A model generated the notes under the pieces. The model was not told where the DNA came from and did no database searches. It worked only from the letters and a program-made list of their open reading frames with translations. Shown piece by piece: positions 1-64,000 of a DNA stretch of 64,000 nucleotides; the first letter of the stretch is position 1; each line of letters starts with the position of its first letter. The position numbers and the translations under genes were made by a program. Source of the DNA: an uncultured Pelagibacteraceae bacterium (GTDB taxonomy: Bacteria > Pseudomonadota > Alphaproteobacteria > Pelagibacterales > Pelagibacteraceae); the NCBI GenBank assembly GCA_902612345.1, contig CACMDE010000001.1, forward strand, positions 124,001 through 188,000, given 5' to 3'.

Positions 1-1351
1 TGATTGGTGTGTTTCTAGACAAAGAGTTTGGGGTGTACCGCTTCCAATTTTTGTTTCAAAAAAAGATAATAAAGTTCTAATAGATGACGAAGTATTCGAT
101 ACTATTGCAAAAATTTATGAAAAAGAAGGATCAGACTGTTGGTTTTCAGGTGACTTTCAGAGATTTTTAGGAAAAAAATATAAAGCTGAAGATTATGTTC
201 AATCTAAAGATATTGTAGAGGTTTGGTTTGATAGTGGATCAACACACTCATTTGTATTAGAAAAAAGAGATGATTTAAAATGGCCAGCATCAATGTATTT
301 AGAGGGATCTGATCAACACAGAGGATGGTTTCATTCCTCTTTATTAGAATCTTGTGGAACTAGGGGAAAAGCACCCTTTGAGTCTATTTTATCACACGGA
401 TTTGTAGTAGACGGAAAAGGTCTTAAAATGTCAAAATCCTTAGGCAATGTAATTGCGCCAGAGGAAATTTTAAAAAAATATGGAGCTGATATTTTAAGAG
501 TTTGGGTTGCAGCCTCAAATTACGCAGAAGATCTTAGAATTGATTATTCAATTCTCGAACAACATGCTGAGGCATATAGAAAAATTAGAAACACTTTTAG
601 ATATATATTGGGAAATCTAAATGACAAATTTTCAGAGGAAAATTTTTCTAAAATTGAGGTAAATAAACTCCCAGAATTAGAACAATATATGCTACATAAA
701 ATATCTATTTTAAACGAAAATTTTCATAAAAATTTTGATAATTATACCTTTCATAATTTATACAAAGAACTGTTAAATTTTTGTACGGTAGATCTGTCGG
801 CATTCTATTTTGATATAAGAAAAGATACTCTTTATTGTGATAATTTAAAATCTGAAAAAAGAAAAAGTTGTATTACAATATTAAATATACTTTTAGATTG
901 TCTGCTCAAATGGTTTGCGCCGATACTTTCATTTACAACTGAGGAAATATATTCATTAGTAACTAAAAATAGCAATGATAGCATTCATTTAAAAAAATTT
1001 ATTAAAACTCCTCAAAATTGGCAAAATAAAAATTTAAATGAAAAGTGGGAGAAATTAAAAAAAATTAGAGATGTAGCAAATATAAGTATTGAGGAAAAAA
1101 GAGCTAACAAATTAATAGGATCAAGCCTCGAATCAAATATTAAAATCAAACTTAAGAAAGATTTATACAATATTGCTAAAGATTTTGATTTTGCTGAACT
1201 TTGTATTACGTCTGCAGCAGAAGTTTTATCTGATGATGATCTAGATCAAGAAATAATTGTAGAGACTTCTAAGGCAGAGGGAAACAAATGTAATGTTTGT
1301 TGGAAAATAAGAAAAAACAAATGTGAGAGACATGAATGTTTTTTAAATTAA
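1..1351 (+). CDS. ileS: Isoleucyl-tRNA synthetase, C-terminal part (5' end outside window)
   Basis: Charges tRNA-Ile with isoleucine in the cytoplasm. The reading frame is already open at base 2 and begins with the class I signature DWCVSRQRVWGVPLP, so the gene starts upstream of the window. The KMSKS catalytic loop (LKMSKSLGN) lies at 425-439, followed by the helical anticodon-binding domain. The C-terminus has a zinc-finger-like set of cysteines (CNVC, then C-x4-C), as in IleS proteins with a zinc-binding tail. Only 4 nt separate it from lspA, the common ileS-lspA pairing. Identification is firm; the missing N-terminus is a window effect. Confidence 0.96.
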   Translation, partial: DWCVSRQRVWGVPLPIFVSKKDNKVLIDDEVFDTIAKIYEKEGSDCWFSGDFQRFLGKKYKAEDYVQSKDIVEVWFDSGSTHSFVLEKRDDLKWPASMYLEGSDQHRGWFHSSLLESCGTRGKAPFESILSHGFVVDGKGLKMSKSLGNVIAPEEILKKYGADILRVWVAASNYAEDLRIDYSILEQHAEAYRKIRNTFRYILGNLNDKFSEENFSKIEVNKLPELEQYMLHKISILNENFHKNFDNYTFHNLYKELLNFCTVDLSAFYFDIRKDTLYCDNLKSEKRKSCITILNILLDCLLKWFAPILSFTTEEIYSLVTKNSNDSIHLKKFIKTPQNWQNKNLNEKWEKLKKIRDVANISIEEKRANKLIGSSLESNIKIKLKKDLYNIAKDFDFAELCITSAAEVLSDDDLDQEIIVETSKAEGNKCNVCWKIRKNKCERHECFLN

Positions 1352-1355
1352 AATT

Positions 1356-1835
1356 ATGTTGAAAAAACAATTTATTTTAAATTCATTAATCATTTTTTTG
1401 ATTTTTTTTTTAGATAGACTATCAAAATTTTATATTCTTAATATTGCTGAAAACGAGGGAACAGTTAATATTACTATAAATTCTTTTTTAAACATTATTC
1501 TAGTTTGGAATGCAGGTATCGGATTTGGTCTTCTTCAATTCGATCAGACTTTTGTATATAATTTAATTACGATTTTGATATTTTTAATTAATCTATTAAT
1601 AATATATCTTTTATTTAATGCAGAAAAATTGCATAAAATATTTTTTGCAATGATTCTTGGTGGCTCGCTTGGTAACTTATATGATAGAGTTTACTATTCT
1701 GCAGTACCTGATTTTATTGACTTAAATTATAACGGTTATCACTGGTTTGTTTTTAATGTTGCTGATATATTTATAACTATTGGAATATTTGCATTAATAT
1801 TTTCAGAAATTTTTAAAAAAAAAAATGAAGCATAA
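1356..1835 (+). CDS. lspA: Lipoprotein signal peptidase (signal peptidase II)
   Basis: Inner-membrane aspartyl protease that removes signal peptides from diacylglyceryl-modified prolipoproteins. The 159-residue length is normal for the family. Four hydrophobic segments are visible, along with the two catalytic aspartate regions (GNLYDRV and FNVADIF). It follows ileS by 4 nt and overlaps the next gene, a lipoprotein and so a likely substrate, by 11 nt. Its upstream partner in the pathway, lgt, is in the same window at 58.0-58.8 kb. Confidence 0.95.
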   Translation: MLKKQFILNSLIIFLIFFLDRLSKFYILNIAENEGTVNITINSFLNIILVWNAGIGFGLLQFDQTFVYNLITILIFLINLLIIYLLFNAEKLHKIFFAMILGGSLGNLYDRVYYSAVPDFIDLNYNGYHWFVFNVADIFITIGIFALIFSEIFKKKNEA

Positions 1836-2115
1836 ACTATTATTAATTTTTTTGTTACTGTTTGTAGTCACTTCATGCTCTGGTCTTGGTGGAAAAAGAT
1901 CTGAAAAGTCTGATGAATTTTTAATTGAAAAAAAGAATCCTTTAGTAATGCCTCCTGATATCAATGAGTTGCCAAAACCTAAAAGTAAAGATGAAATAGA
2001 AAAAAATGAAAATAACTTTAAAGAGACCTTAAAATCAAAAAGTAGTGAAAATGAAAATTTAAATTCAGAAAATATCGGTACACTAGAGGAATTAATAATT
2101 AAGAAGATAGATTAA
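1825..2115 (+). CDS. Small lipoprotein, DUF3035-like
   Basis: Predicted lipoprotein of 96 residues. A hydrophobic leader ends in the lipobox VTSC, with the lipidated cysteine at residue 18. A short NPLVMPPDINELPKP stretch follows, resembling the core of DUF3035 proteins that commonly sit after lspA in Alphaproteobacteria. The rest is Lys/Glu/Asn-rich and probably disordered. It overlaps lspA by 11 nt and ends 1 nt before pgi. The function is unknown; family membership rests on the short Pro-rich motif and gene position. Confidence 0.75.
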   Translation: MKHKLLLIFLLLFVVTSCSGLGGKRSEKSDEFLIEKKNPLVMPPDINELPKPKSKDEIEKNENNFKETLKSKSSENENLNSENIGTLEELIIKKID

Positions 2116-2116
2116 A

Positions 2117-3277
2117 ATGGCTTCAAATATAATTATTAATAATTTTCAATTCCAAACCAAATCAAGTGATAAAAAAAAACTTCTTAAATATATTAAAAAA
2201 ATTGATTTTAAGGAAGAGCCAGAATTTTTAAAATGTTTTAAAAAAAACTATAAATATAGCTATGATGATAAAATAATTAAAAAATATAAAAGAATTAAAA
2301 ATATTAATGTTATTGGAATGGGTGGTTCAAGTCTAGGCACTAAAGCAATTTATAGTTTTCTATCAAATAAAATAAAAAAAAAAATTAAATTTTTTGAGAA
2401 TTTAAAAATCAAAAATGAAAAAATATCTAAGGGATTAAATATTATTGTATCAAAATCTGGTAATACGCTTGAGACAATTTTAAATACAAATAAATTATTA
2501 AATAAAAATAATAAAAATATTTTTATAACAGAAAAGAATAATAGTTATTTGAAAAAGTTAGCAGACAAACTTAAGTCAGATGTAATAGAGCATAAAAATT
2601 TTATTGGAGGTAGATTTTCGGTATTATCAGAAGTTGGTATGCTTCCATCAGAATTAATTGGATTAAAGGAAAATAAATTTAAACAATATAATAAATTAAT
2701 TATACAAAAAAGTTTTTTAAATAATTTAATACATAATACTCTTTGTACCTTCAAGTTACTAAAAGAAAAAAGATTTAATTCTATTATTCTAAATTATGAT
2801 CCCAGATCTGAAGATTTATTTAAATGGTATCAGCAACTTATTTCTGAAAGTTTAGGAAAAAATTCAAAAGGAATTCTTCCGTTTATATCTACGATGCCAA
2901 AAGATAATCACAGTATACTACAGCTATATTTGAGTGGTTTTAAACCAAACTTCTATACTTTTTTTATTGTAGAAGAAAAAAAAGGTATTTATTTAAATCC
3001 AAAATTTTTATTTGATGAATTTAATTATTTAAAAAAGAAAAGTATATTTAGTATTTTAAATTCTCAGAAAACTGCAACAGAAAATATTTTTAAATCTAAA
3101 AGAATACCTTTTAGATCTTTTTATATTAAAAAAAGAACTGAGGAAACACTTGGAGAATTATTCTGTTTTTTTACTTTGGAGGTAATTTTACTATCTCATT
3201 TATTAAAGATTAATCCTTTAAATCAGCCAGAAGTAGAATTAGTAAAAAATGAGACTTTTAAAATTCTTAAAAAATAA
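2117..3277 (+). CDS. pgi: Glucose-6-phosphate isomerase, short form
   Basis: Interconverts glucose-6-phosphate and fructose-6-phosphate. SIS-domain signatures are visible: NVIGMGGSSLGTKAIYSFL (phosphate-binding loop), IIVSKSGNTLET, GGRFSVLSEVGMLP, and the region ISESLGKNSKGILP that carries the family glutamate. At 386 residues it is much shorter than the roughly 450-550 residues usual for bacterial Pgi; the N-terminal region before the first SIS domain is reduced. It ends inside the 3' end of convergent rsmD (11-nt overlap). The family call is good; activity of the shortened form is inferred. Confidence 0.88.
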   Translation: MASNIIINNFQFQTKSSDKKKLLKYIKKIDFKEEPEFLKCFKKNYKYSYDDKIIKKYKRIKNINVIGMGGSSLGTKAIYSFLSNKIKKKIKFFENLKIKNEKISKGLNIIVSKSGNTLETILNTNKLLNKNNKNIFITEKNNSYLKKLADKLKSDVIEHKNFIGGRFSVLSEVGMLPSELIGLKENKFKQYNKLIIQKSFLNNLIHNTLCTFKLLKEKRFNSIILNYDPRSEDLFKWYQQLISESLGKNSKGILPFISTMPKDNHSILQLYLSGFKPNFYTFFIVEEKKGIYLNPKFLFDEFNYLKKKSIFSILNSQKTATENIFKSKRIPFRSFYIKKRTEETLGELFCFFTLEVILLSHLLKINPLNQPEVELVKNETFKILKK

Positions 3278-3833
3278 AAAACCCAAAAATTATTTTTGAT
3301 GATCCATAAATTTCTTCCCTAATAATATTGAATCTTTTAAAAAGTTTTATATTACTTCTTTTATGAGAATGAAATATTATCAACGAATTTTCATGATAAA
3401 TCTTTTCTTGATTAATATAATTTAAAATATCGTTAATCTTTTCATCTTTGAATGGAGGATCAAGAAATATAATATCGAATTTATATTTTAATTGTTTAAA
3501 AGCTTTTTCGTTATAAATATTTTTCTTATAAATTTCAGCTTTTCCGCTAAAACCTAAATTATCAATATTTTGGTATAACATTTTAAGTGCAGGATTATAA
3601 TCCTCAAAAAATATTACTTTTTTGGCACCTCTAGAAATTGCCTCTAGACCAAAAGAACCAACTCCAGAAAAAAGGTCCAAGATAATTAGTTCATCAAAAC
3701 CTGAACTTAGTAAATTAGAATGTTGAATTATATTAAATATAGACTCTCTTACCATATCCTTTAGTGGTCTTGTTTTTTTATCAATTGGTATTTGAATTTT
3801 TTTACCTTTAGCCTTACCTGAAATTATTCTCAT
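3267..3833 (-). CDS. rsmD: 16S rRNA (guanine966-N2)-methyltransferase
   Basis: SAM-dependent methylation of G966 in 16S rRNA. The 188-residue protein opens with MRIISGKAKGKKIQIP and TRPLKDMVRESIFNII, both typical of RsmD. The SAM-binding motif I is ILDLFSGVGSFGLEAISRGA and the catalytic motif IV is FLDPPF. The start overlaps the end of purD by 4 nt, so the two are probably cotranscribed; the 3' end overlaps pgi on the other strand. Confidence 0.93.
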   Translation of the reverse strand: MRIISGKAKGKKIQIPIDKKTRPLKDMVRESIFNIIQHSNLLSSGFDELIILDLFSGVGSFGLEAISRGAKKVIFFEDYNPALKMLYQNIDNLGFSGKAEIYKKNIYNEKAFKQLKYKFDIIFLDPPFKDEKINDILNYINQEKIYHENSLIIFHSHKRSNIKLFKRFNIIREEIYGSSKIIFGFFIF

Positions 3834-5098
3834 TTTTTACCGATTACTCTATAACCTATATCGTTTCTATGATGTCCATTTTTCCAGTTTAATTTTTTAA
3901 TTAAATTTATTGAATCATCTCTAGCAATTTCAAGATTTTCATCTATTGATACAAAATTTAACACCCTTCCTCCATTGGAGTAGAATTTGTTATCATTAAA
4001 TTTTGTACCTGCATGAAAGATAAATTGTTGATTATTTATTTTTAGGTTTTCTAAGTTATTAATTAAAACATTTTTTTCAAATTTTTCAGGATATCCTTTA
4101 GAAGTAAGTACTATACATATACTTTTCCCTTTTTTCCAACTTAGTTCTATGTTAGCTAAATTTCCATCTACACAATTTTTAACTACATCAACAAAATCAT
4201 TTTGTAACAAAGGTAAAATTGTTTGGCATTCAGGATCACCCATTCTTACATTGTATTCTATTAAAAAAGGTTCTTCATTTTTAATCATTAATCCTGCATA
4301 CAAAAAACCAATATATTTTCCTTTCTTCCTTTTTAAAAAATTAAGAGTTGGTTTAATAATTTTATCTATTATTTTTTTTTCCAATTTAGAGGTTGATAAT
4401 CTTGAAGGGCAATACGCACCCATCCCACCAGTGTTTTTACCTTTATCTCCCTCAAATACTCTTTTATGATCTTGAGCAGTATTAAAAACTTTAAATGTTT
4501 CGTTATCATATAAAATAAAAAAACTCATCTCTTCACCTGTAAGAAATTCTTCAATTAGTATTTCCCTAGCCTTCCCAAACTTTCCATTAAAAACTTCTCT
4601 AACAGCGTTTTCTGAATCAGATAAATTTTCGCAGATGTAAACACCTTTTCCAGCAGCTAAACCATCAGCCTTTACTACTATCGGGAAATTACAACTTTCT
4701 AAATACTTCAAGCATTTAGTTTGATCACTAAAAATCTTAAATTTTGCAGTTGGAATATTTTCTATTTCGCAAATTTTTTTTGTAAATATTTTTGATCCTT
4801 CTAATCTTGAACAAAATTTATCAGGACCAAATACTTTTAAGTCATTTTGACTCAAATAATCAACAATCCCATTTACTAAAGGTTCCTCAGGACCTACTAT
4901 AGTTAAATCTATTTTTTCAGTAATTAAAAAGGATTTAATTTTATCAAAATCATTCAATTTAATTTCAATATTATTAGCAATTTTATATGTTCCACCATTT
5001 CCAGGTATACAAAAAATTTTTTCTACATTTTTAGATTCATATATTTTTTGACAAATTGAATGTTCTCTTCCACCACTACCAATAATTGCAATTCTCAT
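3830..5098 (-). CDS. purD: Phosphoribosylamine-glycine ligase (GARS)
   Basis: ATP-grasp enzyme joining phosphoribosylamine and glycine in step two of purine synthesis. Length (422 aa) is normal. Visible signatures are the N-terminal IAIIGSGGREHSI, IVGPEEPLVNGIVD, the ATP-grasp segment FPIVVKADGLAAGKGV, and YNVRMGDPECQTILPLL near the metal-binding residues. The gene is divergent from the DUF2093 gene with only about 17 nt between start codons, and it overlaps rsmD downstream by 4 nt. Confidence 0.96.
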   Translation of the reverse strand: MRIAIIGSGGREHSICQKIYESKNVEKIFCIPGNGGTYKIANNIEIKLNDFDKIKSFLITEKIDLTIVGPEEPLVNGIVDYLSQNDLKVFGPDKFCSRLEGSKIFTKKICEIENIPTAKFKIFSDQTKCLKYLESCNFPIVVKADGLAAGKGVYICENLSDSENAVREVFNGKFGKAREILIEEFLTGEEMSFFILYDNETFKVFNTAQDHKRVFEGDKGKNTGGMGAYCPSRLSTSKLEKKIIDKIIKPTLNFLKRKKGKYIGFLYAGLMIKNEEPFLIEYNVRMGDPECQTILPLLQNDFVDVVKNCVDGNLANIELSWKKGKSICIVLTSKGYPEKFEKNVLINNLENLKINNQQFIFHAGTKFNDNKFYSNGGRVLNFVSIDENLEIARDDSINLIKKLNWKNGHHRNDIGYRVIGKK

Positions 5099-5115
5099 GT
5101 ATACTTACTTATATA

Positions 5116-5307
5116 ATGGAAGATAAAATAGCTATATTAAAATATTTCAATAATTCTTTTGAAATAATTGAAAATGGCACACATGTAGTTTGTGCAGTTT
5201 CAGGAAAAAAAATTGATCTAGATAAACTAAACTATTGGAATGTTGAATTACAAGAACCTTATTTTTCTTATGTTGAAGCTAATTTGAAAAGAGATAAAAC
5301 AAAATAA
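5116..5307 (+). CDS. DUF2093 domain-containing small protein
   Basis: A 63-residue protein of unknown function. The pattern (I)LKYFNNSFEIIENGTHVVCAV followed by IDLDKLNYWNVELQEPYFS matches DUF2093, a small family widespread in Alphaproteobacteria. An upstream in-frame ATG at 5086 would add ten residues and run into the purD start; I prefer 5116, where the family homology begins. It is alone on its strand, convergent with the acyltransferase gene and ending right against it. Confidence 0.8.
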   Translation: MEDKIAILKYFNNSFEIIENGTHVVCAVSGKKIDLDKLNYWNVELQEPYFSYVEANLKRDKTK

Positions 5308-6171
5308 TTACTTCCATCTATTGTGAGTAAGTATCCACTGGGAAGGGTCTTTTAGTACCATTTTTTCTAATATTTTGTTTAATTTTAGAGTTATTTCTTC
5401 TGTGCTAGTATTTTCATCAAATTTTATTGGTTTATCAAAAGTCAAATTAAATTTTATATCATCGTATCTTTCAATATGAACTGGAACTATTTCACAATTA
5501 AATTTTTTAATTATCTGAGCTGGAATTGTGGTTGTAAAAGCCGGTTTACCAAAAAAAACTGACCTAATACCTTCAGATACTCTTTGATCAATCATTAAAG
5601 CTACAGAGAAATTATTTTTTAAAAAAGTTATAAGTTCTCTGGTACCACTAATACCTTTTTTAATCTGATTTTTGCAAATGTGATCAGTTCTAATTTTTTC
5701 CATAATTTTATTTAAAAAGATATTATTTAAAGGTCTATATATCGCTGAAACATTTATGCCGTATGCATCAATAAACATAGCCATTAGCTCAAAATTATTA
5801 AAATGACCGGATATAAAAACTACATTCTTTTTATTTTGTTTTATATCTCTTAAGAAGTTTTCTCCATTTAAAGTTACATATTTTTTTAGTGGTCCTTTAA
5901 ACTTACTTAGATGAACATACTCAGCAAGTATTCTTCCATAATTAGAAAATACTTTTTTAACTAATTTATCTTTATTATCTGTTTTAAAGTCTGAATTATT
6001 TTCAATAATTGATAAATTTTTTTTAATAATTCTATCAGATCGAATAAATTTACCAAATATCTTTCCTATTTGAGATCCTAAATTTGAAGCATTTTTATAT
6101 CCAATTAATTTAAATATAAAAAATAAGATAACAATTAAAACGAACTGTAAAAAATATTTTATTATTTTCAT
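5308..6171 (-). CDS. lpxL: Lipid A lauroyl/myristoyl-type acyltransferase (LpxL/HtrB family)
   Basis: Adds a secondary acyl chain to Kdo2-lipid A at the inner membrane. The 287-residue protein has one N-terminal membrane segment, then a catalytic HxxxxE-type motif in FISGHFNNFELMA, AIYRPLNN, and MIDQRVSEGI, as in LpxL/LpxM enzymes. It is the last gene of a lipid A cluster, overlapping lpxK by 4 nt. No second late acyltransferase is present in this window. LpxL versus LpxM specificity cannot be read from the sequence. Confidence 0.87.
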   Translation of the reverse strand: MKIIKYFLQFVLIVILFFIFKLIGYKNASNLGSQIGKIFGKFIRSDRIIKKNLSIIENNSDFKTDNKDKLVKKVFSNYGRILAEYVHLSKFKGPLKKYVTLNGENFLRDIKQNKKNVVFISGHFNNFELMAMFIDAYGINVSAIYRPLNNIFLNKIMEKIRTDHICKNQIKKGISGTRELITFLKNNFSVALMIDQRVSEGIRSVFFGKPAFTTTIPAQIIKKFNCEIVPVHIERYDDIKFNLTFDKPIKFDENTSTEEITLKLNKILEKMVLKDPSQWILTHNRWK

Positions 6172-7091
6172 AAATTTTCAAATATAAATTTTTTAAATTT
6201 TGAATATTCTTTAATATATAAATCAACTTTTGTATGTTTAGTGTATAGAAACTTAAATTTTTTTGTTTTCATAAAATCTTTTTCAGTAGTTACAATTTGA
6301 TAATTATATTTTTTTGAAATATTTTTTATTTCTTCGATATCTGAAATTTTATAATTATAATGATCAGGATAAAATAATTTTTTTTTAATATTTATTTTAT
6401 TTACTCTTAGAAGATCAAAAAAACTTTCTGGCGTTCCAATTCCACAAAATGCAAGGTATTTTGTTTTTTTATTAAAATCTTTTTTATTTCTTAAAACATA
6501 TTTACCAACAAAGAATTTAATTTGTTTATTATGTTTTTTAATTTCTTTTATTAGCTTATTATTTTTACTACCATTTATAAATACTGCATTGTAATTTTTT
6601 AGTTCGGATAAATCTTCCCTTAAGGGACCAGCTGGTAGCAATCTGCCATTTCCCACTCCAGTAAAACTATTAAAACAAGCAATTGATATTTTATATTTAA
6701 GAGACTTATCCTGTAATCCGTCATCTAAAATTGCTAAAGTATTTTTGTATTTATTAATTTTTTTAACAGCATCAATTCTATCGTATGAAAGTAATAATCT
6801 TGAACTTTTTTTAATTAACATTTGTTCGTCAATTTGATTTTCATAATTTTTTTTTATCACATAAGTTTTAAATTTTTTTTTTAAAAATTGATTTAGTTTA
6901 AGAACCAGCTGAGTTTTACCAGTGCCACCGATATAAATATTTCCTACACAAATAGTAGGAATTTTTGGTTTAAATTTCTTTTTATTTTTTTTCTTAAAGT
7001 AATTAATTACTTTTGTTATAAGTGTAAGGGGTAATAAAATATAAACTATAATATTATTTTCACTCCAGAAATTTGGCTTTATTATTTTCAC
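6168..7091 (-). CDS. lpxK: Tetraacyldisaccharide 4'-kinase
   Basis: Phosphorylates the 4' position of the lipid A disaccharide precursor at the cytoplasmic face of the inner membrane. The 307-residue protein starts with GTG and has a membrane-associated N-terminus followed by the P-loop variant VGNIYIGGTGKTQLVLKL typical of LpxK. ILDDGLQ and GRLLPAGPLRE are further family signatures. It follows waaA by 1 nt and overlaps lpxL by 4 nt, so translation is likely coupled. Confidence 0.94.
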   Translation of the reverse strand: MKIIKPNFWSENNIIVYILLPLTLITKVINYFKKKNKKKFKPKIPTICVGNIYIGGTGKTQLVLKLNQFLKKKFKTYVIKKNYENQIDEQMLIKKSSRLLLSYDRIDAVKKINKYKNTLAILDDGLQDKSLKYKISIACFNSFTGVGNGRLLPAGPLREDLSELKNYNAVFINGSKNNKLIKEIKKHNKQIKFFVGKYVLRNKKDFNKKTKYLAFCGIGTPESFFDLLRVNKINIKKKLFYPDHYNYKISDIEEIKNISKKYNYQIVTTEKDFMKTKKFKFLYTKHTKVDLYIKEYSKFKKFIFENL

Positions 7092-7092
7092 T

Positions 7093-8343
7093 TTATATAA
7101 ATTTAGTTAACTCAAAATAGGTAGAGTTTAAAATTTGATTTCCATATTTTGCTAACCTTTTTCTTAATAAAAAAGAATTTTTGCTACTAAAATTCCTTTC
7201 GATTATTTTTGATCCGTCTAAATATTTTTTAAATAATGTTGAAACCTCCATTCTACCTAATTTATTATAGATCTCTTTAAAATTGGATATATTCGGACCG
7301 TGTATAATTTTACAACCTAATTTTGCTGGTTCAAGAGGATTTTGACCTCCGTGATTTATCAATGATCCGCCCATAAATACTAGATTTGATATTTTGTAAA
7401 ATTTATTAAGCTCACCATAAGTATCAACTATATATACCTCTGAATCGCTATTAATTTTTTTTTTGGAACTATGCATGTGTGTTTTCAAGGAATAATTCTC
7501 AGCCTCCTTTTTTATTTGGCTTGATCTTTCAGTGTGGCGAGGAACGATTATTGAGATCAACTTGTTGATAGATTTTTTATTTTTAAAATATAAATGATTT
7601 TGAAAAACAAAATTTTCTTCATTATAATGTGTGCTTGCAGCAGTTATAAGAATTTTTTTATTTTTAAAGAAATTTAATTTTTGTTTATTCAAAGTATCAA
7701 ATTTTGCTTTCTTTCTTGTTGTGAATTTAAGATTACCAATATATTTTACTTTTTTTGCTCCCAATAAAAATAGTCGTTTATATGTTTCTTGGTTTTGAGC
7801 AAAACAAATATTAAATTTTTTAAAGATTTCTCTAGAAAATAATTGGATTAATCTCCATCTTTTAAAAGATTTTAATGTCATTCTTCCATTAAGCAAAATT
7901 AATTTAATTTTTTTTTGTTTAATATTGTAAATCAAATTTGGCCAAATCTCTGATTCACACAAAAAAAATATGCTTGGCTTCCAATAATTTAAAAATTTAT
8001 TTATAATTAAATCATTATCAATAGGAAAAAATTGATGTTGAGTTTTTTTAAATTTAATGGTCTCAAATATTTTTGAGGAGCTAAGTGTAGTTGTTGTAAT
8101 TAAAATTTGTTTAATTTTCTTGTTATTTTCAAACTTTTCTACAATTGGTATGATACTTAAAAGTTCACCTACACTAGAGCAATGAAACCAAATTAATTTA
8201 CCTTTTTTTCTTATTTTTGAGGTTATCGCATATCTCTCAAAAAATCTTTTTGGATTTTCTTTTTTTTTTAAAATTCTGTATAAAATTATAATTGGAGATA
8301 ATATTAGGAATATCTCACTAATAATCTTGTATATAAACTTCAT
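7093..8343 (-). CDS. waaA: Kdo transferase (3-deoxy-D-manno-octulosonic acid transferase)
   Basis: Glycosyltransferase that attaches Kdo to lipid IVA. Length (416 aa) is normal. An N-terminal membrane anchor is followed by WFHCSSVGELLSIIP, SEIWPNLI and LLNGRMTLKSFKRW, all WaaA-typical. The C-terminal donor-binding region has VFMGGSLINHGGQNPLEPA. Its start shares the last base of the msbA stop codon. Together with lpxK, lpxL and msbA it makes a complete late lipid A assembly and flipping operon. Confidence 0.95.
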   Translation of the reverse strand: MKFIYKIISEIFLILSPIIILYRILKKKENPKRFFERYAITSKIRKKGKLIWFHCSSVGELLSIIPIVEKFENNKKIKQILITTTTLSSSKIFETIKFKKTQHQFFPIDNDLIINKFLNYWKPSIFFLCESEIWPNLIYNIKQKKIKLILLNGRMTLKSFKRWRLIQLFSREIFKKFNICFAQNQETYKRLFLLGAKKVKYIGNLKFTTRKKAKFDTLNKQKLNFFKNKKILITAASTHYNEENFVFQNHLYFKNKKSINKLISIIVPRHTERSSQIKKEAENYSLKTHMHSSKKKINSDSEVYIVDTYGELNKFYKISNLVFMGGSLINHGGQNPLEPAKLGCKIIHGPNISNFKEIYNKLGRMEVSTLFKKYLDGSKIIERNFSSKNSFLLRKRLAKYGNQILNSTYFELTKFI

Positions 8344-10076
8344 TAAACTTTTGAGAGTTGTTTTTGATAGAATTTTTTATAAATATCAGATGAAGTTAAT
8401 AATTCCTCATGTTTACCTTCACCTATTACTTTACCATTTTCTATAACATAAATCTTATTAGAATTTATTACTGTAGATAACCTATGAGCAATTACTATTG
8501 TAGTCCTGCCTTTAATTAAATGATTAATTGCTTTTTGTATTTTTTCCTCTGTTTCTGAGTCTAATGATGAAGTTGCCTCATCTAACAGGATTATTTTGCT
8601 TTTTTTAAGCATGGCTCTTGCTATTGATAACCTCTGTTTTTCTCCACCAGATAATTTAACACCATTTTCTCCAATTAAAGTATCATAGCCATTTGCCATT
8701 TTCCCAATAAATTCATCACAATTTGATTGTTTTGCAGCTTCAAATATCTCACCATCGGATGCATCTAACTTAGAGTATTTTATGTTATTTTTTATTGTGT
8801 CATCAAATAAAGTTATATCTTGACTAACAAGTGAAATATCTTTTCTTAAAGATTTAATTGAAAATTCATCAATGGCTTGATTGTCAATATAAATTTTTCC
8901 CTTTATTGGATCATAAAATCTAGGAATTAAATTTAATATTGTTGATTTTCCAGCACCACTATGTCCTACCAAGGCTGTCATTTCTGCGCTTCCTATATTT
9001 AAATTTATTTTGTCCAATACATGTTCCATACTTTCCGAATACCTAAAGGTAATATCTTCAAATTTTATATTTCCCTCATTTATAACTAAATGTTTATCGA
9101 TATAAGTATCTTTGTTTTCATCTTCGATTATTGGCAATAAACGTTTTGCAGCTGATATTCCTTGATAGATACCCATATTTAAAGTTGCTAATGATCTGAC
9201 AGGTTGATAGGCTAACATCATTGCTGCTAAAAATGAAAAGAAATTATTTAATTCAAGTTCTCCTTTAATAATTAAATTCCCAGAATAATAAATCAATCCG
9301 CCGATCATTAAACCTGTAAGAGTCTCCATTATTGGAGTTGCCCGATTCATTACAGTTTCTATCTTTACTACTTTTTCTTTAAAACTGTTTATAAGTTTTG
9401 CTAATCTGCTGTTTTCATAATTTTCATTTTGAAATATTTTTATGATTTTATGATTTCTAATTATTTCGAGAAAAAAAGAATTTAAAAATCCAGAAATTTC
9501 TTGAGATTGTGTTGTAACTTTACCTATTCTTTTGCCTAAGGATTTAGCAGCAAAAGAGGCAAGCGGAATCATTATTATAGCAAATATCGCTAACTTCCAA
9601 TTTTGATAAAACATAACTCCAACTAATGCAAATAGAGTCAAAGTGTCTTTAGTAAATAATAAAATTGTATCAGTAACAAGTTTCTTTACCATTCCTGCAT
9701 CGTAGTTAATATGTGATAAAAACTTTCCTGAGTGTTTCTTATCTACTTTTTCAACACTAGAAGTTAATATTGATTGCATAATTTGAGATTGCAAAATTCT
9801 TTGAACTTCACCCCCTACTTGAATTAATAATATTTTAGCAATATAGAGCGATGTTCCTTTTACTGTGAAAGCAAATAATATTGCAAATGGAATTAAAAGC
9901 ATTAATTGCTCGTTTTTATCAATAAATATTTTTTCAATAGCTGGATCAAGCAAATAAGCAATTAAGGCGGTGCTACCTGCAACTAAAGTAGAAAAAAACA
10001 CAGAAAGAAAAATTTTTCCAAGATATTTTTTAGTATAATTACTATAAAGTTTTTTTAGAATATCTAAATTTGTCAT
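8343..10076 (-). CDS. msbA: Lipid A flippase, ABC transporter MsbA
   Basis: ATP-driven export of lipid A core across the inner membrane. This 577-residue half-transporter has an N-terminal membrane domain of about six helices and a C-terminal ATPase: Walker A GHSGAGKS, Q-loop VSQDITLFDDTI, signature KLSGGEKQR, Walker B IILLDEATSSLD, and H-loop IVIAHRLST. Placement before waaA, lpxK and lpxL favours MsbA over other ABC exporters. It follows ubiA by 3 nt. Confidence 0.92.
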   Translation of the reverse strand: MTNLDILKKLYSNYTKKYLGKIFLSVFFSTLVAGSTALIAYLLDPAIEKIFIDKNEQLMLLIPFAILFAFTVKGTSLYIAKILLIQVGGEVQRILQSQIMQSILTSSVEKVDKKHSGKFLSHINYDAGMVKKLVTDTILLFTKDTLTLFALVGVMFYQNWKLAIFAIIMIPLASFAAKSLGKRIGKVTTQSQEISGFLNSFFLEIIRNHKIIKIFQNENYENSRLAKLINSFKEKVVKIETVMNRATPIMETLTGLMIGGLIYYSGNLIIKGELELNNFFSFLAAMMLAYQPVRSLATLNMGIYQGISAAKRLLPIIEDENKDTYIDKHLVINEGNIKFEDITFRYSESMEHVLDKINLNIGSAEMTALVGHSGAGKSTILNLIPRFYDPIKGKIYIDNQAIDEFSIKSLRKDISLVSQDITLFDDTIKNNIKYSKLDASDGEIFEAAKQSNCDEFIGKMANGYDTLIGENGVKLSGGEKQRLSIARAMLKKSKIILLDEATSSLDSETEEKIQKAINHLIKGRTTIVIAHRLSTVINSNKIYVIENGKVIGEGKHEELLTSSDIYKKFYQKQLSKV

Positions 10077-10079
10077 TGC

Positions 10080-10943
10080 TTAAATTTTTCCAATTAAAAT
10101 ACTTATTAAAACTATTAAACCCAGTAAATTATTACTTTTAAAAATATTTAAATTTTTTTTTTTATCTTTTTTATCAAAATTTAATATTTGAAAAAAAAAT
10201 AAGTGTATAATTGCCAATATAACGCCAGCAAAAAAATAATTATTTAAACTCAGCTTCAAACCCATAATTAGATAACAAAAAATAAATAAAGAATAACATA
10301 TTGACAAAAATATTTTTGGACTCTCTTTAAATTTTATAGATGTTGATTTTACTCCTATTATCTCATCATCTTCTATATCTTGAAATCCATATATAGTGTC
10401 GTAACCCAATGTCCAAAATATGGCGCCAAAATAAAATACTATTGGTATTAAGCTTATGCTTTCATTTATTGCTGTCCAGCCAAGTAATAATCCATAATTA
10501 AATGTAAATCCTAAAAATAACTGGGGCCAGTATGTATACCGCTTCATTAATGGATAAGTAAAAGCAAATGGCATAGAGGCAATTGCTAATAAAACTGTTA
10601 AAAAATTAAAATTTAATAAAACAAAAAATGCCAACAAACATAATATAATTGAATAAATTATTGCTAGTTTAGTAGTTATTTTGCCTGAAGCTATAGGTCT
10701 ATTTTTTGTTCTCTCAACATTTCTATCAAAGTCTTTATCAATAATATCATTTACAATACATCCCGCAGACCTCATTAAAACTGATCCACAAAAAAATAAA
10801 ATCATATAATATATGAATTGGTCAATTCCATTTTGGAAATCATAAGCAATAGTTAAGCCCCATGTGCATGGCCAAAATAACAACATAAAACCAATAGGTT
10901 TTTTTAATCTTGTTAATTCGAAGAAGATACTTATATGAGACAT
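10080..10943 (-). CDS. ubiA: 4-hydroxybenzoate polyprenyltransferase
   Basis: Prenylates 4-hydroxybenzoate in ubiquinone synthesis, in the membrane. The 287-residue polytopic protein carries both Asp-rich prenyl-diphosphate motifs: NDIIDKDFDRNVERTKNRP near residue 65, and YDTIYGFQDIEDDEIIGVKST near residue 185. These spacings suit UbiA rather than heme O synthase, which is present separately at 17.7 kb. It is the first gene of the minus-strand lipid A operon; divergent from the DUF2721 gene across 48 nt with no clear promoter that I can pick out. Confidence 0.93.
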   Translation of the reverse strand: MSHISIFFELTRLKKPIGFMLLFWPCTWGLTIAYDFQNGIDQFIYYMILFFCGSVLMRSAGCIVNDIIDKDFDRNVERTKNRPIASGKITTKLAIIYSIILCLLAFFVLLNFNFLTVLLAIASMPFAFTYPLMKRYTYWPQLFLGFTFNYGLLLGWTAINESISLIPIVFYFGAIFWTLGYDTIYGFQDIEDDEIIGVKSTSIKFKESPKIFLSICYSLFIFCYLIMGLKLSLNNYFFAGVILAIIHLFFFQILNFDKKDKKKNLNIFKSNNLLGLIVLISILIGKI

Positions 10944-10991
10944 ATAAATAATTAAATAACAAAGATTTTTTATTAAGCAAATTTAATCTAC

Positions 10992-11399
10992 ATGAATATT
11001 GATTACACAGTAGTTGCACTAATGTTTCCAGCTATTCCATTAATTATGAATGTATATTCTACAAGATTTCATACATTAAGTGCATTAATCAGAAAAATAC
11101 ATGACGAATATGTTTTTGAAAAACATACTCCACCTGAGTGGAAAGATCAGCTTAATAACTTAAATGACAGGATAGGTGTCTTAAAATATTCAATAATGTT
11201 TGGAGCTTTTGGCTTTTTATTTAACATGGTTACAGTCTTTGCTTTATATTTAGATGAATTATTCATAGCTAGAATAATATTTGGATCCTGCTGTCTATCT
11301 GTTATGATATCAATTATCTTTTTTATAAGAGAAATTCAAATTTCTACAAAAGCTCTAAGACTTCATATATCTGATATGGATGAGCAGTTTAAGGAATAA
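10992..11399 (+). CDS. DUF2721 family membrane protein
   Basis: A 135-residue membrane protein of unknown function. It begins with a hydrophobic segment containing ALMFPAIPLIMN and a short RFHTLSALIRKIHDEY stretch, then two further membrane segments near residues 68-92 and 96-113. This arrangement matches DUF2721 proteins. The end overlaps the convergent quinone oxidoreductase by 11 nt. No functional neighbour is evident. Confidence 0.78.
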   Translation: MNIDYTVVALMFPAIPLIMNVYSTRFHTLSALIRKIHDEYVFEKHTPPEWKDQLNNLNDRIGVLKYSIMFGAFGFLFNMVTVFALYLDELFIARIIFGSCCLSVMISIIFFIREIQISTKALRLHISDMDEQFKE

Positions 11400-12360
11400 T
11401 TACAGCCGGTCCTAAAATTTTCCTTCCTTCTAAATCTCTGTGTGCATCAACTATATTTTCTAGTTTATACTCTTTAAATATTTCGATTTTAACTTTGCCA
11501 GAAGTTACTTTATAAAATAATACTTCAGACGCTTCCTCAAGCTCTTCTTTGGTACTCAAATATTGCTGCATAGATGGTCTAGTCAAGTAAAGACCTTTTG
11601 GTTGTATTAATTTTGGAACATTTATATCTGATAGTGGTCCTGATGCATTTCCAAAAGAAACCAACATACCTCGAATACTTAAACATTCTAAAGAGCCTTC
11701 AAGTGTATTTTTACCAACTCCATCATAGACAACTGGAACTCCTTTATTATTTGTGATTTCTAAAACTTTTTTTGCAAAATTTTCTTTATTATAATTTATT
11801 ACATAATCGTATCCATTTTTTTTAGCATTTTCTATTTTATTATCCGAACCAACTGTTCCTATAACCTTGCATCCCAAACTTTTAGCCCATTGACCAAAGA
11901 TTTGCCCAACACCACCTGCGGCCGCATGAAATAATACTGTTTCACCTTTTTTTATCGGGTATGTTTTGTGTAATAAATAAAAAGTAGTCAAACCTTTTGT
12001 CATTAATGTTGCGGCTACTTTAAAATCAACACTATCAGGAATTTTTACTAAATTTTTAATAGGATAATTTCTATGAGTTGAATAGGAGCCCAAAGGTGCC
12101 CCAGCATAAGACACTTTATCGCCAATTTTAAAATCTCTTATTTCTGAACCAACTTCAATAATTATACCCGCACCCTCAGCACCAATTCCTGTAGGAAGTT
12201 TTAAAGGATATAATCCTGATCTATGGTAAGTATCAATGTAATTTAAACCTATTGCTTTATGCTCAATTGTTACTTCATCTGGCTTTGGTTTTTCGAGTGA
12301 AATATCTTTTAATTCTAATACTTCTGGCCCACCATTTTTCGAAATTTGAATTGCTTTCAT
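11389..12360 (-). CDS. Quinone oxidoreductase, zinc-free MDR family
   Basis: NADPH-dependent reductase of the medium-chain dehydrogenase superfamily, resembling Qor (QOR1). The 323-residue protein has the N-terminal GroES-like domain (GPEVLELKDI, IGLNYIDTYHRSGLYP) and a Rossmann domain with FHAAAGGVGQIFGQWAKSLG. The cysteine/histidine zinc ligands of alcohol dehydrogenases are absent, as in quinone reductases. It is directly downstream of the pirin gene with no gap, a plausible stress-response pair. The in vivo substrate is unknown. Confidence 0.88.
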   Translation of the reverse strand: MKAIQISKNGGPEVLELKDISLEKPKPDEVTIEHKAIGLNYIDTYHRSGLYPLKLPTGIGAEGAGIIIEVGSEIRDFKIGDKVSYAGAPLGSYSTHRNYPIKNLVKIPDSVDFKVAATLMTKGLTTFYLLHKTYPIKKGETVLFHAAAGGVGQIFGQWAKSLGCKVIGTVGSDNKIENAKKNGYDYVINYNKENFAKKVLEITNNKGVPVVYDGVGKNTLEGSLECLSIRGMLVSFGNASGPLSDINVPKLIQPKGLYLTRPSMQQYLSTKEELEEASEVLFYKVTSGKVKIEIFKEYKLENIVDAHRDLEGRKILGPAVIIP

Positions 12361-13197
12361 CTATTTTACAAATGTACCACTATGATATTCTTCAATAGCT
12401 TGAAGTATTTCTTGCTTTGTATTCATTACAAATGGTCCACCTCTAGCTATTTGTTCTCCAATTGGTTTTCCAGAGATTAATAGAAATTTTGAATTTGATA
12501 AAGCTGAAACTTTAAGATTTTTTCCCCTTGTTAATAAAATTAATGTTGAGTTTTTTACTTTATCGTGATTTTTATCTCCAATACCTATTTCACCATTTAT
12601 TAGGTAAATAAATGAGTTATGTGTTGACGTAATATCAAAAATAAATTCTTTTCCTTTTTTTAATTCAATATCAAAATATACTGGCTCTACATTATGTCCT
12701 TTAATAGGGCCTTCTGCTTTTTCAAACTTACCAGCGATTACTTTAATTTGTTTATCAGCATCTTTGTGTAATGCCATTTGATCAGCATCAATATAATGGT
12801 ACTCTGGCTTGCTCATTTTCATTTTTGCCGGCATGTTAATCCACAATTGGAAACCATGAAGCTTCCCTTCTTTCATAGCTGGCATTTCAGAGTGAATAAT
12901 TCCACTACCAGTTTTCATCCACTGTACATCTCCTGCGGTCATTCTGCCTTTCCCTCCGGTGCTATCTTTATGTTCAAAATCTCCAGCCAGCATATATGTA
13001 ACTGTTTCAATTCCTCTGTGAGGATGAGCAGGGAAACCTGCAATATAATCCTCTATATTTTCAGATCCGAATTCATCTAACATTAAAAATGGATCAAAAT
13101 AATTTGGCTCTACACCGATGCTTCTTTTTAATTTTACACCCGCGCCATCTGTTGCTGGGATAGGATCAATTATTTGATTTACTTGAATATCAGACAT
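12361..13197 (-). CDS. Pirin family protein
   Basis: Cupin-fold iron-binding protein; bacterial pirins are reported as quercetinase-like enzymes or redox regulators, and the role here is unknown. The 278-residue protein has FDPFLMLDEFG, the metal-site segment FPAHPHRGIETVTYMLAG, and WMKTGSGIIHSEMP, giving the His/His/His/Glu metal ligands. The C-terminal pirin domain is also present (IARGGPFVMNTKQEI). It lies immediately upstream of the quinone oxidoreductase on the same strand. Confidence 0.92.
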   Translation of the reverse strand: MSDIQVNQIIDPIPATDGAGVKLKRSIGVEPNYFDPFLMLDEFGSENIEDYIAGFPAHPHRGIETVTYMLAGDFEHKDSTGGKGRMTAGDVQWMKTGSGIIHSEMPAMKEGKLHGFQLWINMPAKMKMSKPEYHYIDADQMALHKDADKQIKVIAGKFEKAEGPIKGHNVEPVYFDIELKKGKEFIFDITSTHNSFIYLINGEIGIGDKNHDKVKNSTLILLTRGKNLKVSALSNSKFLLISGKPIGEQIARGGPFVMNTKQEILQAIEEYHSGTFVK

Positions 13198-13241
13198 GGC
13201 CTTTATATAATTCTTTATATTATTTAATCAAGACTTTGACT

Positions 13242-13802
13242 ATGAATTCTAGAGCAAAAACTATTATAGATTTTTGGTTTATAAAAACTTCTTCTGAAAA
13301 AAGATTTAAAAAGGATGAAGCTTTTGATCTTGAAATAAAAAACAATTTTATGGAAGATCATAAGTTAGCTAAATCAGGCGAATGTGAAGACTGGCTTAAT
13401 ACAGCAAAAGAATGTCTGGCTTTAATTATTCTCCTTGATCAATTTTCTAGAAATTTATTTAGGGACAAAAAAGAGGCATTTGATCAGGACCACAAAGCTA
13501 GATTAGCTGTGAATCAAGGAATATATTTAGGTCACTTACAAGCGCTTAATGAAACAGAAAGATTATTTTTTCTCTTACCACTAATTCACAGTGAAGAATT
13601 AATTGATCATGAGAGGGCATATGCTTTATTAGATAAATATTTAAAAAATCATCCTGATATACAAAACATCAAAAAATTTTGGATTGATCATACGCGAGTA
13701 ATTGAAAAATTTAGAAGGTATCCACACAGAAATAAAATCTTAGGAAGACAATCAACTGATGAAGAGATTAAGTTTTTAAGTGGGCCAAACTCTTCTTGGT
13801 AA
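13242..13802 (+). CDS. DUF924 family protein (TPR-like fold)
   Basis: A 186-residue protein with the DUF924 hallmarks: an N-terminal TIIDFWF, the ECLALIILLDQFSRNLFR segment, FFLLPLIHSE, and a terminal FRRYPHRNKILGR. The family has a TPR-like fold and no established activity. The upstream TTG at 13236 would add only two residues; I chose the ATG at 13242. It is divergent from the pirin gene and ends directly against the haloacid dehalogenase gene on the other strand. Confidence 0.9.
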   Translation: MNSRAKTIIDFWFIKTSSEKRFKKDEAFDLEIKNNFMEDHKLAKSGECEDWLNTAKECLALIILLDQFSRNLFRDKKEAFDQDHKARLAVNQGIYLGHLQALNETERLFFLLPLIHSEELIDHERAYALLDKYLKNHPDIQNIKKFWIDHTRVIEKFRRYPHRNKILGRQSTDEEIKFLSGPNSSW

Positions 13803-14465
13803 TTAAAGTAAATTATTTAGATCACTTAATTTATTAATTTCTGTTAATGGTTTATAATCTAAATTATCGAATATATTTTTATTTCTATTTACCCAAACTG
13901 CATTAAATCCAAAGTTACCTGCTGCAGACACATCCCATGTGTTTGAGCTTAAATAAGCAAATTGATTTTTTTTAATCTGATACTTTTTAATTGGAATGTT
14001 ATAAACATTCGGATGAGGTTTATAAATTCTTACTTCTTCAATAGACAAAACATCGTCAAAAATACTTTCTAAATCATTGCTATTGACTAGTTCATCTAGC
14101 AAGGATGGTGTTCCATTTGAAAGAATTGCAAGTTTATATTTTTTTTCTTTAAGTTTTTTTAAAGTTTCTTTTACTTCAGGAAATGTTGACAGAACTTTGT
14201 AAAGATCTAATAACTCACCTTTCATAGATGTATCAATATTAAAAACTTTCATTGATTTATCCAAACTTTCTTCAGTAATTTTCCAAAAATCTTGATGTCT
14301 ATCCATTAGACTTCTTAGCCATGTGTATTCAAGCTGAGTTGTTCTCCAATAATTCGCAAATAGCTCCCATTTATCTCCAATTTTATTTTTACATTTTTCT
14401 GCAGCAGAATTCACATCAAAAAGTGTTCCATATGCATCAAAAATAATTGCTTTGATATTTTCCAT
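13803..14465 (-). CDS. Haloacid dehalogenase type II (HAD superfamily)
   Basis: HAD hydrolase of the L-2-haloacid dehalogenase type. The 220-residue protein has motif I AIIFDAYGTLFDV with the nucleophilic aspartate, motif II LSNGTP, the lysine of motif III in IYKPHPNVY, and the diagnostic SSNTWDVSAAGNFGFNAVWVNR. These match 2-haloacid dehalogenases closely, but the natural substrate in a marine cell is not evident. It is divergent from rsmE with 20 nt between the two starts. Confidence 0.88.
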   Translation of the reverse strand: MENIKAIIFDAYGTLFDVNSAAEKCKNKIGDKWELFANYWRTTQLEYTWLRSLMDRHQDFWKITEESLDKSMKVFNIDTSMKGELLDLYKVLSTFPEVKETLKKLKEKKYKLAILSNGTPSLLDELVNSNDLESIFDDVLSIEEVRIYKPHPNVYNIPIKKYQIKKNQFAYLSSNTWDVSAAGNFGFNAVWVNRNKNIFDNLDYKPLTEINKLSDLNNLL

Positions 14466-14485
14466 AAAACTTTTAATTTAATTAT

Positions 14486-15187
14486 ATGTCTAATATTAGA
14501 TTATTTTACCCAGAAAGTTTATCCAATAATTTAAGTGGAAAATTAAATAAAGATCAGTCTAGATATTTAACTTCAGTAATGCGACTAAAAACTAATCAAG
14601 AATTTTCTCTTTTTAACAAGTCAGGTGAGTGGAATACAAAAATATTATCTATAAATAAAGGAATTGTAGAATTTGAAGTTCAAAATCAATTGAGAGAATC
14701 AATTCAAGAGAGAGAAATTTGGCTAGTGTTTGCGCCTATTAAATCAAATTATTTTAATTTTATGATACAGAAGGCAACTGAAATTGGAGTAACAAAACTT
14801 TGCCCAATAACTACCGAAAGAACAATTATAAGAAAGATAAACGAAGATAGATTAAATAAAATTTTAATTGAGGCCACAGAGCAAAGTAACAGGCTAACAG
14901 TTCCATCAATTGAAAAAATTCAAAAGCTAGAGCAATTTTTAAATGGAAATAAAAATATAAATTTGGTATTTGGAGATCTAAATTCCGCAAATAAAAAAAT
15001 TGAATTAAAAGACTCTTCAAAACCAATTGCTGTATTAATTGGTCCTGAAGGAGATTTTTCTGAGGCTGAAAGAGCAAAGATTCTTGAATTTGATGGCGTT
15101 CAATCAATTAAGTTGAATGATAATATTTTAAGGTCAGAAACTGCTGTAATATCGTCGTTATCTGTTCTCAATTATCTAATTAATTGA
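14486..15187 (+). CDS. rsmE: 16S rRNA (uracil1498-N3)-methyltransferase
   Basis: SPOUT-family methyltransferase acting on U1498 of 16S rRNA. The 233-residue protein has the N-terminal PUA-like region (RYLTSVMRLKTNQEF), KATEIGVTKLCPITTERT, and the C-terminal knot IAVLIGPEGDFSEAE with NILRSETAVISSLSVLNY. Length and motif order are standard. It precedes the cytochrome oxidase operon by 60 nt. Confidence 0.94.
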   Translation: MSNIRLFYPESLSNNLSGKLNKDQSRYLTSVMRLKTNQEFSLFNKSGEWNTKILSINKGIVEFEVQNQLRESIQEREIWLVFAPIKSNYFNFMIQKATEIGVTKLCPITTERTIIRKINEDRLNKILIEATEQSNRLTVPSIEKIQKLEQFLNGNKNINLVFGDLNSANKKIELKDSSKPIAVLIGPEGDFSEAERAKILEFDGVQSIKLNDNILRSETAVISSLSVLNYLIN

Positions 15188-15247
15188 TAAATTGTCGCGA
15201 ATATTAAAGTGTATTTTTTATAAATTGGTCATATATAAGTTTTACAG

Positions 15248-17706
<2,459 letters not shown>

Positions 17707-17732
17707 TTCTTTTAAAAAGATAAATTGATCTG

Positions 17733-18641
17733 ATGTCTATTGTATTTACAAAATCAAAAAAAACATATTTTGATTTAGGAGTCATTCCTGAACTACTAAA
17801 GTTAATGAAGCCAAGAGTAATGTCTTTAGTGATATTTACATGTGCAGTTGGATTATTAACTGCACCAGATTCAGTTTCATTTACTACTTCAGTATTAGGT
17901 ATTCTAATAGTTGCGGTTGGTGCAGGAGCAGCTGGTGCATTAAACATGTGGTACGAGGCTGATGTTGATAAATTGATGACCAGAACATGCTTAAGACCAA
18001 TACCAAGGGGAAGTTTAAAAAAAAACCAAGCTTTATATTTTGGAACAGTTCTATCTTTTTTATCAGTAATAACACTATATTATTTTACAAATTTACTTTC
18101 AGCATCATTGTTGTTATTCACGATATTATTTTATTTATTTGTTTATACAATTTGGTTAAAAAGAAAAACTCCACAAAATATTGTAATAGGTGGAGCGGCA
18201 GGTGCCTTACCACCAGTCATAGGTTGGACAATAGCAACAAATAACATTTCTATAGAGCCAATTACTTTTTTTATAATTATATTTCTTTGGACACCATCTC
18301 ATTTCTGGTCTTTAAGCTTATATAAAGTCCAAGATTATAAAAAGGCAAATATTCCAATGATGCCAATTACAAACGGCATTGAAACCACTAAGAAAAATAT
18401 ATTTATATATTCATTACTAATGTTGCCAGCTATTGCTCTGCCATACTATGTTGATTTTGTTGGAGAAGTATTTTTATTATGCGGTTTAGCCTTAACATTT
18501 TATTATAATTATCTTTGTTATCAGCTTTACAGTTTTAAAAAGAATAAATTTGAAATTAAAAAGGCTCAGCAAATATTTGGATACTCAATTTTTTATTTAT
18601 TTTTAGTATTTGTATTATTCTTAGTAGATAAATTAATATAA
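17733..18641 (+). CDS. ctaB: Protoheme IX farnesyltransferase (heme O synthase)
   Basis: Farnesylates heme b to heme o, the precursor of heme a for CoxA. The 302-residue polytopic UbiA-family protein has LKPRV-like LMKPRVMSLVIF, the Asp-rich motif NMWYEADVDKLMTRT, RPIPRG, and the second motif region WTPSHFWSLSLYKVQDYKKA. These distinguish it from UbiA at 10 kb. Located between coxA and the CoxF-like gene, typical of alphaproteobacterial cox operons. Confidence 0.96.
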   Translation: MSIVFTKSKKTYFDLGVIPELLKLMKPRVMSLVIFTCAVGLLTAPDSVSFTTSVLGILIVAVGAGAAGALNMWYEADVDKLMTRTCLRPIPRGSLKKNQALYFGTVLSFLSVITLYYFTNLLSASLLLFTILFYLFVYTIWLKRKTPQNIVIGGAAGALPPVIGWTIATNNISIEPITFFIIIFLWTPSHFWSLSLYKVQDYKKANIPMMPITNGIETTKKNIFIYSLLMLPAIALPYYVDFVGEVFLLCGLALTFYYNYLCYQLYSFKKNKFEIKKAQQIFGYSIFYLFLVFVLFLVDKLI

Positions 18642-18766
18642 TGATGATTAAAGATAATAAAATGAAAAAAAGAAATTTAAAGACAGCCTTGGGATTAATT
18701 ATTTTTATAGTTTTTTTATTTATATTTACACTTTATAACATAGGAGTATTCGATCGACCTTTATGA
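18641..18766 (+). CDS. coxF: CoxF-like small membrane protein
   Basis: A 41-codon ORF fills the gap between ctaB and ctaG. Its ATG shares the last base of the ctaB stop codon, and its TGA stop overlaps the ctaG ATG (ATGA). The peptide has a basic start (KMKKRNLK), one hydrophobic helix of about 20 residues (LGLIIFIVFLFIFTLYNI) and the tail GVFDRPL. Alphaproteobacterial CoxF proteins at this locus have the same layout, with one helix and a C-terminal NRP/DRP motif, and are tied to oxidase assembly. The double stop/start overlap supports a translated gene. Confidence 0.75.
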   Translation: MMIKDNKMKKRNLKTALGLIIFIVFLFIFTLYNIGVFDRPL

Positions 18767-19311
18767 TTAAAAAAAAAATATTAACACCAATAATATTATC
18801 AGGAATATTTGTTTTTATGCTTGGTTTATCTTTTGCAGCAGTTCCGCTGTATGATCTATTTTGTAGAGTAACTGGGTTTGGTGGAACAACACAAATATCA
18901 AAAGAAGCACCAAAAATAGTATTAAATGAAACAATTAATGTTAGGCTTGATACAAATGTTAATTCACAATTGGATTGGAAATTTGAGTCCGAGGCAAATA
19001 CGATGGAGGTTAAGCCGGGTAAAGTTTATAAAATTAAATTTAATGTTGAAAATTTAGGAAGCGAACCATCATCAGGTGTTGCAAGCTACAATGTTTCTCC
19101 TTCTTCCTTTGGAGCATATTTTAATAAAATCGGCTGTTTTTGTTTCGAAAAACAAACTTTAAATCCAGGAGAAAAAGCTAGCTATGATTTAGTTTTCTAT
19201 TTAGACCCAGAGCTAGTAAAAGATCCTAAAACTGCGAAAGTAGAGGATGTAACTATGTCCTATACATTTTTCTCATCAGAATATTATAAGCAAAGTAAGA
19301 AGGTATACTAA
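18763..19311 (+). CDS. ctaG: Cytochrome c oxidase assembly protein CtaG/Cox11
   Basis: Copper chaperone that inserts CuB into subunit I. The 182-residue protein has one N-terminal membrane anchor and a periplasmic immunoglobulin-like domain with the copper-binding CFCF motif (KIGCFCFEKQTL). AAVPLYDLFCRVTGFGGTTQ is the conserved post-anchor segment. It overlaps the upstream CoxF-like gene by 4 nt and coxC by 1 nt. Confidence 0.96.
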   Translation: MIKKKILTPIILSGIFVFMLGLSFAAVPLYDLFCRVTGFGGTTQISKEAPKIVLNETINVRLDTNVNSQLDWKFESEANTMEVKPGKVYKIKFNVENLGSEPSSGVASYNVSPSSFGAYFNKIGCFCFEKQTLNPGEKASYDLVFYLDPELVKDPKTAKVEDVTMSYTFFSSEYYKQSKKVY

Positions 19312-20102
19312 TGTCGGCTGGTGAAAAAAAACATGATTATCATCTAGTAGATCCAAGCCCTTGGCCAATTTATACTTCATTTGCAACTTTAGTATTAGCA
19401 ATTGGCTCAATTTATTATTTTCATTCAAAAGTAATGTGGGCAATGATCCTTGGTCTGGCTCTCGTTTGTTATGGAGCATTCATGTGGTTTAGGGATGTTG
19501 TTATAGAGGCTGAACATCAGGGTCATCATACGCCTGTTGTTCAAATTCATCATAGATATGGAATGACTCTATTCATTGCGTCCGAGGTAATGTTTTTTGT
19601 TGCTTGGTTCTGGGCGTACTTTGATGCAAGTTTGTTTCCAAGTGAATTCGTTGGAAATGTTTGGCCTCCAAAAGATATAGAAGTTTTTGATCCTTGGGAT
19701 ATTCCGTTAATCAATACGTTAGTATTATTATTATCAGGAACTACAGTAACTTGGGCCCATCATGCTCTTTTAGAGGATGATAGAAAGGGGTTTATTCAAG
19801 GCTTGTCATGGACTGTCTTCTTAGGAGTGTGTTTCACTGCACTTCAAGCTTACGAATACGATCACGCAACGTTTGAATTTTCTGATCATATTTATGGTGC
19901 TACTTTTTATATGGCAACCGGATTTCACGGTTTCCATGTGATCATAGGCACTATCTTCTTAGCTGTTTGCTTATGGAGAGGAAAATTAGGTCATTTCAAT
20001 AAAGATCATCACTTTGGATTTGAGGCTGCAGCGTGGTACTGGCATTTTGTTGATGTGGTTTGGTTGTTTTTATTTGCAGCTATATATGTTTGGGGTAGTT
20101 AA
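19311..20102 (+). CDS. coxC: Cytochrome c oxidase subunit III
   Basis: Seven-helix subunit of the aa3 oxidase that stabilises the complex and proton uptake. The 263-residue protein opens HDYHLVDPSPWPIYTS and contains RYGMTLFIASEVMFFVAWFW, WAHHALLEDDR, GFHGFHVIIGTIFL and WYWHFVDVVWLFLF, all diagnostic of CoxC. It lies between ctaG and surf1 in the operon. Confidence 0.97.
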   Translation: MSAGEKKHDYHLVDPSPWPIYTSFATLVLAIGSIYYFHSKVMWAMILGLALVCYGAFMWFRDVVIEAEHQGHHTPVVQIHHRYGMTLFIASEVMFFVAWFWAYFDASLFPSEFVGNVWPPKDIEVFDPWDIPLINTLVLLLSGTTVTWAHHALLEDDRKGFIQGLSWTVFLGVCFTALQAYEYDHATFEFSDHIYGATFYMATGFHGFHVIIGTIFLAVCLWRGKLGHFNKDHHFGFEAAAWYWHFVDVVWLFLFAAIYVWGS

Positions 20103-20113
20103 AACATACTAAT

Positions 20114-20767
20114 TTGAAACATAAACTTTCCTTTTCAATTTTTGTTTATTCGTTTATTCTAATATTTATTGCGCTAGGAGTTTGGCAATTATACAGACTA
20201 GAGTGGAAGCTCAATTTAATTTCAGAAATAAATAATGCAATATCAAGCGACCCCATTGAGTTTAAATCAAATAATATAAAAAACTTTCAAAAGGTTAGTT
20301 TCAATGGGAAAATTAATAATGAAAAAATAATATATTTATATAATTTAAACGAAGAAGGTGAGCCTGGATTTGAAATTATCAATCCAATCAACATAGAAAA
20401 TAAAAATTTTCTCATAAATAGAGGATGGGTAAAAATGGATCATAAAAGCAAATCTTTTATTACCAATAATGAAAATTTTGTAGGAATTTTAAGAGAAAAA
20501 TCTAAATCAAGCTATTTTAAGCCTGAAAACGATTTACTTAATAATTATTGGTTTAAATTAGAAGATAATGATTTGAAAAAATATACAGGTTTAACATTTT
20601 CAAAATATATTATTTATCTATACGACTCAGATCCAACAAAAATTCCTAAACCAAAAAATATTTCAGCAAATTTATCAAATAATCATTTAAAATACGCTCT
20701 AACATGGTTTTCATTAGCGATTTCAATTTTTTTAATATATTTATATTTTAGAAAAAAAAATTACTAA
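20114..20767 (+). CDS. SURF1 family oxidase assembly protein
   Basis: Assists heme a insertion into cytochrome oxidase. The 217-residue protein has an N-terminal helix with ALGVWQLYRLEWK and a C-terminal helix near 190-210, flanking a periplasmic domain with FLINRGWV, the usual SURF1 layout. The start is TTG, 11 nt after coxC; no ATG lies between it and the first helix. It overlaps thrC by one base. The conserved tryptophans WQLYR and GWV are present. Confidence 0.9.
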   Translation: MKHKLSFSIFVYSFILIFIALGVWQLYRLEWKLNLISEINNAISSDPIEFKSNNIKNFQKVSFNGKINNEKIIYLYNLNEEGEPGFEIINPINIENKNFLINRGWVKMDHKSKSFITNNENFVGILREKSKSSYFKPENDLLNNYWFKLEDNDLKKYTGLTFSKYIIYLYDSDPTKIPKPKNISANLSNNHLKYALTWFSLAISIFLIYLYFRKKNY

Positions 20768-22140
20768 TGGAATATATAAGTACAAGAAATAATCAGAAAT
20801 GCTTTACATTTAAGGATGTTTTCCTCAAAGGTTTGGCAGATGACGGAGGTCTTTTTGTACCAAAATCGTTTAAACCACTAAATAAACAAGAATTAAATAA
20901 TCTCAAAAGTCTTGAATATAATGATTTAGCGGTAGAAATAATTTATCCTTTTATTGGAGATTTCATGTCTAAAGATGAATTAATCTCCACTATATCAAAA
21001 TCTTATTCAAATTTTAGATCTAACGATGTCGTAAAAATCTCTAATTTAGGAAATTTAAAAGTTTTAGAATTATTCCATGGACCTACACTCGCATTTAAAG
21101 ATATTGCAATGCAATTAATAGGCAATTTTTATCAATACTATTTAGGGTGTGATCAAAAAAAAATTAATATAATAGTGGCAACTTCAGGTGATACTGGTGC
21201 AGCCGCTATTGATGCATTAAAAGGAAAAGAAAATTTAAACGTATTTGTGTTGCATCCAAATAATAGAATTTCACCAGTACAAAGGAAACTAATGACGATA
21301 CATGACGATAGCAATGTATATAATATTGCAATAGAGGGTAACTTTGATGATTGTCAAAATTTAGTAAAAGAAATGTTTAATGACGAAAATTTTTCTAAAA
21401 AAATTAATATGTCAGGAGTAAACTCAATCAACTGGGCAAGAATTATTGCTCAGGCAGTTTATTATTTTTATGCTTATTTTAAAGTAGGAACCGACCAACC
21501 TCTTTCTTTTTCTGTTCCAACAGGAAATTTTGGAGACATTTATGCAGGCTACTTAGCAAAAAAACTAGGTCTTCCAATTGATAAATTAATTGTGGCTACA
21601 AATAAAAATGACATTCTTCACAGAGCAATATCTGGAGGTGATTACACTCAAAAGAAAGTTGAAGAGACAAATACACCAAGCATGGATATTCAGATAGCAA
21701 GTAACTTTGAAAGGCTTTTATACGACGTAAAAAATTGCAACTCAGAAGTTACCAAAGACGTAATGAGTAAAATTAAAAAAAATAAATATAAAATAGATAA
21801 AAGTGATTTAGAAGAGATTAAAAAGAATTTTACCTCTGAGATGCTTGATGAAAATGAAACTATTGAAATGATAAAAATAATTTATGAGCAAAACAAAATA
21901 GTAGTCGATCCTCATACTGCAGTTGGTATCGGTGCCTTAAGAAAGCTAGGATTAGAAAAAAATTGTGTTGTATTATCAACTGCACATCCTTGTAAATTTC
22001 CAAAAGCAATAGAAGATGCAATTTCAAAAACCGAGAATTTACCAGATAGTCTAAAATTTGTTAATAATAGAGAAGAAAAATTTGAAGTTCTTTCAAACGA
22101 TATAGAAAAAGTAAAAAACTATGTATTGAATTCAATATGA
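20767..22140 (+). CDS. thrC: Threonine synthase
   Basis: PLP enzyme converting O-phosphohomoserine to threonine. The 457-residue length fits the long fungal/alphaproteobacterial form. Visible are YISTRNNQKCFTFKDVFLKGLADDGGLFVP at the N-terminus, the PLP lysine region HGPTLAFKDIAMQ, the phosphate site ATSGDTGAAA, and SVPTGNFGDIYAGY. Its partner thrB lies at 27.8-28.8 kb on the other side of the accessory island. Confidence 0.96.
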   Translation: MEYISTRNNQKCFTFKDVFLKGLADDGGLFVPKSFKPLNKQELNNLKSLEYNDLAVEIIYPFIGDFMSKDELISTISKSYSNFRSNDVVKISNLGNLKVLELFHGPTLAFKDIAMQLIGNFYQYYLGCDQKKINIIVATSGDTGAAAIDALKGKENLNVFVLHPNNRISPVQRKLMTIHDDSNVYNIAIEGNFDDCQNLVKEMFNDENFSKKINMSGVNSINWARIIAQAVYYFYAYFKVGTDQPLSFSVPTGNFGDIYAGYLAKKLGLPIDKLIVATNKNDILHRAISGGDYTQKKVEETNTPSMDIQIASNFERLLYDVKNCNSEVTKDVMSKIKKNKYKIDKSDLEEIKKNFTSEMLDENETIEMIKIIYEQNKIVVDPHTAVGIGALRKLGLEKNCVVLSTAHPCKFPKAIEDAISKTENLPDSLKFVNNREEKFEVLSNDIEKVKNYVLNSI

Positions 22141-22622
22141 AACTCAAAATAAAAGATCAAATACCAGACACTGAAATTTTCCAGTTAATTGATGGAGAAC
22201 CGCAACAAAGCAAATTAAGAAAGATCTTAGGTAATGGTAAAATTATTTTGTTTGGCTTACCAGGAGCATTTACCTCAACCTGCTCAAAACTTCATCTTCC
22301 AGGTTTCGTAGCAAATGCAGATAAAATTAAAGAAAAAGGAATAGAAAATATATTTTGTTTATCAGTAAATGACCCTTATGTAATGGATGCGTGGGGAAAG
22401 GTAAATAATACTGGAGATAAAATTAAAATGTTATCTGATCCATATTTATTATTTACAAAAGCAATTGGCGCAGAAGTTGATAGAAATTCTAAAGGAATGG
22501 GTACCAGATCAAATCGTTATACAATGGTTATTGAAAACTTAGAAGTAGTATATATTTATGTTGAAAAAGAGACTAAACAATGTGGTCTGACTTCAGCAAA
22601 AAGCATTTTAGATATCCTTTAA
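22137..22622 (+). CDS. Peroxiredoxin, Prx5/AhpE-like
   Basis: Thiol peroxidase of the redoxin family, 161 residues. The peroxidatic cysteine lies in GLPGAFTSTCSKLHLPGF. The later CLSVNDPYVMDAW and GTRSNRYTMVI segments are characteristic of the PRX5 group. It overlaps thrC by 4 nt (ATGA). This is the last clearly core gene before the accessory island. In other Alphaproteobacteria a peroxiredoxin often neighbours rnhA, which here lies 4.7 kb away. Confidence 0.92.
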   Translation: MKLKIKDQIPDTEIFQLIDGEPQQSKLRKILGNGKIILFGLPGAFTSTCSKLHLPGFVANADKIKEKGIENIFCLSVNDPYVMDAWGKVNNTGDKIKMLSDPYLLFTKAIGAEVDRNSKGMGTRSNRYTMVIENLEVVYIYVEKETKQCGLTSAKSILDIL

Positions 22623-22661
22623 TCGGTTGAGTGGATCTGTTATAAATTATTTTGACAATAT

Positions 22662-23522
22662 ATGAATTTTCAAAGTTTTTTATTTAGATTAAAAAGATTA
22701 ATAATTCCAGTTTTAAGAAATCCATTACTTTTATTTAAAATCTTTAATATTAAAAAAATTTTAAAAGCATTAAAGAGTCTATCTAATATACAAGTTTCCT
22801 TTAAAGATCTTAAAAAGGATTATCAAATAACTACATTATTCAAAACTTTTGAAAAAATTAGTTTAATTTCAGATATAAATTTAAATAAAAATAATTTTTT
22901 AATCAAAGAAACAAAAATAGATGACTTAGAAAAAAAATATTTAAATAATGACAATTGTGAAAAATTAAAAAATTTGTTTAATCAATATGGGAGTGATAAA
23001 ACAAAATCATTATTAGTTTATGTTTATTTTGAAATATTTAATAATTTTAATATAAATTCTTTATTTGAAATTGGTTTAGGCACAAATAATATTAGTGTTA
23101 GATCAAATATGGGTTTAGATGGAAAACCAGGGGCATCATTAAGAGCGTTTAGAGACTATTTGGGAATTAATGTATATGGTGCTGATGTCGATAAATCGAT
23201 ATTATTTGAAGAAAAACATATACAAACATTTTTTGTTGATCAATTAAATATTGAAACAATCAAAAATATCAAATCATTAATTCCAAAAGTAGATCTAATT
23301 ATTGATGATGGCCTTCATCAACCTGATGCTAATTTAAATGTTATTTTAAATTTATTAGATCATTTAAATTCAAACGGTATCCTTGTGATTGAAGATATAG
23401 AACCTAGTTTTGTTGATATATTTCAAATTATCGAAAAAATTTATAATAAATCTGAAAATTTTAAATCGTCACTTATAAATATGAAAAATGGTTATTGTCT
23501 TGTAATACAAAAGATAAAATAA
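22662..23522 (+). CDS. Putative SAM-dependent methyltransferase, MycE/macrocin-like
   Basis: A 286-residue protein with a low-complexity Lys/Ile/Asn N-terminal third and a class I methyltransferase fold after about residue 100. The sequence NQYGSDKTKS, SLFEIGLGTNN, GASLRAFRDYL, VYGADVDKS, LIIDDGLHQPDANLNV and GILVIEDIEPSF follows the pattern of metal-dependent sugar O-methyltransferases such as MycE. The IDDG acid pair would bind the metal. The substrate is unknown; a surface glycan is possible. It sits at the left edge of the island, 39 nt after the peroxiredoxin gene, in the variable stretch before rnhA. Confidence 0.6.
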   Translation: MNFQSFLFRLKRLIIPVLRNPLLLFKIFNIKKILKALKSLSNIQVSFKDLKKDYQITTLFKTFEKISLISDINLNKNNFLIKETKIDDLEKKYLNNDNCEKLKNLFNQYGSDKTKSLLVYVYFEIFNNFNINSLFEIGLGTNNISVRSNMGLDGKPGASLRAFRDYLGINVYGADVDKSILFEEKHIQTFFVDQLNIETIKNIKSLIPKVDLIIDDGLHQPDANLNVILNLLDHLNSNGILVIEDIEPSFVDIFQIIEKIYNKSENFKSSLINMKNGYCLVIQKIK

Positions 23523-23529
23523 ATTATTA

Positions 23530-23553
23530 GGGGAGGGTATTCTGTTGCCCGGC
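23530..23553 (+). repeat. Island repeat, degenerate copy 1
   Basis: Starts GGGG and contains TTCTGTTGCC, the core shared with the better copies at 24330, 24798 and 27343, followed by CGGC. It has lost the GTGCCCC half. It lies between the methyltransferase-like gene and the end of the minus-strand 80-aa gene. The same orientation as the other copies suggests a common origin; on its own it would be a weak call. Confidence 0.45.
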
Positions 23554-23560
23554 AAAAGAA

Positions 23561-23803
23561 TTATTTTTTTACCTCTTTCCATCCTTGCTTTAAATAATGT
23601 TTTCTCAATATAAAATAAGTTAAAAATGGATAAACTAAATGAGCAATTCCAAAAGTAATTATTGCTAGAATTAAATGAACCACTGCGTGAGTCCAAATAC
23701 CCTTAACTGCCCAATAGATTGGACCAAACAGGAAAACCCATAACCAACTTATGGGTGTAGATACTGTTTCGGTATAATTATTTCTAGTATTTTTAAATTT
23801 CAT
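23561..23803 (-). CDS. Small two-helix membrane protein
   Basis: An 80-residue protein with two probable membrane segments (about residues 19-35 and 38-62), a TETVSTPISWLWVFLFGPIYW stretch cut here at 20 residues or less per motif (key part WLWVFLFGPIYWAVKG), then PFLTYFILRKHYLKQGW. The pattern of aromatic residues, FGPIYW and a C-terminal basic KHYLKQGW resembles small HrgC/DUF2628-type membrane proteins, but I cannot confirm the family. It lies between island repeats at 23530 and 23839, on the strand opposite its left neighbour. Confidence 0.65.
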   Translation of the reverse strand: MKFKNTRNNYTETVSTPISWLWVFLFGPIYWAVKGIWTHAVVHLILAIITFGIAHLVYPFLTYFILRKHYLKQGWKEVKK

Positions 23804-23838
23804 AAAGATATCTTAATAAACTTTAGTCTAAACTTAAA

Positions 23839-23865
23839 GGGGCGTTCTGTATCCCGCCCTCGGTC
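23839..23865 (+). repeat. Island repeat, diverged copy 2
   Basis: Begins with the same GGGGCGTTCTGT as the identical copies at 24798 and 27343, then diverges to ATCCCGCCCTCGGTC. The preceding TTAAA is shared with copy 24798. It lies between the divergent starts of the 80-aa and 114-aa genes. The GC-rich 27 bases stand out in very AT-rich surroundings. Confidence 0.55.
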
Positions 23866-23896
23866 AGATAGTACCATAAAATATGAATTTTTGAAA

Positions 23897-23965
23897 AGGT
23901 ACATAGTTAGGTACATAGTAATTTACGTTTTTTTTGTAATAAATTTATGTTTGAGGTACATAGCA
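23897..23965. repeat. Three direct repeats of AGGTACATAG
   Basis: Copies at 23897-23906 and 23909-23918 form a tandem pair with 12-nt period (AGGTACATAGTT, AGGTACATAGTA). A third copy is at 23954-23963. They lie upstream of the 114-aa gene (start 23987) and could be operators for a dimeric regulator or arm-type binding sites left from an integrase. No regulator or integrase gene is in the island, so both readings are speculative. The repeats themselves are plain in the sequence. Confidence 0.6.
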
Positions 23966-23986
23966 AAATTTGATTAAATTTACTTT

Positions 23987-24331
23987 ATGCAAAAGGTTAA
24001 AGATTTAAAATCATTAGAAAAATTTTCTAAATTATACAAAGATTATAAAATTTTGAATTTTGACAGCGGAAATATAAAAAAGGAAGATTTTGAAAATAAT
24101 ACAAAACTAATACTTTCTTCATTGCAGCATCTTGTGCCAATAATTGAAGAATTTGATAATACGACCCCAACAACTCAAATTACATTTCAAGTTATAACCG
24201 AGGGTTTTGTTACCAAGAAGAAATTTACTGATGTTCAGTTAAATATTAAGAGGTGGCAGGAAGTCACAAAATTATCAGGTGGTTCTGATCAACTTAATCG
24301 AATTCTTTCAATGTTAACTGGTTCTCATTAG
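23987..24331 (+). CDS. Hypothetical protein, island gene
   Basis: A 114-residue protein I do not recognise. It has no signal peptide or membrane segment. It is mixed alpha/beta in appearance, with a Lys-rich helical start (KDLKSLEKFSKLYKDYKIL), a central DNTTPTTQITFQVITEG strand-like stretch and a C-terminal helix ending LNRILSMLTGSH. Three direct repeats lie upstream and island repeats bound it at 23839 and 24330, so it behaves as a single-gene cassette. Function unknown. Confidence 0.6.
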   Translation: MQKVKDLKSLEKFSKLYKDYKILNFDSGNIKKEDFENNTKLILSSLQHLVPIIEEFDNTTPTTQITFQVITEGFVTKKKFTDVQLNIKRWQEVTKLSGGSDQLNRILSMLTGSH

Positions 24332-24354
24332 GACGTTCTGTTGCCAGGTGCCTT
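24330..24354 (+). repeat. Island repeat, near-complete copy 3
   Basis: Differs from the 25-bp copies at 24798 and 27343 mainly at its two ends: it reads AGGACG instead of GGGGCG and GTGCCTT instead of GTGCCCC, with the 15-base core TTCTGTTGCCAGGTG intact. The ends changed on both sides, weakening the stem that the other copies can form. It overlaps the stop codon of the 114-aa gene and is followed by the 23-aa peptide gene on the minus strand. Confidence 0.75.
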
Positions 24355-24358
24355 ACAA

Positions 24359-24430
24359 TTAACCACCACCAAATGTCACCAGAACATATAAAATTAATAT
24401 TGCTAACCCTAGCATTACTATGTAGTGCAT
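24359..24430 (-). CDS. 23-residue single-helix membrane peptide
   Basis: A short ORF on the minus strand encodes MHYIVMLGLAILILYVLVTF followed by GGG and a TAA stop. The whole peptide is one hydrophobic helix with a short N-terminus. A near-perfect Shine-Dalgarno sequence, AAGGAG at 24436-24441, lies 5 nt upstream of the ATG, which is unusual in this genome where such sites are sparse. It follows the 112-aa secreted protein gene by 18 nt on the same strand. No function is known; a chance ORF cannot be excluded. Confidence 0.5.
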   Translation of the reverse strand: MHYIVMLGLAILILYVLVTFGGG

Positions 24431-24435
24431 ATTTT

Positions 24436-24441
24436 CTCCTT
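24436..24441 (-). promoter_or_regulatory. Strong ribosome binding site of the 23-aa peptide
   Basis: AAGGAG on the minus strand with a 5-nt spacer to the ATG at 24430. It is the main reason to believe the short ORF is translated. Confidence 0.5.
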
Positions 24442-24448
24442 AAAGTTT

Positions 24449-24787
24449 TTATCTTCCTCGACACCCGTAAGTGGTAAAGTACGTTTTAAATTGTTTCTTT
24501 CTTTCTTTTGATATCCAACATTGTCCTTTACTAGAATCATAATATATTCTTTTAACTTCAAATGAATCAATTTCTTTTCCATTAGCATATACTTTTAAAT
24601 ATTGACCCAATGAAACAGAATTACGATTAGTTTTAACATTTTTTGTACTCATCGTACAAAAAATTCCTGTAAATCCACAATCATTATATGCAGCATCTTT
24701 ACCGCTCCATGAAGCAGACCTAACATAATCTCCAGCAAATGCTGAAGTGTGAATTAATAAAAAAAGTAATACAACAATCCGTATCAT
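24449..24787 (-). CDS. Secreted small cysteine-containing protein
   Basis: A 112-residue protein with a clear Sec signal peptide (MIRIVVLLFLLIHTSAFAG, cleavage near residue 18 at AFA-G). The mature part is small, basic and has four cysteines (in DCGF, IFCTMS, QCWI and GCRG), which could form two disulphides in the periplasm. I do not recognise a family. It is bounded by island repeats at 24330 and 24798 and is followed by a 23-aa membrane peptide gene. Function unknown. Confidence 0.65.
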   Translation of the reverse strand: MIRIVVLLFLLIHTSAFAGDYVRSASWSGKDAAYNDCGFTGIFCTMSTKNVKTNRNSVSLGQYLKVYANGKEIDSFEVKRIYYDSSKGQCWISKERKKQFKTYFTTYGCRGR

Positions 24788-24797
24788 AAATTTTAAA

Positions 24798-24822
24798 GGG
24801 GCGTTCTGTTGCCAGGTGCCCC
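24798..24822 (+). repeat. Island 25-bp repeat, left copy bracketing the nuclease module
   Basis: Identical over 25 bases to the copy at 27343-27367. The ends GGGGCG and TGCCCC can pair as a 6-bp stem with one G-T wobble around a 13-base loop TTCTGTTGCCAGG. It lies between divergent genes, so it is not a terminator for either. With the right copy it frames a 2.5-kb segment containing only the nuclease module. Confidence 0.85.
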
Positions 24823-24834
24823 GAACTTTGTAAC

Positions 24835-24850
24835 ATTATTCGCGAATAAT
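24835..24850. promoter_or_regulatory. Perfect 16-bp palindrome upstream of the nuclease module
   Basis: ATTATTCGCGAATAAT, a perfect inverted repeat, 75 bp before the ATG of the McrB-N/DUF3883 gene and 48 bp from the start of the divergent secreted-protein gene. It is a plausible operator for a dimeric regulator. Which protein binds it is unknown; the winged-helix N-terminus of the nuclease gene is one candidate. Confidence 0.5.
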
Positions 24851-24880
24851 TTGAATTGAAAAGTGAGGAATTTCAATAGA

Positions 24881-24902
24881 AGTGCGATCGTAGTGCGGAC
24901 AG
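24881..24902 (+). repeat. Tandem pair of 11-nt GC-rich units, left of the nuclease module
   Basis: Two adjacent 11-base units, AGTGCGATCGT and AGTGCGGACAG, lie 23 nt before the ATG at 24926. A similar tandem pair follows the module at 27277-27298, and the 11-mer TAGTGCGGACA is exact in both places (24891 and 27276). In DNA this AT-rich, a flanking exact GC-rich 11-mer is unlikely by chance. Confidence 0.6.
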
Positions 24903-24925
24903 GTTTTTTGTGTTAAGCTAAAAAA

Positions 24926-26434
24926 ATGGCAACCTATAAAGCTGATATAATACAGGCGCTTAAAAATTTAGGTGGTTCAGCTCATCTTAAACAAATTCAT
25001 AAAGAAGTAGCCAGGTTAAGAAAAGGAAAGCTTAAGAAAACCTGGAAATATTCTATTCAAGAAAATCTACAAAGACATTCTTCAGACTCAATTTATGGAA
25101 GAGGAAAATATGGAAGTGGAGATGATATTTTTTATATGGTCGAAGGGAAAAGAAAGGGCATATGGGGTCTGAGGGAAATGTCAGAAAATATAAAAAATTA
25201 TAAGAGTAGTGTTAGTTTAAGCGATATTATAAAAAAAATATCAAAAGATTGGATTAACTACAGAAAAGCATCAGAAGGAGTTAATAAAGTTGGCTCCAAA
25301 ATTAAAAGAGTTAATCAAAATCATCCCATGTATGATTTAGTAATTAATCAATGGTCAGATAAAATATCAGAAAATGTAAACCTCAAAAAATACAAAGTTG
25401 AGTCAAAGCTTGGCGATGGACAGCTATCAGCTGGTCCGTGGCTAGCAATAATGGATAGAAGTTTGACTGAAACTGCTACAGAGGAGTTTTATGTTGTATA
25501 TTTGTTTTCAAGGTCAGCACAAAAACTCTATTTATCTATAGGTATAGGTGCAACTCAATTTCAAGAAATTTATGGAATGACAAATTTGTGTGTTGAGAAA
25601 TTAGATTTGGCTGCAAAAGAATTCAGAAACTTATTTGATAAATATAAACCGAAAAACACTATTAAAAAGATAGACATATTAGAGGATAAATTAAACTTTG
25701 AACCACCTCTAAAAGGAAGTTCAAGAAACTTGAATATATTATATGAAAAAGGTGTTAGTTTTTCAAAAGAATATGATCTAAGCAATATTAATGACGAAAT
25801 ATTGGTTCAAGATTTAAAAGATTATATTAATATTTATGCAAATATTATTAATGATCCTAAGTCAGAGAACTTAAATATTCTAGCTGAAACTTTAATAAGC
25901 AAAGATGAAATTAAAAAAAATCAAGACAATAGTAAAATAGAATACGATTATAAAATAAAGGATTTTCAACCTAAAAATAAAAAAAAGGTAAAAACTAAAA
26001 CTACAGTCGCTAACCAGGCAAAAAATAAAAGAAAAACTCAAGACTCAAAATTAATTGGAAAAAAAGGTGAAAACTATGTTTGTGAATTTGAAAGAAAAAA
26101 ACTTAAAAAAATTAATAGAGAAGATTTGGCAAAAAAAGTTTACAATCACGATGATAATAATGAATTTCCAGGTTGGGATATAACTTCTTATGATGAAAAA
26201 GGAAATGAGATCTATATTGAGGTTAAATCATCAAGAAAGAGTAAAACAGTTTTTAATATAACTGCACCAGAGTGGGAAGCGGCAAAGAAACAAGGAGATA
26301 AATATTTTATATATTTAGTTGAAAATGCACTTAATAATAAAATTAAAATAGCTGGAAGAATTAAAAATCCTGCAAAGCATGCACAACAAAAGAAAATTGA
26401 AGTAAATATCTCAGCTTATGAGATAAGATTGTAG
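24926..26434 (+). CDS. Winged-helix / McrB-N (DUF3578) / DUF3883 nuclease fusion, predicted modification-dependent restriction factor
   Basis: A 502-residue, probably cytoplasmic protein in three parts. Residues 1-85 look like a winged helix-turn-helix (ADIIQALKNLGGSAHLKQI, ending KGIWGLRE). Residues about 95-235 match the McrB N-terminal domain, DUF3578 (HPMYDLVINQW, GDGQLSAGPWLAIMD, EEFYVVYLFS), which in McrB reads methylated cytosine. After a Lys-rich linker, residues about 375-502 match DUF3883: GKKGENYV with Glu382, GWDITSY with Asp418, and EVKSS with Glu432 and Lys434, a PD-(D/E)XK-type active site, then APEWEAAKKQGDKYFIY. No McrB GTPase or McrC is present. The EEP gene follows by 7 nt. 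The family calls are by motif recognition; restriction activity is inferred. Confidence 0.75.
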   Translation: MATYKADIIQALKNLGGSAHLKQIHKEVARLRKGKLKKTWKYSIQENLQRHSSDSIYGRGKYGSGDDIFYMVEGKRKGIWGLREMSENIKNYKSSVSLSDIIKKISKDWINYRKASEGVNKVGSKIKRVNQNHPMYDLVINQWSDKISENVNLKKYKVESKLGDGQLSAGPWLAIMDRSLTETATEEFYVVYLFSRSAQKLYLSIGIGATQFQEIYGMTNLCVEKLDLAAKEFRNLFDKYKPKNTIKKIDILEDKLNFEPPLKGSSRNLNILYEKGVSFSKEYDLSNINDEILVQDLKDYINIYANIINDPKSENLNILAETLISKDEIKKNQDNSKIEYDYKIKDFQPKNKKKVKTKTTVANQAKNKRKTQDSKLIGKKGENYVCEFERKKLKKINREDLAKKVYNHDDNNEFPGWDITSYDEKGNEIYIEVKSSRKSKTVFNITAPEWEAAKKQGDKYFIYLVENALNNKIKIAGRIKNPAKHAQQKKIEVNISAYEIRL

Positions 26435-26441
26435 GTGGTCC

Positions 26442-27269
26442 ATGCGTGTAATATCATGGAACTTAGGGAAAAATTTTAAAATAATAGAACAACAATTAAA
26501 AATTGTTGATGAAGAAAAACCTGACATATTAGCTTTACAGGAAGTAACCAGTAAAAGTTACAAAATAATAAATGAAATTTTGAGACCAAAGTTTAAGCAT
26601 ATACATTTTAGTCTAGATTTAATTAAAGATAATAAATTGTCAGTTGGTCCTAGAAAATTAGGAGTTTTAACTGCATCAAATTATAAATTAGAAATGAGAG
26701 ATTTAAATGAGTTTAATATTCCGTGGAGAGAAAGAATACTTAATCATAATATTTATACAGGTAAGAAAAAGATTAGATTCTATAATGCATACATACCTCC
26801 AGGTTCTTCTAATGGTTGGATTAAAATTGAAACTTTAGAAGGTATATTTGAAGGTTTAAATACAACAAGTTCAGATCCAAGGATTTTATGTGGAGATTTT
26901 AATATACCGCAATCAGAAAATCATAGACATAACATTATTACTTTTGCACAAAAAATGAAACTAAAGGGCAAACCCAGACTTAAGAAAAGCTTCAGGGGCG
27001 GAAGTGGAAAAAGATGGGATCAAGCTGAAAGAAATTTATTTGAAAACTTAAAGCCAGTAGGTATGCAAGATAGTTATAGAAAGAAGCATTCTTACAAAAC
27101 CTATGAATATTCATTTGCAATTATAAGAAAAGGTAAAGTAGCAGCTAAAAGACGGTTTGATCATTTTTTTACATCAGATGATTTATCTGTAAATCAAATT
27201 GGATACCTGCACTCATATAGAGAAAAAAAATTAAGTGACCATTCACCTATACAAATTGATTTAGATTAA
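26442..27269 (+). CDS. Endonuclease/exonuclease/phosphatase (EEP) family protein, partner of the nuclease module
   Basis: A 275-residue protein of the DNase I-like EEP fold. Catalytic residues are in place: Asn7 in RVISWNLG, Glu34 in DILALQEV, Asp152 and Asn154 in CGDFNIP, and Asp266/His267 in LSDHSPIQIDL. FDHFFTSDDL supplies a further conserved aspartate. It could cut DNA like exonuclease III or act on RNA or a phosphoester. The 7-nt gap to the upstream gene, with AGGTGG at 26433-26438 before its ATG, shows cotranscription. It lies inside the same repeat-bounded cassette and has no homologue elsewhere in the window. Confidence 0.82.
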   Translation: MRVISWNLGKNFKIIEQQLKIVDEEKPDILALQEVTSKSYKIINEILRPKFKHIHFSLDLIKDNKLSVGPRKLGVLTASNYKLEMRDLNEFNIPWRERILNHNIYTGKKKIRFYNAYIPPGSSNGWIKIETLEGIFEGLNTTSSDPRILCGDFNIPQSENHRHNIITFAQKMKLKGKPRLKKSFRGGSGKRWDQAERNLFENLKPVGMQDSYRKKHSYKTYEYSFAIIRKGKVAAKRRFDHFFTSDDLSVNQIGYLHSYREKKLSDHSPIQIDLD

Positions 27270-27276
27270 ATTTACT

Positions 27277-27298
27277 AGTGCGGACACAGAGCGGATAA
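27277..27298 (+). repeat. Tandem pair of 11-nt GC-rich units, right of the nuclease module
   Basis: Units AGTGCGGACAC and AGAGCGGATAA follow the EEP stop codon by 7 nt. The first unit, preceded by T, repeats exactly the 11-mer TAGTGCGGACA found before the module at 24891-24901, in the same orientation. Confidence 0.55.
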
Positions 27299-27342
27299 AA
27301 TTAAATTTATCTATATAATTGTTGATAAATATAAGATGCTAA

Positions 27343-27367
27343 GGGGCGTTCTGTTGCCAGGTGCCCC
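27343..27367 (+). repeat. Island 25-bp repeat, right copy bracketing the nuclease module
   Basis: Identical to the 25-bp copy at 24798-24822 and in the same orientation, 2545 bp away. It ends 2 nt before the rnhA stop codon, marking the right boundary of the island against core genes. No T-tract follows, so terminator function is unlikely. Confidence 0.85.
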
Positions 27368-27369
27368 AA

Positions 27370-27792
27370 TTATAAGTATGCCGCTCCCCTAGCAATTAAA
27401 TCTACTTCATTATTTAATTTATCAGTTGAGTGTGCTTTTACCCAACTCCATTTAATATCAAATTCATTTACAAGTAGATCTAACTCTATCCAAAGATCTT
27501 TATTTTTAACTTTTTGTTTACTAGCAGTTTTCCATCCATTTTTTTTCCAATTATAAATCCATTCAGTTATTCCAGATTTTACATATTTAGAATCTGTAAA
27601 AATTTGAACCTTACTACCTTTAGGGATTTTTTTTAGAGCTTTAATTGGTGCCAACAATTCCATCTGATTATTTGTTGTATCTTTTTTACTTCCTTTAATT
27701 TCAGTTTTTTTTCCATCATTTATTATTATTGCTGCCCAACCACCTTTACCTGGATTTCCTATACATGAACCATCAGTGTATACTTTAATCAT
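27370..27792 (-). CDS. rnhA: Ribonuclease HI
   Basis: Degrades the RNA strand of RNA-DNA hybrids. The 140-residue length is normal. Catalytic residues appear in VYTDGSCIGNPGKGGWAA (Asp), TNNQMELLAPIKAL (Glu), IFTDSKYVKSGI (Asp) and KAHSTDKLNNEVD (His and Asp). It overlaps the thrB stop by one base and is the last gene of the long minus-strand run. A second RNase H, rnhB, is at 43.3 kb. Confidence 0.96.
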   Translation of the reverse strand: MIKVYTDGSCIGNPGKGGWAAIIINDGKKTEIKGSKKDTTNNQMELLAPIKALKKIPKGSKVQIFTDSKYVKSGITEWIYNWKKNGWKTASKQKVKNKDLWIELDLLVNEFDIKWSWVKAHSTDKLNNEVDLIARGAAYL

Positions 27793-28760
27793 TATTTTAA
27801 GTAATCCTTAAATGCATTTATATTCTGATGATACTTTAGTTTTTGAATATACTCTCTTGGATCTTTAATTTTTATATAAGCATCTTTTGGAGTATTTAAA
27901 TAATCATATGCTCTTGTTAGCAAATATCTTAGTGCTGAACCTCGGCAAAGTATATTAAAATATTTCTTCTCGTTATTATTTAGCTTTCGAATACTTTCAT
28001 ATCCTTTAATAAGGTTTGTAGATTTACTTTTGTTTAAGAAATATTTTCTTCCTCTTTTATTAAAACATAAGGCGTTAATACAAATTGAAAGTTCATAAGC
28101 CAAAAAGTCGTTTGCTGAAAAATAAAAATCTATAAATCCATAATATTTTCTTTTATAGAAAAAAATATTATCAATAAATAAATCACAGTGAATAATTCCA
28201 GAATTTAGTTTCTTAGGCCAAGATTTTTTTAAATATTTATATTCATTTCTCATATCGTCTAAAATATTTTTTTGAACTTTATTTATTCTTTTGTTTATTG
28301 TAGCAAGTAATTTATTTAATTTTGGTACCGCTAATGTATTATTTCTATAAAGCCTAAGTTTTTTTGATGCATTATGTAATCTAGCAATATTTTTTCCTAC
28401 AATATAGCAATCTCTTGGTGACAAAGCTTTTTTATCTTTGCCATTAAGAAAGCTAACAATGCATGCATTTTTTTTTTTTAGTTTTATAAGATGTTTTCCA
28501 TTTATTGATCTAACTGGTTCAGGACATTTGATCTTTAGTTTTGAAAGTCCATACATCAACTTCATAAAAAAAGGCAAATCTTTTGAATTAACTCTTTTTT
28601 CAAAAATAGTTAGAATATATTTTTTACTTTTAGTCTTTATAAGGTAATTTGTATTCTCAATTCCTTTTTTAATACCTGAAAAACTTAAGATTTTTCCTAT
28701 ATTGAATTTTTTTTCAATTATTTGAATTTCTTTTTGATTAATTTTTGTATAAACAGCCAT
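27792..28760 (-). CDS. thrB: Homoserine kinase, phosphotransferase (APH) type
   Basis: Phosphorylates homoserine for threonine synthesis. The 322-residue protein has the APH-like kinase fold of the alphaproteobacterial ThrB: MAVYTKINQKEI, KGIENTNYLI, the catalytic SGIIHCDLFIDNIFF (HxDxxxxN) and the metal-binding YGFIDFYFS. It shares end bases with ispH upstream and rnhA downstream (ispH-thrB-rnhA order). The partner thrC is at 20.8 kb. Confidence 0.93.
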   Translation of the reverse strand: MAVYTKINQKEIQIIEKKFNIGKILSFSGIKKGIENTNYLIKTKSKKYILTIFEKRVNSKDLPFFMKLMYGLSKLKIKCPEPVRSINGKHLIKLKKKNACIVSFLNGKDKKALSPRDCYIVGKNIARLHNASKKLRLYRNNTLAVPKLNKLLATINKRINKVQKNILDDMRNEYKYLKKSWPKKLNSGIIHCDLFIDNIFFYKRKYYGFIDFYFSANDFLAYELSICINALCFNKRGRKYFLNKSKSTNLIKGYESIRKLNNNEKKYFNILCRGSALRYLLTRAYDYLNTPKDAYIKIKDPREYIQKLKYHQNINAFKDYLK

Positions 28761-29701
28761 TAGTTTAATTTATTTGGAATTTTGAAAGTTATATTTTCTT
28801 TTATAATTTCTACTTCCTTAATTTCAACTTCATATTTATTTTTAAGACTATTAATAAAATTATTTACTAAAATTTCAGGAGCAGAGGCTCCTGATGATAT
28901 ACCAATGGTACTACATTTGTTTATTTCATCAAAGGGCGCTGAACTTTCAGAGTGTATCAGCATCGATTTTTTACAGCCAGAATTTTTTGCAACTTCAACC
29001 AATCTTACAGAGTTTGATGAATTTCTACTACCTATTACAAAAAACATTTCACACAATTTTGCAATATTTTTAACTGCACTTTGCCTATTTGTTGTTGCAT
29101 AACAAATATCTTCTTTTTTTGGTTCTTTAATTTCAGGAAATTTAATTCGTAATTTTTCTATAATTTCCTTCGTATCGTCCACCGATAAAGTTGTTTGAGT
29201 TACATAAGCTATATTTTTTTTTGTATTCATATATTTTTCTACATCCTCAATAGATTCAATTAAATCAATCGACCCTTCGGGTAATTGACCTATTGTTCCA
29301 ATAACTTCTGGATGATTTTTATGGCCAATTAACAAAATATGATTTCCTGCTTTATGTAAGTTTTCAGCTTCTCTATGAACTTTCGATACCAATGGACAAG
29401 TAGCATCAATATAAGTCATTTTTAAACCCTCTGCTTCTACTGGAACAGACTTTGGAACTCCGTGTGCAGAAAATATTACTGGTCTGGATTTGTCATTAAT
29501 TTCACTTAGCTCCTCAATAAATATAGCTCCAATTTTTTTTAAACTTTCAACAACGTGTTTATTATGAACTATTTCATGTCTTACATAAACTGGGGCACCA
29601 AATTTATCTATACTTTTTTTAACAATCTCAATAGCTCTATCTACTCCTGCACAAAATCCTCTTGGGGCAGCTAATAATATTTTTATTTTATGCTTGTTCA
29701 T
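28760..29701 (-). CDS. ispH: 4-hydroxy-3-methylbut-2-enyl diphosphate reductase
   Basis: Last step of the MEP pathway, giving IPP and DMAPP, the building blocks for the carotenoids made by the neighbouring crt genes. The iron-sulphur cysteines lie in APRGFCAGVDRAIEIV, YIDATCPLVSKVH and MFFVIGSRNSSNS with the preceding DICYATTNRQ. The ATG at 29701 is preferred over an upstream TTG at 29710. Overlaps the end of blh by 14 nt, so translation is likely coupled. Confidence 0.95.
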   Translation of the reverse strand: MNKHKIKILLAAPRGFCAGVDRAIEIVKKSIDKFGAPVYVRHEIVHNKHVVESLKKIGAIFIEELSEINDKSRPVIFSAHGVPKSVPVEAEGLKMTYIDATCPLVSKVHREAENLHKAGNHILLIGHKNHPEVIGTIGQLPEGSIDLIESIEDVEKYMNTKKNIAYVTQTTLSVDDTKEIIEKLRIKFPEIKEPKKEDICYATTNRQSAVKNIAKLCEMFFVIGSRNSSNSVRLVEVAKNSGCKKSMLIHSESSAPFDEINKCSTIGISSGASAPEILVNNFINSLKNKYEVEIKEVEIIKENITFKIPNKLN

Positions 29702-30587
29702 TTTTCTCAATTAAATATTCCAATAATATATGTGGAAAGGTTAGTGACGCCAAACCAATAAATATTACTTTTGATATAGCACTATCTAAAAGATAATAAT
29801 TCTTCAAATACAATAAAGACATTAAGAATAAAATACCTGTTAAAATTGTTAAAGGCATTGCTTTTATTACAAATTCTTTAAATCCATTTATAAAATTATT
29901 TCTATTTAGTTCATTTGAAAGTTTAAACGAATGTCTAATAGAATGTAAAAAACAGAAATAAATTGTAAATGCCAGTATTGGACTTAAAAAATAGTTTAAT
30001 AGTAAAATAGATGTAAAATCCATTATAAGAAGAGATTTGACATCAATCTGTTTATTTAAAGAGATCAAAATATTTGCAAAAAAACTAATTATTATTAACA
30101 AATATAAAAACTCATTCGAAATCAATAGGCTTTGTGAGATATCAAAGTTTAAGTTTTTAAAAATTTCTAAAGTTTCGTTTTTATGAAATAACAGTGGAGC
30201 TATAATTACGAGAGAGCCTTTAAACAAATAGATTATATCATAATTTGTTTTATAATTAATAAATTCGGAGTCTTCCTTTCCAAAATGAAAAGAAGCAACT
30301 ATCAAAAAAACAAATAGCAAAATTTTGGGAAACAGTAGCCATAACAAGATTACTAATAAGCCGATTAAAATATAAAAAATATAAAAAATCATACTCGATT
30401 TATAATTAAGTATTCTTAATAATTTTTTACCTTTTATATGATCCAACGCTCCGTGAGATATTCCTAAGCTTAATATCAAAAATAAAGATAAAATTAGTAA
30501 GTTTTTATCCCTTAAATATTGAAAGGCAGATAAAAATATACATACATTAAAAAAAATTAGTGAATGATAGAAATTGATTTTATTCAT
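29688..30587 (-). CDS. blh: Beta-carotene 15,15'-dioxygenase, Brp/Blh family
   Basis: Cleaves beta-carotene to two retinal molecules, the chromophore of proteorhodopsin. The 299-residue protein is polytopic with about eight helices and iron-ligand histidines in LSLGISHGALDHIKG, VASFHFGKEDSEF and FLHSIRHSF. It lies directly after crtY, the enzyme that makes its substrate, with a 5-nt gap. No rhodopsin gene is in this window, so the retinal acceptor must be encoded elsewhere. Confidence 0.93.
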   Translation of the reverse strand: MNKINFYHSLIFFNVCIFLSAFQYLRDKNLLILSLFLILSLGISHGALDHIKGKKLLRILNYKSSMIFYIFYILIGLLVILLWLLFPKILLFVFLIVASFHFGKEDSEFINYKTNYDIIYLFKGSLVIIAPLLFHKNETLEIFKNLNFDISQSLLISNEFLYLLIIISFFANILISLNKQIDVKSLLIMDFTSILLLNYFLSPILAFTIYFCFLHSIRHSFKLSNELNRNNFINGFKEFVIKAMPLTILTGILFLMSLLYLKNYYLLDSAISKVIFIGLASLTFPHILLEYLIEKNEQA

Positions 30588-30592
30588 ATAAA

Positions 30593-31657
30593 TTAAAGAA
30601 TATTTTTAATAAAAATCCATTTTGGCATTTTTAAAACTATAACAAAATCCTCAAAAAAATTACTTTTATTTGATAAAAATTTTATAACTGTTTTAGAGGG
30701 TGCTTTAAACATATTTAAGAATATATTTGGCATTTTTTCTGGATATCTTTTTAAAACATTTAAAAATATACTATCAAGAAAATGATATTTTTTTCCAATA
30801 TGATAAGGTTTTAAATTTTTAATGTTTTCAATATTGTTACATATATATTTGCAATGATCTTGAATATTTAGGAAAGTATAACCAGTGCTTAGACGAGTCA
30901 TACCTCCAGCAGACCCAATATTTATTATATTTTTTTCAATAATATTTTGTGGATAAAAAAGTGGAATAGCACCCTCTTCTTGATAATTAATTTTATAGTT
31001 ATTTATTTTAAGAGTTTGTTTTATATATTTTTGTAATTGCTCATCATAATCTTGAAGTGATTTATCATTCATTCTAGATAACCAAGTAGTTTCAATCAAT
31101 GCCTTATTTTTTGCAAATGGTAGAGTATAAAAAAAATGTATACTATCTCTTTGATCGCAATCAAAATCCATTAAATTAAAAATTTGATCATCGAAAATAT
31201 TTTTTGAAGTTTCGATTTCTACACCTTTAAAATGTTGCCAGAGATTTTCTTCATTTTTTTGCTCCGCAGGTATACTATTAAATATAATTGAATTATCTAA
31301 ATTTAATTGATCTGTATTTTTAAAAAATTTAATATTTTTATTTTGTTTTAATTGATTTAAGATTTTTTTATAAAATAAACCACTATCTATTGTCTGATAA
31401 GGGTATTCTTCGTTTATAATTTCATGTGACTCTGATTTTGAATTAATTGAAAAATTGTTCCAATTTTTGATTATGCAATCATCAAAATTATGTTCAGTAA
31501 CTTTCCAAAATGACCATGTTTTATCTCTCTTATATTTTTCTCTAATTTCAACAATGGCTAATGATTTATTTTTTATTTTATTATTAATATCTAGTTCATA
31601 GGCTAAAGATAGCCCTGCACAACCACCTCCTAAAATTACATAATCATATTCTTTCAT
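30593..31657 (-). CDS. crtY: Lycopene beta-cyclase
   Basis: Cyclises both ends of lycopene to beta-carotene. The 354-residue flavoprotein starts with the dinucleotide-binding motif YVILGGGCAGLSLAYEL and has TWSFWK, the LIETTWLS region and IGSAGGMTRLSTGYTF typical of CrtY. The ATG at 31657 is chosen over a TTG one codon upstream. It overlaps crtB by 14 nt. Confidence 0.93.
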   Translation of the reverse strand: MKEYDYVILGGGCAGLSLAYELDINNKIKNKSLAIVEIREKYKRDKTWSFWKVTEHNFDDCIIKNWNNFSINSKSESHEIINEEYPYQTIDSGLFYKKILNQLKQNKNIKFFKNTDQLNLDNSIIFNSIPAEQKNEENLWQHFKGVEIETSKNIFDDQIFNLMDFDCDQRDSIHFFYTLPFAKNKALIETTWLSRMNDKSLQDYDEQLQKYIKQTLKINNYKINYQEEGAIPLFYPQNIIEKNIINIGSAGGMTRLSTGYTFLNIQDHCKYICNNIENIKNLKPYHIGKKYHFLDSIFLNVLKRYPEKMPNIFLNMFKAPSKTVIKFLSNKSNFFEDFVIVLKMPKWIFIKNIL

Positions 31658-32534
31658 CAAGTCTTACATCCTCACTTATTATTTCATGCTCTCTCTTTCT
31701 TTGATGAGGCTCTGTACCTTTTAGAAAAAGTAATATTAAATCAAATACAGATAAAATTGTTTGGTACATTTTACCAAAATTATTTACATATATTTTGCCA
31801 GATTTTTCATAATTTTTCATATTTCGTTTATTTAATATTTTTCTTCCAATCTGCCTATAAACTCTTCTAGCCACAATTATTGAAAATCTATATTTAAATG
31901 GAATTTTTTTTATTGAACTGAAAGAACTTTCATAAAACATATCTGCAAGCTTTAAGGTTGCTTCAATATTTTCAAAATCGGGTTTAATATATTGCCTACT
32001 CATTTTTTTATCTTCAATCACATCTCTTGCTATATTTGTTAATTGCATTGCTATTCCAAGGTCTATGGCGCCTCTCAATGACCTTGTATCATTTACATTC
32101 AATATTTTAGCCATCATTAATCCAACAGTTCCAGCAACTCTATATGAGTAAACCAATAAATCTTTTACAGACCTTAAATAAACTTTTGGTTTTAAATCTG
32201 AACCAACTCCCTCTATGAGGTCATCTAAAATGATTCTTTTAATATTGTTATTATCTGCAATTATAATCATATCACTTAGTATTGTGCTATGTTCATCTTG
32301 ATCAATTAATTTATTATCAAAATTTGTTTGTTCATAAATTGTTTTAAACATATCTCTTATGTTGTTAAATCTTTCTATTCTTAATTCCAAACTTATTTTT
32401 TCGTCTACTATATCATCCAAAATCCTGCAGAAAGCGTATAGTTTCGAGCAGTCGTGATAAATATTCTTAGGTAAAAAAAAACCAGCCCAATTAAAGGATT
32501 TTGCAAAAAGAGCTAGATAGTTTTTTTTTTTCAT
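31644..32534 (-). CDS. crtB: Phytoene synthase
   Basis: Joins two GGPP to phytoene. The 296-residue protein has both Asp-rich motifs: YAFCRILDDIVDE and LTNIARDVIEDKK, along with YRVAGTVGLMMAKIL. Length is normal. It overlaps crtI by 4 nt and crtY by 14 nt. Its substrate enzyme GGPP synthase (crtE/ispA-type) is not in the window. Confidence 0.95.
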   Translation of the reverse strand: MKKKNYLALFAKSFNWAGFFLPKNIYHDCSKLYAFCRILDDIVDEKISLELRIERFNNIRDMFKTIYEQTNFDNKLIDQDEHSTILSDMIIIADNNNIKRIILDDLIEGVGSDLKPKVYLRSVKDLLVYSYRVAGTVGLMMAKILNVNDTRSLRGAIDLGIAMQLTNIARDVIEDKKMSRQYIKPDFENIEATLKLADMFYESSFSSIKKIPFKYRFSIIVARRVYRQIGRKILNKRNMKNYEKSGKIYVNNFGKMYQTILSVFDLILLFLKGTEPHQRKREHEIISEDVRLDERI

Positions 32535-33994
32535 TGAATTATTTTATCTAAAACTTTAGCTGATGAAAGAACTCCAGGAACTCCTGCGCCTGGATGAGTT
32601 CCCGCACCTACAAAGTAAAGTCCGTCATAAATTTCTGATTTATTATGAAATCTAAAATAAGCAGATTGAGTAAATTTTGGTTGAATTGAAAAACCAGAAC
32701 CATATTTAGTATTTAGATCATTTTCAAAATAATCAGGTGTTAAATAAAAATCTTCAACAATATTTTCTTTCAAATTTGGCATTAGGTCATTCTCCATTTT
32801 CTCGATCACTAAATTTTTCATTTTTTCTCCCTCAACCTTCCAATCGATATTTGATTGATTGTTTGGAACCGGAACAAGAACATAAAAACAATCGTGACCT
32901 TCTGGAGCCATTGATTTGTCAGTAGCGGAAGGTCTGTGCAGATAATAACTAATATCATTGTTCAACTTCTTATTATCAAAAATGTCTTCCAAATGTTCTT
33001 TATATTTATTTCCAAACTTAATTGTATGATGTTCAACATCATTATAAATTTTTTTAGTACCAAAATAATAAACAAATAGTCCCATTGAATATTCCATTCT
33101 ATTTTTTTTCCAATTAAATAGGAAAGGATTATTCTTATTTAGATTTAGCAAGTTGTCATAAACTGCAGGCGGATCAGCATTACATATAATATAATTTGCA
33201 TTTATATTTTCCTTATTGTCTAATGTAACGCCAATAATCTTTTTATGATCTAACATTATCTTTTTAACTTCATGACCTTTGATAATTTCTATTCCAACTT
33301 CTTTCATTAATTTTTCTAGTCCACTTATAATTTTACCTGTTCCACCCATGGAATAATGAATACCCCATTTTTTTTCTAAGTATAAAATTAGTCCATAAAT
33401 CGAAGTCGTTGTAAAAGGATTACCTCCTACTAATAGTGGGTGCATGCTTAACATCCTTCTTAATTTTTCATTTTTAATAAACGAAGAAACCAAAGAATAA
33501 ACTGATTTGTAACTTTTTAATTTTAATAAAGCTGGCAATTGTTGCATCATTACAAATGGTTTATCAAACGGTACATCAGATAACTCAGTAAATCCTTTGT
33601 CAAAAATTTTTTTTGTAAAATTTACTAGTTTCGAGTATCCTTCTACATCATCGGTATTAATTTTATTAATTTGATTTTTCATTTCAGTCTCATTTCCAGA
33701 ATAATTAAACCTTGATTTATCTTCAAATACAAATTGGTACCAAGTCTTAAGTGGTTGTAATTTTATATAATCTTTTGAATCTTTATTAAATAATTCGAAT
33801 AATTCATTAATAAGATATGGTGCCGTTATAACTGTTGGTCCACCATCGTAAATAAATCCATTTCTTTTGAATACCCTAGCTCTACCACCGAGATCATTAT
33901 GTTTTTCAATTAAAGTAACATTGTGACCTTTTGCTTTGAGGCGAAGTGCGGCAGCGATACCTCCAAAACCAGAACCTATAATTATCGAATCCAT
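32531..33994 (-). CDS. crtI: Phytoene desaturase
   Basis: Desaturates phytoene to lycopene. The 487-residue FAD protein begins IIGSGFGGIAAALRLKAKGH, with LGGRARVFKRNGFIYDGGPT following, and ends with the carotenoid oxidoreductase signature YFVGAGTHPGAGVPGVLSSA. First gene of the crtI-crtB-crtY-blh set, starting 32 nt after the ATP synthase b-subunit gene on the same strand. Confidence 0.96.
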   Translation of the reverse strand: MDSIIIGSGFGGIAAALRLKAKGHNVTLIEKHNDLGGRARVFKRNGFIYDGGPTVITAPYLINELFELFNKDSKDYIKLQPLKTWYQFVFEDKSRFNYSGNETEMKNQINKINTDDVEGYSKLVNFTKKIFDKGFTELSDVPFDKPFVMMQQLPALLKLKSYKSVYSLVSSFIKNEKLRRMLSMHPLLVGGNPFTTTSIYGLILYLEKKWGIHYSMGGTGKIISGLEKLMKEVGIEIIKGHEVKKIMLDHKKIIGVTLDNKENINANYIICNADPPAVYDNLLNLNKNNPFLFNWKKNRMEYSMGLFVYYFGTKKIYNDVEHHTIKFGNKYKEHLEDIFDNKKLNNDISYYLHRPSATDKSMAPEGHDCFYVLVPVPNNQSNIDWKVEGEKMKNLVIEKMENDLMPNLKENIVEDFYLTPDYFENDLNTKYGSGFSIQPKFTQSAYFRFHNKSEIYDGLYFVGAGTHPGAGVPGVLSSAKVLDKIIQ

Positions 33995-34026
33995 AATATT
34001 TAAATTTAACCTATATAAGCTAAATT

Positions 34027-34524
34027 TTAAGAATTAATTTTTTTTAACTCAGTCTTAGTTTCTTCTAGATTTTTATTGAAAAGATTGTCGAGTTTAGACT
34101 TATCGACAGAGGTAGAGATGATTTTTTTAACTGATGCAATGGATATTTTTATAGACGTGTTTTTAATATCTTTTATAGCATTTTCTTTCATTTGATTAAT
34201 TTTTTGTTGAACAGTATTTTTTCTAATTTCAGATGAATTATGAAACTTTTCATTCATTTCTAATACAAGTTTTTCGCTATCATCTTTAGCTTTTTTTAAA
34301 ATTTTATTTACCTCTTTATCTGCCGTATTTAACTTCTTTTGAGCATCATCTAACATCCTTTTTGTTTCTGCTCTAAGTTTTTCACTCTCATCAATTTCTT
34401 TTTTAATATCTGTAATCATGTTGGCTAGTATTTCATTTACTTTTCCTGGAACTTTTAAATAAATTAAAACTCCAAAAAAAATAAAGAATGATATAGCTAC
34501 CCAAAATGTTGCATCAAAAGTCAT
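34027..34524 (-). CDS. atpF: F0 ATP synthase subunit b
   Basis: Peripheral stalk subunit. The 165-residue protein has one N-terminal membrane helix (WVAISFFIFFGVLIYL) followed by a long charged coiled coil, the standard layout. Overlaps the b' gene by 4 nt. In Alphaproteobacteria the stalk is a b/b' heterodimer, matching the two adjacent genes. The F1 genes are not in this window. Confidence 0.9.
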   Translation of the reverse strand: MTFDATFWVAISFFIFFGVLIYLKVPGKVNEILANMITDIKKEIDESEKLRAETKRMLDDAQKKLNTADKEVNKILKKAKDDSEKLVLEMNEKFHNSSEIRKNTVQQKINQMKENAIKDIKNTSIKISIASVKKIISTSVDKSKLDNLFNKNLEETKTELKKINS

Positions 34525-35099
34525 AGAGTTTTATTTTTGTTGGCGACATCATTAACAATCGCTGTAATACTACTATTGTTAACATTGGCACCAATTAGTT
34601 GATTAACCATATCTCCAGACATCTCAACTGCAATCTTATTTATTTTTTCAGGAGATTTCTTTTTTAGTTCTTCAATTTCAGCTTCTACAATTTTTACTTC
34701 TTTATCTAATTCTTGCTCAAGTTTTTCCCTTTTTTTATTAATATCATTTAACAATTTTTTTCTTGATTCATTAAAAATATTTTTTGCTTCTATTTTTGAT
34801 TTCAAAATAATATTTTCAAACTCTTTTATTTTATCTTCACTATCATTTCTTTGTTTTTCAGCTAATTCTAAATTATCTAAAATCTGTAATTTTCTTGTTT
34901 CAAGATTATCACTAATTTTAGGTAAAATTAATTTTGATAAAACTAAAAATAAAATTCCAAAAGTTATGACTAACCAAAATATTTGAGAAAACCAAAACTC
35001 TGGATCAAGTTGAGGCATACCTCCACTTTCGGCTGCATGTATAAAATTTATTAAAAAAAAATATACAATAAAAGTCTTTAATAAAATTTTTTTTAACAT
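34521..35099 (-). CDS. atpG: F0 ATP synthase subunit b'
   Basis: Second peripheral stalk subunit. The 192-residue protein has a hydrophobic leader (residues 1-22), GGMPQLDPEFWFSQIFWLVITFGILF as the membrane helix region (key part PQLDPEFW, hallmark of b'), and a long coiled coil. The extra leader before the b' helix is common in this group. It lies between atpE and atpF. The symbol atpF' (or atpG, atpX) varies between annotations. Confidence 0.88.
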   Translation of the reverse strand: MLKKILLKTFIVYFFLINFIHAAESGGMPQLDPEFWFSQIFWLVITFGILFLVLSKLILPKISDNLETRKLQILDNLELAEKQRNDSEDKIKEFENIILKSKIEAKNIFNESRKKLLNDINKKREKLEQELDKEVKIVEAEIEELKKKSPEKINKIAVEMSGDMVNQLIGANVNNSSITAIVNDVANKNKTL

Positions 35100-35102
35100 T
35101 AA

Positions 35103-35330
35103 TTAAAATGCAAATAAAATTATTAACGCAACAACTAATCCAAATAAACCAGTAGCTTCCGCTAATGCGAAACCTAACAATAAGTTTGGAAATTGTTTTT
35201 GAGCTGCTGAAGGATTTCTCATTGCTCCAGATAGGTAATTACCAAAAATAATTCCTATTCCAACTCCTGCACCTGCTAGAGCGATAGCTGCTAAACCTGC
35301 TCCAATCATTTTTGCTGCTTCTAGTTCCAT
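35103..35330 (-). CDS. atpE: F0 ATP synthase subunit c
   Basis: Proton-carrying ring subunit. The 75-residue two-helix hairpin has the glycine-rich first helix (GAGLAAIALAGAGVGIGIIFG), the polar loop RNPSAAQKQ, and the second helix with the ion-binding carboxylate in LLGFALAEATGLFGLVVAL. A strong Shine-Dalgarno site precedes it, in keeping with the high copy number of subunit c. Confidence 0.97.
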   Translation of the reverse strand: MELEAAKMIGAGLAAIALAGAGVGIGIIFGNYLSGAMRNPSAAQKQFPNLLLGFALAEATGLFGLVVALIILFAF

Positions 35331-35335
35331 TATAA

Positions 35336-35341
35336 CCTCCT
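35336..35341 (-). promoter_or_regulatory. Strong ribosome binding site of atpE
   Basis: AGGAGG on the minus strand, 5 nt before the atpE ATG. Most genes in the window lack such a full site. It fits the need for about ten c subunits per complex. Confidence 0.7.
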
Positions 35342-35347
35342 ATAAAT

Positions 35348-36082
35348 TTAATGGTGTAAATTTAATGCATCATTTAAATAGATACATGTTAAAATTGCAA
35401 ATACATAAGCTTGAAGAAATGCTACTAAAATTTCCAAACCAGTAAGTGCTACTGAAAAGCCAAGAGGAAGCCATCCTCCCACTATTCCTAGGCTTACAAC
35501 AAAGCCTCCGAATACTTTCATCATTGTGTGTCCTGCCATCATATTGGCAAATAATCTAACCGATAAACTTATCGGTCTACTTAAATACGAAATAATTTCT
35601 ATAACTACAATTAATGGTAATAAAACCATAGGCACACCACTTGGTACAAATAATTTTAAATAACCTAACCCGTGCTTAATGAAGCCAATTATTGTTACTC
35701 CAATAAATATAAATGCCGCCAATACAAATGTTACAATTATATGACTAGTTACCGTAAATGTGTAGGGTATCATTCCTAACATATTGCAGAATAGTACAAA
35801 CATAAATAGTGAAAAAATAAAAGAGAAATATGGTTTTGCTTTTGAACCAGCGGTATCACTAATCATTTTAGCAATAAATGAATAACTTAGTTCTCCCAGC
35901 AACTGTAATTTTGAGGGAATTATTGAATTTTTTTTTGCACCAAAGTTAAAGATTAAAAGAATTGTAATTGTACTTATAATCATGAACAAGCTTGCGTTTG
36001 TAAAAGAAATGTCTATTTCACCAACTTTTATTTCTGGCCCAATTCTGTATACGTTGAATTGAGTCATTGGATTTGCTGCCAT
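35348..36082 (-). CDS. atpB: F0 ATP synthase subunit a
   Basis: Forms the proton half-channels next to the c ring. The 244-residue protein has five to six helices, with the essential arginine in the helix ISLSVRLFANMMAGHTMMK and the conserved LGMIPYTFTVTSHI. Starts 6 nt after atpI. Length matches bacterial subunit a. Confidence 0.97.
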   Translation of the reverse strand: MAANPMTQFNVYRIGPEIKVGEIDISFTNASLFMIISTITILLIFNFGAKKNSIIPSKLQLLGELSYSFIAKMISDTAGSKAKPYFSFIFSLFMFVLFCNMLGMIPYTFTVTSHIIVTFVLAAFIFIGVTIIGFIKHGLGYLKLFVPSGVPMVLLPLIVVIEIISYLSRPISLSVRLFANMMAGHTMMKVFGGFVVSLGIVGGWLPLGFSVALTGLEILVAFLQAYVFAILTCIYLNDALNLHH

Positions 36083-36088
36083 GTTTAT

Positions 36089-36364
36089 TTAGTCTTTCTG
36101 CATTTTTTTTGCTGATCTGATAACATTTATAATACCCGCTGCCACACCAATAAAAAAAAATAATATTATTAACCACGGTTTAGTATCAAACCAATTGTCT
36201 AAAATAAACCCTATAATTGTGGCTACTAATACCGCAGATACAAGCTCTGTACTTAGTTGAAAAGCCTTGCCAAAGCTAGATTTTTTATCATCTTCGTCAG
36301 AAGGGTTTTTTTTTTTAAATTTTGATTTTGCAATCTTTAAGCGAGTTTTTAAGTCATCAGGCAT
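36089..36364 (-). CDS. atpI: AtpI-like F0F1 ATP synthase assembly protein
   Basis: Small two-helix protein at the head of the F0 operon, thought to help assemble the c ring. The ATG at 36364 gives 91 residues: a charged N-terminal stretch and two hydrophobic helices (about 38-58 and 65-82), with the glycine-rich FIGVAAGIINVIR end. A TTG nine bases upstream would overlap smc; with the ATG, smc and atpI are separated by one base. Confidence 0.85.
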   Translation of the reverse strand: MPDDLKTRLKIAKSKFKKKNPSDEDDKKSSFGKAFQLSTELVSAVLVATIIGFILDNWFDTKPWLIILFFFIGVAAGIINVIRSAKKMQKD

Positions 36365-36365
36365 C

Positions 36366-38939
36366 TCAAGCAACTAGACTTTCAGCTTTTTGTAAATCTA
36401 CTGAAACAAGCTGACTAATACCTTTTTCTGGCATTGTAACCCCATAAAGTCTATCCATCTTAGACATCGTTAGCGCATGGTGGGTTACAATAATGAATTT
36501 TGTGGTAGTTATTCTTGTTAGTTCTTCTAGTAAATTACAAAATCTTGTAACGTTTGCATCATCTAAAGGAGCATCCACCTCGTCCAGAACACATATTGGT
36601 GCAGGATTAGTTAAAAAAACAGCAAATATGAGAGACAAGGCAGTTAATGCCTGTTCACCTCCGGAAAGGAGCGTTATTGATTGGAGTCTTTTACCAGGAG
36701 GGCTTACTAATAGATCTAGTCCAGCATCCAAGGGATCATCAGAATCTACAAGTTCTAATTTCGCGTTACCACCGTTGAATAGTTTGGTATAAACTTCGTT
36801 AAATTTACGGTTCACTTTATCAAATGCATCAATTAATCTTTCCCTTCCTTTTTGATTTAACTCATTGATACTATCTTTAAGTTTGACTATTGCCGTAACA
36901 ATATCCTCTCTGTCTTTTTCCATTTTTGTGATTTCATCTTTATATTGTCCTGTTTCTTCATCTGCTCTTAAATTCACCGATCCCAAATTTTCTCTGTCTC
37001 TTTTTTTTTTGTCCAAGAGTTCTTCTTGAGTAACCGTATCAGGGAATTCTTCTTCTTTTTCTAAATTGGAGTAATTTAAAAGATTTTCTTCTTTAATATT
37101 AAGTTCACTTTCAACACGTTCAATTAAATCATTTTTCCTTTTATTAAGTCCAACGATAGTTGCATTTGCGCTTGCTCTTTTTTCTCTCACACTTATCGAG
37201 CTTTCTTTAATTTCATTTAATTTAATTTTATTTTCTTCAAGCTGTTGCTCCAATAAATTAATTTTAGAGTCGTTTATTTCTTTATCTTTTTCTGAAATTC
37301 TTAAATTTTCAGAAATTTGCCCTTTTTTTTCTGCATTTAAATTTGGCTGCTTTTCTAATTCCAACAATCTTTGATTAAGTTTTTCTTTTCTATTTGCTAA
37401 TTGAACTATCATTTTTTCAGAATTTACCAATAAATTTTTCCAACTTTCGATTTCTGTATCAATATTGTGAATTCTCTCCTTTCTTTTTGTAGATTCATCT
37501 TTAATACTTTGATTCTTGCTATATGTTACAGTGTATTCGTATTGTAATTTTTTAATTGTTTCATTCCTTGAATTTATTTTAGAAATTCCTTCATCATCAT
37601 TATTTTCAGATAAATTTTGAATTATATAGGATAAACTTATATTAATATTGTTCAAATTTTCCTTAGCTTGTTGAAGTTGGTTATTGTCTAAACATTCAAT
37701 AGTTCTATTTAAAAGTTTTCTCATTTCTTCAAGAGAACTTTTATGTTCAAGAATTTTGCCAGTGCTCAATGAGTTCAATAACGTATCAATTTTTTTCTGT
37801 TCATTAGTCAAATTAATTTTGGCAACTTCTAAATCTTGGTCTGACTGTTTTTCTGTTTCATAATATTTTGAATCAATGTCAACTAAATTACTTTTCTCAT
37901 CATTTAGTCTTTTTTGATTTGAATTTGCGTCGATTATTATACTTTTTTCCCTATCTTCGTCTTCATTAATAGTTTTTAAAGATAATTTGGTTGTTTCTAT
38001 TTCATTACCCATTCTTTTTGTCTCTTCATCAAGATTTTGTAGTTCTAGGTTCAGTCTTTGAATTCTTGAAATAGTTTCTAAATTATTATCTCTAATAGGA
38101 TTAATTTCACTTTCTAACTTTTTAATTAAATTGTCTAAATCTAATATTTTATCATTAAACAAAGAAAATTCTTTTTCTGCATCCTCATTAATTTCATTTT
38201 CAACTTTTATTTCATTTTCAATTTCTCTAATTTTTAAAAAATATAAGCCTGCTTCTATTTTTTTTATCTCATCAGATATATTTTTATATTTTGTTGCCTC
38301 TTCAGCTTGTTTTTCTAAGTTTGTAAGTTGTTTTTCAAGTTGTCTTCTTAATTCATCTGCCCTTTTTAAATTATTTTCTGCAGAATTTAATCTCAGTTCG
38401 GCTTCATGCCTTCTTGCATGTAATCCTGAAATTCCAGCAGCCTCTTCTAATATTGCTCTTCTATCTTGTGGTTTAGCTGTAACTAGAGATCCAATCCTAC
38501 CTTGACTAATAATTGAAGGAGAATGTGCACCTGTTGACAGATCAGCAAAAAACATTTGAGCATCTTTTGCTCTAATTTCTTTATCATTAACAAAAAATCT
38601 AGATCCTTTATCTCTTTCAATTTTTCTTCTAATTTCAATCTCCTCCATTTCTTTAAATTGAAATGATCCAGATCGTTCTTGATTTGAAATACTAATACTT
38701 ACCTCGGCAATATTTTTAGAGGGTCTATTTGATGTACCGGAAAAAATAACATCTTCCATTCCAGAGCCTCTCATACTTTTCGCGGAAGTTTCTCCCATGC
38801 ACCATCTTAAAGACTCTACAACGTTTGACTTACCGCAACCATTAGGACCTACTATTCCAGTCAATCCCTTCTCAATTAAAAAGGTTGTTTTTTCTGAAAA
38901 CGATTTAAATCCATTTAGTTGGATTTTTTTAAACTCCAT
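36366..38939 (-). CDS. smc: Chromosome segregation SMC ATPase, short form without a visible hinge
   Basis: Condensin-type ATPase for chromosome organisation. At 857 residues it is about 300 shorter than typical bacterial SMC (around 1150-1200). N-terminal head: FKSFSEKTTFLIEKGLTGIVGPNGCGKSNV with Walker A GPNGCGKS. C-terminal head: signature LLSGGEQALTALSL and Walker B PICVLDEVDAPLDD. In between is an almost unbroken charged coiled-coil; between about residues 235 and 600 only a few isolated glycines occur and no globular, glycine-rich hinge domain can be seen. Lies downstream of the dciA/dsbA-like genes, an alphaproteobacterial order. Confidence 0.9.
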   Translation of the reverse strand: MEFKKIQLNGFKSFSEKTTFLIEKGLTGIVGPNGCGKSNVVESLRWCMGETSAKSMRGSGMEDVIFSGTSNRPSKNIAEVSISISNQERSGSFQFKEMEEIEIRRKIERDKGSRFFVNDKEIRAKDAQMFFADLSTGAHSPSIISQGRIGSLVTAKPQDRRAILEEAAGISGLHARRHEAELRLNSAENNLKRADELRRQLEKQLTNLEKQAEEATKYKNISDEIKKIEAGLYFLKIREIENEIKVENEINEDAEKEFSLFNDKILDLDNLIKKLESEINPIRDNNLETISRIQRLNLELQNLDEETKRMGNEIETTKLSLKTINEDEDREKSIIIDANSNQKRLNDEKSNLVDIDSKYYETEKQSDQDLEVAKINLTNEQKKIDTLLNSLSTGKILEHKSSLEEMRKLLNRTIECLDNNQLQQAKENLNNINISLSYIIQNLSENNDDEGISKINSRNETIKKLQYEYTVTYSKNQSIKDESTKRKERIHNIDTEIESWKNLLVNSEKMIVQLANRKEKLNQRLLELEKQPNLNAEKKGQISENLRISEKDKEINDSKINLLEQQLEENKIKLNEIKESSISVREKRASANATIVGLNKRKNDLIERVESELNIKEENLLNYSNLEKEEEFPDTVTQEELLDKKKRDRENLGSVNLRADEETGQYKDEITKMEKDREDIVTAIVKLKDSINELNQKGRERLIDAFDKVNRKFNEVYTKLFNGGNAKLELVDSDDPLDAGLDLLVSPPGKRLQSITLLSGGEQALTALSLIFAVFLTNPAPICVLDEVDAPLDDANVTRFCNLLEELTRITTTKFIIVTHHALTMSKMDRLYGVTMPEKGISQLVSVDLQKAESLVA

Positions 38940-38947
38940 GAACTAAC

Positions 38948-39529
38948 TTATAACAGTTTTTCTAAAGTTTTTTCTAAATTTTTATAGGTTAATGGTTTTT
39001 CAAACTTTTCTTCATTAATGATTATAGTTGGAGTAGCGCTCACGTTGTATTTTTTTACTCCTTCTATACGATCCTCTAAAACAAAATCCTCAATTTTTTT
39101 ATCATTTATACAGCTATTATAATCAATTCCAAAGTTTTGAGATAATATGATTTTTTCTAAGTTATTATTAAGTTCTTCTATAGAGTTTCCTTTTACCCAT
39201 TCGTTTTGATTTTTATAAAGAAAATGTAAAATTTCTTCACCTTTATTTGTTTTACATTGAGCAACTTTTGCAGCATTAAAAGCTGCTAAATCTAAGGGAA
39301 AGTTTCTATATTCTAATTTAACAATACCTTTATCAATAAAATTTTTCTTAAGATTTGGATAAATATTTTTATGAAAGTCAGCACAATGAGAGCAGGTTAA
39401 AGATTCAAAAGCTAGAATTGTAATTTTTGCATCTGCACTTCCTTCATAAATCCTTTTTACATCATTTTCAGCATTTAAACTAAGGCTGCTGGATAATAAT
39501 ACAAATATAATAAGTAATATTTTTTTCAT
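38948..39529 (-). CDS. DsbA family thiol-disulphide protein
   Basis: Periplasmic thioredoxin-fold protein of 193 residues. A signal peptide (residues 1-20, SLSLNA-EN) is followed by the active site SLTCSHCADFHKN (CSHC) and the DsbA-like cis-proline loop in VSATPTIIIN. FRNFPLD-type YRNFPLDLAAFNAAK matches the DsbA/Com1 group found beside smc in Alphaproteobacteria. Overlaps the DUF721 gene by 4 nt. Confidence 0.9.
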   Translation of the reverse strand: MKKILLIIFVLLSSSLSLNAENDVKRIYEGSADAKITILAFESLTCSHCADFHKNIYPNLKKNFIDKGIVKLEYRNFPLDLAAFNAAKVAQCKTNKGEEILHFLYKNQNEWVKGNSIEELNNNLEKIILSQNFGIDYNSCINDKKIEDFVLEDRIEGVKKYNVSATPTIIINEEKFEKPLTYKNLEKTLEKLL

Positions 39530-40011
39530 TTTTTTTTATAAACTTTACTTAGTGCTATCAAAGAGTTTTTGATTTTTTCATTTTTAATGTCAGAAATTTG
39601 TTTTTTATATTTATTTATTGTCACATCATTTGTACTATATTTTTCTGTATATTGGTCATTTTTTTCCTCGAAAGATACCAATTTAATACTTTGCACTGCA
39701 TCGTAACCAAAATAAGAATTAATTTTTTCAATAACTAAATTTTTAGAATATTCAAAATTAACTTCGTTACCTCTTTTTACCATAATAGTTAAACAGCTTG
39801 ATCCTAGCTTATTTTCATTTTTAAAGGATTTTGGAAAACTAATATCAAATAAATCATTCCCAACAAAATATCTCCAATTATCTAACGTTTCAGAATAAAT
39901 TTGACCTTTTTTGTTAATTAACCTTTTTAACTTGGAAGGCAAAATGTCTTTAAATGATCTAAGACCTTGTATAAATTTTCTGTTATTCTTGTTATAATTT
40001 TTTGAATTCAT
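39526..40011 (-). CDS. DciA/DUF721 family protein
   Basis: A 161-residue protein whose central part (LDNWRYFVGNDLFDISFPKSF, key parts WRYFVG and LTIMVKRG) matches DUF721, the family of the helicase loader DciA. DUF721 next to mutY, dsbA and smc is conserved in Alphaproteobacteria. Its ATG is back to back with that of mutY (CATATG), so the 5' signals of each gene lie inside the other gene. Confidence 0.8.
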   Translation of the reverse strand: MNSKNYNKNNRKFIQGLRSFKDILPSKLKRLINKKGQIYSETLDNWRYFVGNDLFDISFPKSFKNENKLGSSCLTIMVKRGNEVNFEYSKNLVIEKINSYFGYDAVQSIKLVSFEEKNDQYTEKYSTNDVTINKYKKQISDIKNEKIKNSLIALSKVYKKK

Positions 40012-40998
40012 ATGCGAGAGACAAACATACCAAATAAAATTTTAAAATGGTACGATAATAATAAACGAAAACTCCCATGGAGAAAAAAAACCTCAACTAA
40101 AAATAGAGAATATTTTACTTTGGTTAGTGAGTTTATGCTTCAACAAACACAAGTAAAAACTGTTATTCCTTATTTTGAAAATTTTGTAAAAAAATTTCCA
40201 AATTTAAAATCATTAGCTAAAGCAAGTGATCAAAAAATTTTGAAAAACTGGGAAGGACTTGGCTATTATTCTAGAGCAAGGAATTTAAAAAAAACCGCAA
40301 TTGAATTATTAAAAGAGTTTAAAGGTCGATTGCCAAGAGATATTGAAATACTTAAATCTCTGCCAGGAATTGGCGAATATACATCGAGGTCAATTTTAGC
40401 CATTGCTCATAATGAGCCCTATATTCCAATGGATGGCAATGTTGAGAGAATTCTTAAAAGAGTTTTTTTACTTAAAACAAATAATGAAATTTCAAAAGAA
40501 AACTTAAATAAAAAAAAATCTTTTTTTGGTTTTTCTAAAAGATCAAGTGATTATGCTCAGGCAATTATGGAGATAGGGGCATTAATTTGTAAACCTTCAA
40601 TACCTTTATGTAATCATTGTCCGCTGACCAAAAACTGCAAGGCTTTTAATAGAAAAGATTTTTTAATTAAATCTAAAAATAAATTTAATAAAATAAAATA
40701 TTTTGAAGCAAATGTTTACAAGTATAAAAATAAGTATTTGCTTATTAAAAATAAAAAATTTAATTTTTTAAAAAATTTAGTTATTTTCCCAATGACGGAA
40801 ATAAACCAAAAAACGTTTAAATACTCAGTCCATAAAAAAATAAATGTTACAATGTCTAATATGAATATGAAAATTATTATTAATAGAAAAAATAAAATTA
40901 AAAGAAAAAGAGATAGCTTATTTTTAGATAAAACTAATATTAATAAATATATTTTACCATCATTTACAAAAAAAATATTTAACTCAGTATCACATTAA
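40012..40998 (+). CDS. mutY: A/G-specific adenine glycosylase
   Basis: Removes adenine mispaired with 8-oxoguanine. The 328-residue protein has KILKWYDNNKRKLPWRKK, the catalytic Glu in SEFMLQQTQVKTVIPYF, the helix-hairpin-helix LPGIGEYTSRSILAIA followed by the catalytic Asp in MDGNVERIL, and the 4Fe-4S cysteines in the spacing C-x6-C-x2-C-x5-C (CKPSIPLCNHCPLTKNC). The C-terminal NUDIX-like domain is short and Lys/Asn-rich. Confidence 0.95.
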   Translation: MRETNIPNKILKWYDNNKRKLPWRKKTSTKNREYFTLVSEFMLQQTQVKTVIPYFENFVKKFPNLKSLAKASDQKILKNWEGLGYYSRARNLKKTAIELLKEFKGRLPRDIEILKSLPGIGEYTSRSILAIAHNEPYIPMDGNVERILKRVFLLKTNNEISKENLNKKKSFFGFSKRSSDYAQAIMEIGALICKPSIPLCNHCPLTKNCKAFNRKDFLIKSKNKFNKIKYFEANVYKYKNKYLLIKNKKFNFLKNLVIFPMTEINQKTFKYSVHKKINVTMSNMNMKIIINRKNKIKRKRDSLFLDKTNINKYILPSFTKKIFNSVSH

Positions 40999-40999
40999 A

Positions 41000-42133
41000 A
41001 TGAAAAGTATTGCGATTATTGGAGCAGGGATTTCAGGTTTGTTTCTTGCAAATCTTTTAGAAAAAAATACATCTTTCAATTATAAAATTTTTGAAAAAAA
41101 ATCATCATTAGATTTAAGTGATGGATATGGAATACAATTATCAGTTAACAGTATTAATTTATTAAATAAAATTGGCTTTCAAAAAATGAATGCAAGCGAC
41201 ATTTATTTTCCAAAAAAAGTAATTTTTTTTGATGCAAAACAGTTAAAAAAAATATGTGATATTGATCTAGCTCAATTTAACTTTGAGAATAGTAGATATA
41301 CTACATTAAAAAGATCTAAACTGATTGAATTTTTATTAAGCAATATTCCCGGAGAAAAAATAGTATTTAATTCAGATTTAATCAATATTGAAGAACAAGA
41401 GAAATTGAAGTTGTCTTTTAGAAATAATAATAAAGAAGAATTTGATTATTTAGTGTCAGCGGATGGAGTTTATTCCAGAACAAAAGAAATTTTATTTAAA
41501 AAAGAAGGTCTACCAGAATATTTTAATTCAATTGCACTGAGAGGAAACATCCAAAACTTTGAAAATAAAGATATTTCTTTATATCTAGGACCTAATTTTC
41601 ACTTTGTAATATATCCTATTAATCAAAAGAATGAATTTAATTTTATATCTATAATAAGAAAAGAATTAATTGAAGCTGAGATTTTAAATAGAAATATGTT
41701 TAATGACAAGACATTTACAAATAATTTGATAAATCAGATCTCCTCAAAAACTAATTTAAATCTAACTGAAATAGTTAAAGAAGTTAAATGCTTTCCAATT
41801 TTTGTAAGCAAGAAAATTAAAATACCAAAGTTTAAAAATGTATTTTTAACTGGTGATGCTTTTTTTTCATTTTCACCTTCATTCGCACAAGGAGCATCTC
41901 AATCAATAGAGGCTGCTAACGAGCTTTTTAACGATTTAAATGACAATTCATCAAATTATTACAAGAATAGAGTTTTAAAAACTAAAAAAATAAATTCTAG
42001 ATCTTCGATCAATCACTTTGCTTTCCATCTTGCAAATCCTATAAATGTTTTTTTTAGAAATTTTTTTTTAAAACATCTTTCTAAAAACAAAAATTTTTTG
42101 GAAAATTATTTAGGCAAAATTTATAAAAGCTAA
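41000..42133 (+). CDS. FAD-dependent monooxygenase, UbiH/PHBH-like
   Basis: A 377-residue flavoprotein hydroxylase. It has the N-terminal FAD motif IAIIGAGISGLFLANLLEK, the internal DG motif YLVSADGVYSRTKEIL, and the GD motif FLTGDAFFSFSPSFAQGASQSIE. Family members hydroxylate ubiquinone precursors or aromatic compounds; the substrate is unclear. It follows mutY by 1 nt and overlaps the convergent ccrM gene by 4 nt. ubiA and ubiK elsewhere in the window do not settle its role. Confidence 0.82.
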   Translation: MKSIAIIGAGISGLFLANLLEKNTSFNYKIFEKKSSLDLSDGYGIQLSVNSINLLNKIGFQKMNASDIYFPKKVIFFDAKQLKKICDIDLAQFNFENSRYTTLKRSKLIEFLLSNIPGEKIVFNSDLINIEEQEKLKLSFRNNNKEEFDYLVSADGVYSRTKEILFKKEGLPEYFNSIALRGNIQNFENKDISLYLGPNFHFVIYPINQKNEFNFISIIRKELIEAEILNRNMFNDKTFTNNLINQISSKTNLNLTEIVKEVKCFPIFVSKKIKIPKFKNVFLTGDAFFSFSPSFAQGASQSIEAANELFNDLNDNSSNYYKNRVLKTKKINSRSSINHFAFHLANPINVFFRNFFLKHLSKNKNFLENYLGKIYKS

Positions 42134-43203
42134 GCTTTTGTTCTTAAACGCTCTCTAAGCTCATCAATAGGCTTTAAACTATTTCCAACCTGATAATGCC
42201 AATAGGTCCAACCATTACAGCTTTCTGCGCCCAATATTTGAGCTGCAACTTTATGAATAGATCCTTCGTTCTGCTTATGCTTGATACTTCCATCAACCAT
42301 AACTTTTGCAAAAACCTTCTTTTTTTGGTCATATATTTCTGTTCCTGGCTTAATAGCTCCTAATTCTATTAATGAACCAAAAGGTATTCTAGGTTTTGAT
42401 TTGTTATTTTGGACTGTATCTAAATATTCATCTTTAATTATGTTTGTATTTTTTATTCTTTTGTTTGCAGCCTCAAAATATTTTTTTTCTTTTTCTATTC
42501 CAAAATAGGATCGTCCTAATTTTTTAGAAACCACAGCAGTTGTACCTGATCCTGAAAAAGGATCTAGAATAAAGTCATTTTTATTTGAGGATGCTAATAA
42601 AATTCTATGGAGTAAAGCCTCAGGTTTTTGAGTTGAATGAACTTTAATTCCATTATCTTTTAATCTTTCTTTTCCATTACATATTGGAAAATTCCATGTA
42701 GATCTCATTTGTAAATCATCATTAAAAGACTTCATGGATTGATAATTGAAAGTGTATTTTGATTTTTTGTCTTTAGATGCCCAAATCAATGTTTCATGAG
42801 CATTTGTAAACCTGCTACCTCTGAAGTTCGGCATGGGGTTTTTTTTATTCCAGATTACATCATTTAAAATCCAAAAACCCAGATCCTGAATAATTTTACC
42901 AACTCTAAATATATTGTGATAGCTTCCTATAACCCAAATAGACCCATTTTTCTTCAATACTCTTTTACATTGTTCTAACCATTCAGAGGTAAATTTGTCA
43001 TAAGATTTAAAACTTTCAAATTGATCCCACTTATCATTTACTGCATTAACTTTTGATCTATCTGGTCTTATTAAACTGTTTTGTAATTGTAAATTGTATG
43101 GTGGGTCTGCAAAAATTAAATCAAATGTTTCATCGGGAATTTTTTTCAACTCTTTTAAGCTATCGCCATTAATAAGTTTATTATGTAAATTTATACTAAC
43201 CAT
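42130..43203 (-). CDS. ccrM: Cell-cycle adenine DNA methyltransferase (CcrM-type, GANTC)
   Basis: Solitary beta-class N6-adenine methyltransferase of Alphaproteobacteria that methylates GANTC. Motif IV DLIFADPPYNLQLQ comes first and the SAM motif I DPFSGSGTTAVVSKKLGR later, as in the beta class. The C-terminal 90 residues (ELGAIKPGTEIYD, NGWTYWHYQVG) are the CcrM-specific DNA-recognition domain. ATG 43203 (MVSINLHNKLING) is chosen over 43245 because family homology begins there. No restriction gene is adjacent. Four GANTC sites lie just upstream. Confidence 0.93.
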   Translation of the reverse strand: MVSINLHNKLINGDSLKELKKIPDETFDLIFADPPYNLQLQNSLIRPDRSKVNAVNDKWDQFESFKSYDKFTSEWLEQCKRVLKKNGSIWVIGSYHNIFRVGKIIQDLGFWILNDVIWNKKNPMPNFRGSRFTNAHETLIWASKDKKSKYTFNYQSMKSFNDDLQMRSTWNFPICNGKERLKDNGIKVHSTQKPEALLHRILLASSNKNDFILDPFSGSGTTAVVSKKLGRSYFGIEKEKKYFEAANKRIKNTNIIKDEYLDTVQNNKSKPRIPFGSLIELGAIKPGTEIYDQKKKVFAKVMVDGSIKHKQNEGSIHKVAAQILGAESCNGWTYWHYQVGNSLKPIDELRERLRTKA

Positions 43204-43220
43204 TTTTAAAAAAGTAATTA

Positions 43221-43297
43221 GACTCCAGCATGGATTCAACGTCAACCAGAGATTGAAAAAAATGGACTCGACTTGTTGTATGATTTACTTCGGACTC
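43221..43297. promoter_or_regulatory. Cluster of four GANTC sites upstream of ccrM
   Basis: GACTC at 43221, GATTC at 43233, GACTC at 43265 and GACTC at 43293, all within 77 bp of the ccrM upstream region (the last in the rnhB 3' end). GANTC is the CcrM target, and in Caulobacter GANTC sites in the ccrM promoter take part in its control. The density here is far above what this base composition would give. Confidence 0.65.
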
Positions 43298-43857
43298 AAT
43301 ATATTGTGTATAGGTCCAAAGGTTTTTCGATGATATTGGGTTATCCCAAATTTCTTAATGGCCTTTAAATGTTCTTTAGTTCCATATCCTGCATTTTTAT
43401 CCCAACCATATTTTTTAAATTTTTTTGATAATTTTGTTATAAGTTTGTCTCTCGCAACTTTCGCAATTATTGATGCTGCTGAAATTTCAGATATTTTTTG
43501 ATCTCCTTTAATTACATACTTTACTTTGTAACCATTTAACTTTGGTAATTTATTTCCATCGATCAATGTTATTGATGGCTTTAGTTTAAGTTTTTTAATT
43601 GATCTCTTCATGGCCAATAAACTTGCATTTAAAATATTTAATTTTTCTATTTCCCTCAAAGAAGCTGAACCGATACTCCAAATGGAGTTTTTTTTAATAT
43701 ACTTTTCTAGAATATTTCTTTTTACTTTAGAAAGTTTTTTCGAGTCTTTAATTTTCTTTTTATCTATATTTGTTTTAAATATTACAGCTGCGGCGAAGAC
43801 TGGTCCAATTAAACTTCCTCTTCCAACTTCATCTACCCCGGCTATTATTTTTTTCAT
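43285..43857 (-). CDS. rnhB: Ribonuclease HII
   Basis: Removes ribonucleotides from DNA and RNA-DNA hybrids. The 190-residue protein has IAGVDEVGRGSLIGPVFAAAV at the N-terminus with the first catalytic pair (DEVGRG), LIDGNKLPKL, and EISAASIIAKVARDKLI. It shares the start/stop bases with the uracil-DNA glycosylase gene upstream. Confidence 0.96.
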   Translation of the reverse strand: MKKIIAGVDEVGRGSLIGPVFAAAVIFKTNIDKKKIKDSKKLSKVKRNILEKYIKKNSIWSIGSASLREIEKLNILNASLLAMKRSIKKLKLKPSITLIDGNKLPKLNGYKVKYVIKGDQKISEISAASIIAKVARDKLITKLSKKFKKYGWDKNAGYGTKEHLKAIKKFGITQYHRKTFGPIHNILSPK

Positions 43858-44561
43858 TAAATGCTGATTTTTAATTCGTCTATTCTTTTTCTAATCATCT
43901 TAAGATCAATCCAAGAATATTTTTTTTGATCGGGTTGTCTTAATAGATAAGCTGGATGAAAAGTTAAAATTGTTTGATAGGATTTTTGATTAACTATTAT
44001 CTCTTTCCATTTACCTCTTTCTTTTGATATTTTTAGAGTTTGTCCGAATAGGGCTTCCATAGCGGTACTTCCCATTAAAATGAGTATCTTAGGATCAATA
44101 ATATTTATGTGTTCTCTTAAAAAAACTGAATATTTATTTATTTCAGGAGGTTCAGGTTTTCTATTATTTGGGGGCCTATAATTTACAACATTGGTTATAT
44201 AAACATCTGGTCTTTTAATATTAATTGCTTCAAGCATCCGATTTAAAAGAACTCCAGCATCGCCCACAAAAGGTTTACCCATTTCATCTTCTTTTTGTCC
44301 CGGCCCTTCTCCTATAATCATTATAGGGCTGAAGGGATTGCCGTCATTAAAGACAATTTGGTTTGAGTTTTTTTTTAATTCACAGTCAGAAATATTTAGA
44401 ATTTTTGATTTTAAATTTTCTAGCAAAAATTGTTTTTCTTTTGCATTTGGTTCATCAATAGTCCTTTTAATGGGCTTATTTTCATAAACATAATCTATTT
44501 CAAATAATTCCATTGCATCCTCTAAATTATTGTTGTTTTGATTTTTTTGTTCTATTTCCAT
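43857..44561 (-). CDS. Uracil-DNA glycosylase, family 4-like but without the iron-sulphur cysteines
   Basis: Base-excision repair enzyme for uracil in DNA. The 234-residue protein has the family 4 motifs MIIGEGPGQKEDEMGKPFVG, VYITNVVNYRPPNNRKP and LTFHPAYLLRQP, with a charged N-terminal extension of about 50 residues. Family 4 enzymes usually bind a 4Fe-4S cluster through four cysteines; here the whole protein has a single cysteine (ISDCELKK), so the cluster is probably missing. Divergent from the TPR gene, 11 nt between starts. Confidence 0.88.
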   Translation of the reverse strand: MEIEQKNQNNNNLEDAMELFEIDYVYENKPIKRTIDEPNAKEKQFLLENLKSKILNISDCELKKNSNQIVFNDGNPFSPIMIIGEGPGQKEDEMGKPFVGDAGVLLNRMLEAINIKRPDVYITNVVNYRPPNNRKPEPPEINKYSVFLREHINIIDPKILILMGSTAMEALFGQTLKISKERGKWKEIIVNQKSYQTILTFHPAYLLRQPDQKKYSWIDLKMIRKRIDELKISI

Positions 44562-44572
44562 ATATTCAAACT

Positions 44573-46261
44573 ATGTATTTCAAAATCCTAAGAATTTTAT
44601 TTATAATTATTACATTTTTATATCATTCATCAGCTTTTTCAAAAACATCTGAAAATCAAAATTTCAACCATAGATATTTATCAAAATACTTTTCAGCACT
44701 AGTTTCGCATGAAAATGGAGATAATGAATTAGCTATAAATTATTTTAATTCAACAAAAAGTATTCTTAGAGATTATCCAGTCTATTTTGATAAATATGTT
44801 AATAGTTTAGTAATTGAAAATAAAGTTAAAGAAGCAATTAACCAAATTAAATTTTTTAATTCAAAAAATAAAATCAACAACTTTCAAGCTAATTTATTAT
44901 TAACTGTTGACTCTCTAAAAAATAATAAATTTAATAAAGTGAACGACCTACTTTTTGACATGGAAAAAGTATTAATACCAAGTACCTACGAACAAATTAT
45001 TTTCCAAATTTTAAAATCTTATAATCAACTATTTTTAGATAAAAAAATTCATGAAATAAATAATTATGGTAAATTAAGTAAAATTCTTTTGGCTTTTCAA
45101 TATTGTTATCTTGAAGATGAAAAAACTAGTAAATATTTTGCTGATCTTTTAAATTTTGAAAGTGGTGATTACTCAAGATATTTATTTTTTTATATATCAA
45201 ATTTAATTAGTAAAAATGAATTTGACACAGCAAAACTTGTATCTTTAAAAATAGAGCCAATTACTAGCACACTTTTAATGTTACAAACGAAAAGCTGGGT
45301 AGAAAATAATAATTTTGATAACTTTTCCAAAATTTTCACCTGCAAATCTGAAAATGATATTCTAGCTGAAATATTTTTTCTAATTTCTAACTTATATTCA
45401 TCCCAAGAAGATTATGAAATGTCGAATTTTTATTTAAATATTTCAAATTATCTAAATCCTAAATTTAAATTTAATTTATCTCTAGCATCAGAAAATTTTT
45501 ACTTAATGAATAAAGACTTAGATCTGAAAAAAACATTAAAAAGTTTTGATAATAAAGATGGTATTTATTACTGGTATAGAATTAAAAAAGAATTTGAAAT
45601 TTTAAAAGAAACTGAAGGAAAAGAAAAATCGTTATCTTTTTTAAATACAAAGTTAAAAAATTTAAAAATTCAGTCACCAAAAATTTATTTTGATTTAGGG
45701 AACATATATAAAGGTTTTAAAGATTATCGTAAGTCGATAGAAAATTATAATATTGCTCTTAATTCAATTAATAAAGATTCTGACTCTTATGCAGATATAC
45801 TTTATAGAAGAGGAGGGAGCTATGAAAGACTAAAAGAATTTGAAAGAGCTGATGAAGATTTGTTGTTAGCACTTAAGCTTAATCCAGATCAGCCATATGT
45901 TCTTAATTATTTGGCATACAGTTGGCTTGAGAGAAAAATAAATATTGATCAATCCATGCAAATGCTTTTGAAAGCTTATGAGCAAAAACAATCTGATCCC
46001 TATATTATTGATTCTGTAGGATGGGCTTATTATTTAACCGAGGATTATGATTTAGCAGAAAAATTTTTAAAGAATGCGTTGCTAATAATGCCAGAGGATC
46101 CAATTGTTAACGATCACTACGGGGACGTTATGTGGCAATTAGATATGAAACTCCAGGCAAGATATTATTGGAATGCCGCATTATCATCTGATGAAGCTGA
46201 AGAAAAGTTAATAGAAGATATTAATAATAAGTTATTATTTGGATTAAAAAAATCGCAATGA
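44573..46261 (+). CDS. TPR-repeat periplasmic protein
   Basis: A 562-residue protein with a signal peptide (YFKILRILFIIITFLYHSSAF, about residues 2-22, cleaved before SKTS). The C-terminal half has several TPR units, for example KIYFDLGNIYKGFKDYRKSIENY and the following YADILYRRGGSYERLKEFERAD, LNPDQPYVLNYLAYSW and IDSVGWAYYLTEDYDLAEKFL. Such proteins beside ispE are common in Alphaproteobacteria. The ATG at 44573 starts the signal peptide; an upstream in-frame ATG at 44513 lies inside the opposite gene. Overlaps ispE by 4 nt. No precise role is known. Confidence 0.8.
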   Translation: MYFKILRILFIIITFLYHSSAFSKTSENQNFNHRYLSKYFSALVSHENGDNELAINYFNSTKSILRDYPVYFDKYVNSLVIENKVKEAINQIKFFNSKNKINNFQANLLLTVDSLKNNKFNKVNDLLFDMEKVLIPSTYEQIIFQILKSYNQLFLDKKIHEINNYGKLSKILLAFQYCYLEDEKTSKYFADLLNFESGDYSRYLFFYISNLISKNEFDTAKLVSLKIEPITSTLLMLQTKSWVENNNFDNFSKIFTCKSENDILAEIFFLISNLYSSQEDYEMSNFYLNISNYLNPKFKFNLSLASENFYLMNKDLDLKKTLKSFDNKDGIYYWYRIKKEFEILKETEGKEKSLSFLNTKLKNLKIQSPKIYFDLGNIYKGFKDYRKSIENYNIALNSINKDSDSYADILYRRGGSYERLKEFERADEDLLLALKLNPDQPYVLNYLAYSWLERKINIDQSMQMLLKAYEQKQSDPYIIDSVGWAYYLTEDYDLAEKFLKNALLIMPEDPIVNDHYGDVMWQLDMKLQARYYWNAALSSDEAEEKLIEDINNKLLFGLKKSQ

Positions 46262-47100
46262 TTAAAAGGGACTTAATAAAATCCTATGCAAAAATAAATT
46301 TATCTCTAGATGTTTTGGGACGATATAAAAATAATTTACATAAAATACAAAGTATTATTTCATATATAAATTTACACGATAAAATTTCTATTAGATCGAT
46401 AAAGAAACCTAATCATATAATAAAGTTCAATGGCCCGTTCTCAAAAAACTTAAAAAATAACACTATTTCAAAATTATTGAATATTTTGGAAAAGAAAAAT
46501 TTAATCAAAAAAAAATATAAAATTGAAACCAGAAAAAATATTCCCCAAAAGTCTGGTTTGGGAGGGGGCTCAATGAATGCTGCATCAATTTTAAGTTATT
46601 TTATAAAAAAGAATATTATAAGCATTTCAAAAAATGAAATAATCAAAATATGCAATCAAATTGGATCAGATGTTTTTTTAGGACTAGATCGAAAAAACTC
46701 AATATTGGCAAGTAACAAAAAAATAAAAAAATATAAAACTAAAATTGGCTTATTTGTAGTTTTAATGAAACCAAAAGTTGGTTGCTCAACTAAAGAAATA
46801 TATAGAAGGGTTAAAAAATTCTCAAAAAAGAGAATTAAAATATCTAGCAAAATCTTTAATGTTGATTCCCTCAAAACTGAAAAAAACGATTTAGAAGAAC
46901 CTGCGTTCAGCCTTTATCCAAATTTAAGAAAATTGAAGATTTTTTTATCTAATACTGATCAAGTCAAATTTGTAAGAATGACAGGTTCAGGATCGACAAT
47001 TGTCGCTTATTTTTCAAACAAAAAATCTGCTATAAATGCGTTAAAATTAGCGAAAAAAAATTTTAAAAATTATTGGAGTATTTTATCAAAAACTATATAA
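46258..47100 (+). CDS. ispE: 4-diphosphocytidyl-2-C-methyl-D-erythritol kinase
   Basis: GHMP kinase of the MEP isoprenoid pathway. The 280-residue protein has SYAKINLSLDVLGRY at the start, the ATP loop PQKSGLGGGSMNAASIL, and the C-terminal MTGSGSTIVAYF. Length is typical. It overlaps the TPR gene by 4 nt and ends 32 nt before tRNA-Gln. IspH of the same pathway is at 28.8 kb. Confidence 0.94.
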   Translation: MIKRDLIKSYAKINLSLDVLGRYKNNLHKIQSIISYINLHDKISIRSIKKPNHIIKFNGPFSKNLKNNTISKLLNILEKKNLIKKKYKIETRKNIPQKSGLGGGSMNAASILSYFIKKNIISISKNEIIKICNQIGSDVFLGLDRKNSILASNKKIKKYKTKIGLFVVLMKPKVGCSTKEIYRRVKKFSKKRIKISSKIFNVDSLKTEKNDLEEPAFSLYPNLRKLKIFLSNTDQVKFVRMTGSGSTIVAYFSNKKSAINALKLAKKNFKNYWSILSKTI

Positions 47101-47110
47101 AGCTTTTCTT

Positions 47111-47126
47111 TTGTGATATATCACAA
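47111..47126. promoter_or_regulatory. Perfect 16-bp palindrome before tRNA-Gln
   Basis: TTGTGATATATCACAA, a perfect inverted repeat 6 nt before the tRNA gene and 10 nt after ispE. It looks like CRP/FNR-type half-sites, but the central spacing is 4 rather than the 6 of the CRP consensus. It could be an operator for the tRNA-Gln/cca transcript or a small hairpin. No T-run follows. Confidence 0.4.
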
Positions 47127-47132
47127 ACAACT

Positions 47133-47207
47133 TGGGGCGTAGCCAAGTGGTAAGGCAGCGGTTTTTGGTACCGCCATTCCTAGGTTCGAATCCTAGCGCC
47201 CCAGCCA
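47133..47207 (+). tRNA. tRNA-Gln(TTG), CCA encoded
   Basis: Folds as a normal cloverleaf: acceptor TGGGGCG pairs perfectly with CGCCCCA (47197-47203), discriminator G at 47204, then encoded CCA to 47207. The anticodon loop reads TTTTGGT within stem GCGGT/ACCGC, giving anticodon TTG for glutamine. The T-arm is TAGGTTCGAATCCTA. It is 75 nt long, and the next ATG, of the CCA-adding enzyme gene, begins only 3 nt after the CCA. Confidence 0.97.
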
Positions 47208-47210
47208 GAT

Positions 47211-48494
47211 ATGTTTAAATTGTTAGAAAATTTATTTAAATCAAGAAAAAATACTTTTAAGGATAAAGTTAACTTTAAAGAATTAATTTTAAATAAAGAA
47301 ATCCAAGAACTATTTAGATCATTTAATGTTCATTCAAATAAAGCAGAATTGCGTTTTGTTGGAGGTTGTCTAAGAAAGTTAATTTCTGGTGAAAAGGTCG
47401 ATGACATAGACTTATCAACAAATGTAAATCCACAGAATGTAATTGAAATATTAAAAAAAAATAAAATTAATTTCTATGAGACAGGAATACAGCATGGAAC
47501 AATTACGGCAATTATTAATAAAAAAAGTTTCGAAATAACTACTCTTAGAAAAGATGTTAAAACTGACGGTAGACATGCTCAAGTTGAGTATACTGACAAT
47601 TGGTTAGAGGATGCATCTCGAAGAGATTTTACAATTAATTCGATTTACTCCGATTTAGATGGAAATTTGTTTGATCCATTTAACGGAAAAAGAGATTTGC
47701 AAGATGGTTTAATTAAATTTATAGGAGATCCAGCAACAAGAATAAAAGAAGATTATCTTAGGATTTTAAGATATATTAGATTTTTTTTAGGATACAGCAA
47801 AAAACAGCATGATAAAATTACTGTTAAAATTATTAAACAAAATCTGAGCGGTTTAAAGCAAGTATCAAAAGATAGACAATTACAAGAATTAAAAAAGATA
47901 ATTTTACTTGAAAATTTTTATAAAATAAATACTGATAAAATAGCTAAAGAACTATTCCTTTTAATTTTTCCAGAACTCAAAAATATTAATAGAATTGATA
48001 AATTGGATAATCTTAGTCAAAATGTTTTAAAATTTAAAAAATTTGAATTTGTTTTATCTCTCCTGCTGATTGATAAAAGCGAAGATTGTGATTATTTTAT
48101 TTACAAACATAATTTGTCAAACAAAGAAAAAGATAAAATCAGCTTTTTAAAATCGGTATTTTCTGAAGAACCTAATAAAGATTATTTTACTAGAGAAAAT
48201 TTGTCAAAAATTATACTTAAGCATGGAAAAGAAAACATTTTGGATATTTTAGACTTTAAAATTCTAACTACTAAAAAAAATAAAAATACTTTAATTGATT
48301 TAAAGAAATATTTTCTAGAATTTGAAATTCCAGTTATGCCAATCAAAGCAAGAGATTTAATTGAAAAATTTGATTTAAAAGAAGGAAAATTATTAGGGTC
48401 AATCCTAAGAGATATCGAAGAGTACTGGTTAAATAATAACTTTAAAATTTCGAATAATGAAATTGAGAGTATAGTTAAATCTAAACGTATTTAA
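47211..48494 (+). CDS. cca: CCA-adding enzyme / poly(A) polymerase family nucleotidyltransferase
   Basis: Adds or repairs the CCA end of tRNAs, or polyadenylates RNA. The 427-residue class II nucleotidyltransferase has [22 protein letters not shown] with the catalytic Dx[11 protein letters not shown], and the RNA-binding [20 protein letters not shown] and [13 protein letters not shown]. The start is 3 nt after the mature end of tRNA-Gln, leaving no room for a separate ribosome site; tRNA processing would give a leaderless mRNA. Overlaps convergent greA by 14 nt. Confidence 0.9.
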
Positions 48495-48957
48495 CGTCAA
48501 AGATCTCAAAATTTTTTGTACCATTTGGCGTTTTTATTTCTACCAAATCACCTTTATTTTTTCCTATCAAACCTTTTCCAATAGGAGATTTAAAATAAAT
48601 TAATTTTTTTTTTAGATCTGCCTCGTCTTTTCCAACAAGTTTATAATCAATTTTTTCATTTGTATCTAAATTTTGTAAATAGACTGTTGAACCAAAAATA
48701 ACTTTGCCATCATTATTTAACTTTGTAACATCAATTACATTTGCTGTGGCTATACTGTTCTCAACTTCTTGTATTCTTCCTTCATTATGAGATTGTTGTT
48801 CTTTTGCAGCATGATACTCGGCATTCTCTTTTAAATCTCCGTGCGATCGTGCCTCTGCAATTGCATTTACTATTTCTGGTCTTTTTTCTTCTTTTAAAAA
48901 TTTTAACTCTTGTTTTAAACTTTCGAGACCTTCAATTGTTATTGGTTCTTTTTCCAT
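48481..48957 (-). CDS. greA: Transcription elongation factor GreA
   Basis: Stimulates RNA cleavage by stalled RNA polymerase. The 158-residue protein has an N-terminal coiled coil ([37 protein letters not shown] with the acidic tip) and a C-terminal FKBP-like domain with [14 protein letters not shown]. The ATG at 48957 gives the usual MEKEPIT start; an upstream in-frame start would overlap hemF. Confidence 0.96.
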
Positions 48958-48958
48958 T

Positions 48959-49786
48959 TTATTTCCACTTCGCAATAGGAGGTAAAGACATTAAGATCGC
49001 ATCAATGTTGCCACCAGTTTGCAAACCAAACTTCGTTCCCCTATCATATAAAAGATTAAATTCAATATATCTACCTCTTTTTAAATACTGAATTTCTTTA
49101 TCTTTTTTTGACCATTTAATTTTATTTTTTTTTGAAATTATTTCATTAAACACTTTAATAAATTCTAAACCTAAATCTTTTACAAAATAGAAATCTTTTT
49201 CCCAATTATTTTTTTTGTAATCAAAAAAAATACCACCTATACCCCGCGTTTCTTTTCTATGTGGTAGATAAAAATATTCATTACACCAATTACTATAAAT
49301 TTTGTAATATTTTTTATTGTGCCTATTACACATAGTTTGAAGACTTTTATGTAACCATTTTTTTAATTTGTCATCCTTAAAACATGGTGTTACATCCATA
49401 CCTCCTCCAAACCATCCATGTGAAGTATTTATATATCGAGTATTAAAATGCATAGCAGGTACATGAGGATTCTTCATGTGCATAACAATTGATATACCTG
49501 TTGCCCAAAACTTTGTATTTTTTTTTGTTCCTGGAATTTTCCCTTTCATTTTATTTGGGAATTTTCCATAAACTTCAGAAAAATTTACCCCAACTTTGTC
49601 AAATATCTTTCCACTTTCTAGTATTTTAGACTCTCCACCTCCCTCATTTTTCTTTTTGTTCCTAGTCCATTTTTTGCTTTTAAATAAAACTTTATTATTT
49701 TCTATCTCTTCGATATTTTTACAAACTATCTCTTGAAGGTTTTTAAACCATTGTTTTGCTAGCTCTTGTTTTAAATCTATTTTCAT
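48959..49786 (-). CDS. hemF: Oxygen-dependent coproporphyrinogen III oxidase
   Basis: Decarboxylates coproporphyrinogen III to protoporphyrinogen IX in heme synthesis, using O2. The 275-residue protein has [20 protein letters not shown], the active-site region [37 protein letters not shown] and [21 protein letters not shown], all hallmark motifs. It supplies heme for the cytochrome genes nearby. One base separates it from greA. Confidence 0.97.
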
Positions 49787-49788
49787 TT

Positions 49789-50259
49789 TTAATACAGTAT
49801 TTGTCTCAAACTTTCAGAAATAATTATAGCTGCTGAAGTAGCAAGATTCAAAGATCTTTTATTTTCTATCATGGGTATCTTTATTTTATATTTTATACTT
49901 TTATGTAATTTATCAGGAACACCCGAGCTTTCTCTACCAAACAATAATGTATCATTTTTTTTAAATTTAAAGTTAATGTAACAATCTTTTGCCTTGGTGG
50001 TTGCCAAAATGACTCTTTGGTTTTTTTTAGCTTTATTAAAATCTTCATAGCTTTTGTAAAATTTGATAGAAGATAGGTCCATATAATCCATCACAACTCT
50101 TTTAAATCTAGGGTCTGTTAAAAAAAAACCACAAGGTTCAATTATTTCAAGCCTAACCCCAAGACATGAGCAAGTTCTAACTATTGCGGCTGTATTCTGT
50201 GGTATATCTGGTTGATAAAGGGCTATTTTGGGGCCTGTATAAGTAGTTTTCTGTGTCAT
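49789..50259 (-). CDS. trmL: tRNA (cytidine/uridine34-2'-O)-methyltransferase
   Basis: SPOUT methyltransferase of the wobble ribose in tRNA-Leu. The 156-residue protein has IALYQPDIPQNTAAIVRTCSCLG, LLFGRESSGVP and the knot SLNLATSAAIIISE. Length and motifs are standard for TrmL. It overlaps nothing and precedes hemF by 2 nt; divergent from petA across 69 nt. Confidence 0.93.
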   Translation of the reverse strand: MTQKTTYTGPKIALYQPDIPQNTAAIVRTCSCLGVRLEIIEPCGFFLTDPRFKRVVMDYMDLSSIKFYKSYEDFNKAKKNQRVILATTKAKDCYINFKFKKNDTLLFGRESSGVPDKLHKSIKYKIKIPMIENKRSLNLATSAAIIISESLRQILY

Positions 50260-50328
50260 TTGTGCAATAGAAAAATATATATTTATTATTATATGAAATC
50301 ATGTAATAGCAAAAAATAAAACATTTAA

Positions 50329-50841
50329 ATGTCTGATAAAAAACCAAAAAATAGAAGAGATTTTATATTCACAGCAACAGCTGCCGCAGGGGCTGTTGGA
50401 GTTGGAGCTGCAGTATGGCCATTAGTTGATCAAATGAATCCAGATGCTTCTGTTAAAGCCTTAGCAAGTACTGAAGTTGACATAAGTTCTGTAAAACCCG
50501 GTCAATCAATAACAGTTGTTTGGAGAGGTAAACCAGTATTTATTAAAAGAAGAACTCAAGAAGAAATTGACAAAGCAAGAGCAGTAACTTTAGATGAATT
50601 AAAACACCCAGAGAAAGACGAAGATAGAGTTAAAAACCCAGAGTGGCTAGTTATGCTTGGGATTTGTACACACCTAGGATGTGTTCCATTGTCAGACAAA
50701 GGTGAATACGATGGATGGTTTTGCCCATGCCATGGATCACACTACGATACCTCAGGAAGAATAAGGAAAGGTCCTGCCCCAATTAATATGGAAATACCTG
50801 AGTATGTTTTTTTAAATGAGAATACAATTAAAATTGGATAA
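50329..50841 (+). CDS. petA: Ubiquinol-cytochrome c reductase Rieske iron-sulphur subunit
   Basis: 2Fe-2S subunit of the bc1 complex. The 170-residue protein has a Tat signal/anchor ([21 protein letters not shown]) and the cluster motifs CTHLGCVP and [29 protein letters not shown] follows. First gene of petABC, preceded by a 69-nt AT-rich divergent gap that must hold its promoter; I cannot pick a convincing -35/-10 pair. Confidence 0.97.
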
Positions 50842-50852
50842 TAAAAATATAT

Positions 50853-52133
50853 ATGAGCGATAGTCATTATACACCGAAATCAAAAGTAGGAAAATGGTTT
50901 AACGATAGATTACCTTTGTTAACATTAGCGAACCATTTAACCGATTATCCAACTCCTAAAAATTTAAATTATTGGTGGACCTTTGGTGGAATACTAACTT
51001 TTTGTTTAATAACACAAATTGTAACAGGGCTTGTTTTGGCAATGCATTATATCGCAGATACTAAGTTAGCTTTTGCAAGTGTTGAACATATTATGAGAGA
51101 TGTAAACTATGGGTGGTTGATTAGATATGTTCATGCTAACGGTGCATCAATGTTTTTCTTGGCAGTTTATATACATATTTTTAGATCATTATTTTATGGG
51201 TCATATAAATCACCAAGAGAAATAATTTGGATTTTAGGTATTATCATTTACCTTTTAATGATGGCAGCTGCATTCATGGGATATGTGCTCCCTTGGGGAC
51301 AAATGAGTTATTGGGGTGCAACTGTGATAACTAACTTGTTTAGCGCAATTCCTTTAATAGGAGAAGGAATAACAACCTGGTTGTGGGGCGGTTATTCAGT
51401 TGATAATCCAACCTTAACCAGATTTTATGCATTACATTATTTAATACCTTTTTTAATACTTGGTCTAGTTGTTCTTCACATATGGGCATTACATGTACCA
51501 GGAAATAACAATCCAGTAGGAATTGAAATTAAAAAACCATCGAATGATACTGTACCTTTTCATCCATACATAGTTATAAAAGATGCATTTGCATTATTAT
51601 TATTTTTAATAGTTTTTGCATTTTTTGTATTTTATACGCCAAATATTTTAGGGCACGCCGATAATTATATTGAAGCAAATCCACTTGTTACTCCAGCACA
51701 TATAGTGCCTGAATGGTATTTATTACCATTTTATGCAATACTTAGATCGGTTCCAGATAAATTAATGGGTGTTATAGCAATGTTTTCAGCTATATTAATT
51801 TTGGCTGCTCTTCCTTGGCTAGATACTTCCAAGATAAGATCAGCTGTATTTAGACCTCTCTACAAACAATTTTATTGGATATTAGTTATTGATGTTTTGA
51901 TTTTAGGTTATGTAGGAGCAATGCCTGCAGAGGGTTTGTATTTATTAGTGGCTAGAATCGCAACAGCTTATTATTTCGCCCATTTTTTAATAATTCTTCC
52001 AGTTTTAGGATTTACAGAGAAAACAAATCCAATTCCATTAAGTATATCTGAACCTGTTTTAGCCGGATCAGCAATGGCAACAAGAGCAGTAAATGATGAT
52101 AAAGTTGAAATTAATTTAAAGAGCTTAGGGTGA
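50853..52133 (+). CDS. petB: Cytochrome b of the bc1 complex
   Basis: Diheme quinol-oxidising subunit. The 426-residue protein has eight helices. Heme-ligand histidines occur in [37 protein letters not shown] and [12 protein letters not shown]. The Qo site [18 protein letters not shown] is intact. The end overlaps petC by 4 nt. Confidence 0.98.
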
Positions 52134-52909
52134 AAAAATCAATAAGCATACTCGTATTATCTCTATCTATACTATTTTTTCACAATCATTCAATTTCTGC
52201 AGAAAAAGTTGACCTCTTAAAAACAGACTGGACTTTCAAGGGACTTTTTGGAAAATATGATAGAGCTTCATTGCAAAGAGGATATCAAGTTTACACAGAA
52301 GTTTGTGCAGCTTGTCATTCAATGCAATACTTGAGTTATAGAAATCTTGCTGAGCCTGGAGGGCCTGAGTTTACTGAAGAACAGGCAAAAGCTATAGCTG
52401 CAAGCTTTGAGGTATTAGATGGCCCTAATAGCGATGGGGAAATGTTTATGAGACCAGCAAAATTGTCAGATAAATTTGTTAAGCCATATGAAAATGTTGA
52501 AGCATCGAAAGCAGCAAATGGAGGAGCCTATCCTCCAGATATGTCTGTATTGGCAAAAGCTAGAAAAGGTGGTGCGGACTATATTTATTCTCTTCTTCTA
52601 GGATATGAAGATCCACCAGCCGGCATCAAGTTAGATGATGGGGTATACTTCAATAAATATATGTATGGAAATAAAATTAAAATGTCCGCCCCTTTATCAG
52701 ATGGTCTAGTCGAATACAATGATGGCACTGAAGCTTCAGAGGAGCAAATGGCAAAAGATATTACAACATTTTTGATGTGGTCTGCTGAGCCACATTTAGA
52801 GACAAGGCATAAAACTGGTTTTAGAGTAATAGTTTACTTAATAATACTTTCAGTGCTTGTGTATTTGACTATGAAAAAAATTTGGTCACGTGTTGAAACG
52901 AAAGTTTAA
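52130..52909 (+). CDS. petC: Cytochrome c1
   Basis: Monoheme c-type subunit of the bc1 complex, passing electrons to cytochrome c. The 259-residue protein starts with GTG (overlapping the petB TGA), has a signal peptide ending near SISA-EK, the heme motif [38 protein letters not shown], and a C-terminal anchor ([20 protein letters not shown]). It runs 24 nt into the 3' end of convergent ychF. Confidence 0.97.
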
Positions 52910-53959
52910 AACATCCCCATCTTTAACAATATATTCTTTACCTTCCAATCTCATTTTGCCATTACTTTTAGAATCGACCCATCCTTTATTAATTACAAAG
53001 TCTTTATAAGAAACAGTTTCCACTTTTATAAATCCTTTCTCAAAATCTGAATGTATTTTTGCTGCAGCTTTAGGAGCTAAACAGTTTTTAGTTATTGTCC
53101 AAGCCCTAGATTCTTCAGGTCCAGAGGTAAAAAATGTTTCAAGATTTAATAAATTGAAGCCTTTTTTAGTGAGAATTTTAATACCTGCTTCTTTAATACC
53201 AAGCATATCCATATAATTTATTTTTTCCTTTTCACTTAAAGAATTAAGTTGATTTTCGATTTCTGCCGAAATTATAATTGTATTTTTATCTCCATATCTC
53301 TCAATAAAATTTTTAGTGTATTTGTTTCCACTTTTGATACTTTCCTCTTCTACATTACAAACATATAAATTTGGTTTTAATGATAATAAACAGCTTTCTT
53401 CAATTTCTTTTTTTTCATAAAGATTTTGAATTTCCTCAATATTTTTATCATTATTTATATAATCTAAAGCTGTTTCTAAAATTTTAATTTGTTCATTTGA
53501 AATATTTTTTTTATTTTTTTTGTCTAATCTTTTTTGTATTGATTCAAGATCTGCAAGTTTCATTTCAGTTTGTATAATTTCAAGATCTCTAACTGGGTCT
53601 ACATTTTTATTCACATTTTGAATATCATTGGAGTCAAAACATCTTATCATGTGAATAATTGCATCTACTTCTCTTATATGAGATAAAAATTTATTTCCTA
53701 AGCCTTCGCCTTTTGATGCACCTTTTACTAATCCTGCAATATCAACAAATGATATTGTTGTATAAATTTTTTTTTTAGAATTTGAGATAATTGTTAATCT
53801 ATCTAATCTTTCATCGACTACTGGTACGACACCAAGATTTGGATCTATTGTACAAAAGGGAAAATTCTCAGCTTGTGCTTTGCTGGAGTTAGTAAGAGCA
53901 TTAAAAAGAGTTGATTTACCAACATTTGGTAATCCAACAATCCCGCATTTAAAACCCAT
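52886..53959 (-). CDS. ychF: Redox-regulated ATPase YchF
   Basis: Obg-related ribosome-associated ATPase. The 357-residue protein has G1 GLPNVGKSTLFNALTNSSKA, FPFCTIDPNLGVV, G3 FVDIAGLVKGASKGEGLGNKFL, and the C-terminal TGS domain (RAWTITKNCLAPKAAAKIHSD). It follows pth by 2 nt. Confidence 0.96.
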   Translation of the reverse strand: MGFKCGIVGLPNVGKSTLFNALTNSSKAQAENFPFCTIDPNLGVVPVVDERLDRLTIISNSKKKIYTTISFVDIAGLVKGASKGEGLGNKFLSHIREVDAIIHMIRCFDSNDIQNVNKNVDPVRDLEIIQTEMKLADLESIQKRLDKKNKKNISNEQIKILETALDYINNDKNIEEIQNLYEKKEIEESCLLSLKPNLYVCNVEEESIKSGNKYTKNFIERYGDKNTIIISAEIENQLNSLSEKEKINYMDMLGIKEAGIKILTKKGFNLLNLETFFTSGPEESRAWTITKNCLAPKAAAKIHSDFEKGFIKVETVSYKDFVINKGWVDSKSNGKMRLEGKEYIVKDGDVLNFRFNT

Positions 53960-53961
53960 GA

Positions 53962-54516
53962 CTAATTATTTATTTTACTTGAAAACAAATCGAGTTTTTT
54001 ATCTATTAACAAATTCACAGATTCAATTATTTTTTTTGAAATTTGCTCTAACTGGGCTTTTTCATCTTCGTTGAAATCGCTTAACACAAAATCATTAACT
54101 TTCAATTTTTCTGGCTTTCCAATTCCTATTCTTACTCTTGAATATTCTTTACCAATAAATTTATCTAGTGATTTAATACCATTATGACCAGCATCTGTTC
54201 CACCAAATTTTGCTTTTATTTTTCCAAATTCAATATCAAGATCATCATGAAACACAATTATATCTGAAGATTCTATTTTGAAATATTCAATAAGTTCTCT
54301 TATACACGTGCCCGAATTATTCATAAAAGTAAGAGGTTTAATGGCATAAACTTTTTTATCACCAATATTGCCCATAGTTAATAATCCCTTAAATTTTGGT
54401 TTCTGTTTTGATAAACTAAAACCCTGATTTAATGCATCAATAATTTTAAACCCAATATTATGTCTGTTGTTTTGGCTATCTGGTGTTGGGTTTCCTAGAC
54501 CTACAAATAAGATCAT
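53962..54516 (-). CDS. pth: Peptidyl-tRNA hydrolase
   Basis: Frees tRNA from dropped-off peptidyl-tRNA. The 184-residue protein has FVGLGNPTPDSQNNRHNIGF with the catalytic histidine, PLTFMNNSG, VFHDDLDIEFGKI with the catalytic Asp, and GGTDAGHNGIKSLDKFIG. Order rplY-pth-ychF is conserved. Confidence 0.97.
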   Translation of the reverse strand: MILFVGLGNPTPDSQNNRHNIGFKIIDALNQGFSLSKQKPKFKGLLTMGNIGDKKVYAIKPLTFMNNSGTCIRELIEYFKIESSDIIVFHDDLDIEFGKIKAKFGGTDAGHNGIKSLDKFIGKEYSRVRIGIGKPEKLKVNDFVLSDFNEDEKAQLEQISKKIIESVNLLIDKKLDLFSSKINN

Positions 54517-54546
54517 TTCAAAGATTATTTTTGATTATAAAACAAA

Positions 54547-55269
54547 TTATTTTTTTTCTGGAGCAGCTTCTTTTTTATCTTTATCAGCTTCTGGTTTTTT
54601 AGCTTCATCACCTGCCGCGGCTGCTTGCTCACCTTCTTTAGGCGCTTCTCCTTCTGCACCAGCTTCTGCTCCCTCTGCAGTTTCCTCAACTGGTTTCTCT
54701 GGCTCTTTAACAATCGTTGGCGCAGCCACTGTAGCAATTACAAAGTCTCTTCCTGTAATTGTTGGCGACACATTCTCTGGGAGTTTTATCGCTGATATTT
54801 TTATACTTGCACCAATATCTAGACCTTCTAGGTCAACCACAAGTTCTTTAGGTATACTTTCTGTAGGGCATTTTAATTCAACTTTTCTTCTTACTATATT
54901 TAAAACTCCACCTCTTTTTAATCCTGGAGACAGTTCCATATTGATAAATTTTACCGGTATCTCTAAAATAATTTTTCTTCCAGCTATCATTCTTAGAAAA
55001 TCAACATGAATTGGCTCATCACTTACAACATCAAAAGCAACCTCCCTTGGAAGAACATTTATTTCTTTATCTTTAATTTTTATTTTTAACACATTTGATA
55101 AAAAATTTTCTTGATCTAGCAAATTTTTTAGATGTTTTTTTGAAACACTTATCAACTCATTCTTCTCATCTCCTCCGTATAATACACCTGGCACCATACC
55201 TTTTTTTCGAAGAATGTTATTTTTTCCTCTTGAAGTTTCAGTTCTTTGATTTGCTTCTAAATTAATCAT
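54547..55269 (-). CDS. rplY: Ribosomal protein L25 (CTC form)
   Basis: Binds 5S rRNA in the large subunit. The 240-residue long form has an L25 domain (EANQRTETSRGKNNILRKKG, MVPGVLYGG) and a CTC-type beta domain (FLRMIAGRKIILEIPV, ELVVDLEGLDIGASIKISAI). The last 55 residues are a low-complexity Glu/Ala/Lys/Pro tail, whose codons give a GC-richer patch with long antisense ORFs. Between prs and pth, as usual. Confidence 0.95.
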   Translation of the reverse strand: MINLEANQRTETSRGKNNILRKKGMVPGVLYGGDEKNELISVSKKHLKNLLDQENFLSNVLKIKIKDKEINVLPREVAFDVVSDEPIHVDFLRMIAGRKIILEIPVKFINMELSPGLKRGGVLNIVRRKVELKCPTESIPKELVVDLEGLDIGASIKISAIKLPENVSPTITGRDFVIATVAAPTIVKEPEKPVEETAEGAEAGAEGEAPKEGEQAAAAGDEAKKPEADKDKKEAAPEKK

Positions 55270-55317
55270 AAAAGTTGTAGCTTTTAGCTCAGTAGTTATG
55301 CATTATCAAGAAGAAAA

Positions 55318-56250
55318 TTACCTGAATAAGTCGGATACAGAAGTTGAATTTGATATTCTTTTTATAGCTTCTCCGACTAATTGAGAAATTGTTAAAATTT
55401 CGATATTTTTAGCATCTTTTACTCTAGATGAATTATCAATCGTATCTGTTATTACCAATCTTTTGATATTTGATTTTTTTATTTTTTCTACAGCCTTTCC
55501 ACTTAATACACCGTGAGTAACATAAACGTGAACTTCTCTTGCTCCTCTCTCTGCTAGTGCATGAGCCGCATTAACAATTGTTCCTCCAGAATCAATAATA
55601 TCATCAACAATAATACATATTTTACCTTTTACATTTCCAATTACATTCATTACTTCAGATTTTCCTGGCGTAGGTCTTCTTTTATCAATTATTGCTAATC
55701 CAGCATGCAAAAATTTTCCAAGTGCTCTAGCCCTTTCAGTTCCACCTACATCTGGCGCAACACAAATTAAATTTTTATTTTTTATCTTTTTTCTTATATG
55801 GCGTGCAAATATAGGAGTTGCAAACAAGTTATCAACTGGTATATCAAAAAAACCCTGAATTTGCCCTGCATGAAGATCTATTGTAACAACTCTATCAGCA
55901 CCAGCTTTTGTTATTAAATTTGAAACTAATTTAGCTGAAATTGAAGTTCTAGGAACAACCTTTCGATCCTGTCTTGCATAACCAAAATATGGAATAACAG
56001 CGGTTATATTTTTTGCAGAGGATCTTTTTAAAGCATCTATACTAAGCAGTAGTTCCATAAGATTATCATTTGCTGGAGACGAAACTGATTGAATAACGAA
56101 TATACTATTACCTCTAATATTTTCGTTAATTTCAATATAAATCTCCCCATCAGAAAACTTTCGAATACTTGAACGAACTAGTCTATTTTTTAAATATTTA
56201 GATATTTTTAGGCTAAGGTTTTTATTTGAATTACCTGTGATTATTTTCAT
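55318..56250 (-). CDS. prs: Ribose-phosphate pyrophosphokinase
   Basis: Makes PRPP for nucleotides, histidine and tryptophan. The 310-residue protein has NENIRGNSIFVIQSVSSPAN, GYARQDRKVVPRTSISAKLV, VVTIDLHAGQIQGFFDIPVDNL and the PRPP loop IVDDIIDSGGTIVNAA. A 48-nt gap to rplY carries a small AAAAG/CTTTT inverted repeat, too weak to call a terminator. Confidence 0.97.
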   Translation of the reverse strand: MKIITGNSNKNLSLKISKYLKNRLVRSSIRKFSDGEIYIEINENIRGNSIFVIQSVSSPANDNLMELLLSIDALKRSSAKNITAVIPYFGYARQDRKVVPRTSISAKLVSNLITKAGADRVVTIDLHAGQIQGFFDIPVDNLFATPIFARHIRKKIKNKNLICVAPDVGGTERARALGKFLHAGLAIIDKRRPTPGKSEVMNVIGNVKGKICIIVDDIIDSGGTIVNAAHALAERGAREVHVYVTHGVLSGKAVEKIKKSNIKRLVITDTIDNSSRVKDAKNIEILTISQLVGEAIKRISNSTSVSDLFR

Positions 56251-56258
56251 TAATATTC

Positions 56259-57011
56259 CTATTTAAGCATAATTACCGATATATTTCTACCATAATCGGG
56301 CTCTTTTCTTTTGAGAGATCTTCTCGCACTAAAAAAATTATTTTTTTTATCAAAGGTATCTTTTCTTATAACATCAATTTTTGAAATTCCAAAACTATTT
56401 AATTGATGGTAAATAAATTTTACTAAATCAAAGTAAATCTTTTTTTGCTTAAACTGAAAAAAAATCGAATTCCTCTTATTTTTTCTTATAAATTTATGTT
56501 TAAACTCTTTTCCAACCTCATAATTTTTCTGGCCTATACTAGGTCCAATTACTGCAATAATATCTTTTTTTTTTGATCCTGATTTAACAAATTTCTTCAA
56601 AACTTTATTAATTATATTTTTATAAGCTCCTCTCCACCCCACGTGTACAGCTCCAATTATTTTCTTTTTATAATCTAAAATTAATATTGGAGCACAATCT
56701 GCAGTAAGTATTCCGATTGGTAAATTTTTGATATTCGTTATTAAAGCATCTCCAACAATTTTTTTTTTAGGAATTTTTTTAATAAAAAAAAATTTTGAAC
56801 TGTGAACTTGATATAAAAGTACAATATCATTCAGTTTTGAACAAATTTTATCTTTTACATAAATTAAATTTCTATTAATATTAGTTTTTTTATCTTTAGA
56901 CCCTTTGCCACAATTTAAACTTTTGTAAATTCCTTTTGAAAAGCCATTTTTTTTATTAAAAAAACCATGGTTTACAATTTTAGTTTTATCAAGTATTTGT
57001 GACTTTATCAT
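56259..57011 (-). CDS. pgeF: PgeF/YfiH laccase-domain protein
   Basis: Family known as polyphenol oxidase-like; in E. coli YfiH edits peptidoglycan by removing L-Ser containing precursors. The 250-residue protein has the metal-site residues in LLYQVHSSKF, ILTADCAPILILD and GAVHVGWRGAYKNI (His/Cys/His) and a C-terminal FFSARRS. It overlaps the MidA-like gene by 4 nt. Confidence 0.9.
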   Translation of the reverse strand: MIKSQILDKTKIVNHGFFNKKNGFSKGIYKSLNCGKGSKDKKTNINRNLIYVKDKICSKLNDIVLLYQVHSSKFFFIKKIPKKKIVGDALITNIKNLPIGILTADCAPILILDYKKKIIGAVHVGWRGAYKNIINKVLKKFVKSGSKKKDIIAVIGPSIGQKNYEVGKEFKHKFIRKNKRNSIFFQFKQKKIYFDLVKFIYHQLNSFGISKIDVIRKDTFDKKNNFFSARRSLKRKEPDYGRNISVIMLK

Positions 57012-58051
57012 TTAAAACCAAGTTTAAATTTATTATTTTTTTTATAAAAATGAATAACTTTAAAAAGGTCACCCATTTGTTTTTTATCAATCAGCCTATT
57101 AATCCTATAATATATATTTGCTTTTTCTAAAAAACTTTTTTTAGAGGCTAAGATATCTGCTCTTTGTAAGATACCTAAATTTAATAAAAATTCTCTCTGA
57201 GACTTATAGCTAATTTCTAATTTTTGTTCTTTTGCAACCTTTTTTAAAAAAGGAATATTTATAAGATGACTTATATCTGCATTTCCCACTTCGCTTAAAA
57301 TATCAATTTTTCTGTGATTTTTTACACCTTGTAGAGTATCAAACATTCTTCGATTTAAATAAGCATAATCTATAAAAAGTATACTACCACCATTTTTGGT
57401 TATGAAATTGTTTAATTCTTTTAATAATTTAATTCCATCGAAAGATATTTCCAGAAATTTTTGATTTTTTGAAACATTAAAATTTAATTTTTTTTCTAAT
57501 TTTTTTATGTCGCAATTTATATTTTTGAACCTATAAATTCCCTTTACCTTTTCTACATATCTTTCGTACCATTTATCATTTATTTTAAGATAATGTTTAA
57601 CCGGCAAAGCATCTAAGAATTCATTACCTAAAAAAATTGTTGGTTTATTTGCAATTTTATTTAATTTTTTTGACCATTTTACCTTTAATCCTTTCAATCG
57701 TTTCTTTTGAACTTGAATTAATTTTTTGCTTTTTTCAAAAATTATAAATTCACAGTTTTTATAAAAGTTAGAAAATTTTTTTGATGAAATTATAATTTGA
57801 TGCATCATTTCACCATTGCCAGCTCCTAGCTCTACAATATTAATTTTTTTATTAGTGTAAAAATGTTTCCAATAAGAAATCACCCATATAAATATCATTT
57901 CAGAAAAAATAATTGAAATATTTGGTGAGGTTATAAAATCGCCGCTTTTACCAAATGATTTTTTTTTCATATAGTAGCCTTTACTAGGATGATAAAGAGC
58001 GTTATCAATAAATCTATCTAAAGGAATTATATGGTCTTTTTTATCAAACAT
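57008..58051 (-). CDS. MidA/NDUFAF7-like SAM-dependent methyltransferase
   Basis: A 347-residue protein of the family whose eukaryotic member NDUFAF7 methylates an arginine of complex I. Signatures: IPLDRFIDNALYHPSKGYYM, GDFITSPNISIIFSEM, the SAM motif NIVELGAGNGEMMHQII, FLGNEFLDALPVKHYL and FIDYAYLNR. The ATG at 58051 is preferred to 58093, which would overlap lgt by 50 nt; with it the overlap is 8 nt. The target in this organism is not known. Confidence 0.88.
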   Translation of the reverse strand: MFDKKDHIIPLDRFIDNALYHPSKGYYMKKKSFGKSGDFITSPNISIIFSEMIFIWVISYWKHFYTNKKINIVELGAGNGEMMHQIIISSKKFSNFYKNCEFIIFEKSKKLIQVQKKRLKGLKVKWSKKLNKIANKPTIFLGNEFLDALPVKHYLKINDKWYERYVEKVKGIYRFKNINCDIKKLEKKLNFNVSKNQKFLEISFDGIKLLKELNNFITKNGGSILFIDYAYLNRRMFDTLQGVKNHRKIDILSEVGNADISHLINIPFLKKVAKEQKLEISYKSQREFLLNLGILQRADILASKKSFLEKANIYYRINRLIDKKQMGDLFKVIHFYKKNNKFKLGFK

Positions 58052-58811
58052 TTTTCTTTGATTGCCACAAATATATTCCAAAAAACAAAACAAAAATACT
58101 TATTATCTGTCCAATCGATAAATTTAAATAAAGCAATCCAATTTGTGCATCTGGTTCTCGAGTAAATTCAATTACAAATCTAAAAATTGAGTAAAAAATT
58201 AGAAAAACTGAAGATACATACCCCTCTTTTTTATTTATCCTTGAAGTCAGATAATTTAAAATTATAAATAATATTATACCTTCAAAAATTGCCTCGTATA
58301 TTTGAGATGGGTGACGATTAATATTGTCAACAGAAACAAATTTTACCGACCATAATACATCGGTCTCTCTTCCATAAAGTTCAGAATTAATAAAATTAGA
58401 AATTCTCCCTAAGAAGATGCCAATTGGGGCAGTAAGAGCAACAAGATCTAAAAAATAAAAGCTACTGACATTATTTCTTGAGGAAAAAATATAAGTTAAT
58501 AGAATTATACCAATCACTGCACCATGAAAAGACATTCCTCCTTGCCATATCATTAATACTTCAATTGGATTTTTACTATAATAGTTAAAATTATAAATTA
58601 ATACATACCCAAGCCGACCACCAATAATAATACCTAAAATTAAGTATAAGATATAATCATCAAATAATTTCTGAAAATAATCATCTGTAATAAGTTTTTT
58701 TTTACAATAAAACCATCCAAAAACTATTCCAAAAATATATGATAAAGAGTACCATCTAATTTCTAGGCTAAAAATGTTAAAAGCTACAGGATCAAAATCA
58801 TTGATAAACAT
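58044..58811 (-). CDS. lgt: Prolipoprotein diacylglyceryl transferase
   Basis: Adds diacylglycerol to the lipobox cysteine, the step before LspA. The 255-residue polytopic protein has DPVAFNIFSLEIRWYSLSY, GGRLGYVL, GGMSFHGAVIG with the key histidine, and GRISNFINSELYGRETD. Divergent from ubiK over 44 nt. Confidence 0.96.
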   Translation of the reverse strand: MFINDFDPVAFNIFSLEIRWYSLSYIFGIVFGWFYCKKKLITDDYFQKLFDDYILYLILGIIIGGRLGYVLIYNFNYYSKNPIEVLMIWQGGMSFHGAVIGIILLTYIFSSRNNVSSFYFLDLVALTAPIGIFLGRISNFINSELYGRETDVLWSVKFVSVDNINRHPSQIYEAIFEGIILFIILNYLTSRINKKEGYVSSVFLIFYSIFRFVIEFTREPDAQIGLLYLNLSIGQIISIFVLFFGIYLWQSKKNV

Positions 58812-58855
58812 TAGTAAAAAATACTATAAATTAAACTAAAAAAATAAAATTATCT

Positions 58856-59107
58856 ATGTCAAAATCAAAATTATTTTTAAACCAAATAACTAAATTAATA
58901 GAGCAAGGAATATATAGCTATAAAGATTTATCAAATGAATTTATTTCAATTTTAAGAACAAAAAGAGATGAATTAATTTATAAATTAAAATTAACTGGCA
59001 GTGAGGAGACTGAAGTTTTAAATAAAAGAATTGAAAATTTAGAAAAAAAATTCAAAAAATTTGAAAATCAAATAAAGAAAAAAAAAATTAAAAAGGTAAA
59101 GAAATAA
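58856..59107 (+). CDS. ubiK: UbiK-like accessory factor (BMFP family)
   Basis: Small protein linked to ubiquinone synthesis and membrane binding. The 83-residue protein has an amphipathic N-terminal helix (KLFLNQITKLIEQGIYSYKD) and a C-terminal coiled coil with Lys tail (NKRIENLEKKFKKFENQIKK), the BMFP/UbiK layout. Its end overlaps the histidine kinase 3' end by 20 nt. Confidence 0.75.
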   Translation: MSKSKLFLNQITKLIEQGIYSYKDLSNEFISILRTKRDELIYKLKLTGSEETEVLNKRIENLEKKFKKFENQIKKKKIKKVKK

Positions 59108-60401
59108 TTGTTTTTAAACCTCCAAGATTTGACTCACCAAGCTCAATTTTGCCTCCATGAGACCTGATTATGTCCGAAGAAATTGAAAGCCCCAGTCCAA
59201 CGCTTGAACTTTTTTCCGATCTACTTTTGTCAATTTTATAAAATGGTTTGAAAACATTTTCTCTTTCATGAATTGGAATACCTGGGCCATTATCCTCAAT
59301 TATAATTAAAACATTTCCCTTTAACTTTTGAAAATTTATCTCTATTTTATTTGCAAATTTTGATGAATTTTCTATTAAATTACTTAAACATCTTTGTATT
59401 GATAGTTTTCTACCATTAAAATTAAAATCTTCCCCTCTATTAAATGTTATCATTTCATTGTCAAATTTTGAAATTATGTCTTCAATTAACTTATTAAATT
59501 CAAATTTTTCATTTTGTTCTTTATTTCTTTCGCTAGAAAATTGAAGATATTCATTTAACATTTTCTCCATTTCATCAATATCATTTGAAAATCGTTCAAT
59601 TAGTTTTTTATCTTTTATTAAAGCTAATTGTAATTTCATTCTAGTTAAAGGTGTTCTTAAGTCATGACTTATTCCAGATAACATCTCAGATCTTTGATTT
59701 AAATGTCTCAATATTCTTTTTCTCATTTTCTCAAATTCGTATCCAGCCTGCCTAATTTCTGATGCACCAGATGGGATGAATTCTTCTATGTCTTCTCCTC
59801 TTCCAAATTTTTTTGACACTTCTGCAAGTTTTTTTATAGGTCTAGTTTGATTTTTCAGAAATATTATAGCTATAGCTATAATAAGAATAGCTGGCAAAGT
59901 AATCCAAAGAGCAAAAATTCTCACAGATGTACTGGTCAATCTTTCTCTTGGAATAAAAAATTCAAAATAGTCATCACCATTTTTTATTTTTAAATTAACT
60001 GTGTCTTTAATTTTTGAGGTATCAAACCAATATACTAAATTTTTTGATTTTAATTCTCTTCTTAGTGCACGATCAACAGGGCTATACCATTTTTCATTCA
60101 TCAAATCCGAGAAATTTTTTTTTTGAAAATATACAACATCAATATCAAGGTATTCTTCAAAAGTATTCTCAACAAAATTTCTGTCTGAACCATCTTTGTT
60201 ATAAGAGTCTATAAATGTTTTTATTTCTCCAACTAAAGCTCTAGTCATTCCAATATTGGTTTTAATCCATAGACTGTCAAAAAAAACTACTGATATCGTT
60301 AATTGTAAAATTATTATAGGTAGGGCAACGATTAAAAGACTCCTATAAAAAAGTTGTTTGGGAAGTAGTTGTTTTAAAAATTTACTCAATCCATAGAACA
60401 T
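59088..60401 (-). CDS. Sensor histidine kinase, EnvZ-like
   Basis: Inner-membrane two-component kinase. The 437-residue protein has two membrane helices (about 18-42 and 165-185) around a 125-residue periplasmic sensor domain, then HAMP, the H-box GISHDLRTPLTRMKLQLALI, N-box LIENSSKFA, and G boxes EDNGPGIP and SSVGLGLSIS. ATG 60401, preceded by GAGG on the same strand, is chosen over GTG 60410. It overlaps the response regulator by 20 nt. The signal is unknown. Confidence 0.88.
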   Translation of the reverse strand: MFYGLSKFLKQLLPKQLFYRSLLIVALPIIILQLTISVVFFDSLWIKTNIGMTRALVGEIKTFIDSYNKDGSDRNFVENTFEEYLDIDVVYFQKKNFSDLMNEKWYSPVDRALRRELKSKNLVYWFDTSKIKDTVNLKIKNGDDYFEFFIPRERLTSTSVRIFALWITLPAILIIAIAIIFLKNQTRPIKKLAEVSKKFGRGEDIEEFIPSGASEIRQAGYEFEKMRKRILRHLNQRSEMLSGISHDLRTPLTRMKLQLALIKDKKLIERFSNDIDEMEKMLNEYLQFSSERNKEQNEKFEFNKLIEDIISKFDNEMITFNRGEDFNFNGRKLSIQRCLSNLIENSSKFANKIEINFQKLKGNVLIIIEDNGPGIPIHERENVFKPFYKIDKSRSEKSSSVGLGLSISSDIIRSHGGKIELGESNLGGLKTIISLPF

Positions 60402-61059
60402 AACCTTCACCTCTTATAGTCTGTAAATACTTTGGATTTTTTGGTTCGTCTTCTATTTTTTTTCTCAATCTTGTAATCACGACATCAACTGACCTTTCTT
60501 TATCAATTTTTATAAGATTACCAATGTTTTCTCTAGAAAAAACTTTTCCTGGTGAATTTAGCATTTTTTCAAAGATTTTTTTTTCGGTATTATTAATTTT
60601 AATTTGTTTATTATTTTTATAAATTATCATTTTATTTAAATTAATTCTTATATTTCCAAATTTAATTTCTTTTCTATCTTTAATAATATTAGTTTTATTT
60701 AAAATATTCCTTATTCTTAATATTAATTCTTTCGGCTCAAATGGTTTTGGCAAATAATCATCTGCACCAATTTCTAGACCCTCTATTCTTTCTGATGCTT
60801 CACCTTTTGCAGTTAATAAAATAATCGGAGTGTCTAAAGATTTTTTATTTTCTTTTATAAAATCTAATCCAGATTTTCCTGGCATCATGATATCTAAGAT
60901 TATTAAATCAAATTTAATTAATTTTGTTTTTTCTGTAGCCGCCTCTGCACTTTCAGCAGTAGTTGTTATAAAACTATTTTGATTAAGATATTCTTTTACT
61001 AATTCTCTAATACCTTTATCATCATCAACAACTAATATGTGCGCTTCAAACTCTCTCAT
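60382..61059 (-). CDS. OmpR-family response regulator (PetR-like)
   Basis: DNA-binding regulator paired with the adjacent kinase. The 225-residue protein has a receiver domain (VVDDDKGIRELVKEYL, phosphoacceptor Asp in LIILDIMMPGKSG, LTAKGE, DYLPKPFEPKEL) and a winged-helix output domain ending VDVVITRLRKKIEDEP and QTIRGEGYVLWIE. Placed after a MarR gene beside ilvE, an arrangement that resembles PetP-PetR of Rhodobacter capsulatus, which controls the bc1 complex. That link is an inference. Confidence 0.9.
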   Translation of the reverse strand: MREFEAHILVVDDDKGIRELVKEYLNQNSFITTTAESAEAATEKTKLIKFDLIILDIMMPGKSGLDFIKENKKSLDTPIILLTAKGEASERIEGLEIGADDYLPKPFEPKELILRIRNILNKTNIIKDRKEIKFGNIRINLNKMIIYKNNKQIKINNTEKKIFEKMLNSPGKVFSRENIGNLIKIDKERSVDVVITRLRKKIEDEPKNPKYLQTIRGEGYVLWIE

Positions 61060-61495
61060 TAGATTTAATTAATTTTTTCAAAACATTATTGAAATCAACA
61101 ACTTCTTTAGCAGACGAATTTAGTAAAGCGTTATATATTCTCTTCTTTTGTTTAGAAAATATTTCCTCAAAAATTTTTTCTCCTTTTTCATTTAAATAAA
61201 CATGTTTAACTCTAGTGTCTTTTGTGTCTTTTTTAAAAGTTATGACTTCAATTTTGATAAGATCCCTCAGTATTCTATTTAAACTTTGTTTTGTTATTTT
61301 GAGTTTATTTAATAATTCCCCTATAGTTATACCTCTATAGGTTGATAGAATATGTAGAACTTTATTATGTGCTATACCTAGAGAATATTTATTTAATACT
61401 GTCTTTGAGTCTGAAAAAGTGTCCCTATAGCTTAAAAAAAGCTTTTCTATAAACTCTTTAATTTGTTCATCCTTAAGATAAAGCAGTTCCTTCAT
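61046..61495 (-). CDS. MarR-family transcriptional regulator (PetP-like)
   Basis: A 149-residue winged-helix regulator. The helix-turn-helix is ITIGELLNKLKITKQSLNRILRDL and the wing is FKKDTKDTRVKHVYLNEKG (DxR-containing). It is the first gene of a three-gene operon, overlapping the response regulator by 14 nt. The pairing with an OmpR-type regulator recalls petP/petR. Ligand unknown. Confidence 0.88.
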   Translation of the reverse strand: MKELLYLKDEQIKEFIEKLFLSYRDTFSDSKTVLNKYSLGIAHNKVLHILSTYRGITIGELLNKLKITKQSLNRILRDLIKIEVITFKKDTKDTRVKHVYLNEKGEKIFEEIFSKQKKRIYNALLNSSAKEVVDFNNVLKKLIKSNERV

Positions 61496-61519
61496 AAATA
61501 TTTATATTGGTAAGTTATA

Positions 61520-61548
61520 TTGACATAATATATATAGAAAGATATTTT
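61520..61548 (+). promoter_or_regulatory. Probable sigma-70 promoter of ilvE
   Basis: TTGACA at 61520-61525, a 17-nt spacer, then TATTTT at 61543-61548, 13 nt before the ATG at 61561. The -35 is a perfect match and the -10 keeps the invariant TA...T. An upstream in-frame start at 61507 would put this element in the coding region, so it also supports the 61561 start. Confidence 0.45.
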
Positions 61549-61560
61549 TTTTATTTTTTA

Positions 61561-62442
61561 ATGATACCTTACGACAAAAGAGACGGAAAAATCTGGTACA
61601 ACAATGAATTAGTTGATTGGGGCAATGTAAAGCTACACGTGCTGAATCACGGATTACATTATGCTAGCTGTGTTTTTGAAGGTCTTCGAGTTTATGACGG
61701 AGAAATCTTTAAACTAGTGGAGCACACTGCTAGATTTTTTTATTCTGCAAAAAGAATGGGTTTTGAAATTCCATATAGTGAAGATGAAATTAACAAAGCA
61801 TGCGTAGAAACTGTTAAAACTCAAAAAGTTCAAAACGGATATGTAAGGCCTATTGCGTGGAGAGGAAGCGAAATGATGGCTATCTCTGCTCAGCATACTA
61901 AAATACATGTTGCCATTGCAACTTGGGAATGGGGATCATATTTTGATCCAAATTTAAAACTAAAAGGTATTAAACTTAATATTTCTAAATGGAGAAGGCC
62001 AGCTCCAAATACAATACCATGGGATACAAAAGCTTCAGGGCTATATATGATTTGTACATTATCAAAGCATGAAGCTGAAAAAGATGGTTTTACAGATTCT
62101 TTAATGTTAGATTTTGAGGGCAACATAGCAGAAGCTACAGGAGCAAATATTTTCTTCAAAGACAAGAATGGTGAAATTCATACACCAATACCTGATAGTT
62201 TTTTAGATGGTATAACAAGAAGGACAGTTATTGATATAGCCAAGTCAAAAAAAATCACTGTTCATGAGAGAAAGATATCACCAGATGAATTAAGTAAATT
62301 TGAGGGATGTTTTTTAACAGGTACTGCCGCAGAAGTAACACCAGTTTCACAAATAAATGATTTTAAATTTAAAGTTTGTAAAATGATTATAGACTTATCT
62401 GAGAGCTATCAATCTTTAGTCAGGAAAAAAGCAGCAGCTTAA
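61561..62442 (+). CDS. ilvE: Branched-chain amino acid aminotransferase
   Basis: PLP enzyme for the last step of isoleucine, leucine and valine synthesis. With ATG 61561 it has 293 residues starting MIPYDKRDGKIWYNNELVDW. GLHYASCVFEGLRVYDG, the catalytic lysine in WDTKASGLYMICTLSK, GFTDSLMLDFEGNIAEATGANIFF (key part EATGANIF) and FLTGTAAEVTPVSQI are typical. It ends against convergent pgsA with one base between. Confidence 0.95.
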   Translation: MIPYDKRDGKIWYNNELVDWGNVKLHVLNHGLHYASCVFEGLRVYDGEIFKLVEHTARFFYSAKRMGFEIPYSEDEINKACVETVKTQKVQNGYVRPIAWRGSEMMAISAQHTKIHVAIATWEWGSYFDPNLKLKGIKLNISKWRRPAPNTIPWDTKASGLYMICTLSKHEAEKDGFTDSLMLDFEGNIAEATGANIFFKDKNGEIHTPIPDSFLDGITRRTVIDIAKSKKITVHERKISPDELSKFEGCFLTGTAAEVTPVSQINDFKFKVCKMIIDLSESYQSLVRKKAAA

Positions 62443-62443
62443 A

Positions 62444-63028
62444 TTAAGATTTGTTATCTTGAGAAATAGCATGGTCAATACCCTTTCTTAGATAATCATA
62501 TCCAGTATATAAAGTTAGGAAAGCAGATAACCATAATAAAATAATACCTATTGTTTGAGCATTATAGTCTTGAAAATTTATAATTTTATTTCCAGTTTCG
62601 CCAGTTAAAAGAATTGAAATTGCAGTCATTTGTAAAACTGTTTTAAGTTTAGCAAGACTTGACACTGGAAGTTTAATTTTTCCTTTTGCTAAAAATTCTC
62701 TTAGTCCAGAAATTAATATTTCTCTAATTAGTATAATTATTGCAGCAATTACTTCATAATTTTTTATTGTATTATCCATTACAAGTAAAATTAAAGCTGT
62801 GGCTACAATTATTTTGTCTGCGATTGGATCTAAAAGCTCTCCAAGTTTTGATTCCTCTTTGAACATTCTGGCAAGTAGCCCATCTAAGAAATCTGTAAAT
62901 GATGCAATTAAAAAAAGAAAAAAGGGCAATAAGTCTCCATAGAAACCTGGAAGATAATAAGCAATAACAAAAATAGGAACAATTATAATTCGTCCAATTG
63001 TAAGATAATTTGGTATTTTAATTTTCAT
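62444..63028 (-). CDS. pgsA: CDP-diacylglycerol-glycerol-3-phosphate 3-phosphatidyltransferase
   Basis: Makes phosphatidylglycerophosphate in the inner membrane. The 194-residue protein has the CDP-alcohol transferase motif D-G-x2-A-R-x8-G-x3-D-x3-D ([18 protein letters not shown] and DPIADK) and several helices. It overlaps uvrC by 4 nt; uvrC-pgsA is a common alphaproteobacterial pair. Confidence 0.95.
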
Positions 63029-64000
63029 TCGTGAAAAAAATTATATATTTTTTTTGCAACTTTTTCTTCTACTCCTTCAACTGATTTTATCTCGTCTAAA
63101 CTAGCAGATTCTACTGCTCTAGCTGATCCAAAATGGTTTAAAAGTGATCTTTTTCTTACTGAACCAATTCCGTCTATTTGGTCCAAAAGTGACTTGCTTA
63201 TGCCTTTTTTTCTTTTAGCTCTATGTGCACTAATAGCAAACCTGTGAGCTTCATCTCTTATTCTTTGGAGAAAAAATAGAGTAGGGTCATTCTTTTCAAA
63301 CTTAAATTCTTTACCATTATGAAAAAAAGTTTCATTTCCACTATTTCTAAATTTGCCTTTAGCAATAGCGATAATAGGAATATCGTGAAGACCTAGTTCA
63401 TTCATAGTTTCTCTAGCAACAGAATACTGGCCTTTACCTCCATCAACTAAAACTAAATCAGGCATAGTCAGATAATTATCTTTTTCTTGAACAGCTCTTT
63501 TAAATCTTCTATTTAGCACTTCTTTTATCATTCCATAATCATCTTGCTGATTTTTTTCTAATTTAATATTAAATTTTCTATACCTTTTTTTTATAAAACC
63601 TTCTTCTCCATAAGCAATTAAAGCCCCGACACTATTACTACCTTGGTTATGACTGTTATCGTAAACCTCCACTAAATTTATAATACCTTCTAAATCAAAC
63701 TTTTTGGTTACCTCTTCAAAAAGTTCTTTGTTATTTTGACTTTCGTAGAGTTTTCTATTTAAACTATCTTTAGCATTTTTAATTGCTTGGTTAATTACAT
63801 TTAGTTTAGATCCTTTTTTGGCAACCGAAATATTTATTTGCTTACTCTCTTTTTTTGTAAGGGCTTTTTCAATTAAACTTTTTTCTTTTATTTCCTCATT
63901 GATTATAATTGAACTTGGAACACTTTTATTTTCATAAAATTGAGATATGAAAGAGTTTATTATCTCATTTAAATTTTCATCTGGATCATGTTTTGGAAAA
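63025..64000 (-). CDS. uvrC: Excinuclease ABC subunit C, C-terminal part (5' end outside window)
   Basis: Makes the dual incision in nucleotide excision repair. The frame stays open to the window edge, so the N-terminal GIY-YIG domain is outside. The visible part has the RNase H-like nuclease [49 protein letters not shown], and a C-terminal helix-hairpin-helix ([31 protein letters not shown]). Identification is firm. Confidence 0.96.

What the first reader, a model, noticed from the sequence alone, without database searches (positions are those of the whole stretch)
24926..27269. Candidate undescribed two-gene nuclease/defence module: wHTH-McrB_N-DUF3883 fusion plus EEP nuclease
One 502-aa protein combines a winged-helix start, an McrB N-terminal (DUF3578) modified-base reader and a C-terminal DUF3883 domain with PD-(D/E)XK residues (Glu382, Asp418, Glu432, Lys434). 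A 275-aa EEP-fold protein with a complete catalytic set follows after 7 nt. Classical McrBC has a GTPase motor and a separate McrC nuclease; both are absent here. A single-chain reader-cutter with a second nuclease or phosphoesterase partner would be a compact modification-dependent restriction or abortive system. It sits alone in a repeat-bounded cassette in an otherwise streamlined genome that rarely keeps restriction systems. Domain identities come from motif recognition.
Basis: partly seen in the sequence, partly recalled or inferred. Interest (0 to 1): 0.82.

Follow-up and report, generated by a model that had tools for sequence, protein, structure and literature searches.

The report
Restriction gene in tmRNA-bounded mobile cassette
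A likely one-protein "cut modified DNA" enzyme sits in an ocean SAR11 bacterium inside a small mobile gene cassette whose ends are copies of the tail of the tmRNA gene, and its supposed partner nuclease is probably only a fellow passenger.

Summary
The domains are real. The 502-aa protein carries MrcB_N (1.2e-31) and NOV_C/DUF3883 (3.5e-19), with Glu382, Asp418, Glu432 and Lys434 invariant in relatives. The model matches McrB's base-flipping domain and PD-(D/E)XK nucleases. The 275-aa gene is a complete EEP/ExoIII-like protein. The winged helix could not be verified.

The two-gene system is not supported. EEP genes 97-98% identical sit beside a HIT gene or an unknown 231-aa gene. MrcB_N-NOV_C proteins occur without EEP in every other locus examined.

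The flanking repeats are the 3' end of the tmRNA gene (ssrA). At least 35 of 101 genus genomes carry two or more copies, bounding 0.2-2.8 kb cassettes without an integrase, beside ssrA or at secondary sites. Here the secondary site is the rnhA-redoxin junction, where some relatives hold a single tmRNA-like sequence in a 36-39 nt gap. Six cassettes share this one's ends but not its cargo.

Best reading: a solo modification-dependent restriction enzyme carried by a tmRNA-targeted additive cassette. The same N-terminal domain is joined elsewhere to SRA-HNH, MrcB_N-HNH and X-NOV_C, supporting a swappable reader-cutter family. The EEP is separate cargo. Target modification, activity and recombinase remain unknown.

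The parts
24796..27367 (.). the cassette, repeat to repeat
   Evidence: exact 27-nt repeat at both ends; both ends shared with cassettes of other genomes that carry other cargo
24926..26434 (+). 502-aa protein: N-terminal shared domain, MrcB_N, linker, NOV_C (PD-(D/E)XK); likely modification-dependent restriction endonuclease
24926..25195 (+). N-terminal domain (aa 1-90), shared at 52-60% identity with SAR11 proteins carrying other reader/nuclease domains; winged helix unverified
25304..25846 (+). MrcB_N (DUF3578/ADAM) domain, aa 127-307, putative modified-base reader
   Evidence: structural match to E. coli McrB DNA-binding domain, Z 9.0-9.8
26066..26341 (+). NOV_C (DUF3883) PD-(D/E)XK nuclease domain, aa 381-472
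   Evidence: invariant E382, D418, E432, K434; matches SPARDA nuclease and Hjc
26442..27269 (+). 275-aa EEP/ExoIII-like protein, probably independent cargo
27341..27367 (-). tmRNA 3'-end repeat beside rnhA (att-like)
24796..24822 (-). tmRNA 3'-end repeat, other end of the cassette (att-like; GTTCGGGG flank retained)
   Evidence: (RF01849, 28.9 bits, below gathering 50)
24328..24354 (-). tmRNA 3'-end repeat, next cassette boundary, 2 mismatches in 21
23837..23863 (-). degenerate tmRNA-like repeat, 6 mismatches in 21
23535..23552 (-). degenerate tmRNA-like repeat, 6 mismatches in 21
27276..27286 (-). TGTCCGCACTA, putative recombinase arm-type site inside the right end
   Evidence: conserved position in L059/L198, L076, L117/L199
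24891..24901 (-). TGTCCGCACTA, putative arm-type site inside the left end
   Evidence: conserved position in L059/L198, L076, L202
24449..24787 (-). 112-aa ORF, sole gene of the neighbouring cassette (24328-24822)
23987..24331 (+). 114-aa ORF in the next repeat-bounded segment
22623..27369 (.). island between redoxin (22137-22622 +) and rnhA (27370-27792 -), which are 0-60 nt apart in many relatives

Best explanation
The 502-aa protein most likely acts alone as a modification-dependent (type IV-like) restriction endonuclease. MrcB_N flips out and recognises a modified cytosine, and the C-terminal NOV_C PD-(D/E)XK domain, probably as a dimer, cuts nearby without NTP-driven translocation (inferred). 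It was delivered as cargo of a small non-autonomous integrative cassette. A site-specific, probably tyrosine, recombinase acting in trans (inferred, not found) inserts such cassettes at the 3' end of the tmRNA gene or at copies of that end elsewhere. Each insertion leaves another tmRNA-end repeat, so cassettes accumulate in head-to-tail arrays (shown by comparison). The EEP gene is a separate passenger that sits next to the att end with different neighbours in other genomes (shown for relatives; its function here is inferred).
For: Domains and catalytic residues. Structure: residues 97-318 match the McrB DNA-binding domain (Z 9.0-9.8, rmsd about 4 A over about 145 residues) and 370-498 match PD-(D/E)XK enzymes (Z up to 10.0). 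The A2 profile matches E. coli McrB-N at E=0.002, aligning W172 with W49 and L193 with L68. The same N-terminal domain is joined to SRA-HNH, MrcB_N-HNH and X-NOV_C in other SAR11 genomes. Solo MrcB_N-NOV_C genes occur elsewhere, for example next to guaA in Psychrobacter and in a Vibrio phage. Repeats equal the ssrA 3' end. 77 of 101 genus genomes hold the exact 15-mer against 0 for the reversed control, and 35 hold two or more. 41 cassettes span 204-2783 bp, with ORFs 58 antisense to 8 sense relative to ssrA. Conserved ends with swapped cargo. Empty site. Relatives of this gene also lie in ssrA cassettes.
Against: No biochemical data. The McrB pocket residue Tyr41 is Asp164 here (read from the alignment), so the substrate may differ. 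No recombinase was found: no PF00589 match in this 83%-complete assembly, and other integrases in the genus are not beside tmRNA repeats. The intact ssrA is missing from this assembly. The pair is 7 nt apart on one strand, so co-transcription is likely and cooperation cannot be excluded in this genome.
Confidence: 0.62

Rival explanations
1. A true two-gene system: the MrcB_N-NOV_C protein nicks or cuts modified DNA and the EEP nuclease or phosphoesterase extends the damage or causes abortive infection.
For: Same strand, 7-nt gap; both complete; EEP usually follows another gene closely, one of them a DUF4268 PDC-S11 defence candidate.
Against: Pair seen only in this genome among 399 genus genomes scanned for each gene. 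EEP's other neighbours are HIT, GNAT, DUF6994 and unknown proteins. No EEP beside relatives in the loci scanned. Homology between the G223 and window cassettes stops exactly at the 502-aa gene's stop codon.
Confidence: 0.15
2. The 502-aa protein is an ordinary restriction endonuclease reading an unmodified sequence, with a protecting methyltransferase elsewhere.
For: MrcB_N specificity was not tested; the McrB Tyr41 position is not conserved.
Against: No DNA methyltransferase beside the relatives inspected; solo occurrence; domain swaps with SRA-HNH readers.
Confidence: 0.13
3. The repeats are bidirectional terminators or REP-like elements copied around the genome, not attachment sites.
For: GGGGC/GCCCC arms followed by TT; one copy lies between the convergent genes rnhA and redoxin in some relatives.
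Against: Identity covers the whole tmRNA 3' end including non-stem bases; intact ssrA is one boundary of many arrays; cassette ends conserved about 100 bp inwards with repeated TGTCCGCACTA sites while the cargo differs.
Confidence: 0.07
4. Cassettes are exchanged by homologous recombination between neighbouring repeats and conserved ends, with no dedicated recombinase.
For: No integrase family among the cassette ORFs listed and none in the own genome.
Against: The repeat is only about 25 bp; insertions at ssrA recur in one orientation; several end-types with distinct inner ends.
Confidence: 0.2

Closest known systems
McrBC type IV restriction (EcoKMcrBC; PMC3874153, PMC11090510)
   Same: MrcB_N (DUF3578/ADAM) reader; structural match Z 9.0-9.8
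Single-chain modification-dependent REases such as SRA-HNH TagI (PMC6212794) and EVE-HNH VcaM4I (PMC7897488)
   Same: Reader plus nuclease in one chain; a SAR11 protein with the same N-terminal domain is SRA-HNH
MrcB_N-NOV_C (DUF3578-DUF3883) proteins of Limosilactobacillus plasmids, Psychrobacter and Vibrio phage 10N.222.45.E8_PE001
   Same: Same two-domain core over about 310-345 residues
   Different: They lack the N-terminal domain of aa 1-90; about 24-32% identity
PADLOC PD-T4-1, TmtA, PDC-S36
   Same: Share the NOV_C C-terminal region
   Different: Match covers only the C-terminal nuclease part
Additive flexible genomic islands at tRNA ends (Methylophilaceae fGI-2, PMC10872708; Actinomarinales, PMC7771536) and Dehalococcoides ssrA islands (PMC2764846, PMC3146451)
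   Same: Cassettes marked by direct repeats of the last bases of an RNA gene; serial insertion
   Different: Here the RNA is tmRNA of SAR11, cassettes are 0.2-2.8 kb, no integrase, and secondary arrays lie far from ssrA; I found no SAR11 description in the papers read (PMC7318151, PMC2217521)
Exonuclease III / APE1 (EEP)
   Same: Complete EEP catalytic set; TIGR00633 65 bits
   Different: Below the ExoIII cut-off (99 bits); the genome has another, better-scoring EEP gene

Membership tests
Modification-dependent (type IV-like) restriction endonuclease, single chain | modified-base reader domain | tested here: met
   PF12102 1.2e-31; McrB-N fold, Z 9.0-9.8. Substrate not shown
Modification-dependent (type IV-like) restriction endonuclease, single chain | nuclease domain with intact active site in the same chain | tested here: met
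   PF13020; E382, D418, E432, K434 invariant
Modification-dependent (type IV-like) restriction endonuclease, single chain | cuts modified but not unmodified DNA; no cognate methyltransferase | not testable with these tools
   only the absence of a methyltransferase in neighbours was seen
McrBC | AAA+ GTPase McrB motor | tested here: not met
   no such Pfam domain in the 502-aa protein or the adjacent EEP
McrBC | McrC nuclease partner | tested here: not met
   partner is an EEP protein; rest of the genome not searched for McrC
Conserved two-gene MrcB_N-NOV_C + EEP system | pair conserved as neighbours | tested here: not met
tRNA/tmRNA-targeted integrative element (additive fGI) | direct repeats of the 3' end of a tRNA/tmRNA gene at the boundaries | tested here: met
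tRNA/tmRNA-targeted integrative element (additive fGI) | empty site in relatives | tested here: met
   rnhA-redoxin gap of 36-39 nt holding one tmRNA-like sequence in L092, L093, L095, L098
tRNA/tmRNA-targeted integrative element (additive fGI) | integrase | tested here: inconclusive
   none in the cassette; no PF00589 match in the own incomplete genome. It could act in trans
Tycheposon | 4-200 kb, tRNA border, tyrosine recombinase inside (as described in PMC10872708) | tested here: not met
   2.57 kb, tmRNA border, no recombinase
Integron | IntI integrase at the array | tested here: not met
   no PF00589 match in the assembly; attC structure not tested
Exonuclease III (TIGR00633) | score above equivalog cut-off | tested here: not met
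   65.1 bits against 99.05
Winged-helix fusion endonucleases | winged-helix domain | tested here: inconclusive
   no Pfam match; low-confidence models

The most novel reading that the evidence does not exclude
SAR11 carries an integron-like cassette system without its own integrase that uses the tail of the tmRNA gene as the recombination site, swaps whole genes and reader/nuclease domains between fixed ends, and through it circulates single-protein restriction enzymes. T4-like phage contigs that carry an ssrA with the same 3' end may serve as vectors or docking sites.
Probability: 0.3. Interest if true: 0.78.

Novelty: new variant of a known kind. Interest (0 to 1): 0.56.

Why it matters
SAR11 is among the most abundant groups of cells in the ocean and is thought to carry few defence systems and little mobile DNA. 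A widespread cassette system anchored on tmRNA ends would explain how streamlined genomes gain and swap single genes, including restriction enzymes. It gives a simple sequence tag for finding such cargo.

Tried and rejected
Two-gene module: rejected on neighbour data. Close relatives by single-sequence scan of genome and viral collections: none. The first phmmer run for P0002 had no input file and is void. Folding the N-terminal domain alone without an alignment: pLDDT 41, useless, so no fold search was run on it. Integrases of G028, G036, G010, G012 and G054 as the cassette recombinase: no tmRNA repeat within the 10-12 kb stretches fetched around them. EEP in viral contigs and phage records: none. 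Cognate methyltransferases: inspected neighbours were GuaA, an alcohol dehydrogenase, a polysaccharide lyase, NAD kinase and others. Cassette cargo as purely defensive: not so, Pfam shows mixed functions.

Full report
Observation. The window holds two ORFs on the plus strand, 24926-26434 (502 aa) and 26442-27269 (275 aa), separated by 7 nt. Pfam finds MrcB_N (aa 127-307, 1.2e-31) and NOV_C, formerly DUF3883 (aa 381-472, 3.5e-19), in the first and Exo_endo_phos (4.7e-13) in the second. NCBIfam places the second nearest exonuclease III but below its cut-off (65 against 99 bits). The EEP residues N7, E34, D152, N154, D240 and H267 are invariant in eight proteins. The N-terminal winged helix has no profile match and low model confidence, so it remains unverified.

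Structure and reader. An AlphaFold2 model made with 26 relatives is confident over most of both main domains. Residues 97-318 align to the DNA-binding domain of E. coli McrB in complexes with modified DNA (Z 9.0-9.8, rmsd about 4 A, about 145 residues). Residues 370-498 align to PD-(D/E)XK nucleases, first the SPARDA effector nuclease (Z 10.0) and Hjc resolvases. Foldseek's best hits are the same McrB structures (E 1.3e-3). A sequence profile also reaches E. coli McrB-N (E 0.002), aligning W172 with W49 and L193 with L68; the McrB position Tyr41 is Asp164 here (that these McrB residues belong to the flipped-base pocket is from my own knowledge of the McrB-N structure). The modification read is therefore not predictable.

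A family of swapped domains. In other genomes of the genus the N-terminal 90 residues recur at 52-60% identity in front of other cores: SAD_SRA plus HNH in L122 and an unassigned domain plus NOV_C in L123. Two further relatives, L121 and L039, align from the first residue and carry MrcB_N plus HNH. SRA-HNH enzymes are established modification-dependent endonucleases (TagI, PMC6212794). The swap of reader and cutter behind one N-terminal domain is the best indirect evidence that the window protein is a restriction enzyme of that kind. It is inference, not an assay.

The pair is not a module. In 297 genomes of the order and 399 of the genus, the nearest EEP homologues (97-98%) lie beside a 144-aa HIT protein (L117) and an unassigned 231-aa protein (L076). 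More distant ones (65-66%) lie beside DUF4268, GNAT and DUF6994 proteins. Loci of MrcB_N/NOV_C relatives show no EEP in the DNA fetched around them (up to 5 kb on each side): 45 loci from the genome collection and 4 viral ones were scanned, and one of them had no called ORF. The cassettes of G223 and the window are 97.7% identical from the repeat through the EEP gene, and the match stops at the stop codon of the 502-aa gene. A second, better-scoring EEP gene exists elsewhere in the genome. The 7-nt spacing makes co-transcription likely, so a local functional link is not excluded.

The repeats are tmRNA ends. Rfam recognises alpha_tmRNA ends at several of the repeats, below the gathering score because the body of the gene is absent. 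The repeat GGGGCACCTGGCAACAGAACGCCCC is the exact 3' end of intact ssrA in genus relatives. Of 101 genus genomes, 77 hold the 15-mer ACCTGGCAACAGAAC (reversed control 0), and by my count of that table 35 hold two or more copies. In fetched regions the copies bound short cassettes, either directly after intact ssrA, whose upstream neighbour is conserved, or elsewhere. Forty-one cassettes measure 204-2783 bp, and their ORFs run against the ssrA direction in 58 of 66 cases.

Mobility. The window's island lies between rnhA and a redoxin gene. In many relatives these are convergent and 0-60 nt apart; in four of them (L092, L093, L095, L098) the 36-39 nt gap itself holds one tmRNA-like sequence. One relative has one cassette there (L048) and another three (L056). 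Six cassettes (this one included) share one or both ends, with the inner motif TGTCCGCACTA at one or both ends in five of them, but carry different cargo. This is the pattern expected of a core crossover site with recombinase arm sites; the recombinase itself is inferred. The own assembly has no tyrosine recombinase match, and integrases of five other genomes are not near tmRNA repeats. Relatives of the 502-aa gene also ride in such cassettes, several beside an ssrA end: L038/L138 (AG-917-K20), L139 (AG-414-D07), L042, L043, L121 and L126.

Comparison with the literature. Additive islands marked by repeats of the last bases of a tRNA gene are described for Methylophilaceae (PMC10872708) and Actinomarinales (PMC7771536), and ssrA islands for Dehalococcoides (PMC2764846, PMC3146451; abstracts only). 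A study of SAR11 hypervariable regions reported no integron attC sites and mentions neither tmRNA nor ssrA (PMC2217521); the SAR11 ecogenomics paper does not mention tmRNA (PMC7318151). The tmRNA-end cassettes of SAR11 therefore look like a new variant of a known kind; the library lacks many subscription papers, so prior description cannot be excluded. Phage contigs with a complete ssrA of the same 3' end agree with the report of two-piece tmRNA in related phages (PMC9004378).

Verdict. The domain observation is right apart from the unverified winged helix, the solo reader-cutter interpretation is supported but unassayed, the two-gene system is not supported, and the most interesting feature is the cassette that carries it.

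Noticed in passing
L037, L040, L041, L042, L043, L044, L128: ORFs overlapping the 3' end of MrcB_N genes begin with nearly the same signal peptide (MKKLLGIVVLGLLLSGNAYA) followed by unrelated mature parts, as if a secreted-protein start were reused with variable bodies.
   Followed up: partly
L185-L192 (viral contigs): T4-like phage contigs carry a complete permuted ssrA whose 3' end is identical to the SAR11 repeat; possible docking site or vector for cassettes.
   Followed up: partly
L055, L056, L062, L063, L068: A second repeat type, TTCTAATCTAATGCCGGGCAACAGAACGCCCC, also bounds cassettes; origin not traced.
   Followed up: no
G000 (own genome): No intact tmRNA gene and no tyrosine recombinase match in the assembly; probably missing contigs at 83% completeness.
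   Followed up: partly
L193 (G028:C42:34000-45000): A 427-aa integrase lies on the same stretch as a tRNA-Leu gene, possibly a prophage.
   Followed up: no
L140, L141 (Psychrobacter): Solo MrcB_N-NOV_C gene between guaA and an alcohol dehydrogenase gene in L140; L141 has neighbours of similar sizes.
   Followed up: partly
window 24449-24787: 112-aa orphan protein with a signal-peptide-like start, alone in its own tmRNA-bounded cassette; no Pfam match.
   Followed up: no
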